Source of the DNA: Pseudomonadota bacterium
GTDB lineage: Bacteria > Desulfobacterota > Binatia > Bin18
NCBI GenBank assembly: GCA_005804965.1
Contig: SYOC01000241.1
Location: 1 to 56,899 of the forward strand
Length of the DNA stretch: 56,899 bases
Direction: 5' to 3'
Each line of letters begins with the position of its first letter. The stretch's first letter is position 1. The translations under genes and the position numbers were made by a program. The notes below the pieces were generated by a model. The model saw only the letters and a list, made by a program, of their open reading frames with translations. It did no database searches and was not told the origin of the DNA. Of the stretch, positions 1 to 56,899 are shown piece after piece.

Positions 1-1975
1 AACGCGATGTGGAAAAGTCGCCGAGAAAATACAGCACATTCCCCAAAGCCATATGCGCCCGGAGGAGCAACCCCGACTGCTGCATCTGCTGGGCAAGCGT
101 GAGCAGTTGTTGCGCCAAGGCATAGCCTTTGTGGACTTCCCCACGCAGTTCATAGACCATGCAGAGACCAAAGAGGATAGAGGCGAGCTGCGGCGGCTCT
201 CCCAAGTGGCGACACAACTCATGTGCCCGCAGATAGGCGTGCTCCATCTCCTGTAGGGCGGTGCGGCCTCCAATCGCATAGAGGGGAGCAGTGAGCGACA
301 ATTGCAGTCGCACTTCGTGCCGCATTCGCTCCGAGTTCTCTGGCAGCAGCGTGAGGAGTTCCAGCCCGCGCCGCAAATGATTCAAGGCTTCCTGGGGTGC
401 ACCGGCGCGTGCGGCAGCCTCACCTGCCAGGCGATGATAGTACACAGCTTTGCCGTACTCGCGTCCCCGTTCCCAATGCACAGCCAGCTCGGCAGCAATC
501 TCGCCTATGCGCTCTCCATAGGCGGTCTCTTTCCACGCGGCGATGCGCCGGTGTAGTTGTACGCGACGCACTTCAACCAACTGGGCATACACCACTTCAT
601 GACGCACGGCATGAAGAAAACTGTAGCGCCCGCTGATCGTTCCATCTGGCCATTCTTTGACGCCTGCGGCTTGCAGCCATTGCCCGCTACGCCCCAACCT
701 TTCGCAGGTCTCCTCGACGCGGTCTTCCTCAGCCATCAGTCCGGTGGCAACCTCGGCTGCAGCAAACTCCACACCCGCCACACTGGCCACTTCGAGGAGT
801 CGCTGTTCTGCTTCGGACAAACCTTCGAATTGCCGCTCGATTAACTGTCGCACAGTGTCTGGGAGACTTGCGCTGAGGGCGGTCACTGCATCAGCGCGAA
901 AGGCCAGATGCCCGGTTTCTTCGTTAAAGACCCCCTGGCGGATCAAGTCATCCACCATGTTCACTAGGAACAATGGGTTGCCACCGGTGCGGTCATGCAG
1001 CAGAGGGATAACCTCTCGCGGCGCGAGGCGGCGCGTCTCGGCATCAGCGTGGAGCCGCACGGCCAGATATTCGGCAATGGCTTCTTCGGCTAACGGCGCA
1101 AGCCGCAACACTTCACACAGCCCCCGCGCCTCCAGCTCTTGCACGATGCCGTGGAGTGGGGAAGTGTTGTCCGGCACTGCTGCTGGGCGATAGGTACCAA
1201 GAATCAAGAGTCTGGCTGGCGCACGCCGCCGCGCCATATACGTCACCCAATCGAGGGTCGCCACGTCGCTCCAGTGCAAATCCTCAAGTACCAGTACCAC
1301 AATGCGAGTCGTGGCAAGCCCTTCCGCAGTCTCCGCCATTTCGCGCAGCATGCGTTCGCGGCTTGTGTCCTGAAAGCGCTGCTGCACGCGCTGGAATTCT
1401 TGCTGCCCCCACAGACTAGGCAATTGCGCAAACCAACTCGGCGCATAACGCTGAAGCGCAGCGATACGCCGTTCGCCCCCCGGCCCACGGCAGAGTCGCG
1501 CAGTGGCTTCAAGCAACGGAAGATAGGCTTCGCCCGGGCCATATTGTTCCACGCACTGACCAGAAGTAATGCGAACATCAGCGAGATTACGGATCTGCGC
1601 CAGAAACGCATCGACCAACGTCGTTTTCCCTATCCCCGCCTCACCAGCCACGAACACCACTTGTCGTTCGCCTCGCAATGCGTTCGCGAACGAGTGCTGA
1701 AGCCGAGCGATCTCAGATTCCCGACCGACAACGACAGCCGGCGGCATGCTTGGTGTCATATGCTGAGAAGATAGAGGAGTCACCTGTTCTGAGGCAACAC
1801 TGGGGTAAAGAACGGATGAGTGCGCGGGAATGGACGACCCTAGATATTCGTTGTGCGGCAGAGCTTCTGGCGGAGGCTCATGGCCATACATGAAAGAATA
1901 GGCGGTAGGCTCAGCAATAGCCACTGGCTGCTGAGTTTGCCGTTGAGGTTGCATCGGCAAAGCGAAGACTTTCAT
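1..1975 (-). CDS. AAA/STAND-type ATPase with TPR-like C-terminus (partial; runs off left edge)
   Basis: Reverse-complement translation from ATG at 1975: MKVFALPMQPQRQTQQ...VVGRESEIARLQHSFANALRGERQVVFVAGEAGIGKTTLVDAFLAQ...VLVLEDLHWSDVATLDW. Walker A and B present; open to position 1; RBS-like AGGGGAG upstream. Paralogous to 2389..5247. Confidence 0.85.
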   Translation of the reverse strand, partial: MKVFALPMQPQRQTQQPVAIAEPTAYSFMYGHEPPPEALPHNEYLGSSIPAHSSVLYPSVASEQVTPLSSQHMTPSMPPAVVVGRESEIARLQHSFANALRGERQVVFVAGEAGIGKTTLVDAFLAQIRNLADVRITSGQCVEQYGPGEAYLPLLEATARLCRGPGGERRIAALQRYAPSWFAQLPSLWGQQEFQRVQQRFQDTSRERMLREMAETAEGLATTRIVVLVLEDLHWSDVATLDWVTYMARRRAPARLLILGTYRPAAVPDNTSPLHGIVQELEARGLCEVLRLAPLAEEAIAEYLAVRLHADAETRRLAPREVIPLLHDRTGGNPLFLVNMVDDLIRQGVFNEETGHLAFRADAVTALSASLPDTVRQLIERQFEGLSEAEQRLLEVASVAGVEFAAAEVATGLMAEEDRVEETCERLGRSGQWLQAAGVKEWPDGTISGRYSFLHAVRHEVVYAQLVEVRRVQLHRRIAAWKETAYGERIGEIAAELAVHWERGREYGKAVYYHRLAGEAAARAGAPQEALNHLRRGLELLTLLPENSERMRHEVRLQLSLTAPLYAIGGRTALQEMEHAYLRAHELCRHLGEPPQLASILFGLCMVYELRGEVHKGYALAQQLLTLAQQMQQSGLLLRAHMALGNVLYFLGDFSTSR

Positions 1976-2048
1976 GTGTGCTCCCCTTCTTCTGTCCTCT
2001 CTCCGAGCGTTGCTGGGCAGCGATGGCTGCGCAGATACTTATGACGGC

Positions 2049-2303
2049 TTAGGTTTGGTCGGTTGCACGCAGTTCTTTCAGCAGATACGTGAGTAATTCT
2101 TGCAGCGATTGAAAATGGCTCGTGCGGCCAGACGCCAAGTGCTCGACGCGCCCTGCATCATGCGCCGGCGCTCCAGGAGCCGCCCGGAACTGGACGAGGA
2201 ACGCCCACTGTGGAGAGAGCGGCGCATCAAGCGTGCCCGACGAGAGTGGAAAGGCGTGTTTCTGGCTTGGCGTTTTTGTCGTGTGTTTCCCCGCTTTGGT
2301 CAT
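2049..2303 (-). CDS. small conserved hypothetical protein (84 aa)
   Basis: MTKAGKHTTKTPSQKHAFPLSS...LSPQWAFLVQFRAAPGAPAHDAGRVEHLASGRTSHFQSLQELLTYLLKEL; internal start of ORF 2049..2639. The pattern FLVQF..GRVEH..SG..HFQSLQELL looks like a genuine small domain. Confidence 0.6.
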   Translation of the reverse strand: MTKAGKHTTKTPSQKHAFPLSSGTLDAPLSPQWAFLVQFRAAPGAPAHDAGRVEHLASGRTSHFQSLQELLTYLLKELRATDQT

Positions 2304-2346
2304 GCGCAGATCATACCAACCCTCTTGGTGAAGGGGGAGAATTGTG

Positions 2347-2390
2347 CGGTGGAGCGACGGTGGAATATCGGTGGTGTATCGGTGGAATAT
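2347..2390. promoter_or_regulatory. four tandem 11-bp direct repeats (CGGTGGNNNNN), probable operator
   Basis: CGGTGGAGCGA|CGGTGGAATAT|CGGTGGTGTAT|CGGTGGAATAT, contiguous 11-bp periodicity in the divergent intergenic region, directly upstream of a gene with a PhoB/OmpR-type DNA-binding domain. Confidence 0.6.
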
Positions 2391-5247
2391 GGCGCAAGAG
2401 GGTGCTACAGAACCTCTACCGCGCAGAGGACAGCACGTGACACGCATTGAACAACTTGTCTTTCCACCCTTTCGTCTCGATCTGCTGAACGAGCAATTGT
2501 GGTGCGAGCACCAACTCGTGCCGCTGCGGCCGAAGACCTTTGCCGTGCTGCGATTCTTGGTGGAACACGCGGGGCGGTTACTCACGAAAGAAGAATTACT
2601 CAAAGGGGTGTGGCCAGATACGCGCGTGAGCGAAGGCATTCTGAAAGGCTATATTCGCGATTTGCGCGAAGTGCTCGGAGATAATGCCCAGCACCCCCGC
2701 TTTATCGAGACCGTACCCCGTCGCGGACATCGGTTTATCGGACAAGTCGTCAATCGGCAGCATGCACTCGGCAGTGAAACAATTGCGGAATCCAGAAGCC
2801 AGGAGTCAGAATCCAGAACTTCCTTTGCCCTCACTCAGCACCCAGCACTCGGCACTCAGCGCTTTTTGGTAGGAAGAGAGAAAGAATTAGCAACACTACA
2901 CAGCCTGTTCGAGAAAGCCCTTGCCGGGGGACGGCAAATAGTATTCGTCACCGGTGAGCCGGGAATCGGCAAGACCACGCTGGTGGAAGCCTTCCTGTTG
3001 GGGATTAGGGGACAGGGATTGGGGTTGGGCCGCGGGCAGTGTGTCGAGCAGCATGGTGCTGGCGAAGCGTATTTACCGGTGCTCGAAGCCTTAGGACGTA
3101 TCGGGCGGGCACCGGGCGGGGAGCAGTTTGTTGCAATTCTCCAGCAACATGCGCCGACTTGGTTAGTACAAATGCCAGCGCTGCTGAGTGCCGAGGAATT
3201 GGAGACCGTACAACGGCGAGTGGTCGGTGCGACCCGCGAACGCATGCTACGCGAGATGATTGAAGCCATTGAAGCTGTCACTGCTCAGCAGCCGTTGGTG
3301 TTGTGGTTAGAGGACTTACACTGGGCCGATGCCTCGACTGTGGATTGGTTGGCGGCGATCGCCCAGCGTGGAGCGCCAGCACGGCTCTTGGTGATTGGTA
3401 CCTATCGCCCTTCGGATCTCAGTCTGAGCAACCACCCTCTGCGAGCGGTCAAGCAAGAGTTAGTCGCAAAAGGACAGAGCGAGGAACTGCTGCTGCCCTT
3501 CCTCTCAGTGGAAAACGTGGGGCACTACTTGGCGAAGCGCTACTCCCAGCCGCAGTTCCCCGCAGGGTTGGGAGCCGCTGTCCATCGCCGGACGGATGGC
3601 AATCCGTTGTTCGTGGTCAACATGGTGGAGTATCTTGCGGCCCAAGGGATGATCGCCGAAAGAGACGGCCTTTGGCAGCTCCAAACCACGATGGACGAAG
3701 TCGGACGTGGGTTACCAGAAAACCTTCGACAATTGATCAACAAGCATGCCGAGCGACTCAGCGAGGAACATCAGCGCTTGTTAGAAGTCGCCAGTGTTGT
3801 CGGGGTGGCGTTTGCCGCCGCTACCGTCGCCGCAGGGCTCGACTTGCCTGTGGAGTACGTCGAAGAGTCCTGCGAAGGGTTGGTCAAACGCGGACAATTT
3901 CTCTCTGCCCAAGAGCCGTACACGTTGCCGGACGGAACGTTATGCGGGAGGTACACGTTTCAGCATGCCCTCCAGCAGGCAGTGCTATATCAGCGTATCC
4001 CAACCCTGCGGCAGTTGCGGCTGCATCGTCGAGTGGGCGACTATGAAGAGCGAATGCATGGAGCGCGAGCCCAGGAGATCGCCAGCGAATTAGCCGTCCA
4101 CTTTGAGCGGGGCGGAGATCTCACTCGTGCCGTGCAGTATCGCCAGCACGCCGGGCACAATGCCCTGCGCCAACATGGCTACCAAGAGGCCATTGCTCAT
4201 TTCAGACGAGGGTTGGACTTACTCGCCACGTTTCCAGACACACCCGAGCGTCGGCAGCAAGAACTGGCGCTGCAAATCGCCCTAGGATCACCACTCCAAG
4301 CCCTTCAGGGGTACGGCTCCCTTGAGGTCGAAGCGGTCTATACCCGCGCCCGAGAGTTGAGCCAACAAATCGGTGAGGCCTCGCAATTGTTTCCCATCTT
4401 GCGGGGCTTGTATGTCTTCTATTTGCTGCGCGGGCAGATACAGACCGCGCACGAGTTAGGAGAGCGTCTCCTCGGCTTAGCCCAAAAGGTCCAAGATCCA
4501 GCCTTTCTTCTCGAAGCCCATTTCGCCGTGGGGCAAACGCTGATGTTCCGGGGAGAACTGGTTGCTGCCCGAGAGCATCTCGAACGCGGGATCGCCCTCT
4601 ACGACCCCGTCCAACACCATGCTCATGCGTTCCTCTATGGGCAAGATCCTGGGGTGTTTTGCCACGTCCTTGTTGCGTGGGACCTTTGCTCGCTGGGCTA
4701 TCCAGAGCAAGCGCTGGCCAGGAGCCAGGATGCGCTCGCCGTCGCTGAAGAAGTGACGCATCCGTTAAGTTTAGCCGCAGCGCAGGTCTTTTTTGCCTTG
4801 ACGCATCAATTTCGCCGCGAGGGACCAGCCGCCCAAGAGCACGCAGCAGCAGCGATCGAGTTGAGTACTCAGCAAGGGTTCCCTTTTTTCTTAGCGTTCG
4901 GCACAGTTATCACCGGCTGGGCGCTCACCGAGCAGGGGCAAATAGAAAAGGGGATTACCCAAATGCGTCAGGGGCTTGTCGCCTTCCGGGCCACAGGGGC
5001 AGAGCTAGCAACCGTACGCTTTCTAGCTCTGCTAGCGGAAGCCTGGGGCAAAGCTGAGCAGCCAGAGGAAGGGCTTCAGGTGCTTGCCGAAGCATTCGCT
5101 GCAATCAGCAAGGGCGGGGAGTGCGACTATGAAGCCGAGCTGTATCGGCTCAAGGGCGAACTCATCTTGCAAAAACAGTCCGGCAGCAGAGGCCCGACAA
5201 GCAAAGGCAAAACTCGCTCGCCGTCGAAAAAAAGTGCGGTGCCCTAA
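2389..5247 (+). CDS. winged-helix (Trans_reg_C) transcriptional regulator with AAA ATPase and TPR repeats
   Basis: FRLDLLNEQLWCEHQLVPLRPKTFAVLRFLVEHAGRLLTKEELLKGVWPDTRVSEGILKGYIRDLREVLGD...ETVPRRGHRFIG (PhoB-like wHTH), then GREKELATLHSLFEKALAGGRQIVFVTGEPGIGKTTLVEAF. The called start at 2344 overlaps the operator repeats; the true start may be ATG 2389 or GTG 2437. Confidence 0.85.
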   Translation: MAQEGATEPLPRRGQHVTRIEQLVFPPFRLDLLNEQLWCEHQLVPLRPKTFAVLRFLVEHAGRLLTKEELLKGVWPDTRVSEGILKGYIRDLREVLGDNAQHPRFIETVPRRGHRFIGQVVNRQHALGSETIAESRSQESESRTSFALTQHPALGTQRFLVGREKELATLHSLFEKALAGGRQIVFVTGEPGIGKTTLVEAFLLGIRGQGLGLGRGQCVEQHGAGEAYLPVLEALGRIGRAPGGEQFVAILQQHAPTWLVQMPALLSAEELETVQRRVVGATRERMLREMIEAIEAVTAQQPLVLWLEDLHWADASTVDWLAAIAQRGAPARLLVIGTYRPSDLSLSNHPLRAVKQELVAKGQSEELLLPFLSVENVGHYLAKRYSQPQFPAGLGAAVHRRTDGNPLFVVNMVEYLAAQGMIAERDGLWQLQTTMDEVGRGLPENLRQLINKHAERLSEEHQRLLEVASVVGVAFAAATVAAGLDLPVEYVEESCEGLVKRGQFLSAQEPYTLPDGTLCGRYTFQHALQQAVLYQRIPTLRQLRLHRRVGDYEERMHGARAQEIASELAVHFERGGDLTRAVQYRQHAGHNALRQHGYQEAIAHFRRGLDLLATFPDTPERRQQELALQIALGSPLQALQGYGSLEVEAVYTRARELSQQIGEASQLFPILRGLYVFYLLRGQIQTAHELGERLLGLAQKVQDPAFLLEAHFAVGQTLMFRGELVAAREHLERGIALYDPVQHHAHAFLYGQDPGVFCHVLVAWDLCSLGYPEQALARSQDALAVAEEVTHPLSLAAAQVFFALTHQFRREGPAAQEHAAAAIELSTQQGFPFFLAFGTVITGWALTEQGQIEKGITQMRQGLVAFRATGAELATVRFLALLAEAWGKAEQPEEGLQVLAEAFAAISKGGECDYEAELYRLKGELILQKQSGSRGPTSKGKTRSPSKKSAVP

Positions 5248-5285
5248 ATGCTGTGCGCACGAAATACGCCGTGAGTCCTCCATAT

Positions 5286-5383
5286 CGTCATTCCGGGCGA
5301 ACAAGGCGAGACCTGGAATCCAGGAATTTCTCGTCCTGGCCTCTGCTCAAGCCTTCTGGATTCCAGCTTACGCTGGAATGACG
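5286..5383. repeat. REP-like imperfect inverted repeat, copy 1
   Basis: CGTCATTCCGGGCGAACAAGGCGAGACCTGGAATCCAG...CTGGATTCCAGCTTACGCTGGAATGACG; near-identical ends recur at 7340..7415. Confidence 0.75.
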
Positions 5384-5458
5384 AGCGGCTTCGAGTTCAC
5401 GACAGAACCTAATTTGTAATTACTGCGCATTGTACTAAGCCAAATAAAGGAGGGGATT

Positions 5459-6898
5459 ATGCTCGATCTCATCATCCGTGGAGGCCAAGTAGTCACGCCA
5501 CAGGCGGTCGCGGACATGGATATCGGTATTCAAGGCGAGAAGATTGCCGCGTTCGGCCAGCCGGGAACGTTGGCCGCCGACTCTGCTCGCGTAATCGACG
5601 CACAAGGCAAGATCGTCATTCCCGGCGGTATCGAGCCGCATGCGCATGTCGGCATTCCAGTGCCACCGGAATGGACCGGACACGCCGACGTTATGACCCA
5701 ACCGCCGGAAGCCGCCACACGCGCGGCAGCGTTCGGTGGAGTGACGACGTTGATCGACTTTGCTGGCGACCTCAGCCGCGCAGCGCTGAGCGGCCAGCGG
5801 CGACGCTCCATCTCTGAAACTATCGAGCGGCGGCGGGATGTGTTTCGCTCGCATAGCTACATCGACTTTGCCTTCCACTACATTCTCGCTGGCGAGGTCC
5901 GCACCGACACCCTCGGCGAAATCCGCGAGGCACTCAACGAAGGCATCGGCAGCTTCAAGATTTTCACGGTTAACAACCCCGTACGAGTGCCGAACGGGCA
6001 TCTGTGGACGGTGTTTGCCGAAGTCGCCAAACACGGCGGCATGATGGCCATTCATGCAGAGGATGAAGAGATCGTCCAGTTCATGACCAAGAAACTGCAA
6101 GACGAAGGTCGCGACCAAGGCCATAACCTGCATCTCGTCCACAACAACCTGTCCGAAGATATCGCCTTTCGCACGGTGATCCGCCTCGCCAAAGAGACTG
6201 GCGTGGGGATTTACTTCGTGCATGTCACCGCCAAAGAAGGAGTGACGGCCATCGAAGAGGCACGTCATGCTGGCTTGCCCGTGTACGGCGAAGCCTTGCA
6301 TAACTATTTGCAGTTCACCTGCGACGACTACCAGAAACCCGGCGGCACCGCCATCCACACCTATCCAGCCATCAAGTTTGCGGCTGATCGCGAGGCCTTG
6401 ATCGCCGGCATGATGGACGGACGGATTTCCACAACCGCGACCGACGAGTACACTACCTTCAAAGGGCCGAAGCTGTGGGGCGACACCATCGCCACCGTGT
6501 GCGGCGGCCACAACGGCATCGAAACGCGCATTCCTGTCGCCTTCACTAAATTCGTCTCCGAGCGTGGCATGTCGCTGCAACGGTTCGTGGACATTACCTC
6601 GACTAACGCGGCAAAGATCCTCGGGCTTTATCCTCGCAAAGGGGCGATTCAGTTGGGCAGCGATGCCGACCTCGTGCTCATCGACCCGAACCTGAAGAAG
6701 GCCTTAACCGTCAACGACCTACACGCAGACTCGGACTACAGCATTTGGGAAGGGTTCCCGTGTCACGGTTATCCGGTGATGACGATCCTGCGCGGCAAAG
6801 TCATTGTCGAAAACGGCAAGCTAATCGGCAGCGCCGACAACGGTCGCTGGCTGAGCCGCCGCGTGGAGAATAGCGTGTTGGCGAGACCGGCGGTGTAG
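5459..6898 (+). CDS. hydA: dihydropyrimidinase / D-hydantoinase family amidohydrolase
   Basis: GGIEPHAHVGIPVPP, GGVTTLIDFAG, GIGSFKIF (carboxylated-Lys region), HAEDEEIV, TATDEYTTF. Confidence 0.9.
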   Translation: MLDLIIRGGQVVTPQAVADMDIGIQGEKIAAFGQPGTLAADSARVIDAQGKIVIPGGIEPHAHVGIPVPPEWTGHADVMTQPPEAATRAAAFGGVTTLIDFAGDLSRAALSGQRRRSISETIERRRDVFRSHSYIDFAFHYILAGEVRTDTLGEIREALNEGIGSFKIFTVNNPVRVPNGHLWTVFAEVAKHGGMMAIHAEDEEIVQFMTKKLQDEGRDQGHNLHLVHNNLSEDIAFRTVIRLAKETGVGIYFVHVTAKEGVTAIEEARHAGLPVYGEALHNYLQFTCDDYQKPGGTAIHTYPAIKFAADREALIAGMMDGRISTTATDEYTTFKGPKLWGDTIATVCGGHNGIETRIPVAFTKFVSERGMSLQRFVDITSTNAAKILGLYPRKGAIQLGSDADLVLIDPNLKKALTVNDLHADSDYSIWEGFPCHGYPVMTILRGKVIVENGKLIGSADNGRWLSRRVENSVLARPAV

Positions 6899-6938
6899 GA
6901 GGCGGCGAGTCCCGCTTCCTCTGAGGAAGAGCTAACCA

Positions 6939-7253
6939 ATGGCGAAAACTAAAGACGCTCTCACTATTATCGACCGCTTGACCGGGAATGATCGCGAACT
7001 CCAGCAACTCATCGAAAAGGAGACGATCAACGCCCAAGTCACACACTTGATTTATCAAGCGCGGAAGAAAGCCGGTCTCACCCAACAAGAGCTGGCCGAT
7101 ACAATCGGGGCCAAACAATCCGTCATCGCACGGCGGGAAGATGCAGATTACGATGGACACTCGCTGACGATGCTGCAACGTATTGCCGAAGCACTCCAGC
7201 AACGCATCGAGATTCGCTTCCGTCCGGTGAAGCATACCCGTCGTGCCGCATGA
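6939..7253 (+). CDS. XRE-family HTH protein (HigA-like)
   Basis: LIYQARKKAGLTQQELADTIGAKQSVIARREDADYDGHSLTMLQRIAEAL helix-turn-helix. Confidence 0.8.
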   Translation: MAKTKDALTIIDRLTGNDRELQQLIEKETINAQVTHLIYQARKKAGLTQQELADTIGAKQSVIARREDADYDGHSLTMLQRIAEALQQRIEIRFRPVKHTRRAA

Positions 7254-7339
7254 GGTAGCCACAAGCCCCGCCGAGCAAAAAGCCCCACCGAGATTCCTCG
7301 CTGCGTTGCTCAGAAACAACCTCTTCGACTCTGACAGCC

Positions 7340-7415
7340 CGTCATTCCGGGCGAGCAACGCGAGACCCGGAATCCAGAAGGAAAACCCTGGATTCCCGCG
7401 TGTGCGGGAATGACG
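7340..7415. repeat. REP-like inverted repeat, copy 2
   Basis: CGTCATTCCGGGCGAGCAACGCGAGACCCGGAATCCAG...CTGGATTCCCGCGTGTGCGGGAATGACG; ends match copy 1 at 5286..5383. Confidence 0.75.
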
Positions 7416-7589
7416 GCCAGGAGTGAGTCCCCGTTTCTGCTTCCGTGTTGAGCGCCCGGCGCTCTGGGCGACTCGGAATGACAAAATGCGGCTTGGCATG
7501 ACAACGCTTCGCCGTTTCGCCTTTTGCCCTTTTCGCCATGCCCCCTCATCATTGCCCCGCTCTGCTCTGTGCGCTACAAGCAGACACGG

Positions 7590-9809
7590 ATGAACCGCCA
7601 CTGCCTGTGTATTTTTCTGCTGCTTGTCTCCTTCGTGTTAGGCGTACTACCTGCCTGCACGAATAATCCCTATCGTGCTAGCGAGTCTGGCAAGAACGTC
7701 TACTACGATACGTTCTCCGGTGAGCCTAAACATCTCGACCCGGCGCGAGCGTACTCCGAGGACGAGTACGAAATCATGAACCCCATCTATGAGCCGGTGG
7801 TGCAGTATCATTTCCTCAAACGTCCCTACGTGCTGGTGCCGTTGACGGCCGCCACTCTGCCGCAAGCACAATTGTATGATGCGCAGGGCCAGCGGCTTGC
7901 CGACGACACCCCCGCCGAGCAGGTCGCGCGTGCGGTCTACGCTATCGCGCTACGTCCCGACGTGCGCTACGAAAATCATCCGGCCTTTGCCCAGCACCCC
8001 GACGGCACCTACCGCTGGCACCTCGAACCTGGAAATCATTTCCCGCAGATCGAGCACCCGAACGAACTCGCGGAGCAAGGGACACGCACTCTACGCGCTG
8101 AGGATTACGCCTATCAGATCAAACGCCTCGCGCATCCGCTGTTGGACTGCCCGATCTTCGGTCTGCTGGCGAACTACATCGACGGCTTCCCTGAGTTCCA
8201 CGCTCAGCTTGAGCAAGCAGTCGTTCGCCTGCGGGCAGAACGGCGCAAGACTGCCGGCGTCTTCTATAACCAGGAGGCCGACGAACGCGCCAATCCACTG
8301 TATCTCGACTTGCGCAATTATGATCTTCCCGGCGTGCAGGTGGTCGATTCTTTGACCTTGCGCATCACCCTCAAGAAGAAATATCCGCAGTTCATTTATT
8401 GGCTGGCGATGCCGTTCTTCGCACCGATCCCCTGGGAAGTGGACCGCTTCTATACCCAAGCCGCTGCCGTCGAGCAAAACCTGACGCTGGATCGTTTCCC
8501 GGTTGGCACCGGCGCGTTCACCTTGGCCGTCAATCAACCCAACTACCGCATGGTAATGCGGCGCAACCCCAACTTCCACGAGGAGTATTATCCCGCCGAA
8601 GGTGCGCCCGATGACGAGAAGCTCGGACTCCTGGCTGATCGCGGCAAGAAGCTGCCGTTCCTCGATGAGGCGGTTTTCGTCTTGGAAAAAGAAGCCATTT
8701 CGCAGTGGAACAAGTTTCTGCAAGGCTATTACGACAACTCTGGCATCGGCGGCGATGTCTTCGACCAAGCGATTCAAGTATCGGCCTCTGGCAGCATCGA
8801 ACTGACCGAGGCTATGCAGGCCAAAGGCGTACGTTTGCTCACCGCCACCGCGCCGCAGGTGAGCTATTACGCTTTCAACATGCTCGACGACGTGGTCGGC
8901 GGCTACGACGAGAAGAAGCGCAAATTGCGGCAAGCGCTGTCCGTCGCCTTGAACGAAGAGGAGCTGATTCAGATTTTCCTCAACGGGCGCGGGCTGCCAG
9001 CGCAGGGGCCGATTCCGCCGGAGATTTTCGGCTTTCACGGCGGACAGGCTGGCATCAACCCGTTTGTGTATGAGTGGGACGAACGGCAACAGGCCCCTCG
9101 CCGCAAGAGTCTCGCCCACGCCAAACAATTGCTCGCTGAAGCTGGGTATCCTGGCGGGCGCGACAGCAGTGGCAAGCCGTTGGTGTTGTTCTTCGACACC
9201 GCCTCCGCTAGTGGCGCAGCCACGCCGCAGTTAGAGTGGCTGCGCAAACAGTTCGCCGCCCTCGATATCCAACTGCAAATCCGCTCGACTGATTACAACC
9301 GCTTTCAAGAGAAGGTACTCAAGGGCAATTTTCAGATTTTGCAGTGGGGGTGGAACGCAGATTATCCCGACCCGGAGAACTTCCTCTTTCTTCTCTACGG
9401 CCCGAACAGCAAGGTGAAATCCCAAGGCGAAAACGCTGCTAACTACGAGAACCCACGCTTCGATGCCCTCTTCCGTCAAGTCGAGAACATGCAGAACTCG
9501 CCAGAACGCGACGCGCTAATTCAGGAGATGGTCATGATCGCGCGGGAAGACGCACCGTGGATCTGGGGGCTGAATCCCGTCGGCTATGGTCTCTACCATG
9601 AGTGGTTTTCCAACACCAAGCCGGTACACTTCGGTCGCAATACCTTGAAATACAAACGCATCGACGTGCCGTTGCGCGAAGAGCGACGGTTGGTGTGGAA
9701 CCAACCAGTCACCACGCCGGTGTGGGTCGCCTTGGCCATCCTTGTACTCAGCGCTATTCCCGCCACCATCACGCTTTATCGCCGCGAACGAGGAGTGGCA
9801 CGCGCATGA
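7590..9809 (+). CDS. ABC transporter substrate-binding lipoprotein (SBP_bac_5, peptide/nickel type)
   Basis: Lipoprotein signal MNRHCLCIFLLLVSFVLGVLPACTNN; FPVGTGAF, ALNEEELIQ, WGWNADYPDPENFLFLLYGPN. Confidence 0.88.
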   Translation: MNRHCLCIFLLLVSFVLGVLPACTNNPYRASESGKNVYYDTFSGEPKHLDPARAYSEDEYEIMNPIYEPVVQYHFLKRPYVLVPLTAATLPQAQLYDAQGQRLADDTPAEQVARAVYAIALRPDVRYENHPAFAQHPDGTYRWHLEPGNHFPQIEHPNELAEQGTRTLRAEDYAYQIKRLAHPLLDCPIFGLLANYIDGFPEFHAQLEQAVVRLRAERRKTAGVFYNQEADERANPLYLDLRNYDLPGVQVVDSLTLRITLKKKYPQFIYWLAMPFFAPIPWEVDRFYTQAAAVEQNLTLDRFPVGTGAFTLAVNQPNYRMVMRRNPNFHEEYYPAEGAPDDEKLGLLADRGKKLPFLDEAVFVLEKEAISQWNKFLQGYYDNSGIGGDVFDQAIQVSASGSIELTEAMQAKGVRLLTATAPQVSYYAFNMLDDVVGGYDEKKRKLRQALSVALNEEELIQIFLNGRGLPAQGPIPPEIFGFHGGQAGINPFVYEWDERQQAPRRKSLAHAKQLLAEAGYPGGRDSSGKPLVLFFDTASASGAATPQLEWLRKQFAALDIQLQIRSTDYNRFQEKVLKGNFQILQWGWNADYPDPENFLFLLYGPNSKVKSQGENAANYENPRFDALFRQVENMQNSPERDALIQEMVMIAREDAPWIWGLNPVGYGLYHEWFSNTKPVHFGRNTLKYKRIDVPLREERRLVWNQPVTTPVWVALAILVLSAIPATITLYRRERGVARA

Positions 9810-11131
9810 TCGCCTATCTGATTCGCCGTGTCCTCTACGCGCTTCCCATCTTGGTGGGCATCAACGTCTTGGTGTTTCTGTTGTTCTTCTTCGTCAACTC
9901 GCCGGACGACATGGCGCGGACGCATCTGGGCCAGAAGCGCGTGACACCGGATCAGATCGACCAGTGGAAACGCGAACACTCGCTCGACCTCCCCTATTTC
10001 TATAATGCCGGGTGGCGACGCATCGGTTCCTTAGCAGCACGTGCCAAGGACAACACCACCGAGTTCCCTACTGCTGGAACCGGGCAGTACGCCTTGCTCG
10101 TCGAAACGCCTACCTCTCCAAAGAACCCACAGACGAGCACGGTTCGTGTGCAGAGTAATCAGCCGGACCGTCTCATCCTGCCGGCTGGCTTCGATGCCGA
10201 AGGCAAGCGTGTACTGCCCTCGGACACGGCGTTCCTCCGGATTCCTTTACAGATTGGTGCGCCCTCCTCTTCGGACCAAGGGCCGCCGACGCTGACTCTC
10301 TCGTTTTCTGTCGAGTCGCCCACGCCCATTCATCGCATGTTACTGGAGTATCAAGGCGAGATCGGGCCGCTCGCACGTTTCACGCAGACGATTTTCTACC
10401 AGCGCTCGCTGCAGATGTTGTTCTTCCAGTACGGCAAGTCGGACGACGGCAAGATCATCAGCGATGAAGTGCTGAAACGCATCGGTCCGAGTCTCAGCAT
10501 CACCGTGCCAGTGTTGCTGCTCGGGCTTTTGATCGATGTGGTCTTCTCCATGTTGCTGGCGGTGTACCGTGGCACGTACCTAGACTATTGGGGAGTAACG
10601 TTGTGCGTGCTGCTCATGTCCATCTCCGGGCTGTTTTATATCACCGCCGGGCAAGCGATGTTTGCAAAGGAGTTGCGGCTCGCACCGATCTCGGGCTTCG
10701 ATTACGGTGCGCACGCGTTCAAGTTCATCGCCTTGCCAATTGTCATCGCCGTGGTCTCGGGTTTGGGCGGGAGCATTCGCTTCCATCGCACGATTTTCTT
10801 GGAAGAGATCAACAAAGATTATGTGCGCACTGCCCGAGCCAAAGGGTTGCCTGAACGGTCGGTCTTGTTCATCCACACACTCAAGAACGCGCTGTTGCCG
10901 ATTCTCACCGGACTGGTGCTGAGCCTGCCGTTTCTGTACGCGGGGAGTTTGTTGCTCGAATCCTTCTTCGCGATTCCCGGCATGGGCTCGTACATGCTTG
11001 ACGCGATTCAGAAGCAAGATTTTGCAGTCGTGCAATCCATGGTGTCGCTAGGATCGTTTCTCTACGTCGTGGGTCTGTTGCTGACGGACATCAGCTATAC
11101 GTTGGCCGACCCACGGGTGCGGTTGGAGTAG
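9806..11131 (+). CDS. ABC transporter permease (DppB/YejB-like)
   Basis: MIAYLIRRVLYALPILVGINVLVFLLFFFV; DYVRTARAKGLPERSVLFIHTLKNALLPI (EAA motif). ATGA overlap with the upstream gene. Confidence 0.88.
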   Translation: MIAYLIRRVLYALPILVGINVLVFLLFFFVNSPDDMARTHLGQKRVTPDQIDQWKREHSLDLPYFYNAGWRRIGSLAARAKDNTTEFPTAGTGQYALLVETPTSPKNPQTSTVRVQSNQPDRLILPAGFDAEGKRVLPSDTAFLRIPLQIGAPSSSDQGPPTLTLSFSVESPTPIHRMLLEYQGEIGPLARFTQTIFYQRSLQMLFFQYGKSDDGKIISDEVLKRIGPSLSITVPVLLLGLLIDVVFSMLLAVYRGTYLDYWGVTLCVLLMSISGLFYITAGQAMFAKELRLAPISGFDYGAHAFKFIALPIVIAVVSGLGGSIRFHRTIFLEEINKDYVRTARAKGLPERSVLFIHTLKNALLPILTGLVLSLPFLYAGSLLLESFFAIPGMGSYMLDAIQKQDFAVVQSMVSLGSFLYVVGLLLTDISYTLADPRVRLE

Positions 11132-11136
11132 TCGGT

Positions 11137-12468
11137 ATGAGCGGCATGTGGGCGACGCTTGGATTTCAGCCAGTCTTCCTGTGGAGCGATATCTTGATCT
11201 ATCTGCTCCTGGTGTGTGGTGGGACGTGGTTTGCAATGGCCGTGCGGCGCGAGTATTGGCGGGTGGCGTTGCGTCAGATTGCGATGAACCGCACGGCGAT
11301 GCTGTGCTTCGGCGTGCTCAGTCTGTATGGCACGGTCGGTCTGCTCGATACGCTACACTTTCGCACAATCTCGACAGAATCGCCGGCTGGTGGAGCTATT
11401 CGCAGCGTGCTTGATGTGTTGTGTGCGCCGTTGATCGCCAACCGCGAAAAAACCTATTCCGCGCCGCTCGCCATCCAACAGTTCAGTAAAGAAAACGTGA
11501 CGACCTCGGACGGCAAGCAAACCCGCGAGTATCCACGCTTGCGCTTTGCCGGTGCCACGTTACCAGATCCGCACCAACAACCCGCCGATATCCGCGCCAA
11601 GCTGACGAGCGGCATGGTGTGGGGCCTGGGCATCGGCGCACTGCTGTTCTTTGTGGTGCGCTGGGCGACGGGTAGTACAGGCGCAGGAAGTTTCGTGCTT
11701 GTTGTGGCGGTCGCCCTCGCCGCCATTGCCGCACTCAGCCCGCATTATCATCTGCTTGGCACGGACAAAACTGGACAGGACGTGTTCTACGTCGCGCTGA
11801 AAGGTGTGCGTACCGGCTTGGTCATCGGCACCCTCACGACATTGATTGTCACGCCTTTTGCCATTCTCTGTGGCGTGCTGGCTGGCTACTTCGGCGGCTG
11901 GGTGGACGATGTCATCCAGTATGTCTATTCGACGCTGGAGTCGATTCCCGACATTCTGTTGATCGCTGCCGCCATGCTCATTTTTCAGGTGGGACTTACC
12001 GAAGAAGAGACTATCGTTTCGGCGGACAAGCGCCTGGTTTACCTGTGCATCATCATGGGCATTACTTCGTGGACGGGGTTATGTCGCCTGCTACGCGCCG
12101 AAGTACTCAAGCTGCGCGAGATCGAATACGTGCAAGCCGCCGACGCTTTCGGTGTCCACCGGATGCGTATCATTCTCCGGCATCTCGTGCCCAACGTCAT
12201 GCACATCGTGCTGATTTCCATCGTGCTGCGTTTCAGTGGTCTGGTGCTAGCCGAAGCCGTACTGGCGTACGTCGGCATCGGTGTCGATCCTTCGATGCAA
12301 TCCTGGGGCAACATGATTAACCAAGCGCGGCTGGAACTCGCCCGCGAGCCGGTTGTCTGGTGGAATCTCTTCGCCGCCTTCGTGTTCATGCTCGGGCTGG
12401 TGCTGCCCGCCAACCTGTTCGGCGACGCAGTACGCGACGCCCTCGACCCACGCTTACGCACGCGCTGA
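11137..12468 (+). CDS. ABC transporter permease (DppC/YejE-like)
   Basis: GTDKTGQDVFYVALKGVRTGLVIG; EYVQAADAFGVHRMRIILRHLVPNVMHIVLI (EAA motif). Confidence 0.88.
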   Translation: MSGMWATLGFQPVFLWSDILIYLLLVCGGTWFAMAVRREYWRVALRQIAMNRTAMLCFGVLSLYGTVGLLDTLHFRTISTESPAGGAIRSVLDVLCAPLIANREKTYSAPLAIQQFSKENVTTSDGKQTREYPRLRFAGATLPDPHQQPADIRAKLTSGMVWGLGIGALLFFVVRWATGSTGAGSFVLVVAVALAAIAALSPHYHLLGTDKTGQDVFYVALKGVRTGLVIGTLTTLIVTPFAILCGVLAGYFGGWVDDVIQYVYSTLESIPDILLIAAAMLIFQVGLTEEETIVSADKRLVYLCIIMGITSWTGLCRLLRAEVLKLREIEYVQAADAFGVHRMRIILRHLVPNVMHIVLISIVLRFSGLVLAEAVLAYVGIGVDPSMQSWGNMINQARLELAREPVVWWNLFAAFVFMLGLVLPANLFGDAVRDALDPRLRTR

Positions 12469-12499
12469 TAGCGCTGCGGGTGCGTGAGAGGCCGACAAT

Positions 12500-13417
12500 T
12501 CATATCCGCAGGTATGCTCCAGCCGGGGCCAATCCAGCACAGGCTTCGGGATGAATGATCTCCGCCAGGATTTCTGCGCTCTCGACGATACGCGGGCCGG
12601 GGCGATTGAAGTAGGCGTTGCCATCGGCGAGGTAGACACGGTTTGCCTGCACAGCCGGCAGTTGTTGCCACTGGGGATGGGCAGTGAGCGTGGCGAAGTC
12701 GGCTTGCGTTTGCGCAAGCTTGAAGCCGCACGGCATGATGACGAGGACTTCTGGCTGGTAGACGACCAAGGCCTCCCACGTCATGACCGGGCTGCGGGAG
12801 CCGATGGCCGTCAGGCCATATGCTCCGCCGGCCATTTCCACCAACTCTGCCGTCCAGTGACCGCCAGCAATCAACGGAGCCATCCACTCGATGCAGGCCA
12901 CACGCCGGCGCGGCAAGCGGCGCGTCTGCTGTTCGAGCTTCCACAAGCGGCGCTTGAGGGTGCGCACGAGATCCTCGGCTGCAACTGACTGACCAGTGGC
13001 CGCGCCCGCGCGACGTAGATCTTCCCAAATGTCGCTCAGCCGTTCTGGAGACAGCGAGACCACTTGCGTCTCCGAGGTGAGGAAACAACGCACCGCTTCC
13101 TCAACTTGTGGTAGCGACACCGCGCAGACCGCGCACTGGTCCTGCGTGACGATGAGCTGCGGCTGGAGTTGGCGGAGCGTCTCGGTGTGAATGCGATAAA
13201 TACTCAAGCCTTCCTGCACGATCTCGCGCACGTGGGTGTCGATATCAGCGCTGGCAGCGTGCGGATCGAGTTTGGGTTCAGTGAGGATGGGGAGCCCGGT
13301 CACATCGGTGGGATAATCGCACTCGTGCGAGACACCAACGAGGCGGTCACGCAGACCGAGAGCGCAGAGGATTTCGGTCGCGGCAGGTAGCAGGGAGACG
13401 ATACGTTCTGGTGGCAT
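12500..13417 (-). CDS. cobalamin-binding protein, BtuF-like periplasmic-binding fold
   Basis: RIVSLLPAATEILCALGLRDRLVGVSHECDYP...LIVTQDQCAVCAVS...RVACIEWMAPLIAGGHWTAELVEMAGG. Confidence 0.85.
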   Translation of the reverse strand: MPPERIVSLLPAATEILCALGLRDRLVGVSHECDYPTDVTGLPILTEPKLDPHAASADIDTHVREIVQEGLSIYRIHTETLRQLQPQLIVTQDQCAVCAVSLPQVEEAVRCFLTSETQVVSLSPERLSDIWEDLRRAGAATGQSVAAEDLVRTLKRRLWKLEQQTRRLPRRRVACIEWMAPLIAGGHWTAELVEMAGGAYGLTAIGSRSPVMTWEALVVYQPEVLVIMPCGFKLAQTQADFATLTAHPQWQQLPAVQANRVYLADGNAYFNRPGPRIVESAEILAEIIHPEACAGLAPAGAYLRI

Positions 13418-13443
13418 AGGTATGAGTTTCCTGACGAGTGGGC

Positions 13444-13650
13444 CTACATCAGAATGCGCGGCTTGTCGTCATCCTGCTCGATCTTTTCTCCGCAGGTCGA
13501 GGCGCAGGTCGTGCAACGGTACTCGAACTTATTGCCTTCGGGCAGGATGAGGAGCAACTGTTTGCGTACTGGCATCGCCTCACGGCACTTGGGACAAAAC
13601 AGCAGGGACGCTTCAAGCTGGGTGAAACTGGGCTGTGGTTTTCGAGTCAT
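13444..13650 (-). CDS. small zinc-ribbon protein
   Basis: MTRKPQPSFTQLEASLLFCPKCREAMPVRKQLLLILPEGNKFEYRCTTCASTCGEKIEQ; CPxC...CxxC. Confidence 0.6.
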   Translation of the reverse strand: MTRKPQPSFTQLEASLLFCPKCREAMPVRKQLLLILPEGNKFEYRCTTCASTCGEKIEQDDDKPRILM

Positions 13651-13787
13651 TTCTCCTCCGCCTCCTTTCCTCATTCCTCATCACTCGTCACTCATCACAC
13701 ATCCCCTTATCTACCATTCTCGCGAAGAAACCCGCAATGTGGCTGTTGCACCAATGTGGCAGAGGCGGTACAAACGGGGCCTGAATC

Positions 13788-15092
13788 ATGGATACGCGCA
13801 AAGTTTATATCGAAACCTACGGCTGCCAGATGAACATCGCGGATACCGAACTGCTGGTCGGTCTCCTCAAACCTCATGGTTACGAGCCAACCCAGAAAGC
13901 TGAACAGGCGGACGTGATTCTCTTGAACACGTGCGCGATTCGCGAACATGCCGAAGAGCGCGTGCTCAAGCGACTCAGCGAACTCGTGCGCCACAAAGCG
14001 CGGAAATCCGGCGTGCTGTTGGGCGTGACCGGCTGCATGGCCCAGCATCATCGTGAGCAGTTGCTCGACAAAGCACCGTATCTGGATCTCATCCTCGGGC
14101 CGGACGCCTACCGCACCTTGCCGAATCTGTTGGCGCAAGAAGAGACAGATGCGCCGCTGGTGGCGGTGCGCTTGGACCGCGATGAAACCTACGAAGACAT
14201 CACCCCAGTGCGTGCCGAGGGCATTCGCGCGTGGGTCACGGTGATGCGTGGTTGTGATAAATTCTGCACCTTTTGCATTGTGCCCTACGTGCGTGGGCGA
14301 GAACGCAGCGTGCCGCTCAAGCCGTTGCTGGGGCAGGTACGCGAGTTGGCCGAGCAAGGATACAAGGAAGTGGTCTACCTCGGGCAGACGGTCAATGCCT
14401 ATCGCGACGGCGAGTTCGATTTTGCCGATTTGCTACGGCAGACAGCCAAGATTGACGGCATCGAACGTATCCGTTTCACCTCACCCCACCCCTCTGACAT
14501 CAGCGAGCGCATGATCGAAACGATGGCGATGCTGCCGAAAGTATCGCCCTATCTGCACCTGCCCGTGCAGTCGGCCTCGAACCGCGTGCTTGAGCGCATG
14601 GAGCGTGGCTACACGGTCGAGCAATACGCAGATCTCGTTGGACGTTTGCGCCGCGCCATTCCTGGGATCGCGCTTTCGACAGATATCATCGCCGGATTCC
14701 CTGGCGAGGACGCTGACGATTTTCACGCTACCCGCGACTTTCTCGAACGCATTCGCTATGACTTTGCCTTCATGTTCAAATACTCCGCCCGTGAAGGCAC
14801 CAAGGCGCACAAGTGGGGCGATACCGTCACTGAAGACGAGAAAGGTCGCCGCTTACAGGCGATCATTGCGTTGCAAGAACGTATCTCGGGAGAAGTGAAT
14901 CAGGCGTTCATCGGGCAGACGGTCGAAGTGTTGGTGGAAGGTCCGGCGAAACGCCAAGCCGACTGGTTGTCCGGCAAGAACGGGCAATTCAAGACTGTGG
15001 TGTTTCCCGGCAATGGTGCGCAACCCGGCACGCTGGTTTCGGTTCGTGTAGCGACAACGACGGCACACACATTGATCGGCGTAGCCGTCTAG
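13788..15092 (+). CDS. miaB: tRNA-2-methylthio-N6-dimethylallyladenosine synthase
   Basis: RKVYIETYGCQMNIADTE; radical-SAM motif MRGCDKFCTFCIVPYVRGRERS; C-terminal TRAM domain. Confidence 0.95.
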   Translation: MDTRKVYIETYGCQMNIADTELLVGLLKPHGYEPTQKAEQADVILLNTCAIREHAEERVLKRLSELVRHKARKSGVLLGVTGCMAQHHREQLLDKAPYLDLILGPDAYRTLPNLLAQEETDAPLVAVRLDRDETYEDITPVRAEGIRAWVTVMRGCDKFCTFCIVPYVRGRERSVPLKPLLGQVRELAEQGYKEVVYLGQTVNAYRDGEFDFADLLRQTAKIDGIERIRFTSPHPSDISERMIETMAMLPKVSPYLHLPVQSASNRVLERMERGYTVEQYADLVGRLRRAIPGIALSTDIIAGFPGEDADDFHATRDFLERIRYDFAFMFKYSAREGTKAHKWGDTVTEDEKGRRLQAIIALQERISGEVNQAFIGQTVEVLVEGPAKRQADWLSGKNGQFKTVVFPGNGAQPGTLVSVRVATTTAHTLIGVAV

Positions 15093-15114
15093 AGACGCCT
15101 CGCTGAGGCGTCTC
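15092..15114. terminator. perfect 10-bp hairpin between miaB and arsC-like gene (no clear T-tract)
   Basis: GAGACGCCTC-GCT-GAGGCGTCTC. Confidence 0.45.
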
Positions 15115-15124
15115 CGGCGAATTG

Positions 15125-15478
15125 CTAGTCCAACAACTCCAGCACCTTCTCCGCTGGCCGCGCGAGCACAGCCTTCTCTCCTCGGATAATCACCGGACGC
15201 TGCATCAACACGGGATGCTGAAGCAATAAGTCGATCACCGTGTCTGTGGTGACATACTGATTGGCCTCCAATCCGAGCGACTCAAAGTTTTTGTCCTTCC
15301 GCACCAGGTCTGCCGGAGGATTGGGGAGCAAGGCGAGAAACCGTGCAAAGGTGGCTCGGTCGAGGGGATTTTTCAGATACTCGATAACGTCGAACTCGAC
15401 GCCGCGCTCGCGTAAGATGTCGAGCGCTCCGCGCGACTGCCCTCAGCCAGGGTTGTGATACACCAAGAGTCGTTCCAT
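15125..15478 (-). CDS. arsC: ArsC-family arsenate reductase-like protein, predicted selenoprotein (TGA at codon 12)
   Basis: Reverse-complement reading from ATG 15478: MERLLVYHNPG[TGA]GQSRGALDILRERGVEFDVIEYLKNPLDRATFARFLALLPNPPADLVRKDKNFESLGLE...PVLMQRPVIIRGEKAVLARPAEKVLELLD. TGA (15445..15443) replaces the catalytic Cys12 of the ArsC HNPxCxxSR motif; homology continues on both sides in one frame. Confidence 0.85.
15404..15427 (-). promoter_or_regulatory. putative bacterial SECIS hairpin downstream of the arsC UGA
   Basis: GCGCTCG-ACATCTTACG-CGAGCGC, perfect 7-bp stem starting 18 nt after the U of UGA. Confidence 0.5.
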
Positions 15479-15566
15479 AGTTGCCGCCTCCGTCGAGAAA
15501 TATGCCCCTACCTACCTGGAATGGTGCGAATCTGCTAGCCCAGGCTCTGCGGAGGAATGAGGAACG

Positions 15567-17117
15567 ATGACGCACGATGCAGCCGACCTAACTACCCAAG
15601 CCACAGCAACCCCCATCTCTACAGAAGCTCGGTCCGGCCTCGACCCTTGGAAAGAGGCGGATTTACCAGCTCCACCCAGTCTCAAAGGGTTGAACTTTTT
15701 GGGCATTATTGGCCCAGGCGCGATTATCTTAGGCACGTCCATTGGCAGCGGCGAATGGTTGCTAGGACCGGCGGCGTTCGTCAAATACGGCATGTCACTG
15801 TTGTGGGTGTCGAGTGTCGCCATTCTCTTGCAGACCATCCTCAACACAGAACTCATTCGCTACACACTCTACACGGGCGAACCGGCAATCACCGGCTTCA
15901 TGCGCACGAAGCCGCACTCGACGTTTTGGGCGGTGCTGTACACGTTATTCTACTTCCTGCAAGTCGGCTGGCCAGCATGGGCAGGAGCAGCAGCGGGTGC
16001 GATTTTTTACGTAGGCACCGGACAGCCTGCCGGGCCAGAAGCGGCTTCTGTCGTGTACTGGATTGGTGTTGGTACGTTCGCCGTGTGCGTGGGCATTCTC
16101 CTAACTGGCGGGCACATTGAACACACGCTGGAAATCCTCAACTGGGTGCTCATCGTCTTTATTCTCGGGACATTGCTCATCCTGAGCCTGCTCTATGCCG
16201 ATGCCAGTCGCTGGCGCGAAGCCGGCGCTGGCTTCTTTGGCTTCAATTTATCGACAGGCACGTTTGCGTTCTTTCCGCCGGGTGCAGACTGGTTCCTGAT
16301 TGGCGCGTTCGCGGCCTACTCTGGTGCCGGCGGTGTGACCAACTTGACGCTCGCCAACTGGGCGCGAGACAAAGGCTTCGGCATGGGGCAAGTCGTCGGT
16401 TTTATCCCCGCTGCCGTGGGCGGACAGCGCGTTTTGCTCGCGCATTCTGGCAGTACCTTTCCCATGACACCGAAGAATTTACAGAAATGGCGCGGCTGGT
16501 GGGGGATCGTCAGCCTCGACCAATGGGGCGTTTTCTTTCTCGGGGCATTGCTCGGCATGGGGCTCCCGGCGGTACTCTACACGTCATTTCTGCCGCCAGG
16601 AGAAGACATTCGCGGGCTTGCCGTGGCTACCGCACTGGCCAAAGCGATGTCATCGCAAGGCGGGGCCTTTCTCGGCTTCCTCGTAGCGTTCATGGGCGCG
16701 TGGATGTTGTTCAAGACCCAGCTCGACATCCTCGAAGGGACTGTACGCGCCGTGACCGATATCTTGTGGACGGGCAGTGCGCGGGTGCGCGGTGTGAGCG
16801 GTGGCGACGTGCGGCGGGTCTATTATTCCGTGCTGGCCGGGTTTGTAATCTGGGGGGTCATCGCTTCCAGCTTGGCGCAACCGATTGTGTTGTTGCAACT
16901 CGGTGCCAACGTTGCCGGGATCGTCCTCGCCATCAGTTCCATGCATATTCTCTACGTCAACACGACCTTCCTACCAAAAGAGATTCAACCGCCCTTGTGG
17001 CGGCGTTGCGCTTTGGTGCTGCTGACACTCTTCTATGGATTCTTCGTTTACCTGTGGCTGATGGGCGGATTCATTCCTGACCCTAGCAAAGGGTTTTTGT
17101 TCAGTGTTTTTCGCTAA
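15567..17117 (+). CDS. Nramp-family-like divalent metal / multi-TM transporter
   Basis: Many TM segments; [34 protein letters not shown] resembles Nramp TM1 (DPGN-like region altered). Confidence 0.7.
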
Positions 17118-17418
17118 GATCAGGGCAGGTCGCTTCCTCCAGAGCAGCCAGATTCGCCAATGCCTCCGTGCGGCTACCGCCACACATATCGAGTGAGGGT
17201 TGTAGGCCAGAGCAGCACTGCGGTCGTTCTGGTCGTCCAAAGATGGCGCAACGGAAATCTGCCGTGAGTTGTACGCATCGCACGCCTGCGGGCTTGCCAT
17301 CGGGCATCCCAGGAATCGGACTCGTGATCGAAGGGGCAATGCAACACGCCCCGCACTGAGGGCGACACGGCATGGCGATTGTTCGCGGGAGGCAAGGCAT
17401 GTTCGCTCGCAGAGACAC
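17101..17418 (-). CDS. YkgJ-family cysteine cluster protein
   Basis: [53 protein letters not shown]; typical CxxCCxxP...C...C pattern. Overlaps the upstream gene end by 17 nt (convergent). Confidence 0.85.
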
Positions 17419-17439
17419 TGGACTGATGACGCTTCTGCC

Positions 17440-17469
17440 AAAAAAAAGGGCGGGTAAAAAACCCGCCCC
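17440..17469 (-). terminator. rho-independent terminator for the amidohydrolase gene
   Basis: Minus strand GGGCGGGTTTTTTACCCGCCC followed by an 8-T tract. Confidence 0.8.
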
Positions 17470-17498
17470 TGTTCTTGCTGCCTGTGTGTCGCGAAGGA

Positions 17499-19184
17499 TT
17501 ACATGCCTGCGCGTAGCACTTGTCCCGGCAGTGCACCGGTGTGCTTGCCGTCTTCGAGCAGCACGTGCCCGTTGACGAGGGTGTAGTTCACTCCCTTCGC
17601 TGGCATGACCAAGCGACGACCACCACCCGGCAGGTCATAGCGCATCTCAGCGCGTTTGCCAGAACCGATGGTGTTGAGATCGAAGATCGTCACATCAGCT
17701 GCCTTGCCGACAGCCAACATGCCACGATCCTTGATGCCGAAGAAATTGGCCGGCTCAGAGGTAATGCGGCGTACTGCATGCTCTAGCGTCATCGCGCTCT
17801 TGTCGCGCACCCAGGTGCCAATCAGATAGGTGCAGTAGCCAGCGTCGCATAACATGTCAACGTGGGCTCCACCATCGGAGAGGCCGATCATCACGCGCGA
17901 GTCGGTAATCAGTTCAGGAATCCGCTCTTCCGTGGCATTGAAGAGTTCCATCGTGTACTGCGTGTTCATGTCATCTTCAATCGAGAGATCAAAGAACGTA
18001 TCGAGTGCGTCTCGGCCACGATCCGCCGCCACTTGCGACACCGTCTTGCCTTCGCAGGATTTCAGCGCCGGGTTGGTCACTTCTTTCACCACGAGGCGAT
18101 TCCATAGGGTCTTATCCGAGAAGATGCGTGGCTCTTGCAACGCCTTGCGGAACGCGGTGCGGAAGGATTCTTCGCGGTAGAGGGTCTTTTGGGCTTCCAC
18201 CGTCTGGTTGAAAGCTGGCTTCCACGACGGCATATTGGCGAAGATAAATGGGTTGCGCAGGTTGATCTGAATGATCAACGGGCGGCAGGTCACTTGCGGG
18301 ATCGCGCCACGCTTGAGCAGAGACTCGGTCTGACGCAGCGTGTCCTGACACATTTCCGGCTTGTCATCACGGTTGAGCAACGCCAGCCAAGTGACTGGGC
18401 GTTGGCTTTCCGTGAGCAGGTGATTCAGCAGATCGTAGTCGCTCTCGGAGACCATGCTAGGCGAATCATTCAACGCCAATTCGATAACACCACGCCCCAA
18501 GTCACGCAGGACGTTGCAATAAGCGGTGAGTTCTTCGCGGCTGGACAGGCGGCAGGCCAGCGGACGCCCTTGATAACCGATGTGCTGTGGACCATTTGTG
18601 GTCGACAGACCCATCGCGCCAACGGAGAGCGCCTCACGGAGCAGCGCGGCAATCTGCACGGTTTCTTCTTTCGTGGCCGAGCGTTCCATCGACTCCTCGC
18701 CCATTACGAAATGGCGGAACGGAGTGAGCGGGGCCATGAATCCGACGTTGAGTCCGACGCCACGTTTCTGGGCAGCGTTCATGTACTCGGGGAAGGTGGT
18801 CCAGTCCCAGGTCACACCTTTGGCGAGCACTTCAAACGGGATAGCTTCCACGTTGACGAGGTCCCACGCGGCGATCTCACGGGCTTCGGGTTTGCATGGG
18901 GCCAAGCCCACGCCGCAGTTGCCCATGATGTGGCTGGTGACGCCATGCCAAGACGAGCAGGTGAACAAGGGGTCCCAGCAGACTTGCGCATCGTAGTGCG
19001 TGTGCGGGTCGATAAACCCTGGAGAAACAATCAGGTCGGAAGCATCGATCACGCGCTTCGCGCCGTCGGTCACTTTGCCGATGGCAGCGATCTTCCCCCC
19101 GGCGATCGCTATATCCGCCCGGATCGGCGCCGCGCCGGTTCCATCGACAACGGTCCCATTTCTAATCACGACATCGTATGACAT
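17499..19184 (-). CDS. N-acyl-D-amino-acid deacylase family amidohydrolase
   Basis: [38 protein letters not shown]...[20 protein letters not shown]...[13 protein letters not shown]. Confidence 0.88.
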
Positions 19185-19296
19185 AAAACGTCTCCCTCCT
19201 TTTAGGATGGCAGCATTGAGTAGATTGAACGTCACCCTAGCGCTATTTTCTTGCCAGGGAAAGGGTTCACCCACATTTTTTGGCACAGAGTGAGGG

Positions 19297-19536
19297 TTAG
19301 AGCAGCTTCACCAGCGTCGCCATGATGCTGACTGCCGCCACCATCATCATGCCTAGACAAAGAGTCAGACGATATTCTAACTCTTTTAAGCCTCGCTCGA
19401 AGTCCTCTTTCGTCACAAGCCGGTCATCAACGAGGCCAGCAATGGCTTGTGCCTGTACTTCAGCCTGCTCTTCTGAGACCCCTACGGCTTTCAGCCTCTT
19501 CACATACGCATACGTATCGAAAGTGATAGTGCTCAT
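19297..19536 (-). CDS. small DUF1640-like (coiled-coil plus TM) protein
   Basis: MSTITFDTYAYVKRLKAVGVSEEQAEVQAQAIAGLVDDRLVTKEDFERGLKELEYRLTLCLGMMMVAAVSIMATLVKLL. Confidence 0.7.
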   Translation of the reverse strand: MSTITFDTYAYVKRLKAVGVSEEQAEVQAQAIAGLVDDRLVTKEDFERGLKELEYRLTLCLGMMMVAAVSIMATLVKLL

Positions 19537-19661
19537 GCACGAAACTATAAGGGGTGAAAAAGAAAGGTGCAATCTGCAACCATCTGTTCTGTTCCCGCCC
19601 TTGTCGTCTCGCCGTGAACCTCGTACATCATTGCCTCATTACATCCGGAAGGAGAACGCGT

Positions 19662-20960
19662 ATGGCCTGGGATTTTGAGACCGAGCCGGAATTCCAAAAA
19701 GAACTCGATTGGATCGAACAATTTGTCCGTGAAGAAGTCGAACCACTGGAACACGTGTTGGGCAGCCAATATGACGTGCACAACCCGCGCAATCAGAAGC
19801 TCGTGCGCCCGTTACAAGCCGAAGTAAGGAAACGCAAACTGTGGGCGTGTCACCTCGGACCGGAACTCGGCGGGCCAGGCTATGGCCAACTGAAGCTTGC
19901 CCTGATGAACGAGATTTTGGGCCGTGCCCGCTTTGCCTCCGTGGTGTTTGGTACGCAAGCGCCGGACACCGGCAACGCGGAGATTCTCGCGCACTACGGC
20001 ACGCCCGAGCAGAAGAAACAATTTCTCGAGCCGCTGCTCAATAACGAGATTGTGTCGTGCTTTTCCATGACCGAGCCGCATGCCGGTGCCGACCCCAAGA
20101 TGTTCAAGTGCCGTGCCGAGCTGAAGGGCGACTTTTGGGTCATCAATGGCGAGAAGTGGTTTTCCTCGAACGCCCGCTTTTCGTCGTTCCTGATCGTCAT
20201 GGTGGTCACCGATCCCGAGGCTCCACCACACCAGAAGATGTCGATGTTCCTCGTGCCAACCGACACGCCAGGGGTCAAGATCGTCCGCAACGTTGGTCTC
20301 GGTACCGAGCATGAAGAGACCGGCGAACATGCTTATATCCGCTACGAGGATGTACGGGTACCGCGCGAGAACCTGTTGGGACAGCGTGGCCAGGGTTTTG
20401 AAGTAGCACAAACCCGCTTGGGTGGCGGACGCATTCATCACGCCATGCGCACAGTCGGGCAGGTGAGAAAAGCCTTCGACATGATGTGCGAGCGCGTGCT
20501 GTCGCGGGAAACGCAGGGCGAGAGCCTCGCCAATAAGCAGATGGTGCAAGAACAGATCGCCGACTCGTGGATCGAGATGGAGCAGTTTCGCTTACTGGTG
20601 TTGCGTACCGCTTGGCGCATCGACAAATACAAAGACTATCGCAAAGTCCTGAAAGACATCGCCGCTATTAAAGCGCTGATGCCGAAGGTGTACCACGACG
20701 TGGTCTACCGTGCCTTGCGCTTGCACGGAGCCTTGGGACTGTCGAATGAGATGCCGTTCTCCGCCCAGATGGTCGAATCTTTCATGACCAGTCTCGCTGA
20801 CGGCCCGACCGAGGTTCACAAAGTCACAGTGGCACGACGGGTGTTGCGCGAGTACAAGGGCACCGACGGCTTATTCCCTTCGGGCCATTTGGTCTCGCGG
20901 CGCGAGCAGGCAATTGCGAAATATGGGAAGCTGTTAGAGCTGGAGGTGGGGAATCTGTAA
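19662..20960 (+). CDS. acyl-CoA dehydrogenase
   Basis: CFSMTEPHAGADPKMFKCRAELKGDFWVINGEKWFSSNA; RLHGALGLSNEMPF; GGAGAACG RBS upstream of ATG 19662. Confidence 0.92.
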   Translation: MAWDFETEPEFQKELDWIEQFVREEVEPLEHVLGSQYDVHNPRNQKLVRPLQAEVRKRKLWACHLGPELGGPGYGQLKLALMNEILGRARFASVVFGTQAPDTGNAEILAHYGTPEQKKQFLEPLLNNEIVSCFSMTEPHAGADPKMFKCRAELKGDFWVINGEKWFSSNARFSSFLIVMVVTDPEAPPHQKMSMFLVPTDTPGVKIVRNVGLGTEHEETGEHAYIRYEDVRVPRENLLGQRGQGFEVAQTRLGGGRIHHAMRTVGQVRKAFDMMCERVLSRETQGESLANKQMVQEQIADSWIEMEQFRLLVLRTAWRIDKYKDYRKVLKDIAAIKALMPKVYHDVVYRALRLHGALGLSNEMPFSAQMVESFMTSLADGPTEVHKVTVARRVLREYKGTDGLFPSGHLVSRREQAIAKYGKLLELEVGNL

Positions 20961-21025
20961 TTTTGCAGGGGCACGGTGCGCCGTGCCCTTACTTTGTGAG
21001 ATTACTCTTTCGCAAAAGAGAACAC

Positions 21026-21688
21026 ATGGTACTCGAAGTCTATGGGACTCTCTGGCTCGCGCTCCTCGGGATGTCTTTCTCTGCTTTCTGTTTTTCCAAT
21101 ACCATCGCGCTCTTGATTTTGCGCAAACGGTTCGCGCAGCCGCCTGCGCCTGTTCCTTTACAGAAGGGTATCAGTATTGGGCTAAACGTTGCTCTCGGGC
21201 TCTTTAGTCTTTTCTGGGTATATGCTTTCTGGACGGGAGCAAAAGCTGTCGTCAGAGCCATGACGAATGAAGATTTCATTCCCCTTCTGTTCCTCGCCTT
21301 TTCTCCTCCTTTTACGCTCCTCGTTTCGTGGATCCTCTTCAGGATATCGATGCGTGCACGATCGGAGGAAGTCGCACAGTTGTCGGAGGAAATTCATATG
21401 CTGGATGCTCTGAAAATTGCTTCCGACGATTGGAGCGATGCGTGGCGCACTCGTGAGATGACTGCCATGAAAGCGCAACTCGCAGAGACCCCAGAACGCA
21501 TCGCCGGTTGGTTACAGGACTGGCGCACGAAGGGTTCCCAGCGTTTCAGAGGGAAAGCGCTGCGTGTGGTCTTGCTGCTAGGGAAGCCTGATTATCACGT
21601 GATCCTGAGTATGTTGGAAAAAAACAATAGGGAAGATATTCAGCGGTGGAGCCTTATGACCGGGAAAGATATCCCTCGCTGGAAGTGA
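21026..21688 (+). CDS. membrane protein of unknown function
   Basis: MVLEVYGTLWLALLGMSFSAFCFSNTIALLILRKRFAQPP... with several hydrophobic segments. Confidence 0.6.
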   Translation: MVLEVYGTLWLALLGMSFSAFCFSNTIALLILRKRFAQPPAPVPLQKGISIGLNVALGLFSLFWVYAFWTGAKAVVRAMTNEDFIPLLFLAFSPPFTLLVSWILFRISMRARSEEVAQLSEEIHMLDALKIASDDWSDAWRTREMTAMKAQLAETPERIAGWLQDWRTKGSQRFRGKALRVVLLLGKPDYHVILSMLEKNNREDIQRWSLMTGKDIPRWK

Positions 21689-21766
21689 GGAATTCCTTCT
21701 CCCCCGAGTGGGAGGCGCGAACAGGAATTCCTCATTGTGTCCCTCTTGAAGAAGGACTCGGAGTCA

Positions 21767-22567
21767 TCACCCAATCTTCGCGGCCTGCCCACCATCGACT
21801 GGCAGAATCACGCCGGTGATGAATTTCGCTTCGTCGGAGTTCAAGAACAACGCCGCATGGGCGATGTCCCAGCCCGTCCCCATTTTGGCACCAAGCGGAA
21901 CGATAGCATCGCGCTCCTTGCGGAGTTGTTCCTTAGAAATCCCGCGTGCCTTAGAAATACCCTCGATGGCCATTGGCGTGTCCATCAGCCCGGGCATGAT
22001 GCAATTCACGCGCACCCCGTACTTGGCATTGGATAGCGCCAACTGATTGGTGATGGCGTTCACTCCAGCTTTGGACGTTTTGTACGCGAGAATCCCCACG
22101 TTACACACGGCGGCAATCGACGAAATGTTGAGAATCGCGCCGCTGTGTTGCCCACGCATGATGGGGATAACATGCTTACAGGGCATGATGACGCTCTTCA
22201 TGTTGACCGCGAGAATACGGTCCCATGCTTCTTCTGTGATTTGATTGAGACCACCATCATTGTCGCCAATGCCGACGTTGTTATGCAGAATGTCGATGCG
22301 CCCGAACTGCTGAACGCAAGCGTCAGCCATTTTTTTGCAGTCTTCGCTTTTCGTCGCATCCGCTTGGAAAGGCATGGCGGTGCCACCTTCTTTCGTAATC
22401 ATGGCGCAGGTGTCCTCGGCAGAACCGAGCCGATAATCGACCACCAGCACCTTCGCACCCTCACGTGCATACAAGAGTGCAGACGCACGCCCGTTACCAA
22501 TCGTCTCGCCCGGCGTTTGTCCGGCACCGACGACGATGGCGATTTTATCTTTGAGTCGGTCAGACAT
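21767..22567 (-). CDS. SDR-family NAD(P)-dependent oxidoreductase
   Basis: KIAIVVGAGQTPGETIGNGRA...NNVGIGDND...ILNISSIAAVCNVGILAYKTSKAGVNAITNQLA (YxxxK). Confidence 0.92.
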   Translation of the reverse strand: MSDRLKDKIAIVVGAGQTPGETIGNGRASALLYAREGAKVLVVDYRLGSAEDTCAMITKEGGTAMPFQADATKSEDCKKMADACVQQFGRIDILHNNVGIGDNDGGLNQITEEAWDRILAVNMKSVIMPCKHVIPIMRGQHSGAILNISSIAAVCNVGILAYKTSKAGVNAITNQLALSNAKYGVRVNCIMPGLMDTPMAIEGISKARGISKEQLRKERDAIVPLGAKMGTGWDIAHAALFLNSDEAKFITGVILPVDGGQAAKIG

Positions 22568-22701
22568 AGCAATCTCCTCTGACGAGATCCTCGCTCATTC
22601 TTCTCTTTTCCTTCAACGTCAGACAGAGAGTTGAGACAGAGACAGAGCGGAACTCTTGTTCTCCTCTCTATCTCCCCTCTCTATCTCTATCCCCATCTGC
22701 C

Positions 22702-23265
22702 TCAGGTATTCTCAAACGACGTGGTCAATCCGGCATCAAGCTGCACGCCCAGCGTATTCAACGCCATCGACACAAGGTTGTACTGTCCCACAGCAAAGAC
22801 GATATCCATCAGTTGCTGGGTGTTGTAGGACTTGCTCAACCCTTGCCAAGTTGCATCAGAGATGCAGGCGTCTTTGTGCAGCTCGTCGGTAGCTTTGAGT
22901 AGCAAGGTGTCCTGCTCGTTCCAGCCTTTGGCGGTCGGACCGATTTTGATGCGATGCACTTCGTCATCCGTGAGTCCGGCTTGCTTGCCGATGCGCACGT
23001 GCTGCGCCCACTCGTATTCGGCTTCGCAGAGCCAGCCGATGCGCAAGATGACCAGTTCGCGTTCGCGCGCAGGCACAGTCGATTTGAACAGCACGTGGTT
23101 GCCAAACACCAGCCAGCGTTTCATCAGGTCGGGGTGGTGCGCCAGGGTCTTAAAGATATTGGGCACCTCGCCCTGCCCGACTTTGATCTCACGCAGACTT
23201 TGCTTCACCGTGTCGCTCCATTGCGTCTCCGGGATGGGCTCCACGCGGGGTTTACTGAGTTTCAT
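22702..23265 (-). CDS. carboxymuconolactone decarboxylase / AhpD-like family protein
   Basis: PARERELVILRIGWLCEAEYEWAQHVRIGKQAGLTDDEVHRI. Confidence 0.85.
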   Translation of the reverse strand: MKLSKPRVEPIPETQWSDTVKQSLREIKVGQGEVPNIFKTLAHHPDLMKRWLVFGNHVLFKSTVPARERELVILRIGWLCEAEYEWAQHVRIGKQAGLTDDEVHRIKIGPTAKGWNEQDTLLLKATDELHKDACISDATWQGLSKSYNTQQLMDIVFAVGQYNLVSMALNTLGVQLDAGLTTSFENT

Positions 23266-23340
23266 AGCAATCTCCCTTCATTAGAGAAAAATAATGTTCG
23301 TGCTTCGGAGGAACGGGTGTTCCGGCTTGCGCTCCTCTTT

Positions 23341-24747
23341 ATGCTTGAACTTCCCAGTGGGCGCAAGAAGAGCCAAGAAAAGTGCCGAGGTGCGGCAGAA
23401 GTTGAAGAATTGTCGTTCGTTCCCTACAATTGACGCGATCACAAGGTTGGCCTTTCCAACCCCGAGGTTCCCATTCTCCACGAAGATCCTACCCGCTCCT
23501 ACCGCGCTCCACGCCTTGTCGCCGCCCAAGACCTCTGCGACAATCGCCTCATCTTTGGCGACAACCTCTTGACTCTCCAAGCGCTGGCGCAAGAGTTCAC
23601 TGGCACGATCAAATGCATCTATATTGATCCGCCGTACAATACCGGGAGCGCATTCACACATTATACCGACGCGCTTGAGCGCTCGGCTTGGTTAGACTTC
23701 ATGAAAGCCCGGCTACTCCTGCTGTGGAAGCTGCTGCGTGAGGACGGCCTCTTGGTCGTGCAGATTGACGATAATGAGTTCGCGCGGTTGTTCTTGTTCA
23801 TGGCCGAAGTGTGCGGCGAACATAATCTGAAGGTGATCGTGGTCAAAATGGCTGAACCCACCGGCGTGAAGATGGTGCACGTCCTTGAGAGCGGGGGGAT
23901 TCCCAAGCTGAAGGAGTACCTCATCCTGGCCGGAAAGTCTGGCATTCGTAGGCTCGATGTCGAGCGAGTGCCAAAAGAGAGTTGGGATCCCGAGTATAAG
24001 CTGGTGTTGGAGAATACCAACAAACAAGAGTTGCGAGAGCTGAAGGCGATCATCGCCAATCCTGCCCGCTCCGCTGCCGAGGTGGACCGGGCGGGTCGTC
24101 TCTGCGCTCGGTTTGTCTTCATGACGGCTGAAGTCGTCTGTCGCCGTGAGACTGGAGGGCCGCCTTCAGCAAACTGGCTGCGCAGTAACGCTTGGCGGAT
24201 CGTGCGGACGGTGGCGACGAGCAGTAATGCTAAACGTCTGGCCGATGCCCAGCGCCAGCGCATCGCACCCAATGCCGGTGCGTTCGTAGTCGAAACGCCA
24301 AAACGCAAGCTCTACGCGATGAAAGCTGACTATAATGCCGCAAGCGCACAGCCGCGCATGCGGGTGTTGTTTGCCGACGATTACCTCACTGTCCATCCCG
24401 GTGACTTCTGGCAAGACATCAAAACGACGGGTTTGGGCGGAGAAGGCGGGGGAGATTTCACTAGCGGGAAGAAACCGGAGGCCTTGCTCAAGCGCATCAT
24501 CGGTATGGCCACGAAGCCGGGAGATTGGGTGCTGGATGCGTTCGCCGGGTCGGGCACGACAGGCGCAGTGGCCCATAAGATGGGCCGGCGCTGGATCATG
24601 ATCGAAATGGGCGAGCATTGCCACACGCATCTCATTCCTCGCCTGACGCAGGTGATTGACGGTGCGGATAAAGGCGGTGTCACAGAAGCCGTGGGCTGGA
24701 AAGGCGGCGGTGGGTTCCGCTATTTTCGTGTGGCGGCAGCGCCGTGA
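23341..24747 (+). CDS. type III-like site-specific DNA (adenine) methyltransferase; in-frame TGA at 23431 near the N-terminus
   Basis: [39 protein letters not shown] (DPPY motif) and [31 protein letters not shown]. Coding similarity extends upstream of the called TTG start at 23569: [42 protein letters not shown], in the same frame, back to TGA 23431. Confidence 0.75.
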
Positions 24748-24781
24748 TCTTGCTGAAAGCAGTATGCGCGAAGGAGCCTTC

Positions 24782-25321
24782 ATGCTGGAATTTGTCACTC
24801 GTCCGACTGGCCATGCCCCTATGGATGCCTTGCTGCGCGACGCTGGCGCACGTTGGAAAACGTTGATGGAACAGGGGGACCAGTTGGCCCCTGGTGAATT
24901 AGAAGGGTGGTATCCCATGCTGCCCGCCGATGTGGAGATTCCGCAAAAATGGGCAGCGTGTTTCTATCTCCTGCCTTATGCCGATCAAATGGCGCTCGCG
25001 TTTGCTTGGCTGCATTGGTGGCAACACTCACACGCCACCGCGCCGGGATTTATTGGCTGGCTGCATCACGGACCAGGACTCGCCCTCAATCACGTGTCGC
25101 TGCTCAAAGTGCTGACGCAGACCCAGAGCGGTGTGCTGGGTCTCGTCCACCATTTCTTGGCAACGATTGTGGAACAGGCCGGAGATTGGAACGGCGATCG
25201 TGACAGCGGCCGGGAGATTGTCACTCTTCTAGAGGAACTGGACACCGAGTATCGCTACAACGTTCATGATCGGGAGTTATGGCCGGCGGTGTTGCAGTTG
25301 CTGGCTGCGGACTCTCAGTAA
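24782..25321 (+). CDS. hypothetical protein
   Basis: MLEFVTRPTGHAPMDALLRDAGARWKTLMEQGDQLAPGELEGWYPMLPADVEIP...; AGGAG RBS upstream. Confidence 0.55.
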   Translation: MLEFVTRPTGHAPMDALLRDAGARWKTLMEQGDQLAPGELEGWYPMLPADVEIPQKWAACFYLLPYADQMALAFAWLHWWQHSHATAPGFIGWLHHGPGLALNHVSLLKVLTQTQSGVLGLVHHFLATIVEQAGDWNGDRDSGREIVTLLEELDTEYRYNVHDRELWPAVLQLLAADSQ

Positions 25322-25398
25322 ACGAAGTCAGGGAGCGTTCGGGGCAAGAGTGTTCCCGACCGAGACAATTCGCTAAACTGGGCAAAAACAGAGAACTG

Positions 25399-25420
25399 GC
25401 CACGGGCGTCGGCCCGTGGC
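25399..25420. terminator. strong 9-bp hairpin between convergent genes
   Basis: GCCACGGGC-GTCG-GCCCGTGGC between genes ending at 25321 (+) and 25449 (-). Confidence 0.5.
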
Positions 25421-25448
25421 GGTGGAGAAGAGGTTTTTCTCTTCGCTT

Positions 25449-26909
25449 TTAGGAAACCGCTCCAACCTCGAAGGCTTCAGCATCGGCTCGACTGGTGTGT
25501 TCAACAAACGCGTCCATCGAATGTGGCCATTGGGTGACGAGCCGCCCGGAACTTGAACGGTAGTAGAAATCGTTGCCGCATTGCGCCTGCCATACTTCCA
25601 CGCGGCTGATGTCTTCCTGCAACTGAGCGTTGAAGGCTGCTAAAACTTCGGGACGCACATCGATCCAGGTTAGCTTCTCGGTGTCCATACGCTTGATCTG
25701 GCGCATGATGTACTCGACCTGCCGTTCAAGCATGAAAATGATGCTGCCCTGATTCGTGTTCGGTCCGTACAGCATAAAGAGGTTAGGAAAGCCGCTGGTG
25801 GTAATCCCGAGGTAGGCTTGTGCGCCATCGCTCCAAGCTTCTCTGAGCGGGTGCCCACCGCGTCCGGTGACATCCAGTGCGGCTAAGTAGGTCGTCGTCT
25901 CAAAACCAGTCGAATAAATAATGGTATCAAACTCGCGGCTTTGGCCATCCACCGTGACGATGCCATTGGCTGTGACTCTCGCGATATCTTCGGTGATAAG
26001 TTCTACGTTATCGCGGTTAAAAACCGGATAGTAGACATCCGAGAACAACGGGCGCTTACAACCGAAGGGATGGTTGGGGGTCAGCTTGCGGCGCACCTCG
26101 GGGTCTTTGACCACGGCGAGCTGTTCGAGTCCAGCTTTTTCAATATCGGCCAGCACCTTTTTATCCTGGAAGGTGCACAGCGTATTCCAGGTCTGGTAGA
26201 TGTCTTCGCGCGACTTGCTCACGAGGTCCGGGTTTTCGCGGAAGACCTGGAGAGTCTCTTCTGTGTACGGGGTGTTGCCTTTGGGGACGACCCAGTTTGC
26301 GGTGCGTTGATAGAGGTGCAGTTTGCCGACTTTGGCGACGATTTCCGGCACGAATTGGATGGCGCTTGCCGCGACCCCGATGACGCCGACCCGTTTGCCG
26401 CGCAGGTCATACTCGTGATTCCAGCGGGCGGAGTGGAAGTAGGTACCGGTAAAATCATGAATGCCCGGGATGGAGGGCCACACCAGATTGTTAAACATGC
26501 CTAGGGCACTCACGACGATGGGTGCCTCAATCTCTTCCCCTGTACTGGTAGTAACGCGCCAACAGGCTTGGTCTTCGTACCAGTGGGCTGAAGCCACAGG
26601 CGTACGGAATTGAATGTGCCGCCGCACATCGTACTTGTCGGCGCAGTGATTGAGGTAGGTGAGGATCTCTGCCTGTCCGGCAAATGGGCGTGACCAATCA
26701 TTCTTTTGCTCAAAGGAATACGAATACAGATGCGATTGTACGTCGCATTCGGCTCCGGGATAGGAGTTGTGCCACCACGTGCCTCCCAGTCCTTCGGCCT
26801 TCTCCAGAATAACGAACTCTTCAATACCAGCCTTTTTCAGGTGAATACCCATGCATATGCCAGCGGAACCTGCGCCGATAATAACTACACGATAGGACGA
26901 ACGACTCAT
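25449..26909 (-). CDS. flavin-containing / Baeyer-Villiger-type monooxygenase
   Basis: YRVVIIGAGSAGICMGIHLKKAGI (GxGxxG), GLGGTWWHNSYPGAECDVQSHLYSYSF, FTGTYFHSARWNHEYDLRGKRVGVIGVAASA. Confidence 0.9.
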   Translation of the reverse strand: MSRSSYRVVIIGAGSAGICMGIHLKKAGIEEFVILEKAEGLGGTWWHNSYPGAECDVQSHLYSYSFEQKNDWSRPFAGQAEILTYLNHCADKYDVRRHIQFRTPVASAHWYEDQACWRVTTSTGEEIEAPIVVSALGMFNNLVWPSIPGIHDFTGTYFHSARWNHEYDLRGKRVGVIGVAASAIQFVPEIVAKVGKLHLYQRTANWVVPKGNTPYTEETLQVFRENPDLVSKSREDIYQTWNTLCTFQDKKVLADIEKAGLEQLAVVKDPEVRRKLTPNHPFGCKRPLFSDVYYPVFNRDNVELITEDIARVTANGIVTVDGQSREFDTIIYSTGFETTTYLAALDVTGRGGHPLREAWSDGAQAYLGITTSGFPNLFMLYGPNTNQGSIIFMLERQVEYIMRQIKRMDTEKLTWIDVRPEVLAAFNAQLQEDISRVEVWQAQCGNDFYYRSSSGRLVTQWPHSMDAFVEHTSRADAEAFEVGAVS

Positions 26910-27105
26910 CGCGACCTCCACTTCAAGTTTTCCTTCGTACTGAAGGAGTCGGAGAAACTTACCTGCTTCCACCATTTTTGGAAATGTGGGAGCGGAAGAC
27001 CAAACGAAGGCACCTGAGGCTCACAACCACCATGGCTCGGATGCTCCTGTAACTTGACAGCCCCGCCTGAAGAATGCCAGACTTGGGCGGTCGAAGGAGG
27101 GCACC

Positions 27106-28194
27106 ATGTCGGACACTGCTGCATTATCTTCCAAACGCATCCAGGTGAGCGAAGACGATCCTATCGAACTGCTCTATGCACGTGGGGTCACCGATGGCTT
27201 GCCTGTCGTGCCGCCGACCGAAGCCCGGGTCCAACGCATGCTGGCCGCGACTGAGCGCGAGCCGAGCGAACTCATCGGTCTCATTGGTCCAAACTACGGA
27301 CGCGCGACGATTGAGAAGATCGCCATCAACGCCGTGATGGCGGGCTGTCATCCCTCGTATTTCCCGACAGTGCTCGCTGGCATAGAAGCCATGTGTGAAG
27401 AGCAGTTTTGCATTCATGGCATTAACGTGACAACGTTCTCCGCCACACCGATGGCGATCATCAACGGCCCGATTCGCAAGCAGATTGGCGTAAACGGCGG
27501 CCACAACGCGCTCGGGCACGGCTTCCGCGCCAACGCGACGATTGGCCGTACTTTCCGCCTGTGCATCATCAATATCGGCGGTGCCAAGCCGCACGAAATC
27601 ACCAAGGCGACCATGGGGCACCCGGCGCAATACACCTTCTGCGTCGGTGAGAACGAAGAAGAAAGCCCGTGGGAACCGCTGCATGTCGAGCGCGGCTATC
27701 GCCCCGAGCAAAGCACGATTACCCTGTTCGGCGGGCATTCGCCCATGCAGCTGAATGACCATGCCAGCCGCGACGCCGAACAGCTCGCCCTTTCTTTGGG
27801 CTGGACGATGGCCGGGCTATGGAATCACAAGAACTTTCCCTTATTCTCCGACACCATGCTGGTGGTCTGCCCTGAACATGCCAAGACGTTCGCCCAAGAC
27901 GGCTGGTCAAAAAACGACTTACGCCAATTCCTCTTCGAGAAGATCCGCCGTCCTTTGCGCGAACTACGACCTGGGGTCAACGGTGGCGAAGGTGCCGGCG
28001 TGAGCATGCTGCGTATGCCGGAGAAAGATCGCGAGCCACCGACGGACGACACGCTCTTCCCGAAATTTGCCAAGGCGGAACATCTCTCCATCATCGTCGC
28101 CGGCGGCACGGCGGGGCGCTTCTCGGCAGCGGTACAGGGCTGGGCGGGTGGTCAGTTTGGCAGTAAAATCACGACCAAAGAAATTCAAGAATGA
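27106..28194 (+). CDS. conserved protein of unknown function, partner of UGSC selenoprotein (copy 1)
   Basis: LLYARGVTDGLPVVPPTEARVQRMLAATER...GHNALGHGFRANATIGRTFRLCIINIGGAKPHEITKATMGHPAQYTFCVGENEEESPWEPLHVERGY; paralog of 33544..34629. Confidence 0.85.
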   Translation: MSDTAALSSKRIQVSEDDPIELLYARGVTDGLPVVPPTEARVQRMLAATEREPSELIGLIGPNYGRATIEKIAINAVMAGCHPSYFPTVLAGIEAMCEEQFCIHGINVTTFSATPMAIINGPIRKQIGVNGGHNALGHGFRANATIGRTFRLCIINIGGAKPHEITKATMGHPAQYTFCVGENEEESPWEPLHVERGYRPEQSTITLFGGHSPMQLNDHASRDAEQLALSLGWTMAGLWNHKNFPLFSDTMLVVCPEHAKTFAQDGWSKNDLRQFLFEKIRRPLRELRPGVNGGEGAGVSMLRMPEKDREPPTDDTLFPKFAKAEHLSIIVAGGTAGRFSAAVQGWAGGQFGSKITTKEIQE

Positions 28195-28224
28195 GCAAAC
28201 TTTTTCTAGGAAAGGAGTTAACCC

Positions 28225-28770
28225 ATGAGTGACATGTTGCTCGATCCCACCGATAAAGTGGAACGATCACAGAAAGCATTCGCCCCGCGCCTGGACACCC
28301 TGGCCGGGACGACCATCGGCCTGCTGGATATCAGCAAGGCGAAAGGTGCCTTCTTCCTCGACCGTGTGGAAGAGGTGCTGCGCGAGAAATATGGTGTGAA
28401 AGAAGTGCTGCGGCGGATGAAGCCGACGGTGGCACGGACTGCACCAGCCGCCATCAAAGCCGAGCTGACAGAGAAGTGTGACGCCGTCATCGAAGCCCTC
28501 AGCGATTGAGGGGCCTGCATTTCGTGCAGTTCGCACGATGTAACCTACTTTGAAGAGCAAGGCATTCCTACGGCAAACGTGACCACGACCGAATTTATTG
28601 GCGCTGCCCACGCGCAATGTACCGCACTGGGTATGCCAGCATACGAGCCCATCCTCGTTCAGCATCCGATTCAACCCAAAACCAAAGACGACGTCCGCGC
28701 GTTAGCCGACCAAGTCCTCGATCAGATCGTAGGCAAGCTGCTCAAGCAGAAGGTGCAGCAAGCGGCGTAG
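28225..28770 (+). CDS. UGSC-family selenoprotein, copy 1 (TGA codon 95 read as Sec)
   Basis: MSDMLLDPTDKVERSQKAFAPRLDTLAGTTIGLLDISKAKGAFFLDRVEEVLREKYGVKEVLRRMKPTVARTAPAAIKAELTEKCDAVIEALSD[TGA 28507]GACISCSSHDVTYFEEQGIPTANVTTTEFIGAAHAQCTALGMPAYEPILVQHPIQPKTKDDVRALADQVLDQIVGKLLKQKVQQAA*. Confidence 0.88.
28519..28541 (+). promoter_or_regulatory. putative SECIS hairpin, UGSC copy 1
   Basis: UCGUGC-AGUUC-GCACGA (28522..28538), 6-bp perfect stem, loop with G at second position, loop 22-26 nt from UGA; extends to A-U and U.G after one mismatch. Sequence identical in copy 2. Confidence 0.75.
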
Positions 28771-28811
28771 GCTCAGGCATGGCGTGGGCCCTGACCGCGC
28801 CGGAGTAATGC

Positions 28812-28832
28812 GGTCGCCTCAGCGAGGCGACC
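28812..28832. terminator. perfect 9-bp hairpin after UGSC copy 1 (no T-tract)
   Basis: GGTCGCCTC-AGC-GAGGCGACC. Confidence 0.4.
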
Positions 28833-28881
28833 CTCCCCCACAGATGCACCGGCCTGACTGAACGACTGATACCCGCGCTCA

Positions 28882-28921
28882 TTGACAGCCTCACGCGGGA
28901 ACCTGCTATAACAGGTTCCCG
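28882..28921 (+). promoter_or_regulatory. sigma70-like promoter with inverted repeat over the -10 region and start codon
   Basis: TTGACA (28882) then extended -10-like TGCTATAAC; CGGGAACCTG-CTATAA-CAGGTTCCCG (28896-28921) ends at the GTG start. Confidence 0.5.
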
Positions 28922-31554
28922 TGAACGAACATTTCTCCACCGTACTGCAAGAAGCTCCAGCGGCTCACCAAGACGCCTTGCGGCATGCGCTCGCGCCTGT
29001 CGATACCGCGTCGGTGCAAAGCTGGATTGGGAGTGGGGCCTTACACGAATGGGTGACTCAAGGGACACGTCTTCTGGGGAACTCACCGAAGGTATCAGCC
29101 GCCCAACTCGAGGATTTTTTCACTGGCACACCGCATGCGCTTGGCGTGCGGTCCTCGGTCGAGATTGGCGAATGGCTGCGCATGGGGCTCGATATCGCGC
29201 CTGCTGATGCCGCAGTCTTTGCACGATTGCCCGACTACATCGAGGAACTCAGTGGGGCGGAGCGCCTCAATGTTTATCGCTTAGTGCGCTCCTCTGCGTA
29301 TCGCTCTCCGCAAGCTGCTGCCGAGCTGTATCGTGCTTTGCCGCGTATCTTGCTACTCCTAGCTCCGGTCCTGCGTCCACCGTTGTTCCGCTGTCTGCAA
29401 GCGGCGGCAATTTTCGATCCCGAGCCGCTCCCTACGGTGTTGCCGTTCCTAGCTCCGACGCTGAACTCCTTGCCACCGGAGCGCCAGATTTCGCTACTTG
29501 AACGTATCGCACAAATGGCGCAGCCGTTCCCGGCGGGCGTGGCCCGTTTGTTCCGCTCTCTCAATCGTGCGTATGACTTGGTCGGAGAAGAAGGCGTGCA
29601 ATCGTGGATGACGGCGGGCGAAGCCATCGCGCGCAAAAGCCCACAGGCCGGCGAAGCCTTCTTTGCCCTCGAATCACGTACCAGTCTTTTGCTGCTCTAC
29701 GGTGCATCGCCTGCCGTCGCCCTACAGGATATCCACGGCGTGTTGCTCAAATACTTGCATATGCTGAGCGGCGACGCGCTGGGTATTGGTGAATCACCGT
29801 TCTTGTCTGTTCCGCCACCGCTGGCCGAAGACCCAGAAGATGCGTTGCCACTGCCGGTGCAGATTGAGGTGTTTCCCACCTACGAAGAAAATTTGCGGCT
29901 CTATCGCGTACTAGCCGCGCACCAAGCCGGACGCTGGTCCTTTGGCACCTATGCCTGCTCGGTGCCGAGATTTTGGTCATCATTGCCGGAGTCGGTGCAT
30001 AAGCTCGCGGAAAAGAATGGTGCGCCCCCCAATGACTTGGCGAGCTATTTCCAACTGTTTCCCCAGCCGGAACAACTCGAAGCGCTTTTTCTCTTGATCG
30101 AAGGCCGCCGCGTCACTGGGCGATTGGCCCAAGCGTATCACGGGCTGCGCGATGACCTCGCCTGGGCCGCTTCGTTGACTGAGCTGTTGCCACCGGTGTT
30201 AGCCACTACCCTGCCACGGATTCCGCAGGCGCTGTGGCGAGAGCTGGGCACTGAAGCCACGGTCTACGATGCCTTGGTCCTAGCGACCGAATTACACACG
30301 TGGCTGGTCGCACCCGAGTTGGCGCGTGCCGCACGTTCCACTGCGCTAGAAGACTGGGAAAGGCCGGATGAGTTCGCACCAGAGCCAGCGAATGCCCAGC
30401 GCGAGCGCGGAAGCTACAGCGAACATGCGAACTCGCAAATTTCCGCTGAGCAACAAGAGATCTTGCAAAAGATCGCCAAAGCCCTGCGTGCTCATGGGAA
30501 GAAGAAAAAAGACCCCCTGCGGCAAGAACCCGAGAACGGCCTGCTCACGTTTAATATCGAGGCTGAAGACGAGGACGACACACTCAAAACGAAACGTAAG
30601 GCTGGCGAGCGTCGCCTGCAGACCGCGACCGGTATCCAATATGTGTACGACGAGTGGGACTTTCTCATTGAAGATTATCGACCACAGTGGAGCCAAGTAC
30701 GCGAAGTGCCGATCATAGGCGACAATGGCGCCTTCTTCTCTCGCACGCTCGCGAGTTACAGTGAGCTGACTGAAGATATTAAGCGCGAGTTTCAACGGCT
30801 GCGCCCGCGTCTCTACCGTCAGGTCAAAGGGCTGGAAGACGGCGAGACCATTGATCTTGACGCTGCCGTGGCGGCGCGGGTGGACCTGCGCAGCGGGGTG
30901 CCACCCTCACCGAAGCTGTACATTGCTCGCCAGCCGTTAGAGCGTGACATCGCCGCGTTATTCCTGATCGACTTGAGCGCTTCGACCGAAGCCGCGTTAC
31001 CCGGGCGCGAGGGCACGCGCGTCATCGATGTGATGAAAGAATCTCTTGTTCTGCTTTCGACCGCGTTGGATATGATTGGCGATAGTTATGCCATTTACGG
31101 ATTTTCCAGCGGCGGGCGACGCAACGTGGAACTCTTCCCGGTGAAGACGTTTACTGAAAGGCTCTCGACTGAGGCGAGAGGCCGTATCGGTGGACTCACG
31201 CCGCAACGTAGCACGCGCATGGGCGCGGCCGTGCGCCACGGCATTCGCAAGCTGCGTGATCTCTCACATCGCGCCAAGCTCTTGGTCTTGTTGAGCGATG
31301 GCCACCCGGAGGATGCCGATTACGGACCGAGCGCCCATGCGCCGATGTACGGCGTACGCGACACCATGATGGCACTGCGCGAAGCTGAGCGACGCGGCAT
31401 TATGTCGTTCTGCCTCACGATCGACAAAGCGGGACGCGATTACTTGCGCGAGATGTTCGCACCGTCACGTTACATGATTATCGACGACCCGGCGGCCTTG
31501 CCGTCGGAGTTGCCCAAAATTTACCAGCGACATATTCGTTTACAACGAGAATAA
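28921..31554 (+). CDS. NorD/CbbO-like VWA-domain protein
   Basis: C-terminal VWA domain with MIDAS DLSAS: ERDIAALFLIDLSASTEAALPGREGTRVIDVMKESLVLLSTALDMIGDSYAIYGFSSGGRRNVELFPVKTF. 877 aa, GTG start. Confidence 0.85.
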   Translation: MNEHFSTVLQEAPAAHQDALRHALAPVDTASVQSWIGSGALHEWVTQGTRLLGNSPKVSAAQLEDFFTGTPHALGVRSSVEIGEWLRMGLDIAPADAAVFARLPDYIEELSGAERLNVYRLVRSSAYRSPQAAAELYRALPRILLLLAPVLRPPLFRCLQAAAIFDPEPLPTVLPFLAPTLNSLPPERQISLLERIAQMAQPFPAGVARLFRSLNRAYDLVGEEGVQSWMTAGEAIARKSPQAGEAFFALESRTSLLLLYGASPAVALQDIHGVLLKYLHMLSGDALGIGESPFLSVPPPLAEDPEDALPLPVQIEVFPTYEENLRLYRVLAAHQAGRWSFGTYACSVPRFWSSLPESVHKLAEKNGAPPNDLASYFQLFPQPEQLEALFLLIEGRRVTGRLAQAYHGLRDDLAWAASLTELLPPVLATTLPRIPQALWRELGTEATVYDALVLATELHTWLVAPELARAARSTALEDWERPDEFAPEPANAQRERGSYSEHANSQISAEQQEILQKIAKALRAHGKKKKDPLRQEPENGLLTFNIEAEDEDDTLKTKRKAGERRLQTATGIQYVYDEWDFLIEDYRPQWSQVREVPIIGDNGAFFSRTLASYSELTEDIKREFQRLRPRLYRQVKGLEDGETIDLDAAVAARVDLRSGVPPSPKLYIARQPLERDIAALFLIDLSASTEAALPGREGTRVIDVMKESLVLLSTALDMIGDSYAIYGFSSGGRRNVELFPVKTFTERLSTEARGRIGGLTPQRSTRMGAAVRHGIRKLRDLSHRAKLLVLLSDGHPEDADYGPSAHAPMYGVRDTMMALREAERRGIMSFCLTIDKAGRDYLREMFAPSRYMIIDDPAALPSELPKIYQRHIRLQRE

Positions 31555-31582
31555 CTCTTTCCAACCAAGGGAGGCATAGCGT

Positions 31583-32125
31583 ATGTTTCAGACCGACAGT
31601 TTTGTGAAAGCCTGTCAGGGGCAGCCCGCCAGCGTAGTGAAAGAACTGCTCGAAGAAGCGCTGCGCGACCCGGAGAGCATCACTCAAGCGCTCGCGGCGT
31701 TTGGCAACGGCAAGAACGTCGGCGACAATGCCATGGGAGATCTGCTCATTCATCGTTCGCCGGAGTTGACCATTCTGAAAGCCGCTGTACCTGCGGGTTT
31801 CAAAAGCCCGCCACACAATCACCTGATGTGGGCGGTGATCGGTGTTTACGACGGGCAGGAGAATAATTATTTCTACCGCCGCAGCGGTGAGACGCTCGAA
31901 GCTGCTGGTGGGCGCGACTTGAAGGCCCCGGACGTGCTGGTGCTCGGCCAGGAAGTTATTCATGCGATCGCTAATCCTTTAGAGCGTACATCGTTTGCGA
32001 TTCATGTGTACGGTGGCGACCTGCCCGGTGCGCCGCGCCGCATGTGGAATCCTCGCACCCTCAAAGAAGAAGCCTTCGACATGCAGACGATGCGCAGCTA
32101 CGCCAAAGATCTGATGGCCAAGTAG
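31583..32125 (+). CDS. cupin-like (cysteine dioxygenase-type) protein
   Basis: LTILKAAVPAGFKSPPHNHLMWAVIGVYDGQENNYFYRR...LGQEVIHAIANP...FAIHVYGGDLPG; AGGGAGG RBS. Confidence 0.75.
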   Translation: MFQTDSFVKACQGQPASVVKELLEEALRDPESITQALAAFGNGKNVGDNAMGDLLIHRSPELTILKAAVPAGFKSPPHNHLMWAVIGVYDGQENNYFYRRSGETLEAAGGRDLKAPDVLVLGQEVIHAIANPLERTSFAIHVYGGDLPGAPRRMWNPRTLKEEAFDMQTMRSYAKDLMAK

Positions 32126-32131
32126 CCCGAC

Positions 32132-32153
32132 GGGGCGCAGCATGTTGCGCCCC
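32132..32153. terminator. hairpin between convergent genes
   Basis: GGGGCGCA-GCATGT-TGCGCCCC. Confidence 0.5.
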
Positions 32154-32167
32154 TACTTGAGGGCTTG

Positions 32168-33358
32168 CTAGTTCTGCGCCGGGCCAGCAATCGAGACCCG
32201 ATAGCCGGTGTCTTTTTCGTAGCGCTCGATTTCTTTGAGCACAGCACCCATCGCACCGCCAACCAGTTGGTCGTGATCTCGACGGCACCATTCGCGCGAG
32301 CGAATCGCTAGGTCGGACGAGCCTTGAAAACACGGAAACACCTCTTTCGCCAGCAGCTCGTACGACGCGAGAGAAGCACGGCGCTCGACCCAATCGTTGG
32401 CCATAATCAGGAAGCAGCCGAAGCCACCCGACTGTTTCTTCAAGCGTTCAATCTGCGCAATAGCGTCGTCTGGGGTGCCGATGACAGCGGCACCGGAATC
32501 GACCAAAGCTTGCGGCCATTTGCGCGGGTCCGGTTCTTCTGGTGCTAAGGGCAGTGCCACGACATTGCGGAAATAGTCGATCCACTCGTGAATGCCGTAC
32601 TCTACTTCCTCGAAGGCTTGCTTGCGCGTGGGGGCGATGTGCATCGGCCCCACTAGCCGCCAGGTCGAGCGGTCCACCTGATGACCGAACTTCTGCGCTT
32701 GATCGTTCCAGATTTTCCAGTGATCGCCCAATACTGCGAACCCACCCATACTCGTAGCTCCTAGGGAGAGCACTCCAGCTCCATAGCGTCCGGCGGTGCG
32801 TGGTCCGGCAGGCGAGACGGTCGCCGCGACAGCAATCTCAAAGTGGGGATAGGTGTACGGGCGTAACTGTAAGCGAGCATCGCGCAGCGTAAACCAGTCG
32901 GTCTGTATCGAGACCGGCTCATCCGACGTGAGCAGCGCCATAATCGCACCGAGCGATTCTTCCATGCGTGTTCGTTGGGTGGCAGGATCGATACCCATCA
33001 TGTGGGCGTCGGACGGCAAAGCTCCTGGCCCCACGCCGAACATGACTCGTCCGCGGGTAAGGTGATCGAGGAGCACTATGCGGTCCACAAGCATGAGCGG
33101 GTGGTGATAGGGCAACGAGCTGACGCCAGTGCCGAGGCGGATATGGCGCGTGCGTTGCGCGGCGGCAGCGATCATCACTTCAGGGGAAGCGATAATCTCC
33201 AGCCCGGCGGAATGGTGCTCGCCGATCCAGGCTTCGTCGTAGCCGAGTTCATCGAGGCGTGTAATCAGTTCGAGATCACGCTCTAAAGCCAGGGTAGGGT
33301 TCTGCCCCGATGGGTGAAAAGGGGCCATAAAAATGCCAAAGCGTAACGGACGTTCCAT
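32168..33358 (-). CDS. LLM-class flavin-dependent oxidoreductase
   Basis: LRFGIFMAPFHPSGQNPTLALERDLELITRLDELGYDEAWIGEHHSAGLEIIASPEVMIAAAAQRTRHIRLGTGVSSLPYHHPLMLVDRI. Confidence 0.93.
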   Translation of the reverse strand: MERPLRFGIFMAPFHPSGQNPTLALERDLELITRLDELGYDEAWIGEHHSAGLEIIASPEVMIAAAAQRTRHIRLGTGVSSLPYHHPLMLVDRIVLLDHLTRGRVMFGVGPGALPSDAHMMGIDPATQRTRMEESLGAIMALLTSDEPVSIQTDWFTLRDARLQLRPYTYPHFEIAVAATVSPAGPRTAGRYGAGVLSLGATSMGGFAVLGDHWKIWNDQAQKFGHQVDRSTWRLVGPMHIAPTRKQAFEEVEYGIHEWIDYFRNVVALPLAPEEPDPRKWPQALVDSGAAVIGTPDDAIAQIERLKKQSGGFGCFLIMANDWVERRASLASYELLAKEVFPCFQGSSDLAIRSREWCRRDHDQLVGGAMGAVLKEIERYEKDTGYRVSIAGPAQN

Positions 33359-33543
33359 TGCATTCCTCCATAGTCGGGGATGCGCATCTTGTCGCGCATC
33401 CGCGCGGCAATCATACCGACCCCGGTCATGCCGTCAACCAAGAAGACGCAAAGGAAGCATAGAGACGGCAAGGCGTGCAAATGCAACTTGCAATCCTTTC
33501 CCGAACGTCCTATGAGAAGAAAACCGCTGAGGAGGAAAACACT

Positions 33544-34629
33544 GTGGCCACTGCTAACGCTGTTGCATCGACACTGCTGCCAGAGGATCTGATCGAACAA
33601 CTGTACGAACAAGGAGTCACCGATGGATTGCCCGTGGTGCCTCCGACCCGCGACCGCGTCGAGCGCATGCTGGCCGGTGCCCCAGACCGTACGCGAGATG
33701 AGCTGCTGGGCATGATTGGCCCGTGCTATGGCGAGGCCACGGTCGAGAAGGTCGCGATTAACGCGGTCATGGCTGGGTGTCGGCCTGAATACTTGCCGGT
33801 TGTCTTGGCCGGAGTCGAAGGACTCTGCGACGAACGGCTGTGTGCGCACGGACTCAATGTCACGCTGTTCTCTGCCGCGCCGTGGGCCATTATCAACGGC
33901 CCCGTGCGGCTACAAATTGGATTGAATAGTGGACATAACGCCCTGGGCCACGGGTTTCGTGCCAATGCAACCATCGGTCGCGCCTTGCGTCTGGCGATTA
34001 TGAATATTGGTGGTGCACGACCCCATGAACTGACAAAGGCGACGATGGGTCAGCCTGGTCAATACAGTGCAGTCATTGCCGAAAACGAAGAAGAGTCGCC
34101 GTGGGAGCCGTTCCATGTCGAGCGCGGGTTCAGAGAAGACGACTCGGCAATTACGTTGTTCGCGGGTGGATCACCGCAGCAGATCAGCGATTTTCAGAGC
34201 CGCAGCGCTGAACAACTTGCATCGTCGATCGGTTTCACCATGGGCGGGGGACTGTGGAACTTTAAGAACTTTCCCCTGTTCGGTGACACCGTGCTGGTGT
34301 TGAGTCCAGAGCATGCCCAGACCATTGCCGCCGACGGCTGGTCGCGCAAAGATGTGCGCCAATTTCTCTACGATACCGTCAAAAAGTCGCTCGACGAACT
34401 CAAGCCCGGCAAAGATAGCGGCGAAGGCTTCGGTAGTGCGTTGTTACGTGGGGCAGAAACCAGCGGCTTCCTTGTCGATGGCTACGTGCGCAAGTTCCGC
34501 TCGCCGGAGTCAATCCTCGTCGTCGTCGCCGGCGGTACAGCGGGGCGCTTCTCAGTGGCGATTCCTGGCTGGGTGGCGGATGACTTAGGCAGTACCCCAG
34601 TCACAAAACAGATTCACGTCAGCGAATAG
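33544..34629 (+). CDS. conserved protein of unknown function, partner of UGSC selenoprotein (copy 2)
   Basis: LYEQGVTDGLPVVPPTRDRVERMLAGAPDRTRDELLGMIGPCYGEATVEKVAINAVMAGC...NALGHGFRANATIGRALRLAIMNIGGARPHELTKATMGQPGQY; clear paralog of 27106..28194. GTG 33544 follows GAGGAGGAAAACACT. Confidence 0.85.
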   Translation: MATANAVASTLLPEDLIEQLYEQGVTDGLPVVPPTRDRVERMLAGAPDRTRDELLGMIGPCYGEATVEKVAINAVMAGCRPEYLPVVLAGVEGLCDERLCAHGLNVTLFSAAPWAIINGPVRLQIGLNSGHNALGHGFRANATIGRALRLAIMNIGGARPHELTKATMGQPGQYSAVIAENEEESPWEPFHVERGFREDDSAITLFAGGSPQQISDFQSRSAEQLASSIGFTMGGGLWNFKNFPLFGDTVLVLSPEHAQTIAADGWSRKDVRQFLYDTVKKSLDELKPGKDSGEGFGSALLRGAETSGFLVDGYVRKFRSPESILVVVAGGTAGRFSVAIPGWVADDLGSTPVTKQIHVSE

Positions 34630-34664
34630 CTTCCTAGAACAAAACATCAGAAGGAGGAACGAGT

Positions 34665-35213
34665 ATGGCAGAAGAATTGATGAACCCCATCGGCTACGGT
34701 GGCAAAGCACAGAAGCCGTTGGCCCAACGCCTGACCAGCGTACGCGGGAAAACTATTGCCTTGCTGGATATCGGGTTTCCCAACAGCGGGGTGTTTCTCG
34801 ACCGTATGGAAAGCTTGCTAAAAGATCGCTACGGCGTAGCCGAAGTGGTGCGCCATGCCAAGCCGTCGCCCACGCGGATGGCGAAGCCAGAGGTACGCAA
34901 AGACATTCTCTCGCGCTGTCACGGCGTGATCGAAGCGGTGAGTTCGTGAGGATCCTGCATTTCGTGCAGTTCGCACGATGTCGCCTACTTTGAAGAGAAC
35001 GGGATTCCCACCGCCAACATTTCTACGACGGAATTCGTTGCCGCCGCCCGCGTGCAATGCAAAAACCTCGGCATTCCCCAGTACGAGGTCGTGACGGTAC
35101 CACATCCGATTGTTCCCCTGACCAAAGATGAAGTGTGGTCGCGAGCAGATGCGATCATCGACTCGGTCATCGGTAAACTGGTGGCAGAGGAGATGCGGGC
35201 TACGGCGCTGTAG
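34665..35213 (+). CDS. UGSC-family selenoprotein, copy 2 (TGA codon 95 read as Sec)
   Basis: MAEELMNPIGYGGKAQKPLAQRLTSVRGKTIALLDIGFPNSGVFLDRMESLLKDRYGVAEVVRHAKPSPTRMAKPEVRKDILSRCHGVIEAVSS[TGA 34947]GSCISCSSHDVAYFEENGIPTANISTTEFVAAARVQCKNLGIPQYEVVTVPHPIVPLTKDEVWSRADAIIDSVIGKLVAEEMRATAL*; exact U-G-S-C motif. Confidence 0.9.
34959..34981 (+). promoter_or_regulatory. putative SECIS hairpin, UGSC copy 2
   Basis: UCGUGC-AGUUC-GCACGA (34962..34978), identical sequence and spacing to copy 1. Confidence 0.75.
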
Positions 35214-35445
35214 CGCCCACCCGGTAGAGCGGAGCCCTTCTCGGCACGGAAGGAGACGCTTCTCGTCGCCGGGAAAGGCTTCGTGTAGGGAGTCAATATG
35301 CCGAGTGCCCGAGAGAATAAAAAACATGCGAGCAAGGCTCGCAACGTACACCGATGCAGTCTCCCCGCCCCGACGAGCGGCAAGCACACATCGGGGCCGT
35401 CGGAAATGATGGCGAAGTGAAGGGTTGTCGGCCGGCTGGGGAAGG

Positions 35446-35934
35446 TTACGCTGCTTCGGCTTGCCATTCCTCGTGTTCCACGGTCAGACCGAGATGGAAA
35501 ACTCGCGGCAGTTCCTGCGTCGAAATCGCTCGCAACGTTGCGAGCGAATAGTCTCTCACCGGCCCCTTGGTGGCGATCATGAGGCGTAAGAGACGATCGG
35601 CTTGCGCTCCCATGTGGGCCTGGGCTTTTTCCCAGCGCATGACGGTTTCTCGCGTCGTTCCCATATGGGCAGCAAAATCTGCCTCTGACCAGTCGAGATA
35701 TTTGCGTAAATAGCGAATCTCTTCGGCATTCAGTCGAGATGGCTTTGCGATAAGCGCCTGAGCGATAGTTTGATGGAGCGCCTCAATACGGGGAATGGTA
35801 ATCTCTTCCTCTCCACATTGAGAACAGCGACTGACCTCAATGTTCCGTAAGGTCACATGGGACAAACCACAAGCGGTATAGGGAACATCCTTCTTCTGGG
35901 TTTTCATCTTTGCGCCACAGGTCAGGCAATTCAT
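35446..35934 (-). CDS. MqsA-like antitoxin (zinc ribbon plus XRE HTH)
   Basis: MNCLTCGAKMKTQKKDVPYTACGLSHVTLRNIEVSRCSQCGEEEITIP...EEIRYLRKYLDWSEADFAAHMGTTRETVMRWEKAQ. Confidence 0.85.
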   Translation of the reverse strand: MNCLTCGAKMKTQKKDVPYTACGLSHVTLRNIEVSRCSQCGEEEITIPRIEALHQTIAQALIAKPSRLNAEEIRYLRKYLDWSEADFAAHMGTTRETVMRWEKAQAHMGAQADRLLRLMIATKGPVRDYSLATLRAISTQELPRVFHLGLTVEHEEWQAEAA

Positions 35935-36215
35935 CAGCGTATCCTCCATGCGGTGACCACAACAAGGTGTGTGTCGGAACGGAAGGCGATTACGACGTAG
36001 ATCGAGGCAGCTCGGACTCGATACCGCCAAGTACCCGCTCGTAATTCAGGCGGTTCCACTACGCCACCGCGTAAGACATTCGTGCAATCAATAGTTGTCA
36101 AATGATCCTTCGCCATTTCCTGCAAGGCGTGAGTAGAGAACCCCACCTTTCCAACCGGCAAGATCCTGTGAATGAGTTGTCGGGCATAGTGCAGAGCAAA
36201 AGGTTCGCCTGTCAT
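35934..36215 (-). CDS. DUF4258 / MqsR-like putative toxin
   Basis: MTGEPFALHYARQLIHRILPVGKVGFSTHALQEMAKDHLTTIDCTNVLRGGVVEPPELRAGTWRYRVRAASIYVVIAFRSDTHLVVVTAWRIR; ATGA overlap with the antitoxin. Confidence 0.8.
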   Translation of the reverse strand: MTGEPFALHYARQLIHRILPVGKVGFSTHALQEMAKDHLTTIDCTNVLRGGVVEPPELRAGTWRYRVRAASIYVVIAFRSDTHLVVVTAWRIR

Positions 36216-36276
36216 AAATGGTAGGCTGGCAAGTTTTGTCTTAGTGACGATACGAAGAAAATCCAGAGCCGGTACT

Positions 36277-37557
36277 TCACGTTCCCGCCACTGCCAACTG
36301 CGAAAACACATACGGACCTTCGGGGATGATAGCGACGTGCGCACCGTGCGGCAGCTCGCGACACAACGCCGCCACCGCTTCGTCCGGGCGGTCGAATACT
36401 GGCCCCCACAGATATTGCCGATCTGCCAACGGAATGCCTGGAGTACAAAAGGCAAGGCTCGCCTTGCTGGCGACTAGGGCCAGCTTTTCCAGTTGCCATT
36501 GGTCGATGACGACTGGCTCTTTTTCCGTGGTATCGAGACAGGCTTGAGCATCGGGAAACCGCCGCACGAAGTTCGTGAACTCCGGGCTGCCGAGTCCTTC
36601 CTGACAGGCGGCGGCCAGCAGAATCCGCCCACCCGGCTTCACGATATGCGACGCTGCCGTCACGCCTTTCACGCTTTGGTAATAGGTGAGATCAAGCGGA
36701 TATCCGGCACTGGTGGTCACTACGGCATCGACTGGTGCTGCCAGCAAGGCCAGAGTCGCTTGGCGGACAAACTCGACTCCAGCAGCATGCGCGGCAGTCG
36801 GCTCGCCAGCAAAGACGCGGGCAATCTGCCGTGAGCGGGTCAGCGCAACATCGACGATAAAATCGTGACGAGCCATCGCCGCAATTTCCAATAGCTCGCG
36901 ATGCAGCGGGTTGTCGGGAAACGAGCCTTCCACGACTTGCGGGTCGCGCATGAAAAAGGGGCTGTGGAGTCGTTTGATAGTGGCTTCTCCTGCCAACCCC
37001 GGCGCGACCAATTTGCGCCCGCCGGAGAAGCCGAGCATCAGATGTGGCTCGATGAAGCCGAGCGAGAGATGGAGATCGCTGGCGATGAAGCGTCGGTCAA
37101 TCAACACATGGGTGCCGGAGCGTGTCGTGCCCAGATCAAGATGAGAAGAAACATCACGGGCGTCATGAGAGACGACGGCGTACTGCCCGAGGATGTCCGG
37201 GCCAACGATTTCGAGTAACTCTTGCGGCGTCGCCGCCCGGTGCAGCCCGGTGGCAATCAGCAGAACGACCCCAGCACGCGGTACTCCAGCCTGTTCCAAG
37301 GTGCGCAGCACATGCGGGAGCACGATGCGGTTTGGTGCTGGGCGGGTAATATCGCAAATCGAAATCGCAGCAGTCTTTTTTCCGCGCGCCAGCTCCAGCA
37401 ACGACGGCGTGCCGATGGGATGAGCGAGCGCCTCGGCCAGTGCGGCATCCGCCGAGGCTGCGGCTTCTGCCGACTTGGCATGCAGGACACTGGCGTGTAC
37501 GTGCGCAGGAATGTCGATTTCGGCACCATCGCGGCCAAACGCGAGGGTCACTTTCAT
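36277..37557 (-). CDS. LarA (lactate racemase) family / DUF2088 protein
   Basis: KKTAAISICDITRPAPNRIVLPHVLRTLEQAGV...IATGLHRAATPQELLEIVG...VSHDARD...GFIEPHLMLGFSGGRKLVAPGLAG. Confidence 0.88.
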   Translation of the reverse strand: MKVTLAFGRDGAEIDIPAHVHASVLHAKSAEAAASADAALAEALAHPIGTPSLLELARGKKTAAISICDITRPAPNRIVLPHVLRTLEQAGVPRAGVVLLIATGLHRAATPQELLEIVGPDILGQYAVVSHDARDVSSHLDLGTTRSGTHVLIDRRFIASDLHLSLGFIEPHLMLGFSGGRKLVAPGLAGEATIKRLHSPFFMRDPQVVEGSFPDNPLHRELLEIAAMARHDFIVDVALTRSRQIARVFAGEPTAAHAAGVEFVRQATLALLAAPVDAVVTTSAGYPLDLTYYQSVKGVTAASHIVKPGGRILLAAACQEGLGSPEFTNFVRRFPDAQACLDTTEKEPVVIDQWQLEKLALVASKASLAFCTPGIPLADRQYLWGPVFDRPDEAVAALCRELPHGAHVAIIPEGPYVFSQLAVAGT

Positions 37558-37626
37558 GGCGGTCTCCTCAACTGGCTAGGTTTTCCGGTTCGTTTGCCGG
37601 TGCAACCATAACCCAAGGCCGATCCA

Positions 37627-37656
37627 TTGACAGCCCCTCTCCTTCTCTCGCATAAT
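37627..37656 (+). promoter_or_regulatory. sigma70-like promoter
   Basis: TTGACA-18 nt-CATAAT upstream of 37705. Confidence 0.5.
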
Positions 37657-37704
37657 CACGCCACATTGCCCCGCGACTGCGGGCAAACAGCAAAGGAGGA
37701 GAGC

Positions 37705-38127
37705 ATGGCGCAAAAAAGTATCGAGACCATGGTTCGTGAGATGGCCGACCGGGAGGCGATCCGCGATTTACCACTGAGGTATTGTCATAACGTGTGGAAA
37801 AAAGACGTGCCAGCCATCGTGAGTTTGTTTACCGCCGATGGCGAGTTTGACGCTGGCGGTGCCCAGCTTGCGGCCAAAGGCACAGCCGAGCTGCTGAAAG
37901 CCTACCAACAAGGGCTTGCCGATCTCGACCCCCATCCTTTCATCCACAATCATGTCTTCGAGTTGCATGGACCTGATCGCGCGACAGGTAACTGTTACTT
38001 GGAACTGCGCGCCACACGCGATGGGAAAACCATCAGCGGTGCCGGCCATTACGACGACGAATATGTGAGAGTCGGCGACGAGTGGAAATTCCGCTCGCGC
38101 AAGTTCCACGTCTACTATTTCGGGTAG
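37705..38127 (+). CDS. SnoaL/NTF2-like family protein
   Basis: MAQKSIETMVREMADREAIRDLPLRYCHNVWKKDVPAIVSLFTADGEFDAGG...SGAGHYDDEYVRVGDEWKFRSRKFHVYYFG. Confidence 0.85.
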   Translation: MAQKSIETMVREMADREAIRDLPLRYCHNVWKKDVPAIVSLFTADGEFDAGGAQLAAKGTAELLKAYQQGLADLDPHPFIHNHVFELHGPDRATGNCYLELRATRDGKTISGAGHYDDEYVRVGDEWKFRSRKFHVYYFG

Positions 38128-38260
38128 CGCTCTCTGGAGTTGCGACTTCGGTCTCGCACCAGCAGGAGCCTGCACTCAGAGATAAGCGGTCATGTGGGCG
38201 CGGCACCGTCTTTCAGGGGTCGGGTTTTTGCGGAAAGACCCTCCCCCTCCCTAAAAATTC

Positions 38261-38320
38261 GACCAGGGCTTCGCCCTGGACCCCCAGCCATCCGCCTTTC
38301 CCCGGCCTGCGCCGGGCGGC
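38261..38320. repeat. GC-rich intergenic hairpin cluster (REP-like)
   Basis: ACCAGGGCTTCGCCCTGGACCCC followed by CCCCGGCCTGCGCCGGGCGG between convergent genes. Confidence 0.4.
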
Positions 38321-38385
38321 GCGGTCTCCGACTCCGCGCTCGCCTCGCCGCTGTCCGGCTCTTTCCTTTTTCTTGCTTTTTTAGC

Positions 38386-39855
38386 TCACACGGAACTCGC
38401 ACAGCGGAAGCCGAGGTAGCCGTAGCGGTAGCCTGGGGAGTACGCGTAGCGATAGGCAGAGCGGACGTCCTGCGCATACCAGACCCAGCTGCCGCCCCGA
38501 ATAACTCGAAGGGCACCAGCGGTCGTTGGACCAAGAGGATCGAACACGCTCGCATCAGTGTACGTCCGCAGACCATCATGACACCACTCCGCCACGTTGC
38601 CGTGTACGTCATACAGCCCCCACGCATTCGGCTTGAGCTGCCCCACTGGATGCGTCCTCCATTTGGCATTGGCGCGGTACCACCCATAGCCCGGCAGTTG
38701 GCGTTCATCATCCCCGAAACAATACACCCCGCTCGACCCCGCCCGCGCCGCATATTCCCACTCCGCTTCTGTCGGCAATCGGTACGCCTTCCCCTCTTGC
38801 TCGCCCAACCGACGCACAAACTCTTGGGTGTCCTCCCAGGAGACTTGCTCCACCGGGCGATTCGGATCACCTTTGAAACGACTCGGATTGGTACCCATCA
38901 CCGCCTGCCACTGCCCCTGCGTCACTTGGTATTTCCCCAAGTAGAAGGGCTTGGTGATCTGCACAAGGTGGACCGGCTTCTCGCTATCGAAACCATTCTC
39001 CGACCCCATCCGAAACTCGCCCGCAGGAATCAACACGAACTCCATGCCGATAGAGTTGCGAAAGGTCGGAGCGAGAAGGGGCGGTGGCGACGCAGCCGCA
39101 GCCGCACTATTTTCCCACTCTTTATCTTTTCCTCTCCAATCATCCGCGAGATCGCGAGGCGAGCGTAAGGTGACTCGGCCAATCTTGATCTTTTCGTCCG
39201 GCAGCCGGGCGAGCAGCTTGCGCCCGTGTTCCGCTTGCCCATCCGCTATCGCCTGCACGCCAGCAGCATAGGTCAATAACTGCGGGTATTGCGCCAAAGG
39301 AACCGATAGACAGGAGACAAGACCGCCAAGTTGCACGTGGACGACGGACTCCTGTGGAGCCGTCGCTTGTTGAAGTGCGGCGGCCAATTGCTCGGCTGCC
39401 GTGCCGGGAGCGAGGAACGCCAACGCCACCCAACGCTGCATTTCCCAATAGTCCTTGGCCACACGGTCCGATTGCTCACGAAAAGTCCGGCTGCGGCGTT
39501 CGACATAGGCAAGGAGGAATTGGGTGACCTGCTGCACGCGCGGAGTGGTCTCGGCGGCATAGGTCGCAACCAGTTCGTCGAGCAACAGCCGTTGCACCTC
39601 GGCATCGAACTGGAAGTAGCCACCGCCCAGGTCTTCGCAGAATGGTGCCAACAACACGTCGGCCTCGACTGCGGGATCGTGCGCCGCCTCAGGCACGAAA
39701 TTGACGCGCAAGAGATGGAGCACATCCAGGCGGAAACTTTGCGGCACGGCGGCATGCAACGCCAACCGTAGCGCACCCTCACCACGCTGCCGCGCAAACT
39801 GGATAAGGGCATGGTATGCCTCGAGCGGGTTCATCCCTGTAGCGACCTGCATCAT
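38386..39855 (-). CDS. SUMF1/formylglycine-generating-enzyme-like domain protein with N-terminal helical region
   Basis: FRNSIGMEFVLIPAGEFRMGSENGFDSEKPVHLVQITKPFYLGKYQVTQGQWQAVMGTNPSRFKGDPNRPVEQVSWEDTQEFVRRL...YRLPTEAEWEYAARAG...DVHGNVAEWCHDG...VIRGGSW. Confidence 0.92.
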   Translation of the reverse strand: MMQVATGMNPLEAYHALIQFARQRGEGALRLALHAAVPQSFRLDVLHLLRVNFVPEAAHDPAVEADVLLAPFCEDLGGGYFQFDAEVQRLLLDELVATYAAETTPRVQQVTQFLLAYVERRSRTFREQSDRVAKDYWEMQRWVALAFLAPGTAAEQLAAALQQATAPQESVVHVQLGGLVSCLSVPLAQYPQLLTYAAGVQAIADGQAEHGRKLLARLPDEKIKIGRVTLRSPRDLADDWRGKDKEWENSAAAAASPPPLLAPTFRNSIGMEFVLIPAGEFRMGSENGFDSEKPVHLVQITKPFYLGKYQVTQGQWQAVMGTNPSRFKGDPNRPVEQVSWEDTQEFVRRLGEQEGKAYRLPTEAEWEYAARAGSSGVYCFGDDERQLPGYGWYRANAKWRTHPVGQLKPNAWGLYDVHGNVAEWCHDGLRTYTDASVFDPLGPTTAGALRVIRGGSWVWYAQDVRSAYRYAYSPGYRYGYLGFRCASSV

Positions 39856-39876
39856 GATCGTGTACTCATTCCTCGC

Positions 39877-40947
39877 TTACGCATTCCGTTGCCCACGCAA
39901 CACATCAATGGCGTTCACCACTCCATCTTCAGTCAGCTCGACCATAGTGAGCTGCGGCAGACGGCGAATCTGCTCGGCAGTAGACCCCGGCCACCGCAAC
40001 TGCGGCATGGGGTTGACCCACACGACCGGACGCCAGCATTCGCGCACGCTGGTCAGGAACCGCACGGTCTCGTCCAACCTTGGCCGACTGCGCCGTCCTC
40101 GCGCCGCCCCACCATCGCTCACGATGAAGAGCGGACGGTCGGCATGCCGCTGCATCAGGTCGCGTAATGACACGGGGTGGGTCAAGGTCGGCTGCTCGTA
40201 CACAACCTCGTCGGGCACGTTATGGAAATAGTACAGATGCGCCGCACCCAACTGACTTTCCCGCAACGACTCGGTCAACAGCGGGAAAAAGCTCCGCCAC
40301 GGCTCCATGCTCGGACTGGCATCGACCAGCACCAGCAGCCGCGCTTGGTTGCGACGAACAGGCAGCAGCGCAGGTGCGGCTAGGACCCCGAGCCGACACT
40401 GCTGTTGTATGGTGCGCTCAATATCGAGTTCCACACCCGGCCCGCTCCGCAACGCACGCCGAAACCGCCGCCACATGACAATCAGAGCGCGGACACTGAT
40501 GAGCGGACGCATGTCGAGCACGAACGACTGATCGGGCGCGGACGGCACCTGCGCTTGCGGCAGCCCCCAGCCAGTGTGTGTCGGCCTCACGAATTGCACA
40601 GCCAAGCGTTGCCCTGAAGGAGCGTCAGTTGCCGGTTGGTTCTTGGTGCGAGATTGCTCGTGTGCAGCGCGCGTTCGTTGCCGCCCCGTGCCACGCTTGC
40701 CAGTCCAGCCGACAATCTCTTGCGGCGTGGGTTCGGGTATCGCGCGAAACAGCACCTCAATCTGGCGGCGCTCTTCCTCCGTCCGTGCCCACAGGGTTTC
40801 GCACAGCCATTGCAAATCCCGCCGGCAGTAGCGCCCATATCCTTGCCGGAGTGCGAGCAACATCTCTTGATAATCACGCACGTGCAGAGGAAACCCTTGG
40901 CGCACGAGATGGTGAAAGAGTCCGGCGAGGACGAATTCGGTATCCAC
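39877..40947 (-). CDS. VWA-domain protein of MoxR-VWA conflict-type system
   Basis: N-terminal FHHLVRQGFPLHVRDYQEMLLALRQGYGRYCRRDLQWLCETLWART; MIDAS ARLLVLVDASPSMEPWRSFFPLL. Confidence 0.8.
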   Translation of the reverse strand: MDTEFVLAGLFHHLVRQGFPLHVRDYQEMLLALRQGYGRYCRRDLQWLCETLWARTEEERRQIEVLFRAIPEPTPQEIVGWTGKRGTGRQRTRAAHEQSRTKNQPATDAPSGQRLAVQFVRPTHTGWGLPQAQVPSAPDQSFVLDMRPLISVRALIVMWRRFRRALRSGPGVELDIERTIQQQCRLGVLAAPALLPVRRNQARLLVLVDASPSMEPWRSFFPLLTESLRESQLGAAHLYYFHNVPDEVVYEQPTLTHPVSLRDLMQRHADRPLFIVSDGGAARGRRSRPRLDETVRFLTSVRECWRPVVWVNPMPQLRWPGSTAEQIRRLPQLTMVELTEDGVVNAIDVLRGQRNA

Positions 40948-40962
40948 AACTGATCCTTACAC

Positions 40963-41871
40963 TTATGTTTTCACCAAGCTCGGATAGGTATCGAGATCGC
41001 TCATCGTCTTGAACAGCATCTCCCACTGCGGCGGAAGAGCGGGACGTTCCTTGAGGCTTTCCACGGTCTCGCCTTTCCAATGGAGAATCTTCACCCAATC
41101 GATCAATTCGCCAGTTGAAGGCGGCTTCTGGGTATTGCCCACAGCGGTGTTCCGTACCTGTTGGAACGCCTCAACTGCCGCCCAGAGCAGCTCGGCGCTC
41201 AAGGTTGCCGAGGTGAGGCCGACGTTCATGCGCACGATGGCGGCTAAGTCTTCGGGGGTCTCAGGGAAACGCAGGCGCACATAAAGACAGCGTCGCAGGA
41301 ACGGCTCAGGTAATCGCTTCTCTCGGTTGCTGGTGATGACGACGATGGGATGCGCCTCCCGCTTTCCTTCCACCGTCCGGCCAAACCCCTTCTCTTTTTG
41401 ACAGAAGGCTTCTTCCTCGTCCGGCAAGTCGTCGATCTGAAAAGAGAACCTATCGAGGACGTCGAGCAAATCGTTGGGAAAGTCGATATCGGCTTTGTCC
41501 ACCTCGTCGATGAGCACCACACACCGTTGCTGTCGCTGGATGGCCTCTCCCAAAGGACCAAGCGACAGATACGGGTAGAGGTATTGCGCCTGGGCATTGC
41601 CGGGACGTTGGGCGTCTTGCAAGCGTCGCAACGCATTCACCCGGTAGAGCAGGTCTTGCGCATGTGTCGTGCTTTTCACGGAAATTCTGATGACCGGGTC
41701 GAGCTGGAGTTCTGCCGCGATAGAAGACGCCAACATGGTCTTGCCACAGCCGGGTTCGCCCTCGACCAGAAGAGGGCGGTCCAGATCAATCGCCAGATTA
41801 ACGATATCGGCAACTTTGGCGGACGCAAGATAAAAATCCGTGCCTGTACCGGTATAGCGGAGTTCGCTCAT
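40963..41871 (-). CDS. MoxR-type AAA+ ATPase
   Basis: RPLLVEGEPGCGKTMLASSIAAEL (Walker A), RCVVLIDEVDKADIDFPNDLLDVLDRF (Walker B), VVITSNREKRLPEPFLRRCLYVRLRFP. Confidence 0.9.
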   Translation of the reverse strand: MSELRYTGTGTDFYLASAKVADIVNLAIDLDRPLLVEGEPGCGKTMLASSIAAELQLDPVIRISVKSTTHAQDLLYRVNALRRLQDAQRPGNAQAQYLYPYLSLGPLGEAIQRQQRCVVLIDEVDKADIDFPNDLLDVLDRFSFQIDDLPDEEEAFCQKEKGFGRTVEGKREAHPIVVITSNREKRLPEPFLRRCLYVRLRFPETPEDLAAIVRMNVGLTSATLSAELLWAAVEAFQQVRNTAVGNTQKPPSTGELIDWVKILHWKGETVESLKERPALPPQWEMLFKTMSDLDTYPSLVKT

Positions 41872-42713
41872 GGTTCCTCATTCTCCAACCAGAGGCTTTC
41901 GTCTTTCAGACGCTCGAACACCCGCACGGGCGTCGGGTCGGGTTCACCTTTGGCATTGTGTAAAACATTCCTAGCGATCTCTCCCAGCCTTCCCGACCCA
42001 TCCTCCGTCATGCCACGCACCTCCAGCAACCACTGCACCACGTCACGATCACTCAAGTCCGTCAACCGAGGAAGCAAGATCAACTTTCGGTAATCTAACG
42101 GCGCGTCAGTTGGCGTCCGTTGCCAAGGAACGTCTGCGCCTTGGTCGAGATCGCCAATATAGTCGGTCACGATGGCTACCAAACGGTGGCTCTTGGGGAA
42201 CCGCGCACGCGATTCTTGCAGGTGCGCGAACAATGGTAGCCAAAAATGCTGTTGAAAAGCGAAGACGCCGCCCGCTAACCGGTGGATCTGGTCCAACACC
42301 AAGCCCAACGGCTGGCGCATGAGTTCAGCAGCGACGCGTTCCGCCAAATCCTGAAGCGTCAGAACCGGCCCAGGTTCCGTGAGACCGAGCCTTTGCGCAA
42401 CCCAAGGGATCAAGACCGACACATCGTACTGATCGTGCAGCGGCCTACCGAGGCTAGTGGGACGACCACGAAGCAAGGTTGGGGTCTGAAGCAACTGTCG
42501 TAAGAAAAAGCGATGTCCGGCGTCTTCATGGCCGGAGACCAACAGCGCACAAGATGGCACCGTCGGCTGGAGCGCTAAATCCGTGACAACGTCACGCACT
42601 GCGTCGAACTGCGGCTTCCGCCCCAACCGCCCACATTCGGCTTCGGAAGGACCTCTTACAGGCTGCGTTTCGGTAGCACCCTCGCCTTGCTTGGTAGCAG
42701 CAAGAGGAGACAT
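41868..42713 (-). CDS. STAND-like P-loop fold protein with degenerate Walker A (inactive-STAND candidate)
   Basis: CALLVSGHEDAGHRFFLRQLLQ...LGLVLDQIHRLAGGVFAFQQHFWLPLFAHLQE...LVAIVTDYIGDLD; 4-nt overlap with the MoxR gene. Confidence 0.6.
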   Translation of the reverse strand: MSPLAATKQGEGATETQPVRGPSEAECGRLGRKPQFDAVRDVVTDLALQPTVPSCALLVSGHEDAGHRFFLRQLLQTPTLLRGRPTSLGRPLHDQYDVSVLIPWVAQRLGLTEPGPVLTLQDLAERVAAELMRQPLGLVLDQIHRLAGGVFAFQQHFWLPLFAHLQESRARFPKSHRLVAIVTDYIGDLDQGADVPWQRTPTDAPLDYRKLILLPRLTDLSDRDVVQWLLEVRGMTEDGSGRLGEIARNVLHNAKGEPDPTPVRVFERLKDESLWLENEEP

Positions 42714-42748
42714 CTGACGACGCGAACAAAATACCGCAGCGCGAAGCT

Positions 42749-43252
42749 CTAGCTCGTGGAGATCTTTGAATTCATGGACAGCATTCCAGGTGTTACTGAC
42801 CTCATTATGAAATGCTTTGAGCCACTGCTCATGCTTTTTTTATTCAGCTTTCTCGTTGATACAATCTCTGCGGCAGCTTGGCTTAACTCCTGATCGGCTT
42901 CACTTCCTAATGTCGGACGAAAAACGGCAATGGGCCGGAGTCTGTCTTCCGGCCACTTCTCGCAGGCCCATTGATATTCTATGTGGGTGATCGACTTCCG
43001 TGAGTCTGGCGGAATAGAGCCGTACCAATGACCAAGAAGCAACAGAAAAGCATTCGCGCGTTGCACCCGCTCCTGACACTCCCGCACCACCGAGGCGTGG
43101 GCAGTCACCCAGCTTTTAGGAAGAAAACACGCAATTTCCACCCCATCGAGGGCATTTTTTACCCCAAGTCGATAGCGCGAAAAGTCCTCTATCGTCGAAC
43201 TCAAAAAGACTTCCAACACAGGCACAGTTGCAAGCGAGGCTTCGGGGTTCAC
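42749..43252 (-). CDS. DUF4062-domain protein; probably continues into the 41868..42713 ORF after a frame change at A7
   Basis: VPVLEVFLSSTIEDFSRYRLGVKNALDGVEIACFLPKSWVTAHASVVRECQERVQRANAFLLLLGHWYGSIPPDSRKSITHIEYQWACE; after A7 the -1 frame reads KKHEQWLKAFHNEVSNTWNAVHEFKDLHELELRAAVFCSRRQMSPLAATKQ. Confidence 0.8.
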   Translation of the reverse strand: MNPEASLATVPVLEVFLSSTIEDFSRYRLGVKNALDGVEIACFLPKSWVTAHASVVRECQERVQRANAFLLLLGHWYGSIPPDSRKSITHIEYQWACEKWPEDRLRPIAVFRPTLGSEADQELSQAAAEIVSTRKLNKKSMSSGSKHFIMRSVTPGMLSMNSKISTS

Positions 43253-43648
43253 TTCTCTCCTCCGCTTCTCAGAGCATCTTGCATGAAATCGCCAAGCATC
43301 GCTTTACCGTATCGCCCTTTCCCTCGCAAGACTTAGTGGTTCCCGATCCGAGCCTGGGACGGAGGAGATGAGCGGTCCGGTATCGCTGAACCCACAGGCC
43401 GCCGTCATAGGCCCTCCATGACGGTACGCTAAGATTTCGCAAGAAAGCCCAGAGGTGCGTTGCCTTCCCCCTTGGTCTGGCTTAGACTCGGGGAATCGTT
43501 CCTCAACGGTCTCCTTTCCGTGGTCCTTCGAGCAGCACACGGCTGGGAACCTGTTCTCGACCCTCGTTACTGGCACACTCCGCGAGTCCCCCGGCTTTGT
43601 CGGGAGACTCCTCTTTCACTCACCCTTTCCCCATGGAGGACCCGTACC

Positions 43649-43858
43649 ATGCAAGAGAAAACGTATAAGCTCATCGAACTCGTCGGCGTCTCCACCACCT
43701 CCATTGAAGATGCGGTGCAAAACGCCATCAGCCGTGCCAACCAGACGCTCAAGAACCTGGACTGGTTCGAGATCGTGGAAACCCGTGGCCTGATCCAGAA
43801 CGGCCAGATCGACCAATTCCAGGTCAAGCTGAAGGTTGGCTTTCGCTTACTCGGCTGA
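43649..43858 (+). CDS. dodecin family protein
   Basis: MQEKTYKLIELVGVSTTSIEDAVQNAISRANQTLKNLDWFEIVETRGLIQNGQIDQFQVKLKVGFRLLG. Confidence 0.95.
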   Translation: MQEKTYKLIELVGVSTTSIEDAVQNAISRANQTLKNLDWFEIVETRGLIQNGQIDQFQVKLKVGFRLLG

Positions 43859-43861
43859 TGC

Positions 43862-46003
43862 TCACGACGTGGTGCGCTCGGCGTGCAGCGCGGGCGCATA
43901 GAAGCGCTCAACATACTCCTTCACCATGCGCCGCGCAGAAAATGCTGGGGTGATCGAACAAATCGCCTCTTTGACCACGCGCATCCAACCTCGCGGGACG
44001 CTATCCCCGTCCCGCTGATAATAGAGCGGCACAATTTCCTGTTCGAGCAAGCTGTAGAGCGTGTGCGCATCCTGCGCGTCGCGCTCCCCAGCATCAGCAT
44101 TCGTGTCGGCCGAGGCAATAGTCCAGCCGTTCCTGCCGTTATACCCCTCGCTCCACCAGCCATCGGCAATGCTGAGATTCGGGACCCCGTTGAGCGCTGC
44201 CTTCTGTCCGCTCGTCCCGCTGGCTTCGAGGGGCGGGACTGGGTTGTTCAACCAGACGTCGACGCCTTGCACGAGGAATTTAGCAACATGCATGTCGTAG
44301 TCTTCAACAAAGGTAATCTGCCCACCTAAGTCATACTCCTTGGCCAGCGCATACACCTGATGGATGAGATGTTTCCCCGGCTCGTCGGCAGGATGCGCTT
44401 TCCCAGCAAAGATAATCTGCACCGGTCTCCACCGGTCCTGCATAATGCCTTGCAAGCGCGCCAAGTCGCGCAACAAGAGCGTCGCGCGTTTGTAGGTAGC
44501 AAACCGTCGGGCAAACCCGATTGTCAATGCTTCGGGATCGAGTAACGCACCCGATGCCAACACCTGGACGGGATCGCGATGCTCTTTGCGCCACAAATCG
44601 CGTGCGCGTTCACGCACAAAACTGACGAGCTTGTGCTTGAGCCGACTATGCACCGCCCACAGCTCTTCGTCGGGAATATCGTGGATGCGCTGCCACAGCG
44701 CTGGTTGATCGTGGCGCTTGACCCAATCCGGTCCCAGGTATTTGTCGTAGAGTGTGTGGAGTTCAGGGGCGACCCACGTGGGGGTATGTACCCCGTTAGT
44801 CACATGAATAATTGGCGTCTTCTCGGCTGGAGTATCTGGCCACAACGATTGCCACATGCGGCGAGACACTTCGCCATGGGCCTGACTCACCCCGTTACAC
44901 CATCCCGCTAGGTGCAGCGCGAGAACCGTCATATGAAACACTTCACCCCACGGTTCACGATGGGCACCGAGAGCAAGAAACCGCTCACGCTCAATACCGA
45001 GATCTGCCCAATAGTTGTGGAGATAGCGATCCACCAACAAGAAAGAAAAAGCATCGTGGCCGGCCGGCACCGGGGTGTGTGTGGTAAAGATCGTAGACTG
45101 GCGTACTGCGGTTTGCGCCTCGTCAAAGGACATGCCGGTCTGCATACACTCGCGCAGTCGTTCGATAGTCACAAACGCAGCATGTCCCTCGTTGAGATGC
45201 CAGAGACTGGGCTCGATGCCCAGAGCACGGAGGACGCGCACGCCACCGATACCTAAGAGAATCTCCTGGAGGATGCGCATTTCTAAGTCGCCGCCGTAGA
45301 GGCGAGCAGAGAGTTCACGATCCCACGGCGCGTTCTCTTCGACATCAGTGTCCATCAGATATAAAGACACCCGGCCAACGCGCACATGCCAAACCTGCAT
45401 CTGAATGTGGCGATCATTGATCGGCACCGTCACACGACACCGATTGCCATCGGGCATGAGCGCTGGCATGAGGGGGGCATCGGTACGGTCGAGATACTCG
45501 TAGACTGCTTCTTGGCGACCATCGGCAGAGAGGCGCTGGTGAAAATAGCCTTGGGGATACATGAAGCCGACCCCCACCAGCGGCAGACCGATATCGCTGG
45601 CCTCTTTACAATGATCACCAGCGAGAATACCCAGCCCTCCGCCATAGATCGGCAGAGAGCTATGAATACCGAATTCCGCCGAAAAATAGGCCACCGTCGC
45701 TTCAGCCACATGTGGAAAAGTACGAGTCGTCCAGGTTTCAGGGGTGTTCAAGTCGGCAGCGAATGCCATCACTGCCGCATCATAGCGACGCAGAAACGAG
45801 GGGTCTGACGCTAAAGCGTGTAATCGTTCAGGGGGAACTTCCCGCAGAAGCTTTACGGGATTATGGGCAGTCAAACTCCACAAGGTGCGATCAATCGCTT
45901 CGAACACGTCTCTGGCTTCAGGATGCCAGCTCCACCACAAGTTATAGGCGAGGTCATGCAACCGACTGATTCGAGGAGGGAGCGTGAATTGGCCGCTCGA
46001 CAT
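43862..46003 (-). CDS. glgP: alpha-glucan (glycogen) phosphorylase family
   Basis: ISRLHDLAYNLWWSWHPEARDVFEAID...VAYFSAEFGIHSSLPIYGGGLGILAGDHCKEASDIGLPLVGVGFMYPQGYFHQ...HVTNGVHTPTW...WLNNPVPPLEASGTSGQKAALNGVPNLSIADGWWSEGYNG. Confidence 0.95.
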   Translation of the reverse strand: MSSGQFTLPPRISRLHDLAYNLWWSWHPEARDVFEAIDRTLWSLTAHNPVKLLREVPPERLHALASDPSFLRRYDAAVMAFAADLNTPETWTTRTFPHVAEATVAYFSAEFGIHSSLPIYGGGLGILAGDHCKEASDIGLPLVGVGFMYPQGYFHQRLSADGRQEAVYEYLDRTDAPLMPALMPDGNRCRVTVPINDRHIQMQVWHVRVGRVSLYLMDTDVEENAPWDRELSARLYGGDLEMRILQEILLGIGGVRVLRALGIEPSLWHLNEGHAAFVTIERLRECMQTGMSFDEAQTAVRQSTIFTTHTPVPAGHDAFSFLLVDRYLHNYWADLGIERERFLALGAHREPWGEVFHMTVLALHLAGWCNGVSQAHGEVSRRMWQSLWPDTPAEKTPIIHVTNGVHTPTWVAPELHTLYDKYLGPDWVKRHDQPALWQRIHDIPDEELWAVHSRLKHKLVSFVRERARDLWRKEHRDPVQVLASGALLDPEALTIGFARRFATYKRATLLLRDLARLQGIMQDRWRPVQIIFAGKAHPADEPGKHLIHQVYALAKEYDLGGQITFVEDYDMHVAKFLVQGVDVWLNNPVPPLEASGTSGQKAALNGVPNLSIADGWWSEGYNGRNGWTIASADTNADAGERDAQDAHTLYSLLEQEIVPLYYQRDGDSVPRGWMRVVKEAICSITPAFSARRMVKEYVERFYAPALHAERTTS

Positions 46004-46204
46004 CGCTGTTCTTCCTTCCTTCATTGCCCGGATTTATCCGTCCCATGCAGACGGTATTCTCTTTACACAAAATAGACCACCAACGCGAGGCATGCAGTAG
46101 AAAACCCACTTTCCCTTCCTTCACCAAGTGGGTATATAAAAGACGATTTTTCAGTCTGACTCATAAGCAACCATTCTAGCGTACAAAGAAGGAGGCGCAT
46201 TATC

Positions 46205-46867
46205 ATGGAAGCGCAAGAACGACAACCGATCCCGCGCATCAACGACTTGGCTCCGGACTTCAAAGCCATGAGCACCCATGGCGAGATCACCCTCTCCCAA
46301 TACACTAAAGCCGGCCAATGGGTCCTGCTCTTCTCCCATCCCGCCGACTTCACCCCCGTCTGCACCACCGAGTTCATTGAGTTCTCTCGCCTCGCCCCCG
46401 AGTTCGCCGCCCGCAACGTCCAACCCATCGGCCTCTCCGTCGATAGCATCTTCTCGCATCTTGGTTGGGAGCAGAACATCGAGAAGAACTTTGGGCAACG
46501 CATTCCCTTCCCGGTCATCGCCGACCGCAACATGGCAGTGGCAGCGCTCTATGGCTTGATTCACCCAGGAGCCAGTGACACCGCCACCGTGCGGGCGGTG
46601 TTTCTGATTGACCCGACCGGCAAGGTGCGGTTTCTGATTTATTATCCGCTGAGCATGGGGCGCAACTCGGCGGAGATTTTGCGGGCGATTGATGCGGCGC
46701 AGGCCGCCGATAAGCATGGGATTGCCACGCCAGTGAACTGGCAGCCGGGGGAAGACGTGATCGTGCCCCCACCGGCCAACGAGACGGCGCTGCGCGAGCG
46801 CTTGGAGATGGGCCGTAAGGGTGAAGTCACTCAGACCGACTGGTACTTCTCTAAAAAGAAAATCTAA
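46205..46867 (+). CDS. peroxiredoxin (1-Cys Prx6-type)
   Basis: WVLLFSHPADFTPVCTTEFIEFSRLAPEFAARNVQPIGLSVDSIFSHLGW; GGAGG RBS. Confidence 0.95.
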   Translation: MEAQERQPIPRINDLAPDFKAMSTHGEITLSQYTKAGQWVLLFSHPADFTPVCTTEFIEFSRLAPEFAARNVQPIGLSVDSIFSHLGWEQNIEKNFGQRIPFPVIADRNMAVAALYGLIHPGASDTATVRAVFLIDPTGKVRFLIYYPLSMGRNSAEILRAIDAAQAADKHGIATPVNWQPGEDVIVPPPANETALRERLEMGRKGEVTQTDWYFSKKKI

Positions 46868-46991
46868 CGCTCTTATCTTTCCTCCGCGCACGAGGAGCAC
46901 AACGTTCCTCGTGCCGACCCTTCCCATCTGTTATGATCTCCTGCGCTTGACAACCGTCTTGGAAAAACGAAGTCGCAGGAAAGAAGCATTT

Positions 46992-47528
46992 ATGCCGTAC
47001 CAGAGAAATCCTGGTTCCTCCTCCTCAACTCCCGTAGTCGTCGTACGCAGACGCTCTCCGCGAGCTACGGAGAATACTCCGCCTACAACATTATCCGTCA
47101 AGAAAAATAACCTTATTCCTTCTCCAGGTTCTTCTCGACTTGGTGCAGCGGTCGCTGCTCCGAGCGGCAAAGCAGCAATCCCAACTGTTCCAAAAGAAGA
47201 AGCCTTAGAACTACTCGCCATTCTTCGCGAACGCTGGCCACAAGCATTTCCTTTACAGCCGACAGAAGTGCGCCCTCTTGCTCTTAACATTGACCAAGAG
47301 ATTGCCACCCAGCTCGAAGGGTGGTCAGCCAAGCAGGCACGAAGAGCGATTGCCTTTTGGAAGCGCCCGCACACGGTCGCCTATCTCCGTGCACTTGCGG
47401 CAGGAGGACCCCGGTACGATCTCAGTGGCACTCCGCAAGGGGCCATCACTCCAGAAGAGCAACAACATGCTGCCCGGCAATTAGCCGCTCGCAGTGCGCG
47501 GCGGCAGGCGCAAACGGTCTCCGAATAA
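46992..47528 (+). CDS. ProQ/FinO-family RNA-binding protein
   Basis: EEALELLAILRERWPQAFPLQPTEVRPLALNIDQEIATQLEGWSAKQARRAIAFWKRPHTVAYLRALAAGGPRYDLSGTPQGAITPEEQQHA. Confidence 0.85.
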   Translation: MPYQRNPGSSSSTPVVVVRRRSPRATENTPPTTLSVKKNNLIPSPGSSRLGAAVAAPSGKAAIPTVPKEEALELLAILRERWPQAFPLQPTEVRPLALNIDQEIATQLEGWSAKQARRAIAFWKRPHTVAYLRALAAGGPRYDLSGTPQGAITPEEQQHAARQLAARSARRQAQTVSE

Positions 47529-47864
47529 CCACTTCCGTGAATCATTCGCTCCTGTTGACCCGAGATAACGCGCCTGGATCACACCTCAAGAAAAACTTCA
47601 CTTTCGGCTCAAGCGATACTTCATCTTTCCGTATTCAGCTATCTGTCACCCCTACGTTTTCTGCCCGTGATTGTTCGGAAGTGCCTGATTTTACGAAGAA
47701 AATATCTTGGGGGAGACTCTTGCCTCAGCACTGAATGTGTTCTAGAGAACGATAGGGCTAGGGAAGCGGGAAGGAAGACACGGAGGCAGGAAAACCCTGG
47801 AGCAGGATCACGAAAGGACCTCGTCGTTCGTGAGGGACGCTCGATAAGGAGAAGGAGACCGAGC

Positions 47865-49160
47865 ATGCAAAAGTTCACTTTAGTAAAGTATTGCTTAGCT
47901 ATCGCCACTGCACTTATTTTGTGGGGCGGATCGTATGTGGACAGTGTCGCACAATTTCTTAATGCGTCAGACATCTGCGGCCGGACCTCTGGCCTCACCC
48001 TCGTCCCCGTGAACGGTCGCAAAACCCCCAAACGCGCGCGGCAAGAGGTGTTGCAGACGACCAGCAACGTTCCCCTTGACAACATTCTCTTTCGACTTGG
48101 TGCGAATGCGCAACTTGTCATTGATGAAAGTGACGTTCGCTTCACCAATATTCGCATCGAATGTCCGGCCACACCCGTCCCTACTCAAGACGGTCTCATC
48201 GTTGGCATGAACGAGCAAGGGGTGCGCGTCACAGTCGATGGACTTCAGGCGCGCAACATGTGTATTCGCGGCTGTGGAAACGTCGGGCTGCGCATCCTGG
48301 GCGGGACAAATCACAAGTTTGCAAGGTTCGACCTCAAAGGCAGCGGGCAAGAAGGCATGATCGCAGAAGAGGTAACGAATAGTGAATTTATTGGATTCAC
48401 GTCCGGCCTCGGCTCAAACAATGTGAGGGGGGTTGTCCTGAGGAATGGGAGCCATCACAACCGCATCGCCACTGCCCTCATCATGAAGCCGCAGAACCCA
48501 CAGGCACCAGCGCTCACCCTGGACCCCACTTCGACTTACAATCAGATCGTCAGGATTCGCCTCTGGGGGAACCAGCCTCAGATCCTGTGCAATACGCCGG
48601 ATACCAATCTTTTCGTGGACAATATGTGTCCGGGGAGTATCAACTTGACCGGGTCCTGCGGCTGCGGGCCAGGGTACGTCATCAACGGTGTCGAGCAAAT
48701 CGTGTATACCCAGTCTATGCGCACTGCCTATGGCTCCCGCCCGTGGACGGTGTGCTTGGATAACACGAGTTACCGCCCGCCTGGAGAGTCGCAACCGAAC
48801 CGTCAATGTCGCCAGTCCGACGTCAAGAATGTTTTTGCCGATAGCGGCTACCAACAGGGCGATCTCGTCGTCGTCGATTCGTATCCGAATGAGCCTGGCT
48901 ATTGGCCGTCCGACAGTTTCGACAACGCTTCTGGCCCCACTTCAGTGATTGGTAACACGATCAGCCAGAATGGGCGGTTTCTCTTCGATGTCAAATTCAA
49001 TACTGTTCCGGTCGCCAACGGCCCTTTCCAAACAAGTGGAACAGATTTGCAAAATTTCTCGTATATGGCACCAGCCTCCTACATCCAGTTGCCACCCGCA
49101 GATGGCGAGCAGATCAACGTGTGCTCTCCTGTCGGTTGCGCCAATAACTACGTTCCCTAA
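47865..49160 (+). CDS. secreted protein, probable right-handed beta-helix
   Basis: Signal peptide MQKFTLVKYCLAIATALILWGGSYVDSVAQF; GLIVGMNEQGVRVTVDGLQARNMCIRGCGNVGLRILGGTNHKFARFDLKGSGQEGMI; AAGGAGAAGGAG RBS. Confidence 0.7.
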   Translation: MQKFTLVKYCLAIATALILWGGSYVDSVAQFLNASDICGRTSGLTLVPVNGRKTPKRARQEVLQTTSNVPLDNILFRLGANAQLVIDESDVRFTNIRIECPATPVPTQDGLIVGMNEQGVRVTVDGLQARNMCIRGCGNVGLRILGGTNHKFARFDLKGSGQEGMIAEEVTNSEFIGFTSGLGSNNVRGVVLRNGSHHNRIATALIMKPQNPQAPALTLDPTSTYNQIVRIRLWGNQPQILCNTPDTNLFVDNMCPGSINLTGSCGCGPGYVINGVEQIVYTQSMRTAYGSRPWTVCLDNTSYRPPGESQPNRQCRQSDVKNVFADSGYQQGDLVVVDSYPNEPGYWPSDSFDNASGPTSVIGNTISQNGRFLFDVKFNTVPVANGPFQTSGTDLQNFSYMAPASYIQLPPADGEQINVCSPVGCANNYVP

Positions 49161-49193
49161 GGACGCTCGGCACTCTGAGGAAAGGAAAAACAG

Positions 49194-50597
49194 ATGCACG
49201 CCAATAGATCCTCTTTGCAAACGAGAAAGAAAATTCCTGGGTTTCTGCTGGGTTTCATTGCCTTCTCAATGTTCGACCTTTCTCCAGCACTCGCTGGTGA
49301 ATGCAGTTCCGAGATCTGCGCCGGGGACCCTTGTGTGATTACAGGCTATCACGAACTGGAACCCAACTGCTCGCTCGATTTTAGCGACAGAGATGTAACC
49401 ATTGCTGACGCTGCCGTAGTGCAAGTGACCGGCGACGGCGCGGCGCGGATCATGGCGCGGAATCTCACGCTCCGCGGTACTATTCAGACCGATGGTGTGG
49501 CAAGCAGCGAAATCTTCATTGACGTTGCTGGAAAGTTCACCACACCGGCAGGGGCAAAAGGGGAAATCAAGGCTGGCGACCGCGACAGCCTTGCCGGCGG
49601 GCCGATTCGCCTCACCGCCGGGGGAGAAGTCGAGCTGCAAGGATCAGCCGAGTTCTCAAATGCCCCGGGTGGGCAGTTCTTCATCGTAGGTCGCCACGTT
49701 ACCGTCAACCAGCCTATTGTCACCCAAGGGCCAGGGCGTGTCGATATTCGCGCCACGGCGGGACCGATCACTGTGTCCAAACCGATCGACGTGAGCGGAA
49801 CCAGCCCTCGTCAAGGAGGTAGTATCTTCCTCCTCGCGACTGGAGACGTCACGGTCGCGGCCCCGCTCTTGTTGAAAGCCCCAGCGGCTAGCTCCGGCAA
49901 CGGTTTCGTCTTAGAAGGGCGCAACGTGTATGTCAGAGCGTCCACGAGTGCCCCGATTCTCGATCTCTCCTCAGGCGACGCCAGTAGCAGCGGTGGCGGT
50001 AAGATTATTGCGCACGCTGATACTGCCAGCGGAGAGTCCGGCGGTGTTGTGATCGAAGGACGTATCACTTTGGATAGCGGCAACAACGGCAGTGCTGGCG
50101 AGTTGGCAGTGAGCGCGGAGTCGAAACTCGATATTCTCGGCAAAATCAGCGCGAAAGCTTCAGGCCCCTCTGGCAACGGTGGCACCTTACTGCTCTTAAG
50201 CAAACCGGAGAGTACCATTCGCCTGAGTGGTGCCTTCACAGCGACTGGAGAAGGGCGCGGTGGTGAGATCGAAATCGGTGGTATCGAAGAAGCACCCGTC
50301 AAATCTCTCGTCTTCTTAGATGACGTCCTCCTCAATACGCAAAGCTCGGGCACAGGCGGAGCTAACCGCATCCGCTATCAGCGCTCCTTCCGAGCGATGG
50401 GCAGCGGTACAGTGAAGTTACTCTCAACCCGGAATTCTGCCACGACCGGCAACATCGTCGAATGCGAATGCCTCGACCATAACCCTGTCGATGGCGTATG
50501 CGATGAAGATGCTTGCATTCGAGGCCCAGGTGGCTTTAAGTCAGCACTCACACTTCCAGCCATACAACTCAAACCCACGGTGTTTGAGCAAGAATAA
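49194..50597 (+). CDS. secreted beta-repeat protein
   Basis: Signal peptide FLLGFIAFSMFDLSPALAG; glycine-rich short repeats (GGPIRLTAGGEVELQGSAEFSNAPGGQFFIVGRHVTVNQPIVTQGPGRVDIRATAGPI); Cys pairs near both termini. Confidence 0.7.
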   Translation: MHANRSSLQTRKKIPGFLLGFIAFSMFDLSPALAGECSSEICAGDPCVITGYHELEPNCSLDFSDRDVTIADAAVVQVTGDGAARIMARNLTLRGTIQTDGVASSEIFIDVAGKFTTPAGAKGEIKAGDRDSLAGGPIRLTAGGEVELQGSAEFSNAPGGQFFIVGRHVTVNQPIVTQGPGRVDIRATAGPITVSKPIDVSGTSPRQGGSIFLLATGDVTVAAPLLLKAPAASSGNGFVLEGRNVYVRASTSAPILDLSSGDASSSGGGKIIAHADTASGESGGVVIEGRITLDSGNNGSAGELAVSAESKLDILGKISAKASGPSGNGGTLLLLSKPESTIRLSGAFTATGEGRGGEIEIGGIEEAPVKSLVFLDDVLLNTQSSGTGGANRIRYQRSFRAMGSGTVKLLSTRNSATTGNIVECECLDHNPVDGVCDEDACIRGPGGFKSALTLPAIQLKPTVFEQE

Positions 50598-50639
50598 TCG
50601 CCGAGACCCTCGTCTTTCTCGTCCGGCACGACGCCCCTC

Positions 50640-52910
50640 CTACCCCAGGTTGCGTCGTGCCAATGCACTCGCCACACCCGCCAGTCCCATCGACGGTAAC
50701 CACCCAGCAAGCACGGGCGGCAAGAACCCGCCGTAGCCCAAAGATGCACACACGCCAGTCATAAGTACATGGCCAACTCCCACAACTGTCGTGACGAGCA
50801 GAGTCACCGCTGTAGGAGGAAACGGCGGCCCGGCAATCGCGAAGACCAGAATCACCGTTGGCAGCAAGAGACATGCGAACGGCGCAGCAAGTTTGACATG
50901 GAAATCGACGCGGTAGCCGGTGGCATGATAGCCGCCGTTTTCAGTGTCGTAGATGTGCTGCGCTAACTCGCGGATGCCAAGCTGCATCGTGTCCACCGTG
51001 GCTTGAGGCGCTGGGCCGAGTTGGATGCGATTTTCAGCTGGCATTTCCTGTACCCCGCGATCAGAAATGCTCACGCGGACAGGCTGGTCCAGCTCCCAGA
51101 CGCCTGCACCGAGATGTTTCGCCTCAACCGCATCTATACGCTCGACCGGCAATCCATCTTTCCCCAAGGTGTACACCGATAGCCCCATAGCGTGCCCTTG
51201 TCGAGGGTCGAATTGCGCGGCTTGATACACGTACCTCCCTGTCCGATACCAAATCATTTGCTGCAGCGGCCGAGTGTCCAGTGTTCGGTTTTTAATCTCC
51301 TGATCCTTGAACTGATCGGCCAAGGTGTTCGTGGTCGGTACGACAAATTCGTTGAGCAAGAAATCTCCAGGCGTGACCAACGCAGCAATCACGAGCATCG
51401 GAAGCAGAGCATGAGCGACCGATACCCCACAGGCTCGCATTCCGACCAATTCAAGTCGTGCGGCAAGCGCACTCACGGTCAGCGTCGTCGCTAAAAGGAG
51501 CGACATCGGCACGACCCGCGAGGCCAGCAGCGGTGCACGGAATCCGTAAAATTGCACGGCTTGTAACAGATTCGCCTCATGGCGGGCAAACCAATCAAGC
51601 CGCTCCAGAATATCGACGAGGAGATACCCCACAAACAGTCCGGCAAACGAGAGCGGCCACAACACCAGATACTGCCGACCGACATAACGCCACAGAACCC
51701 AGCGTTGCGAGAACCCTAGCGGCAAGGCGGACACCTTACGCCACCAGGGCTTCGTCGCAACCTTGAGATCGCCGGAACGACGCCATGGTAACAGCCTCCA
51801 CCACGGCCACCAGCGTCCGCGTGTGAGCAAGATCAGGGCAAGCCCCAAAACGACCAGATTCGGCAGCCACACGCCACCGCTCGCAGAAAGCATCCCGGCC
51901 TGGCTCAGACCGTCGCCGAACTGCATCAGACCGTAATACAGCAACGTCACGAGCAGCCCAGCCACACCACCAGCCGCCCGCGAGAAGCGCTGGCCTGAAA
52001 GTGCCAGAGGCACGGCCAAAAGAGCGAAACACAGAGCAGCGAACGGGTACGCCACACGGCGGTGCAATTCTCGTTGTGCCAGAAGGGCAGATTCGTGCGC
52101 CGTCGCTTCATCCCACGCCAGCGCGGCAACCTCTGCCAGCGGAACCTCGGACAGAACGTCTTCGTGTTTGCGAATGCGTTCGGTGCCTTCGTGAAGCGGC
52201 TGAAAGAATCGCTCGAAACGGGTCTCCTCGCCGTTCACCCGTGGGGTGCGCAACATGACACCATCGAGGAGGGCAAGCTGTATGCCACCTTCGTGCGCAG
52301 ACTGCAACTCTCCGCGCTCGGCAAACAACGTCTGCCCCTGCTCCGGCACCCACACGAGCACCCCGCGCAACTGCTTCCCGCTCGCAGAAATTTCCCGTGC
52401 CACCAGTTTGACGTCGCGAAACTCATGGATCGTGCCAGCCCGCAACGCCAGCCCAGGATTTTCCGTCGCCATCAGGCGAAGCGTCGCCATCAGCGAACGC
52501 GTTGCCCAGGGCGCAGCAAACAAGCTCAAAACCAAGCCAAACGTTGCCATAGCTGTCGAAAACAGCAGGACTGGGCCAACCAGTCGCTGGCTCGCGATCC
52601 CCGACGATTCCAAGGCTACGATTTCACGGTCGCCCCGCAACCGACCAAGCCCCACCAAGGAGCCAATCAATACGGCGAAGGGCAACACCTGGGCAAGCAA
52701 AGGCAGCAACTCGTAAAAAGCGATCATGCTCACCACACCGACCCCAAAGCCGCGATTGATGACGAAGTCCGAGAATCCCAGCAGGTCCTTGGCCAGCAGC
52801 AACACCGCGAGTCCGGCCATAGCGGAAATTGTGGGGCCAGCGACGGCGCGGATCGTATAACTACTCAGGACGGCACCGAGTCGCCGCATCGAAGTGAATT
52901 TTTCACGCAT
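50640..52910 (-). CDS. LptF-LptG fused lipopolysaccharide export permease
   Basis: Two tandem YjgP/YjgQ-like domains in one 756-aa ORF: LLPLLAQVLPFAVLIGSLVGLGRLRGDREIVALESSGIASQRLVGPVLL and WVLWRYVGRQYLVLWPLSFAGLFVGYLLVDILERLDWFARHEAN...FRAPLLASRVVPMSLLLATTLTVSALAARLELVGMRACGVS. Confidence 0.85.
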   Translation of the reverse strand: MREKFTSMRRLGAVLSSYTIRAVAGPTISAMAGLAVLLLAKDLLGFSDFVINRGFGVGVVSMIAFYELLPLLAQVLPFAVLIGSLVGLGRLRGDREIVALESSGIASQRLVGPVLLFSTAMATFGLVLSLFAAPWATRSLMATLRLMATENPGLALRAGTIHEFRDVKLVAREISASGKQLRGVLVWVPEQGQTLFAERGELQSAHEGGIQLALLDGVMLRTPRVNGEETRFERFFQPLHEGTERIRKHEDVLSEVPLAEVAALAWDEATAHESALLAQRELHRRVAYPFAALCFALLAVPLALSGQRFSRAAGGVAGLLVTLLYYGLMQFGDGLSQAGMLSASGGVWLPNLVVLGLALILLTRGRWWPWWRLLPWRRSGDLKVATKPWWRKVSALPLGFSQRWVLWRYVGRQYLVLWPLSFAGLFVGYLLVDILERLDWFARHEANLLQAVQFYGFRAPLLASRVVPMSLLLATTLTVSALAARLELVGMRACGVSVAHALLPMLVIAALVTPGDFLLNEFVVPTTNTLADQFKDQEIKNRTLDTRPLQQMIWYRTGRYVYQAAQFDPRQGHAMGLSVYTLGKDGLPVERIDAVEAKHLGAGVWELDQPVRVSISDRGVQEMPAENRIQLGPAPQATVDTMQLGIRELAQHIYDTENGGYHATGYRVDFHVKLAAPFACLLLPTVILVFAIAGPPFPPTAVTLLVTTVVGVGHVLMTGVCASLGYGGFLPPVLAGWLPSMGLAGVASALARRNLG

Positions 52911-53108
52911 GATCGTAGAAGAGAAAAAGACCCTTCAGGTGAGCAGTCACCGACCCGGAAGGCAAGGAGTGTACACCTTGATTCTCTTTTGGGTTTCCCT
53001 TATATCGGGCGCGGGGGTTGCACGACAGACCCTTCATTTGCCGCTACGAAACCATGCTCGCAGAGAGCTCTCACCAAGCAAATCATCCATATTCGTGACA
53101 TTCAGGAC

Positions 53109-53864
53109 ATGAAAGCAATCATACTGAGCGCTGGCCAAGGGAAACGCCTCCTCCCTCTAACGTACGAAGCCCCCAAATGTCTCCTCCCGGTCGCAGATAC
53201 TCGGCCAGTCTTGGAGCTACAACTGCAAGCCTTCGAGCAATGCGGCATCCGCTCCGTCTCGGTCATGGTAGGCTTCGGCGCTGCCAAAGTCGAAGCGTTC
53301 TTAGCCGACTATTCGTCGTCGCGGCTAACGATCCGCACTTGCTACAACCCGTTCTTCGAGACTTCGAATAACCTGGCAACCTGTTGGCTCGCCATTCCTG
53401 AGATGACAGAGGATTTTATCCTCCTGAACGGCGACACACTGTTTACCCCGACGGTCTTGCAACGATTACTCGCGGCACCACCAGCACCGGTCACGCTCAC
53501 CATCGATCAGAAAGCTGCCTATGACGACGACGATATGAAAGTCTCGCTCAACGGCGGCTGCCGCTTGAAAGCTGTGGGCAAGACCCTACCATCCGCAACC
53601 GTCCATGGAGAATCCATCGGATTGATGCGCTTTTGTGGCCGTGGGGTCACTACGTTTCGGCAAGCCCTCGATGCGGCAATCCGCGAGCCTGAAGCGCTTG
53701 ATCGCTGGTATCTCTCGGTACTCAATTCGTTGGCAGCCGACGAACACATCGATACCGTATCGATACGCGGCCACTGGTGGGCCGAGATCGACACCCCAAC
53801 CGATCTCGCAAAAGTCCGCGCACACTTTGCGGCTCTGTCTCCTGCTGCCACTGTCGCTTCATAA
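53109..53864 (+). CDS. nucleotidyltransferase (sugar / phosphocholine cytidylyltransferase-like)
   Basis: MKAIILSAGQGKRLLPLTYEAPKCLLPVADTRPVLELQLQAFEQCGIRSVSVMVGF; LLNGDTLF. The ORF start at 52062 is an artefactual extension antisense to lptFG. Confidence 0.9.
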   Translation: MKAIILSAGQGKRLLPLTYEAPKCLLPVADTRPVLELQLQAFEQCGIRSVSVMVGFGAAKVEAFLADYSSSRLTIRTCYNPFFETSNNLATCWLAIPEMTEDFILLNGDTLFTPTVLQRLLAAPPAPVTLTIDQKAAYDDDDMKVSLNGGCRLKAVGKTLPSATVHGESIGLMRFCGRGVTTFRQALDAAIREPEALDRWYLSVLNSLAADEHIDTVSIRGHWWAEIDTPTDLAKVRAHFAALSPAATVAS

Positions 53865-53875
53865 CGCAGCGGCAT

Positions 53876-55195
53876 TCAGGCCCGGTCGCATCCTTCAGCA
53901 GCGTGCGCTCGACGGCTTGCCTCCACAGCCTCCTTCACGACTTCGGCTTGTCGCTGGAGTTCCGCTGGCGGCATCGACTGATAGCAAGGAAGAACCACAA
54001 GCTTGCTAAGCGCCTGCTTCGCGACCACGGCATCAAGGTCTGGACGGTCCTCCGGCGGAGCCACGGTTTCCGACCGCGTGAGCGAAGCACTATAGAATCC
54101 AGCCTGCCGCAACGCTGCATGTATCGCCGGCGGGTCATCCGCCAGAATGGGGAAGACCCAATACCGGTGCATGGGATTGTGCATGCCGGGACACACCACC
54201 ACATTGTCCAGATAGCGCACCAACATGGCTCCGGCGTGTATACGTGCGTCCAAGTCGCTGCTTTGCCAGCGACGCAAACGCCGGAGTAACACTGCTAAAA
54301 GAGAGGCCGAGGGCTGGTAGCGTAACTGTTTCGCCGAGCCCAGACGAGCCACGCCACGAGCCGCATCGCTGATGGCATCTTCGTACTCCCACTTCAACAG
54401 TCGAGCAATTTTGCTCAGCACAGCAAAAACCAGCCGGGAAACGACCACCTTCAAGCCAGCGAATTTGAGTAAACGGAGCAAATAGGAACGCTTCGTTTGC
54501 ACGGGATACAGGGCTTGTCGTTGCCGCATGTGCTGGAGCAGCTGCGCATTTCGCACGCACAGGAGCGCACCGCCGAGCGCAGTCGCAAATTTGATGGGAC
54601 CAAAGCTAAACATGCTCACATCGGCAGATGGATGCCCAGTGTACCCCTGTCCGACGAACGCTTGAGCGCAGTCTTCAACGAAGAGCAGGTTGTGCCGCTT
54701 CGCAATCTCTAAGAGCGGATCGAGCGGCAGGCGGGTGCCGAAGAGGTGGGCCACGACCAAAACCCGCGTGGCAGGGGAGATAGCACGGGTGAGAGACTCT
54801 ACGGTGGGCCCCATGGAGTCTAAATTCAAATCGACAGGAACCGGGACGAGGCCGTTCCGCTTCACGACGCGGGTCATGGCCTTGACGTTGAGGGCCGACA
54901 TGAGGACCTCACTCCCCGGCGGAAGGGCAAGGGTTTGCAGCAACAAGTCAAATCCACTGCGCACCGAAAAACAGGCCAGAGCGTCGCCTTCCGACGACCA
55001 AAACTCCTCCACCTGATGTTGCAAATTGGCGCGGTCCCCAGGGAGAAAGCAGTGCAGAATACCAAACGCGAGGTCAGACCAAGAGATGTGTAAACGGAGA
55101 GGTGCCCACATCTTGGGGTATATAGCACTCGACTTTCCGCTCGATAAGAGCACCGGGAGCGAGGGTGTACCGTGGTTCGACAAACCCTTGACCAA
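53876..55195 (-). CDS. DegT/DnrJ/EryC1/StrS aminotransferase-family protein
   Basis: CFSVRSGFDLLLQTLALPPGSEVLMSALNVKAMTRVVKRNGLVPVPVDLNLDSMGPTVESLTRAISPATRVLVVAHLFGTRLPLDPLLEIAKRHNLLFVEDCAQAFVGQGYTGHPSADVSMFSFGPIKFATALGGALL. Confidence 0.88.
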   Translation of the reverse strand: MVKGLSNHGTPSLPVLLSSGKSSAIYPKMWAPLRLHISWSDLAFGILHCFLPGDRANLQHQVEEFWSSEGDALACFSVRSGFDLLLQTLALPPGSEVLMSALNVKAMTRVVKRNGLVPVPVDLNLDSMGPTVESLTRAISPATRVLVVAHLFGTRLPLDPLLEIAKRHNLLFVEDCAQAFVGQGYTGHPSADVSMFSFGPIKFATALGGALLCVRNAQLLQHMRQRQALYPVQTKRSYLLRLLKFAGLKVVVSRLVFAVLSKIARLLKWEYEDAISDAARGVARLGSAKQLRYQPSASLLAVLLRRLRRWQSSDLDARIHAGAMLVRYLDNVVVCPGMHNPMHRYWVFPILADDPPAIHAALRQAGFYSASLTRSETVAPPEDRPDLDAVVAKQALSKLVVLPCYQSMPPAELQRQAEVVKEAVEASRRAHAAEGCDRA

Positions 55196-55237
55196 ACTCT
55201 AGAATCCTCTTATGGCTAGAGGCGGGAGAGAGCACGA

Positions 55238-56005
55238 ATGAATATCGGGCAATGGCTGAAGAAGCAGAGACGGCGGTGGGTGAGGAAGCTGGGCAAGAAA
55301 ATGCTTCGTGGGCTTTTCGGATTCCTCGGACGACAGTCTCTCGTTGGTAACTCTGTGGTCTTCGATGCTACGCAATTCCCCTGGACAGCAGAACTCGAAG
55401 CCCATTGGCAGGATATCCGGGCAGAGGTCGAGCCTCTGCTCGCCGTTCGGGATCGTCTGCCCAATTTTCAGGACATCTCCCCCGACCAATACAAAATCTC
55501 AACGGACGATAAGTGGAAGACCTATATCTTCTACGGTTTTGGCTACCGCTCCGAGCGTAATTGCGCCCGCTGTCCCAAAACCGCGCAGTTGCTGGCCAAA
55601 ATTCCGAATTTACAGACGGCCTTTTTCTCGATCCTTGCTCCCGGCATGCACATTAAAGCCCACCGTGGCGTTACCAAAGGGCTCCTGCGCTGTCACCTCG
55701 GATTGATCGTGCCCGAGCCGAAAGACAAATGTGTCATGCAAGTCGGTGACCATCTGTGCCAGTGGGAGGAAGGCAAAAGTCTGGTCTTCGATGACACGGC
55801 GCAACACGAAGTGTGGAACGAGACGGAAGGAGAGCGGGTCGTGTTACTGCTGGACTTCCACCGACCTCTGCGTTTTCCTGGCACTCTCGTCAGTCGTGCG
55901 CTTTTGTCTGGGGTCAGGATGAGCGCTTACGTTCGTGATGCGCGCAGAAATGAGATCGCTTGGGAGGATCGTTTCGAACGAGAGTTCGTCAATAAAATTG
56001 GATAA
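55238..56005 (+). CDS. aspartyl/asparaginyl beta-hydroxylase-like (LpxO-type) dioxygenase
   Basis: FFSILAPGMHIKAHRGVTKGLLRCHLGLIVPEPKDKCVMQVGDHLCQWEEGKSLVFDDTAQHEVWNETEGERVVLLLDFHRPL. Confidence 0.88.
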   Translation: MNIGQWLKKQRRRWVRKLGKKMLRGLFGFLGRQSLVGNSVVFDATQFPWTAELEAHWQDIRAEVEPLLAVRDRLPNFQDISPDQYKISTDDKWKTYIFYGFGYRSERNCARCPKTAQLLAKIPNLQTAFFSILAPGMHIKAHRGVTKGLLRCHLGLIVPEPKDKCVMQVGDHLCQWEEGKSLVFDDTAQHEVWNETEGERVVLLLDFHRPLRFPGTLVSRALLSGVRMSAYVRDARRNEIAWEDRFEREFVNKIG

Positions 56006-56062
56006 AGACGGTGAGACTCCAAAGCCTTGCGCACTCTTGTCGCTCTGATTTTTGGTAGGACC

Positions 56063-56899
56063 TCAGTCCCCGATCAGTACTTTGAGATAGGCATCAACGG
56101 CACGCTCAAGCGAGAACTCTGCCGCACGTTGCCGTAATCGGGCCGCGTCAGGAGGATGAGCCAGTACCGCCAACATCGCTTGCGCCAACGCCTCTTCGTC
56201 CCCCACCGGCACCAGCGGGCCGTAGGCCCCATTGGCCAGAATCTCTGCCGGACCACTCGGGCAGTCCGTGCTCACCACCGGACACCCACAGCCCAACGCT
56301 TCAACCAGAACATTGCCGAATCCTTCGTACTTGGACGAGAGGACAAACACCGCTGCCCGCGCCATGTAGGCAAACGGATTGAGATCAAAGCCCGGCAGCG
56401 CCACATCCGCCGCAAGCCCCAACTCCGCCACTAACCTCTGGAGGGCTGCCCGCTGTGCCCCCTCCCCCAGGATGAGCAGCCGCACCTCGCGCACGGCTCG
56501 TACCCGTGCAAAGGCCCGCAGCAGGGTGAGAAAGTCTTTTTGGTCATGCAGCCGTCCCACGCCTAACACCACTGGCGGGGCATCAGGGGCAAACCAGGGA
56601 TAGGCAAGCGGAGCCTGCGCTTGCGCCAGCAACTCCGGAGTCACCACCGGATTGTAAATCGTCGTGATTCGCTCGAAAGGCAGGCCGAAAGAGAAGGCAA
56701 GATCATCCGCTACTCCCTGAGAAACGGTGGTGATCCCGTCTGCCGCAAGATAGGAACGACCCACTAAAGATGGAACGAATCGCCATTTCCACTTCCGTGA
56801 ATCGTACACGACGCGAGACAACTGGGTACGTTCGCTCACCACGATGCGGGTGGACACACCGGCAAGACGCCGGGCCCACAGCGCAGCAAGATTGGGGTA
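56063..56899 (-). CDS. glycosyltransferase family 4-like (partial, runs off right edge)
   Basis: ERITTIYNPVVTPELLAQAQAPLAYPWFAPDAPPVVLGVGRLHDQKDFLTLLRAFARVRAVREVRLLILGEGAQRAALQRLV...VFVLSSKYEGFGNVLVEALGCGCPVVSTDCPSGPAEIL; open frame continues upstream to 56899 (PNLAALWARRLAGVSTRIVV). Confidence 0.9.
   Translation of the reverse strand, partial: YPNLAALWARRLAGVSTRIVVSERTQLSRVVYDSRKWKWRFVPSLVGRSYLAADGITTVSQGVADDLAFSFGLPFERITTIYNPVVTPELLAQAQAPLAYPWFAPDAPPVVLGVGRLHDQKDFLTLLRAFARVRAVREVRLLILGEGAQRAALQRLVAELGLAADVALPGFDLNPFAYMARAAVFVLSSKYEGFGNVLVEALGCGCPVVSTDCPSGPAEILANGAYGPLVPVGDEEALAQAMLAVLAHPPDAARLRQRAAEFSLERAVDAYLKVLIGD

Follow-up and report, generated by a model that had tools for sequence, protein, structure and literature searches.

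UGSC-family selenoprotein genes of a Binatia bacterium: an obligate evolutionary partner gene, a putative relation to GrdB and a predicted SECIS hairpin

The window analysed here (the whole contig SYOC01000241.1, 56,899 nucleotides, from a bacterium of the Binatia) carries at positions 34665-35213 a gene that, together with a hairpin inside it, is predicted with very high confidence to be a UGSC selenoprotein gene with SECIS-directed Sec decoding. As the distribution of the two genes across genomes shows, the gene upstream of it is an obligate evolutionary partner of UGSC, usually adjacent and sometimes fused to it, and profile comparison relates UGSC to the Sec-containing C-terminal domain of GrdB. 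In the literature searched, no statement of either the obligate partnership or the GrdB relation was found, and both are new as far as that search extends. The partner association provides a first testable idea of UGSC function, and with the natural fusions and the GrdB link it turns an orphan family into a pair that can be expressed and assayed. Although the window copies offer clean SECIS evidence, they add no new principle in that respect, and the findings worth keeping are the partner's obligate association and the relation to GrdB. The preliminary description of the locus correctly identified the selenoprotein and the RNA element, which both belong to an already described family, but it missed that family's prior description as well as the partner gene.

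The UGSC genes and their partner

The window holds two copies of the gene pair, with the following features:

27106..28194, + strand: partner protein gene of copy 1; 61% identical to 33475-34629
28225..28770, + strand: UGSC family selenoprotein gene, copy 1; 181 aa, U95, motif UGAC
28507..28509, + strand: predicted Sec codon of copy 1, an in-frame TGA, from frame reading
28522..28538, + strand: predicted SECIS hairpin of copy 1; identical to the copy-2 hairpin
33544..34629, + strand: partner protein gene of copy 2; likely start GTG 33544; 361 aa
34665..35213, + strand: UGSC family selenoprotein gene, copy 2; 182 aa, U95, from frame and profile matches
34947..34949, + strand: predicted Sec codon of copy 2, an in-frame TGA; Sec/Cys position aligned across homologues
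34962..34978, + strand: predicted SECIS hairpin of copy 2, from pairing, codon constraint, resampling and folding

Both UGSC copies have a ribosome-binding-like sequence ahead of the ATG, which in copy 2 is the Shine-Dalgarno sequence aaggagg. The frame of copy 2 is interrupted only by the single TGA at 34947-34949 and continues past it into G-S-C, as had been described; when TGA is translated as U, the peptide UGSCISCSSHDV results at residue 95, and its U95-G-S-C motif has the U/C-G-x-C form of the UGSC family. The two window proteins score 128.5 and 148.2 bits against NCBIfam NF041046 ('UGSC family (seleno)protein'; curated cut-off 125 bits), and 143.7 and 158.3 bits (E 8e-42 and 3e-46) against Pfam PF24696 (UGSC; cut-off 25 bits). 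They are 48% identical to each other and alike in profile score, Sec in UGxC and SECIS element; copy 1, in which U stands at the same residue, differs by its UGAC motif, and both are otherwise ordinary members of the family. The earlier assignment of copy 2 to this family, with an exact U-G-S-C motif, is borne out by these matches and by the Sec machinery, constraint, compensatory changes and Sec-versus-Cys contrast presented below. Four UGSC genes with one TGA apiece are present in this genome, and copy numbers of 2-9 per genome were found in all 16 genomes searched in the same family, this one included. PMC2398784 reports 255 Sec and 21 Cys members from ocean (GOS) metagenomes and places UGSC among the commonest selenoprotein families of nonmarine aquatic metagenomes, and a 2026 review (PMC13188914) lists it with families of largely uncharacterised function.

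The partner of copy 2 probably starts at GTG 33544, which is preceded by gaggagg, although the longest open reading frame begins at 33475; the protein (33544-34629) matched no Pfam or NCBIfam family. Each of the four UGSC genes in this genome has a homologue of the partner beside it, and such homologues lie adjacent, either up- or downstream, at nearly all of 109 UGSC loci. The association extends to plasmid-borne loci, where the partner was adjacent in 8/8 (four of them haloarchaeal), and to natural fusions, with at least 12 single open frames in the order UGSC then partner. Across 395 genomes of the phylum, UGSC was found in 38, the partner in 38 and both in 37 (Fisher p 1e-49, a value that ignores relatedness), and the discordant genomes, one on each side, are both weak or partial matches. 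In one genome (G284), UGSC and partner are 95 kb apart. No recurrent third gene is conserved around the pair. PMC2398784 mentions UGSC fused to an 'Unknown_1' domain, which may be the same partner.

UGSC and its partner very likely constitute a two-component enzyme. The predicted model of a fused UGSC-partner protein (pLDDT 93.8, pTM 0.92) is consistent with a defined arrangement of the two parts. Foldseek found nothing at E<0.001 for this model, and a PDB sequence search with the UGSC and partner profiles returned nothing beyond weak Rossmann and HisF hits covering part of the profile. A relationship of the partner to GrdE, GrdB or UGSC was also considered and rejected, with profile comparisons at background. 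Some loci depart from the simple pair: at two (L097, L099) a single partner gene is followed by two UGSC domains in tandem, and two others (L221, L224) have one UGSC flanked by two partner genes. Just past the UGSC gene in the window lie an MqsA-type antitoxin-like gene at 35446-36087 and a LarA (lactate racemase)-like gene at 36280-37557, both on the minus strand.

Relation to GrdB and a proposed mechanism

When a profile of 47 UGSC proteins was aligned with the GrdB C-terminus by hhalign, Sec fell on Sec with a probability of 94-95% (score 57.6; P 1e-7 and 3e-8), whereas column shuffles (n=40) reached at most 24.4; with the motif masked, the comparison with the combined GrdB set still gave P 8.6e-6. 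Unrelated clusters were near background, except for one high-scoring control cluster whose frames most likely contain the UGSC N-terminus. The homology is remote and at the profile level only; a GrdB structure was sought in the PDB and none was found, and none of the 47 UGSC proteins matched PF07355 at E<=1. GrdB (PF07355) and the D-proline reductase PrdB share with UGSC the aligned Sec in UGxCxxC followed by E..GIP.., as well as a conserved PHP segment after Sec and action together with a partner protein; however, GrdB has an N-terminal region that UGSC lacks, and the UGSC partner is unrelated to GrdE. The AlphaFold2 model of UGSC (pLDDT 94.2) has a parallel (beta-alpha)5 fold in which U95 sits between strand 87-93 and helix 96-111, and Foldseek ranks lumazine synthase and domains of the flavodoxin type highest (TM about 0.5). 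Taken with the profile alignment, the model leads us to infer that UGSC, a domain of flavodoxin-like fold, shares its origin with the Sec-bearing C-terminal domain of GrdB. The genome also has four short matches to the GRDB family (PF07355; L184 and three further places), a further selenoprotein group; at least one of them has an in-frame TGA (UPVC motif).

The literature had assumed that UGSC is a thioredoxin-fold thiol oxidoreductase, in which case the partner would be an unrelated client or regulator. While a UxxC motif is what one expects of a thiol redox site, this reading is unlikely given the confident parallel (beta-alpha)5 model, for which no thioredoxin appeared among the 50 PDB matches listed, the profile match to GrdB, and the absence of the second Cys in at least one member (UGTSTSW). 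The model is at odds with the published thioredoxin-fold label of UGSC, and the partner, the natural fusions and the link to GrdB likewise suggest correcting it.

Under the preferred reading, that of a GrdB-related domain acting with its partner, the locus would be a two-gene operon encoding a two-component selenoenzyme. UGA95 is very probably translated as Sec through SelB and tRNA-Sec(UCA), with the SECIS hairpin just downstream as the signal, and the Sec of UGSC would lie at a helix N-terminus after the central strand, with UGSC and partner forming one enzyme. Following the pattern of glycine and D-proline reductase, the partner would help to bind a carboxylate substrate, and the selenolate would attack a substrate carbon that carries a leaving group; the neighbouring Cys, together with a thiol reductant (thioredoxin, for example), would then resolve the Se-C or Se-S intermediate. 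We regard this explanation as a whole (operon, SECIS-directed Sec and a GrdB-like two-component selenoenzyme acting on a carboxylate) as probable.

The proposed cleavage of a substituent from a carboxylate by UGSC and its partner is drawn by analogy. GrdB and PrdB are components of enzymes whose reductive cleavage of amino acids ruptures an Se-C bond (PMC10298544), and GrdB-like proteins have been implicated in fluoroacetate reduction (PMC10838667). GrdB-like chemistry of UGSC, taken by itself, has a chance somewhat short of even, and chemistry need not be conserved across a homology this remote. The genome yielded no match to GrdE (the pyruvoyl proprotein, PF09338), nor does the partner resemble GrdE, so that UGSC and partner may work in a GrdB-like manner without being a glycine reductase; since the partner is not homologous to this pyruvoyl subunit, a GrdB-type Schiff base is unsupported. 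Many UGSC homologues occur in lineages known as aerobes, unlike glycine reductase. A more tentative reading is that the pair represents a new class of two-component selenoenzymes, which would apply GrdB-type selenolate/thiolate chemistry to alpha-substituted carboxylates without a pyruvoyl subunit or GrdA, often in aerobes and from Binatia to Actinomycetota to haloarchaea. Slight support for the proposed cleavage comes from the genomic context, taken from a handful of chosen loci: in Roseovarius trxB lies next to the pair, Neorhizobium has genes for malonyl-CoA synthase and decarboxylase there, haloarchaea have carboxylate transporters along with CoA-transferases and CoA lyases, and in the window genome catabolic genes are found near UGSC copies.

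The SECIS hairpin and Sec decoding

Within the window, the 28-nt sequence CCTGCATTTCGTGCAGTTCGCACGATGT is present in exactly two places, 28514-28541 and 34954-34981, whereas dinucleotide shuffles give 0.00 occurrences. In copy 2, the predicted hairpin has a 6-bp stem, in which 34962-34967 (UCGUGC) pairs with 34973-34978 (GCACGA), and a loop AGUUC at 34968-34972, the first nucleotide of which lies 18 nt past the UGA, features that fit the bacterial SECIS as described in PMC1088965. Rfam gave no match in the window at the gathering threshold, so the SECIS was tested directly; comparative tests were used because against simple shuffling the window-copy hairpins are only modestly unusual (z about -1 to -1.9).

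The preliminary description had argued for an RNA-level constraint from the identity of the 28 nt in both copies. That identity is exact but thin as a basis on its own: between the two copies, the same codon is used at 8/10 shared residues in U+1..U+11 versus 41/74 elsewhere, which is only suggestive. The synonymous comparison in a larger alignment, which had been offered as a check, was run on 12 related Binatia-type genes, and the claim survived it, with same-residue pairs sharing the same codon in 529/626 cases (85%) in U+1..U+11 versus 2976/6444 (46%) elsewhere. The best of 169 eleven-codon windows for codon identity in these genes comprises residues 94-104, and codon identity reaches 100% at S100-H104 with variable flanking codons. 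Across 88 distinct Sec sequences, the stem is paired in 84% of cells versus 8-51% with slid partners and shows both-side changes at five stem pairs; the observed pairing exceeds all 500 shuffles, a control that ignores the relatedness of the sequences. When codons were swapped for synonyms drawn from the same gene, the mean core MFE of Sec genes was -10.7 kcal/mol observed versus -4.7 in the resamples, and 71% of 89 Sec genes ranked at or below 5% (the two window copies at 0.00 and 0.055). Among 12 Cys homologues used as controls (four in the first set and eight from plasmid records), none showed excess hairpin stability at the 5% rank (ranks 0.07 to 1.00). Codon constraint, compensatory changes and the contrast in stability between Sec and Cys genes agree in supporting the RNA-level constraint.

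Gene conversion between the window copies is a very improbable source of the 28-nt identity, as is a strongly conserved peptide with biased codons and no RNA element. The peptide CISCSSHDV is indeed identical in both copies, but the codon, pairing and Cys tests already contradict this explanation, as the same codons recur in other genomes, the stem is kept by compensatory changes where codons differ, and the Cys homologues have no excess stability. Distant members with the peptide WLVVDQ moreover appear to have a shifted hairpin with a GUU loop (GCUGGUC-GUU-GACCAGC).

The least credible alternative is that the TGA, at which standard translation ends, is a true stop leaving a pseudogene or a 94-aa protein, since 107 of the 111 parsed homologues carry a Sec-type TGA or TAG at the aligned site, residues H147-P148 downstream of it are invariant in 47 diverse sequences, and the genome encodes the full Sec machinery. 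A tRNA-Sec with anticodon TCA (UCA; 67.9 bits, gathering threshold 47) adjoins selA, and selB lies together with a TGA-containing selD (Sec-type SelD) on another contig, so that tRNA-Sec, SelA, SelB and SelD are all present.

The TAG recoding of Geodermatophilaceae UGSC genes is known (PMC5330540). These UAG-decoded genes share the family and the hairpin with the window copies but have TAG rather than TGA as the Sec codon; ten such genes keep the hairpin behind TAG (at L045, L058, L070, L074, L075, L082, L085, L089, L090 and L095).

Further members of the family

One genome of the same class as the window's (G198; loci L104 and L138-L142) has up to 12 UGSC matches, several of them fused to the partner, and four loci in multi-copy genomes (L131, L132, L133 and L134) encode fused UGSC-partner paralogues that have lost Sec and the motif (e.g., SGQG and TGSL), which suggests altered function. 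A Binatia-type UGSC locus (L028) was found on contig CAMBFS010000014.1, titled as a Klebsiella pneumoniae MAG; its region downstream of Sec is identical to that of L027, and the bin is probably mislabelled or contaminated. Near another copy of the UGSC operon (C342), an XamI-type restriction-modification pair is located at L137:7405-10013 on the minus strand.
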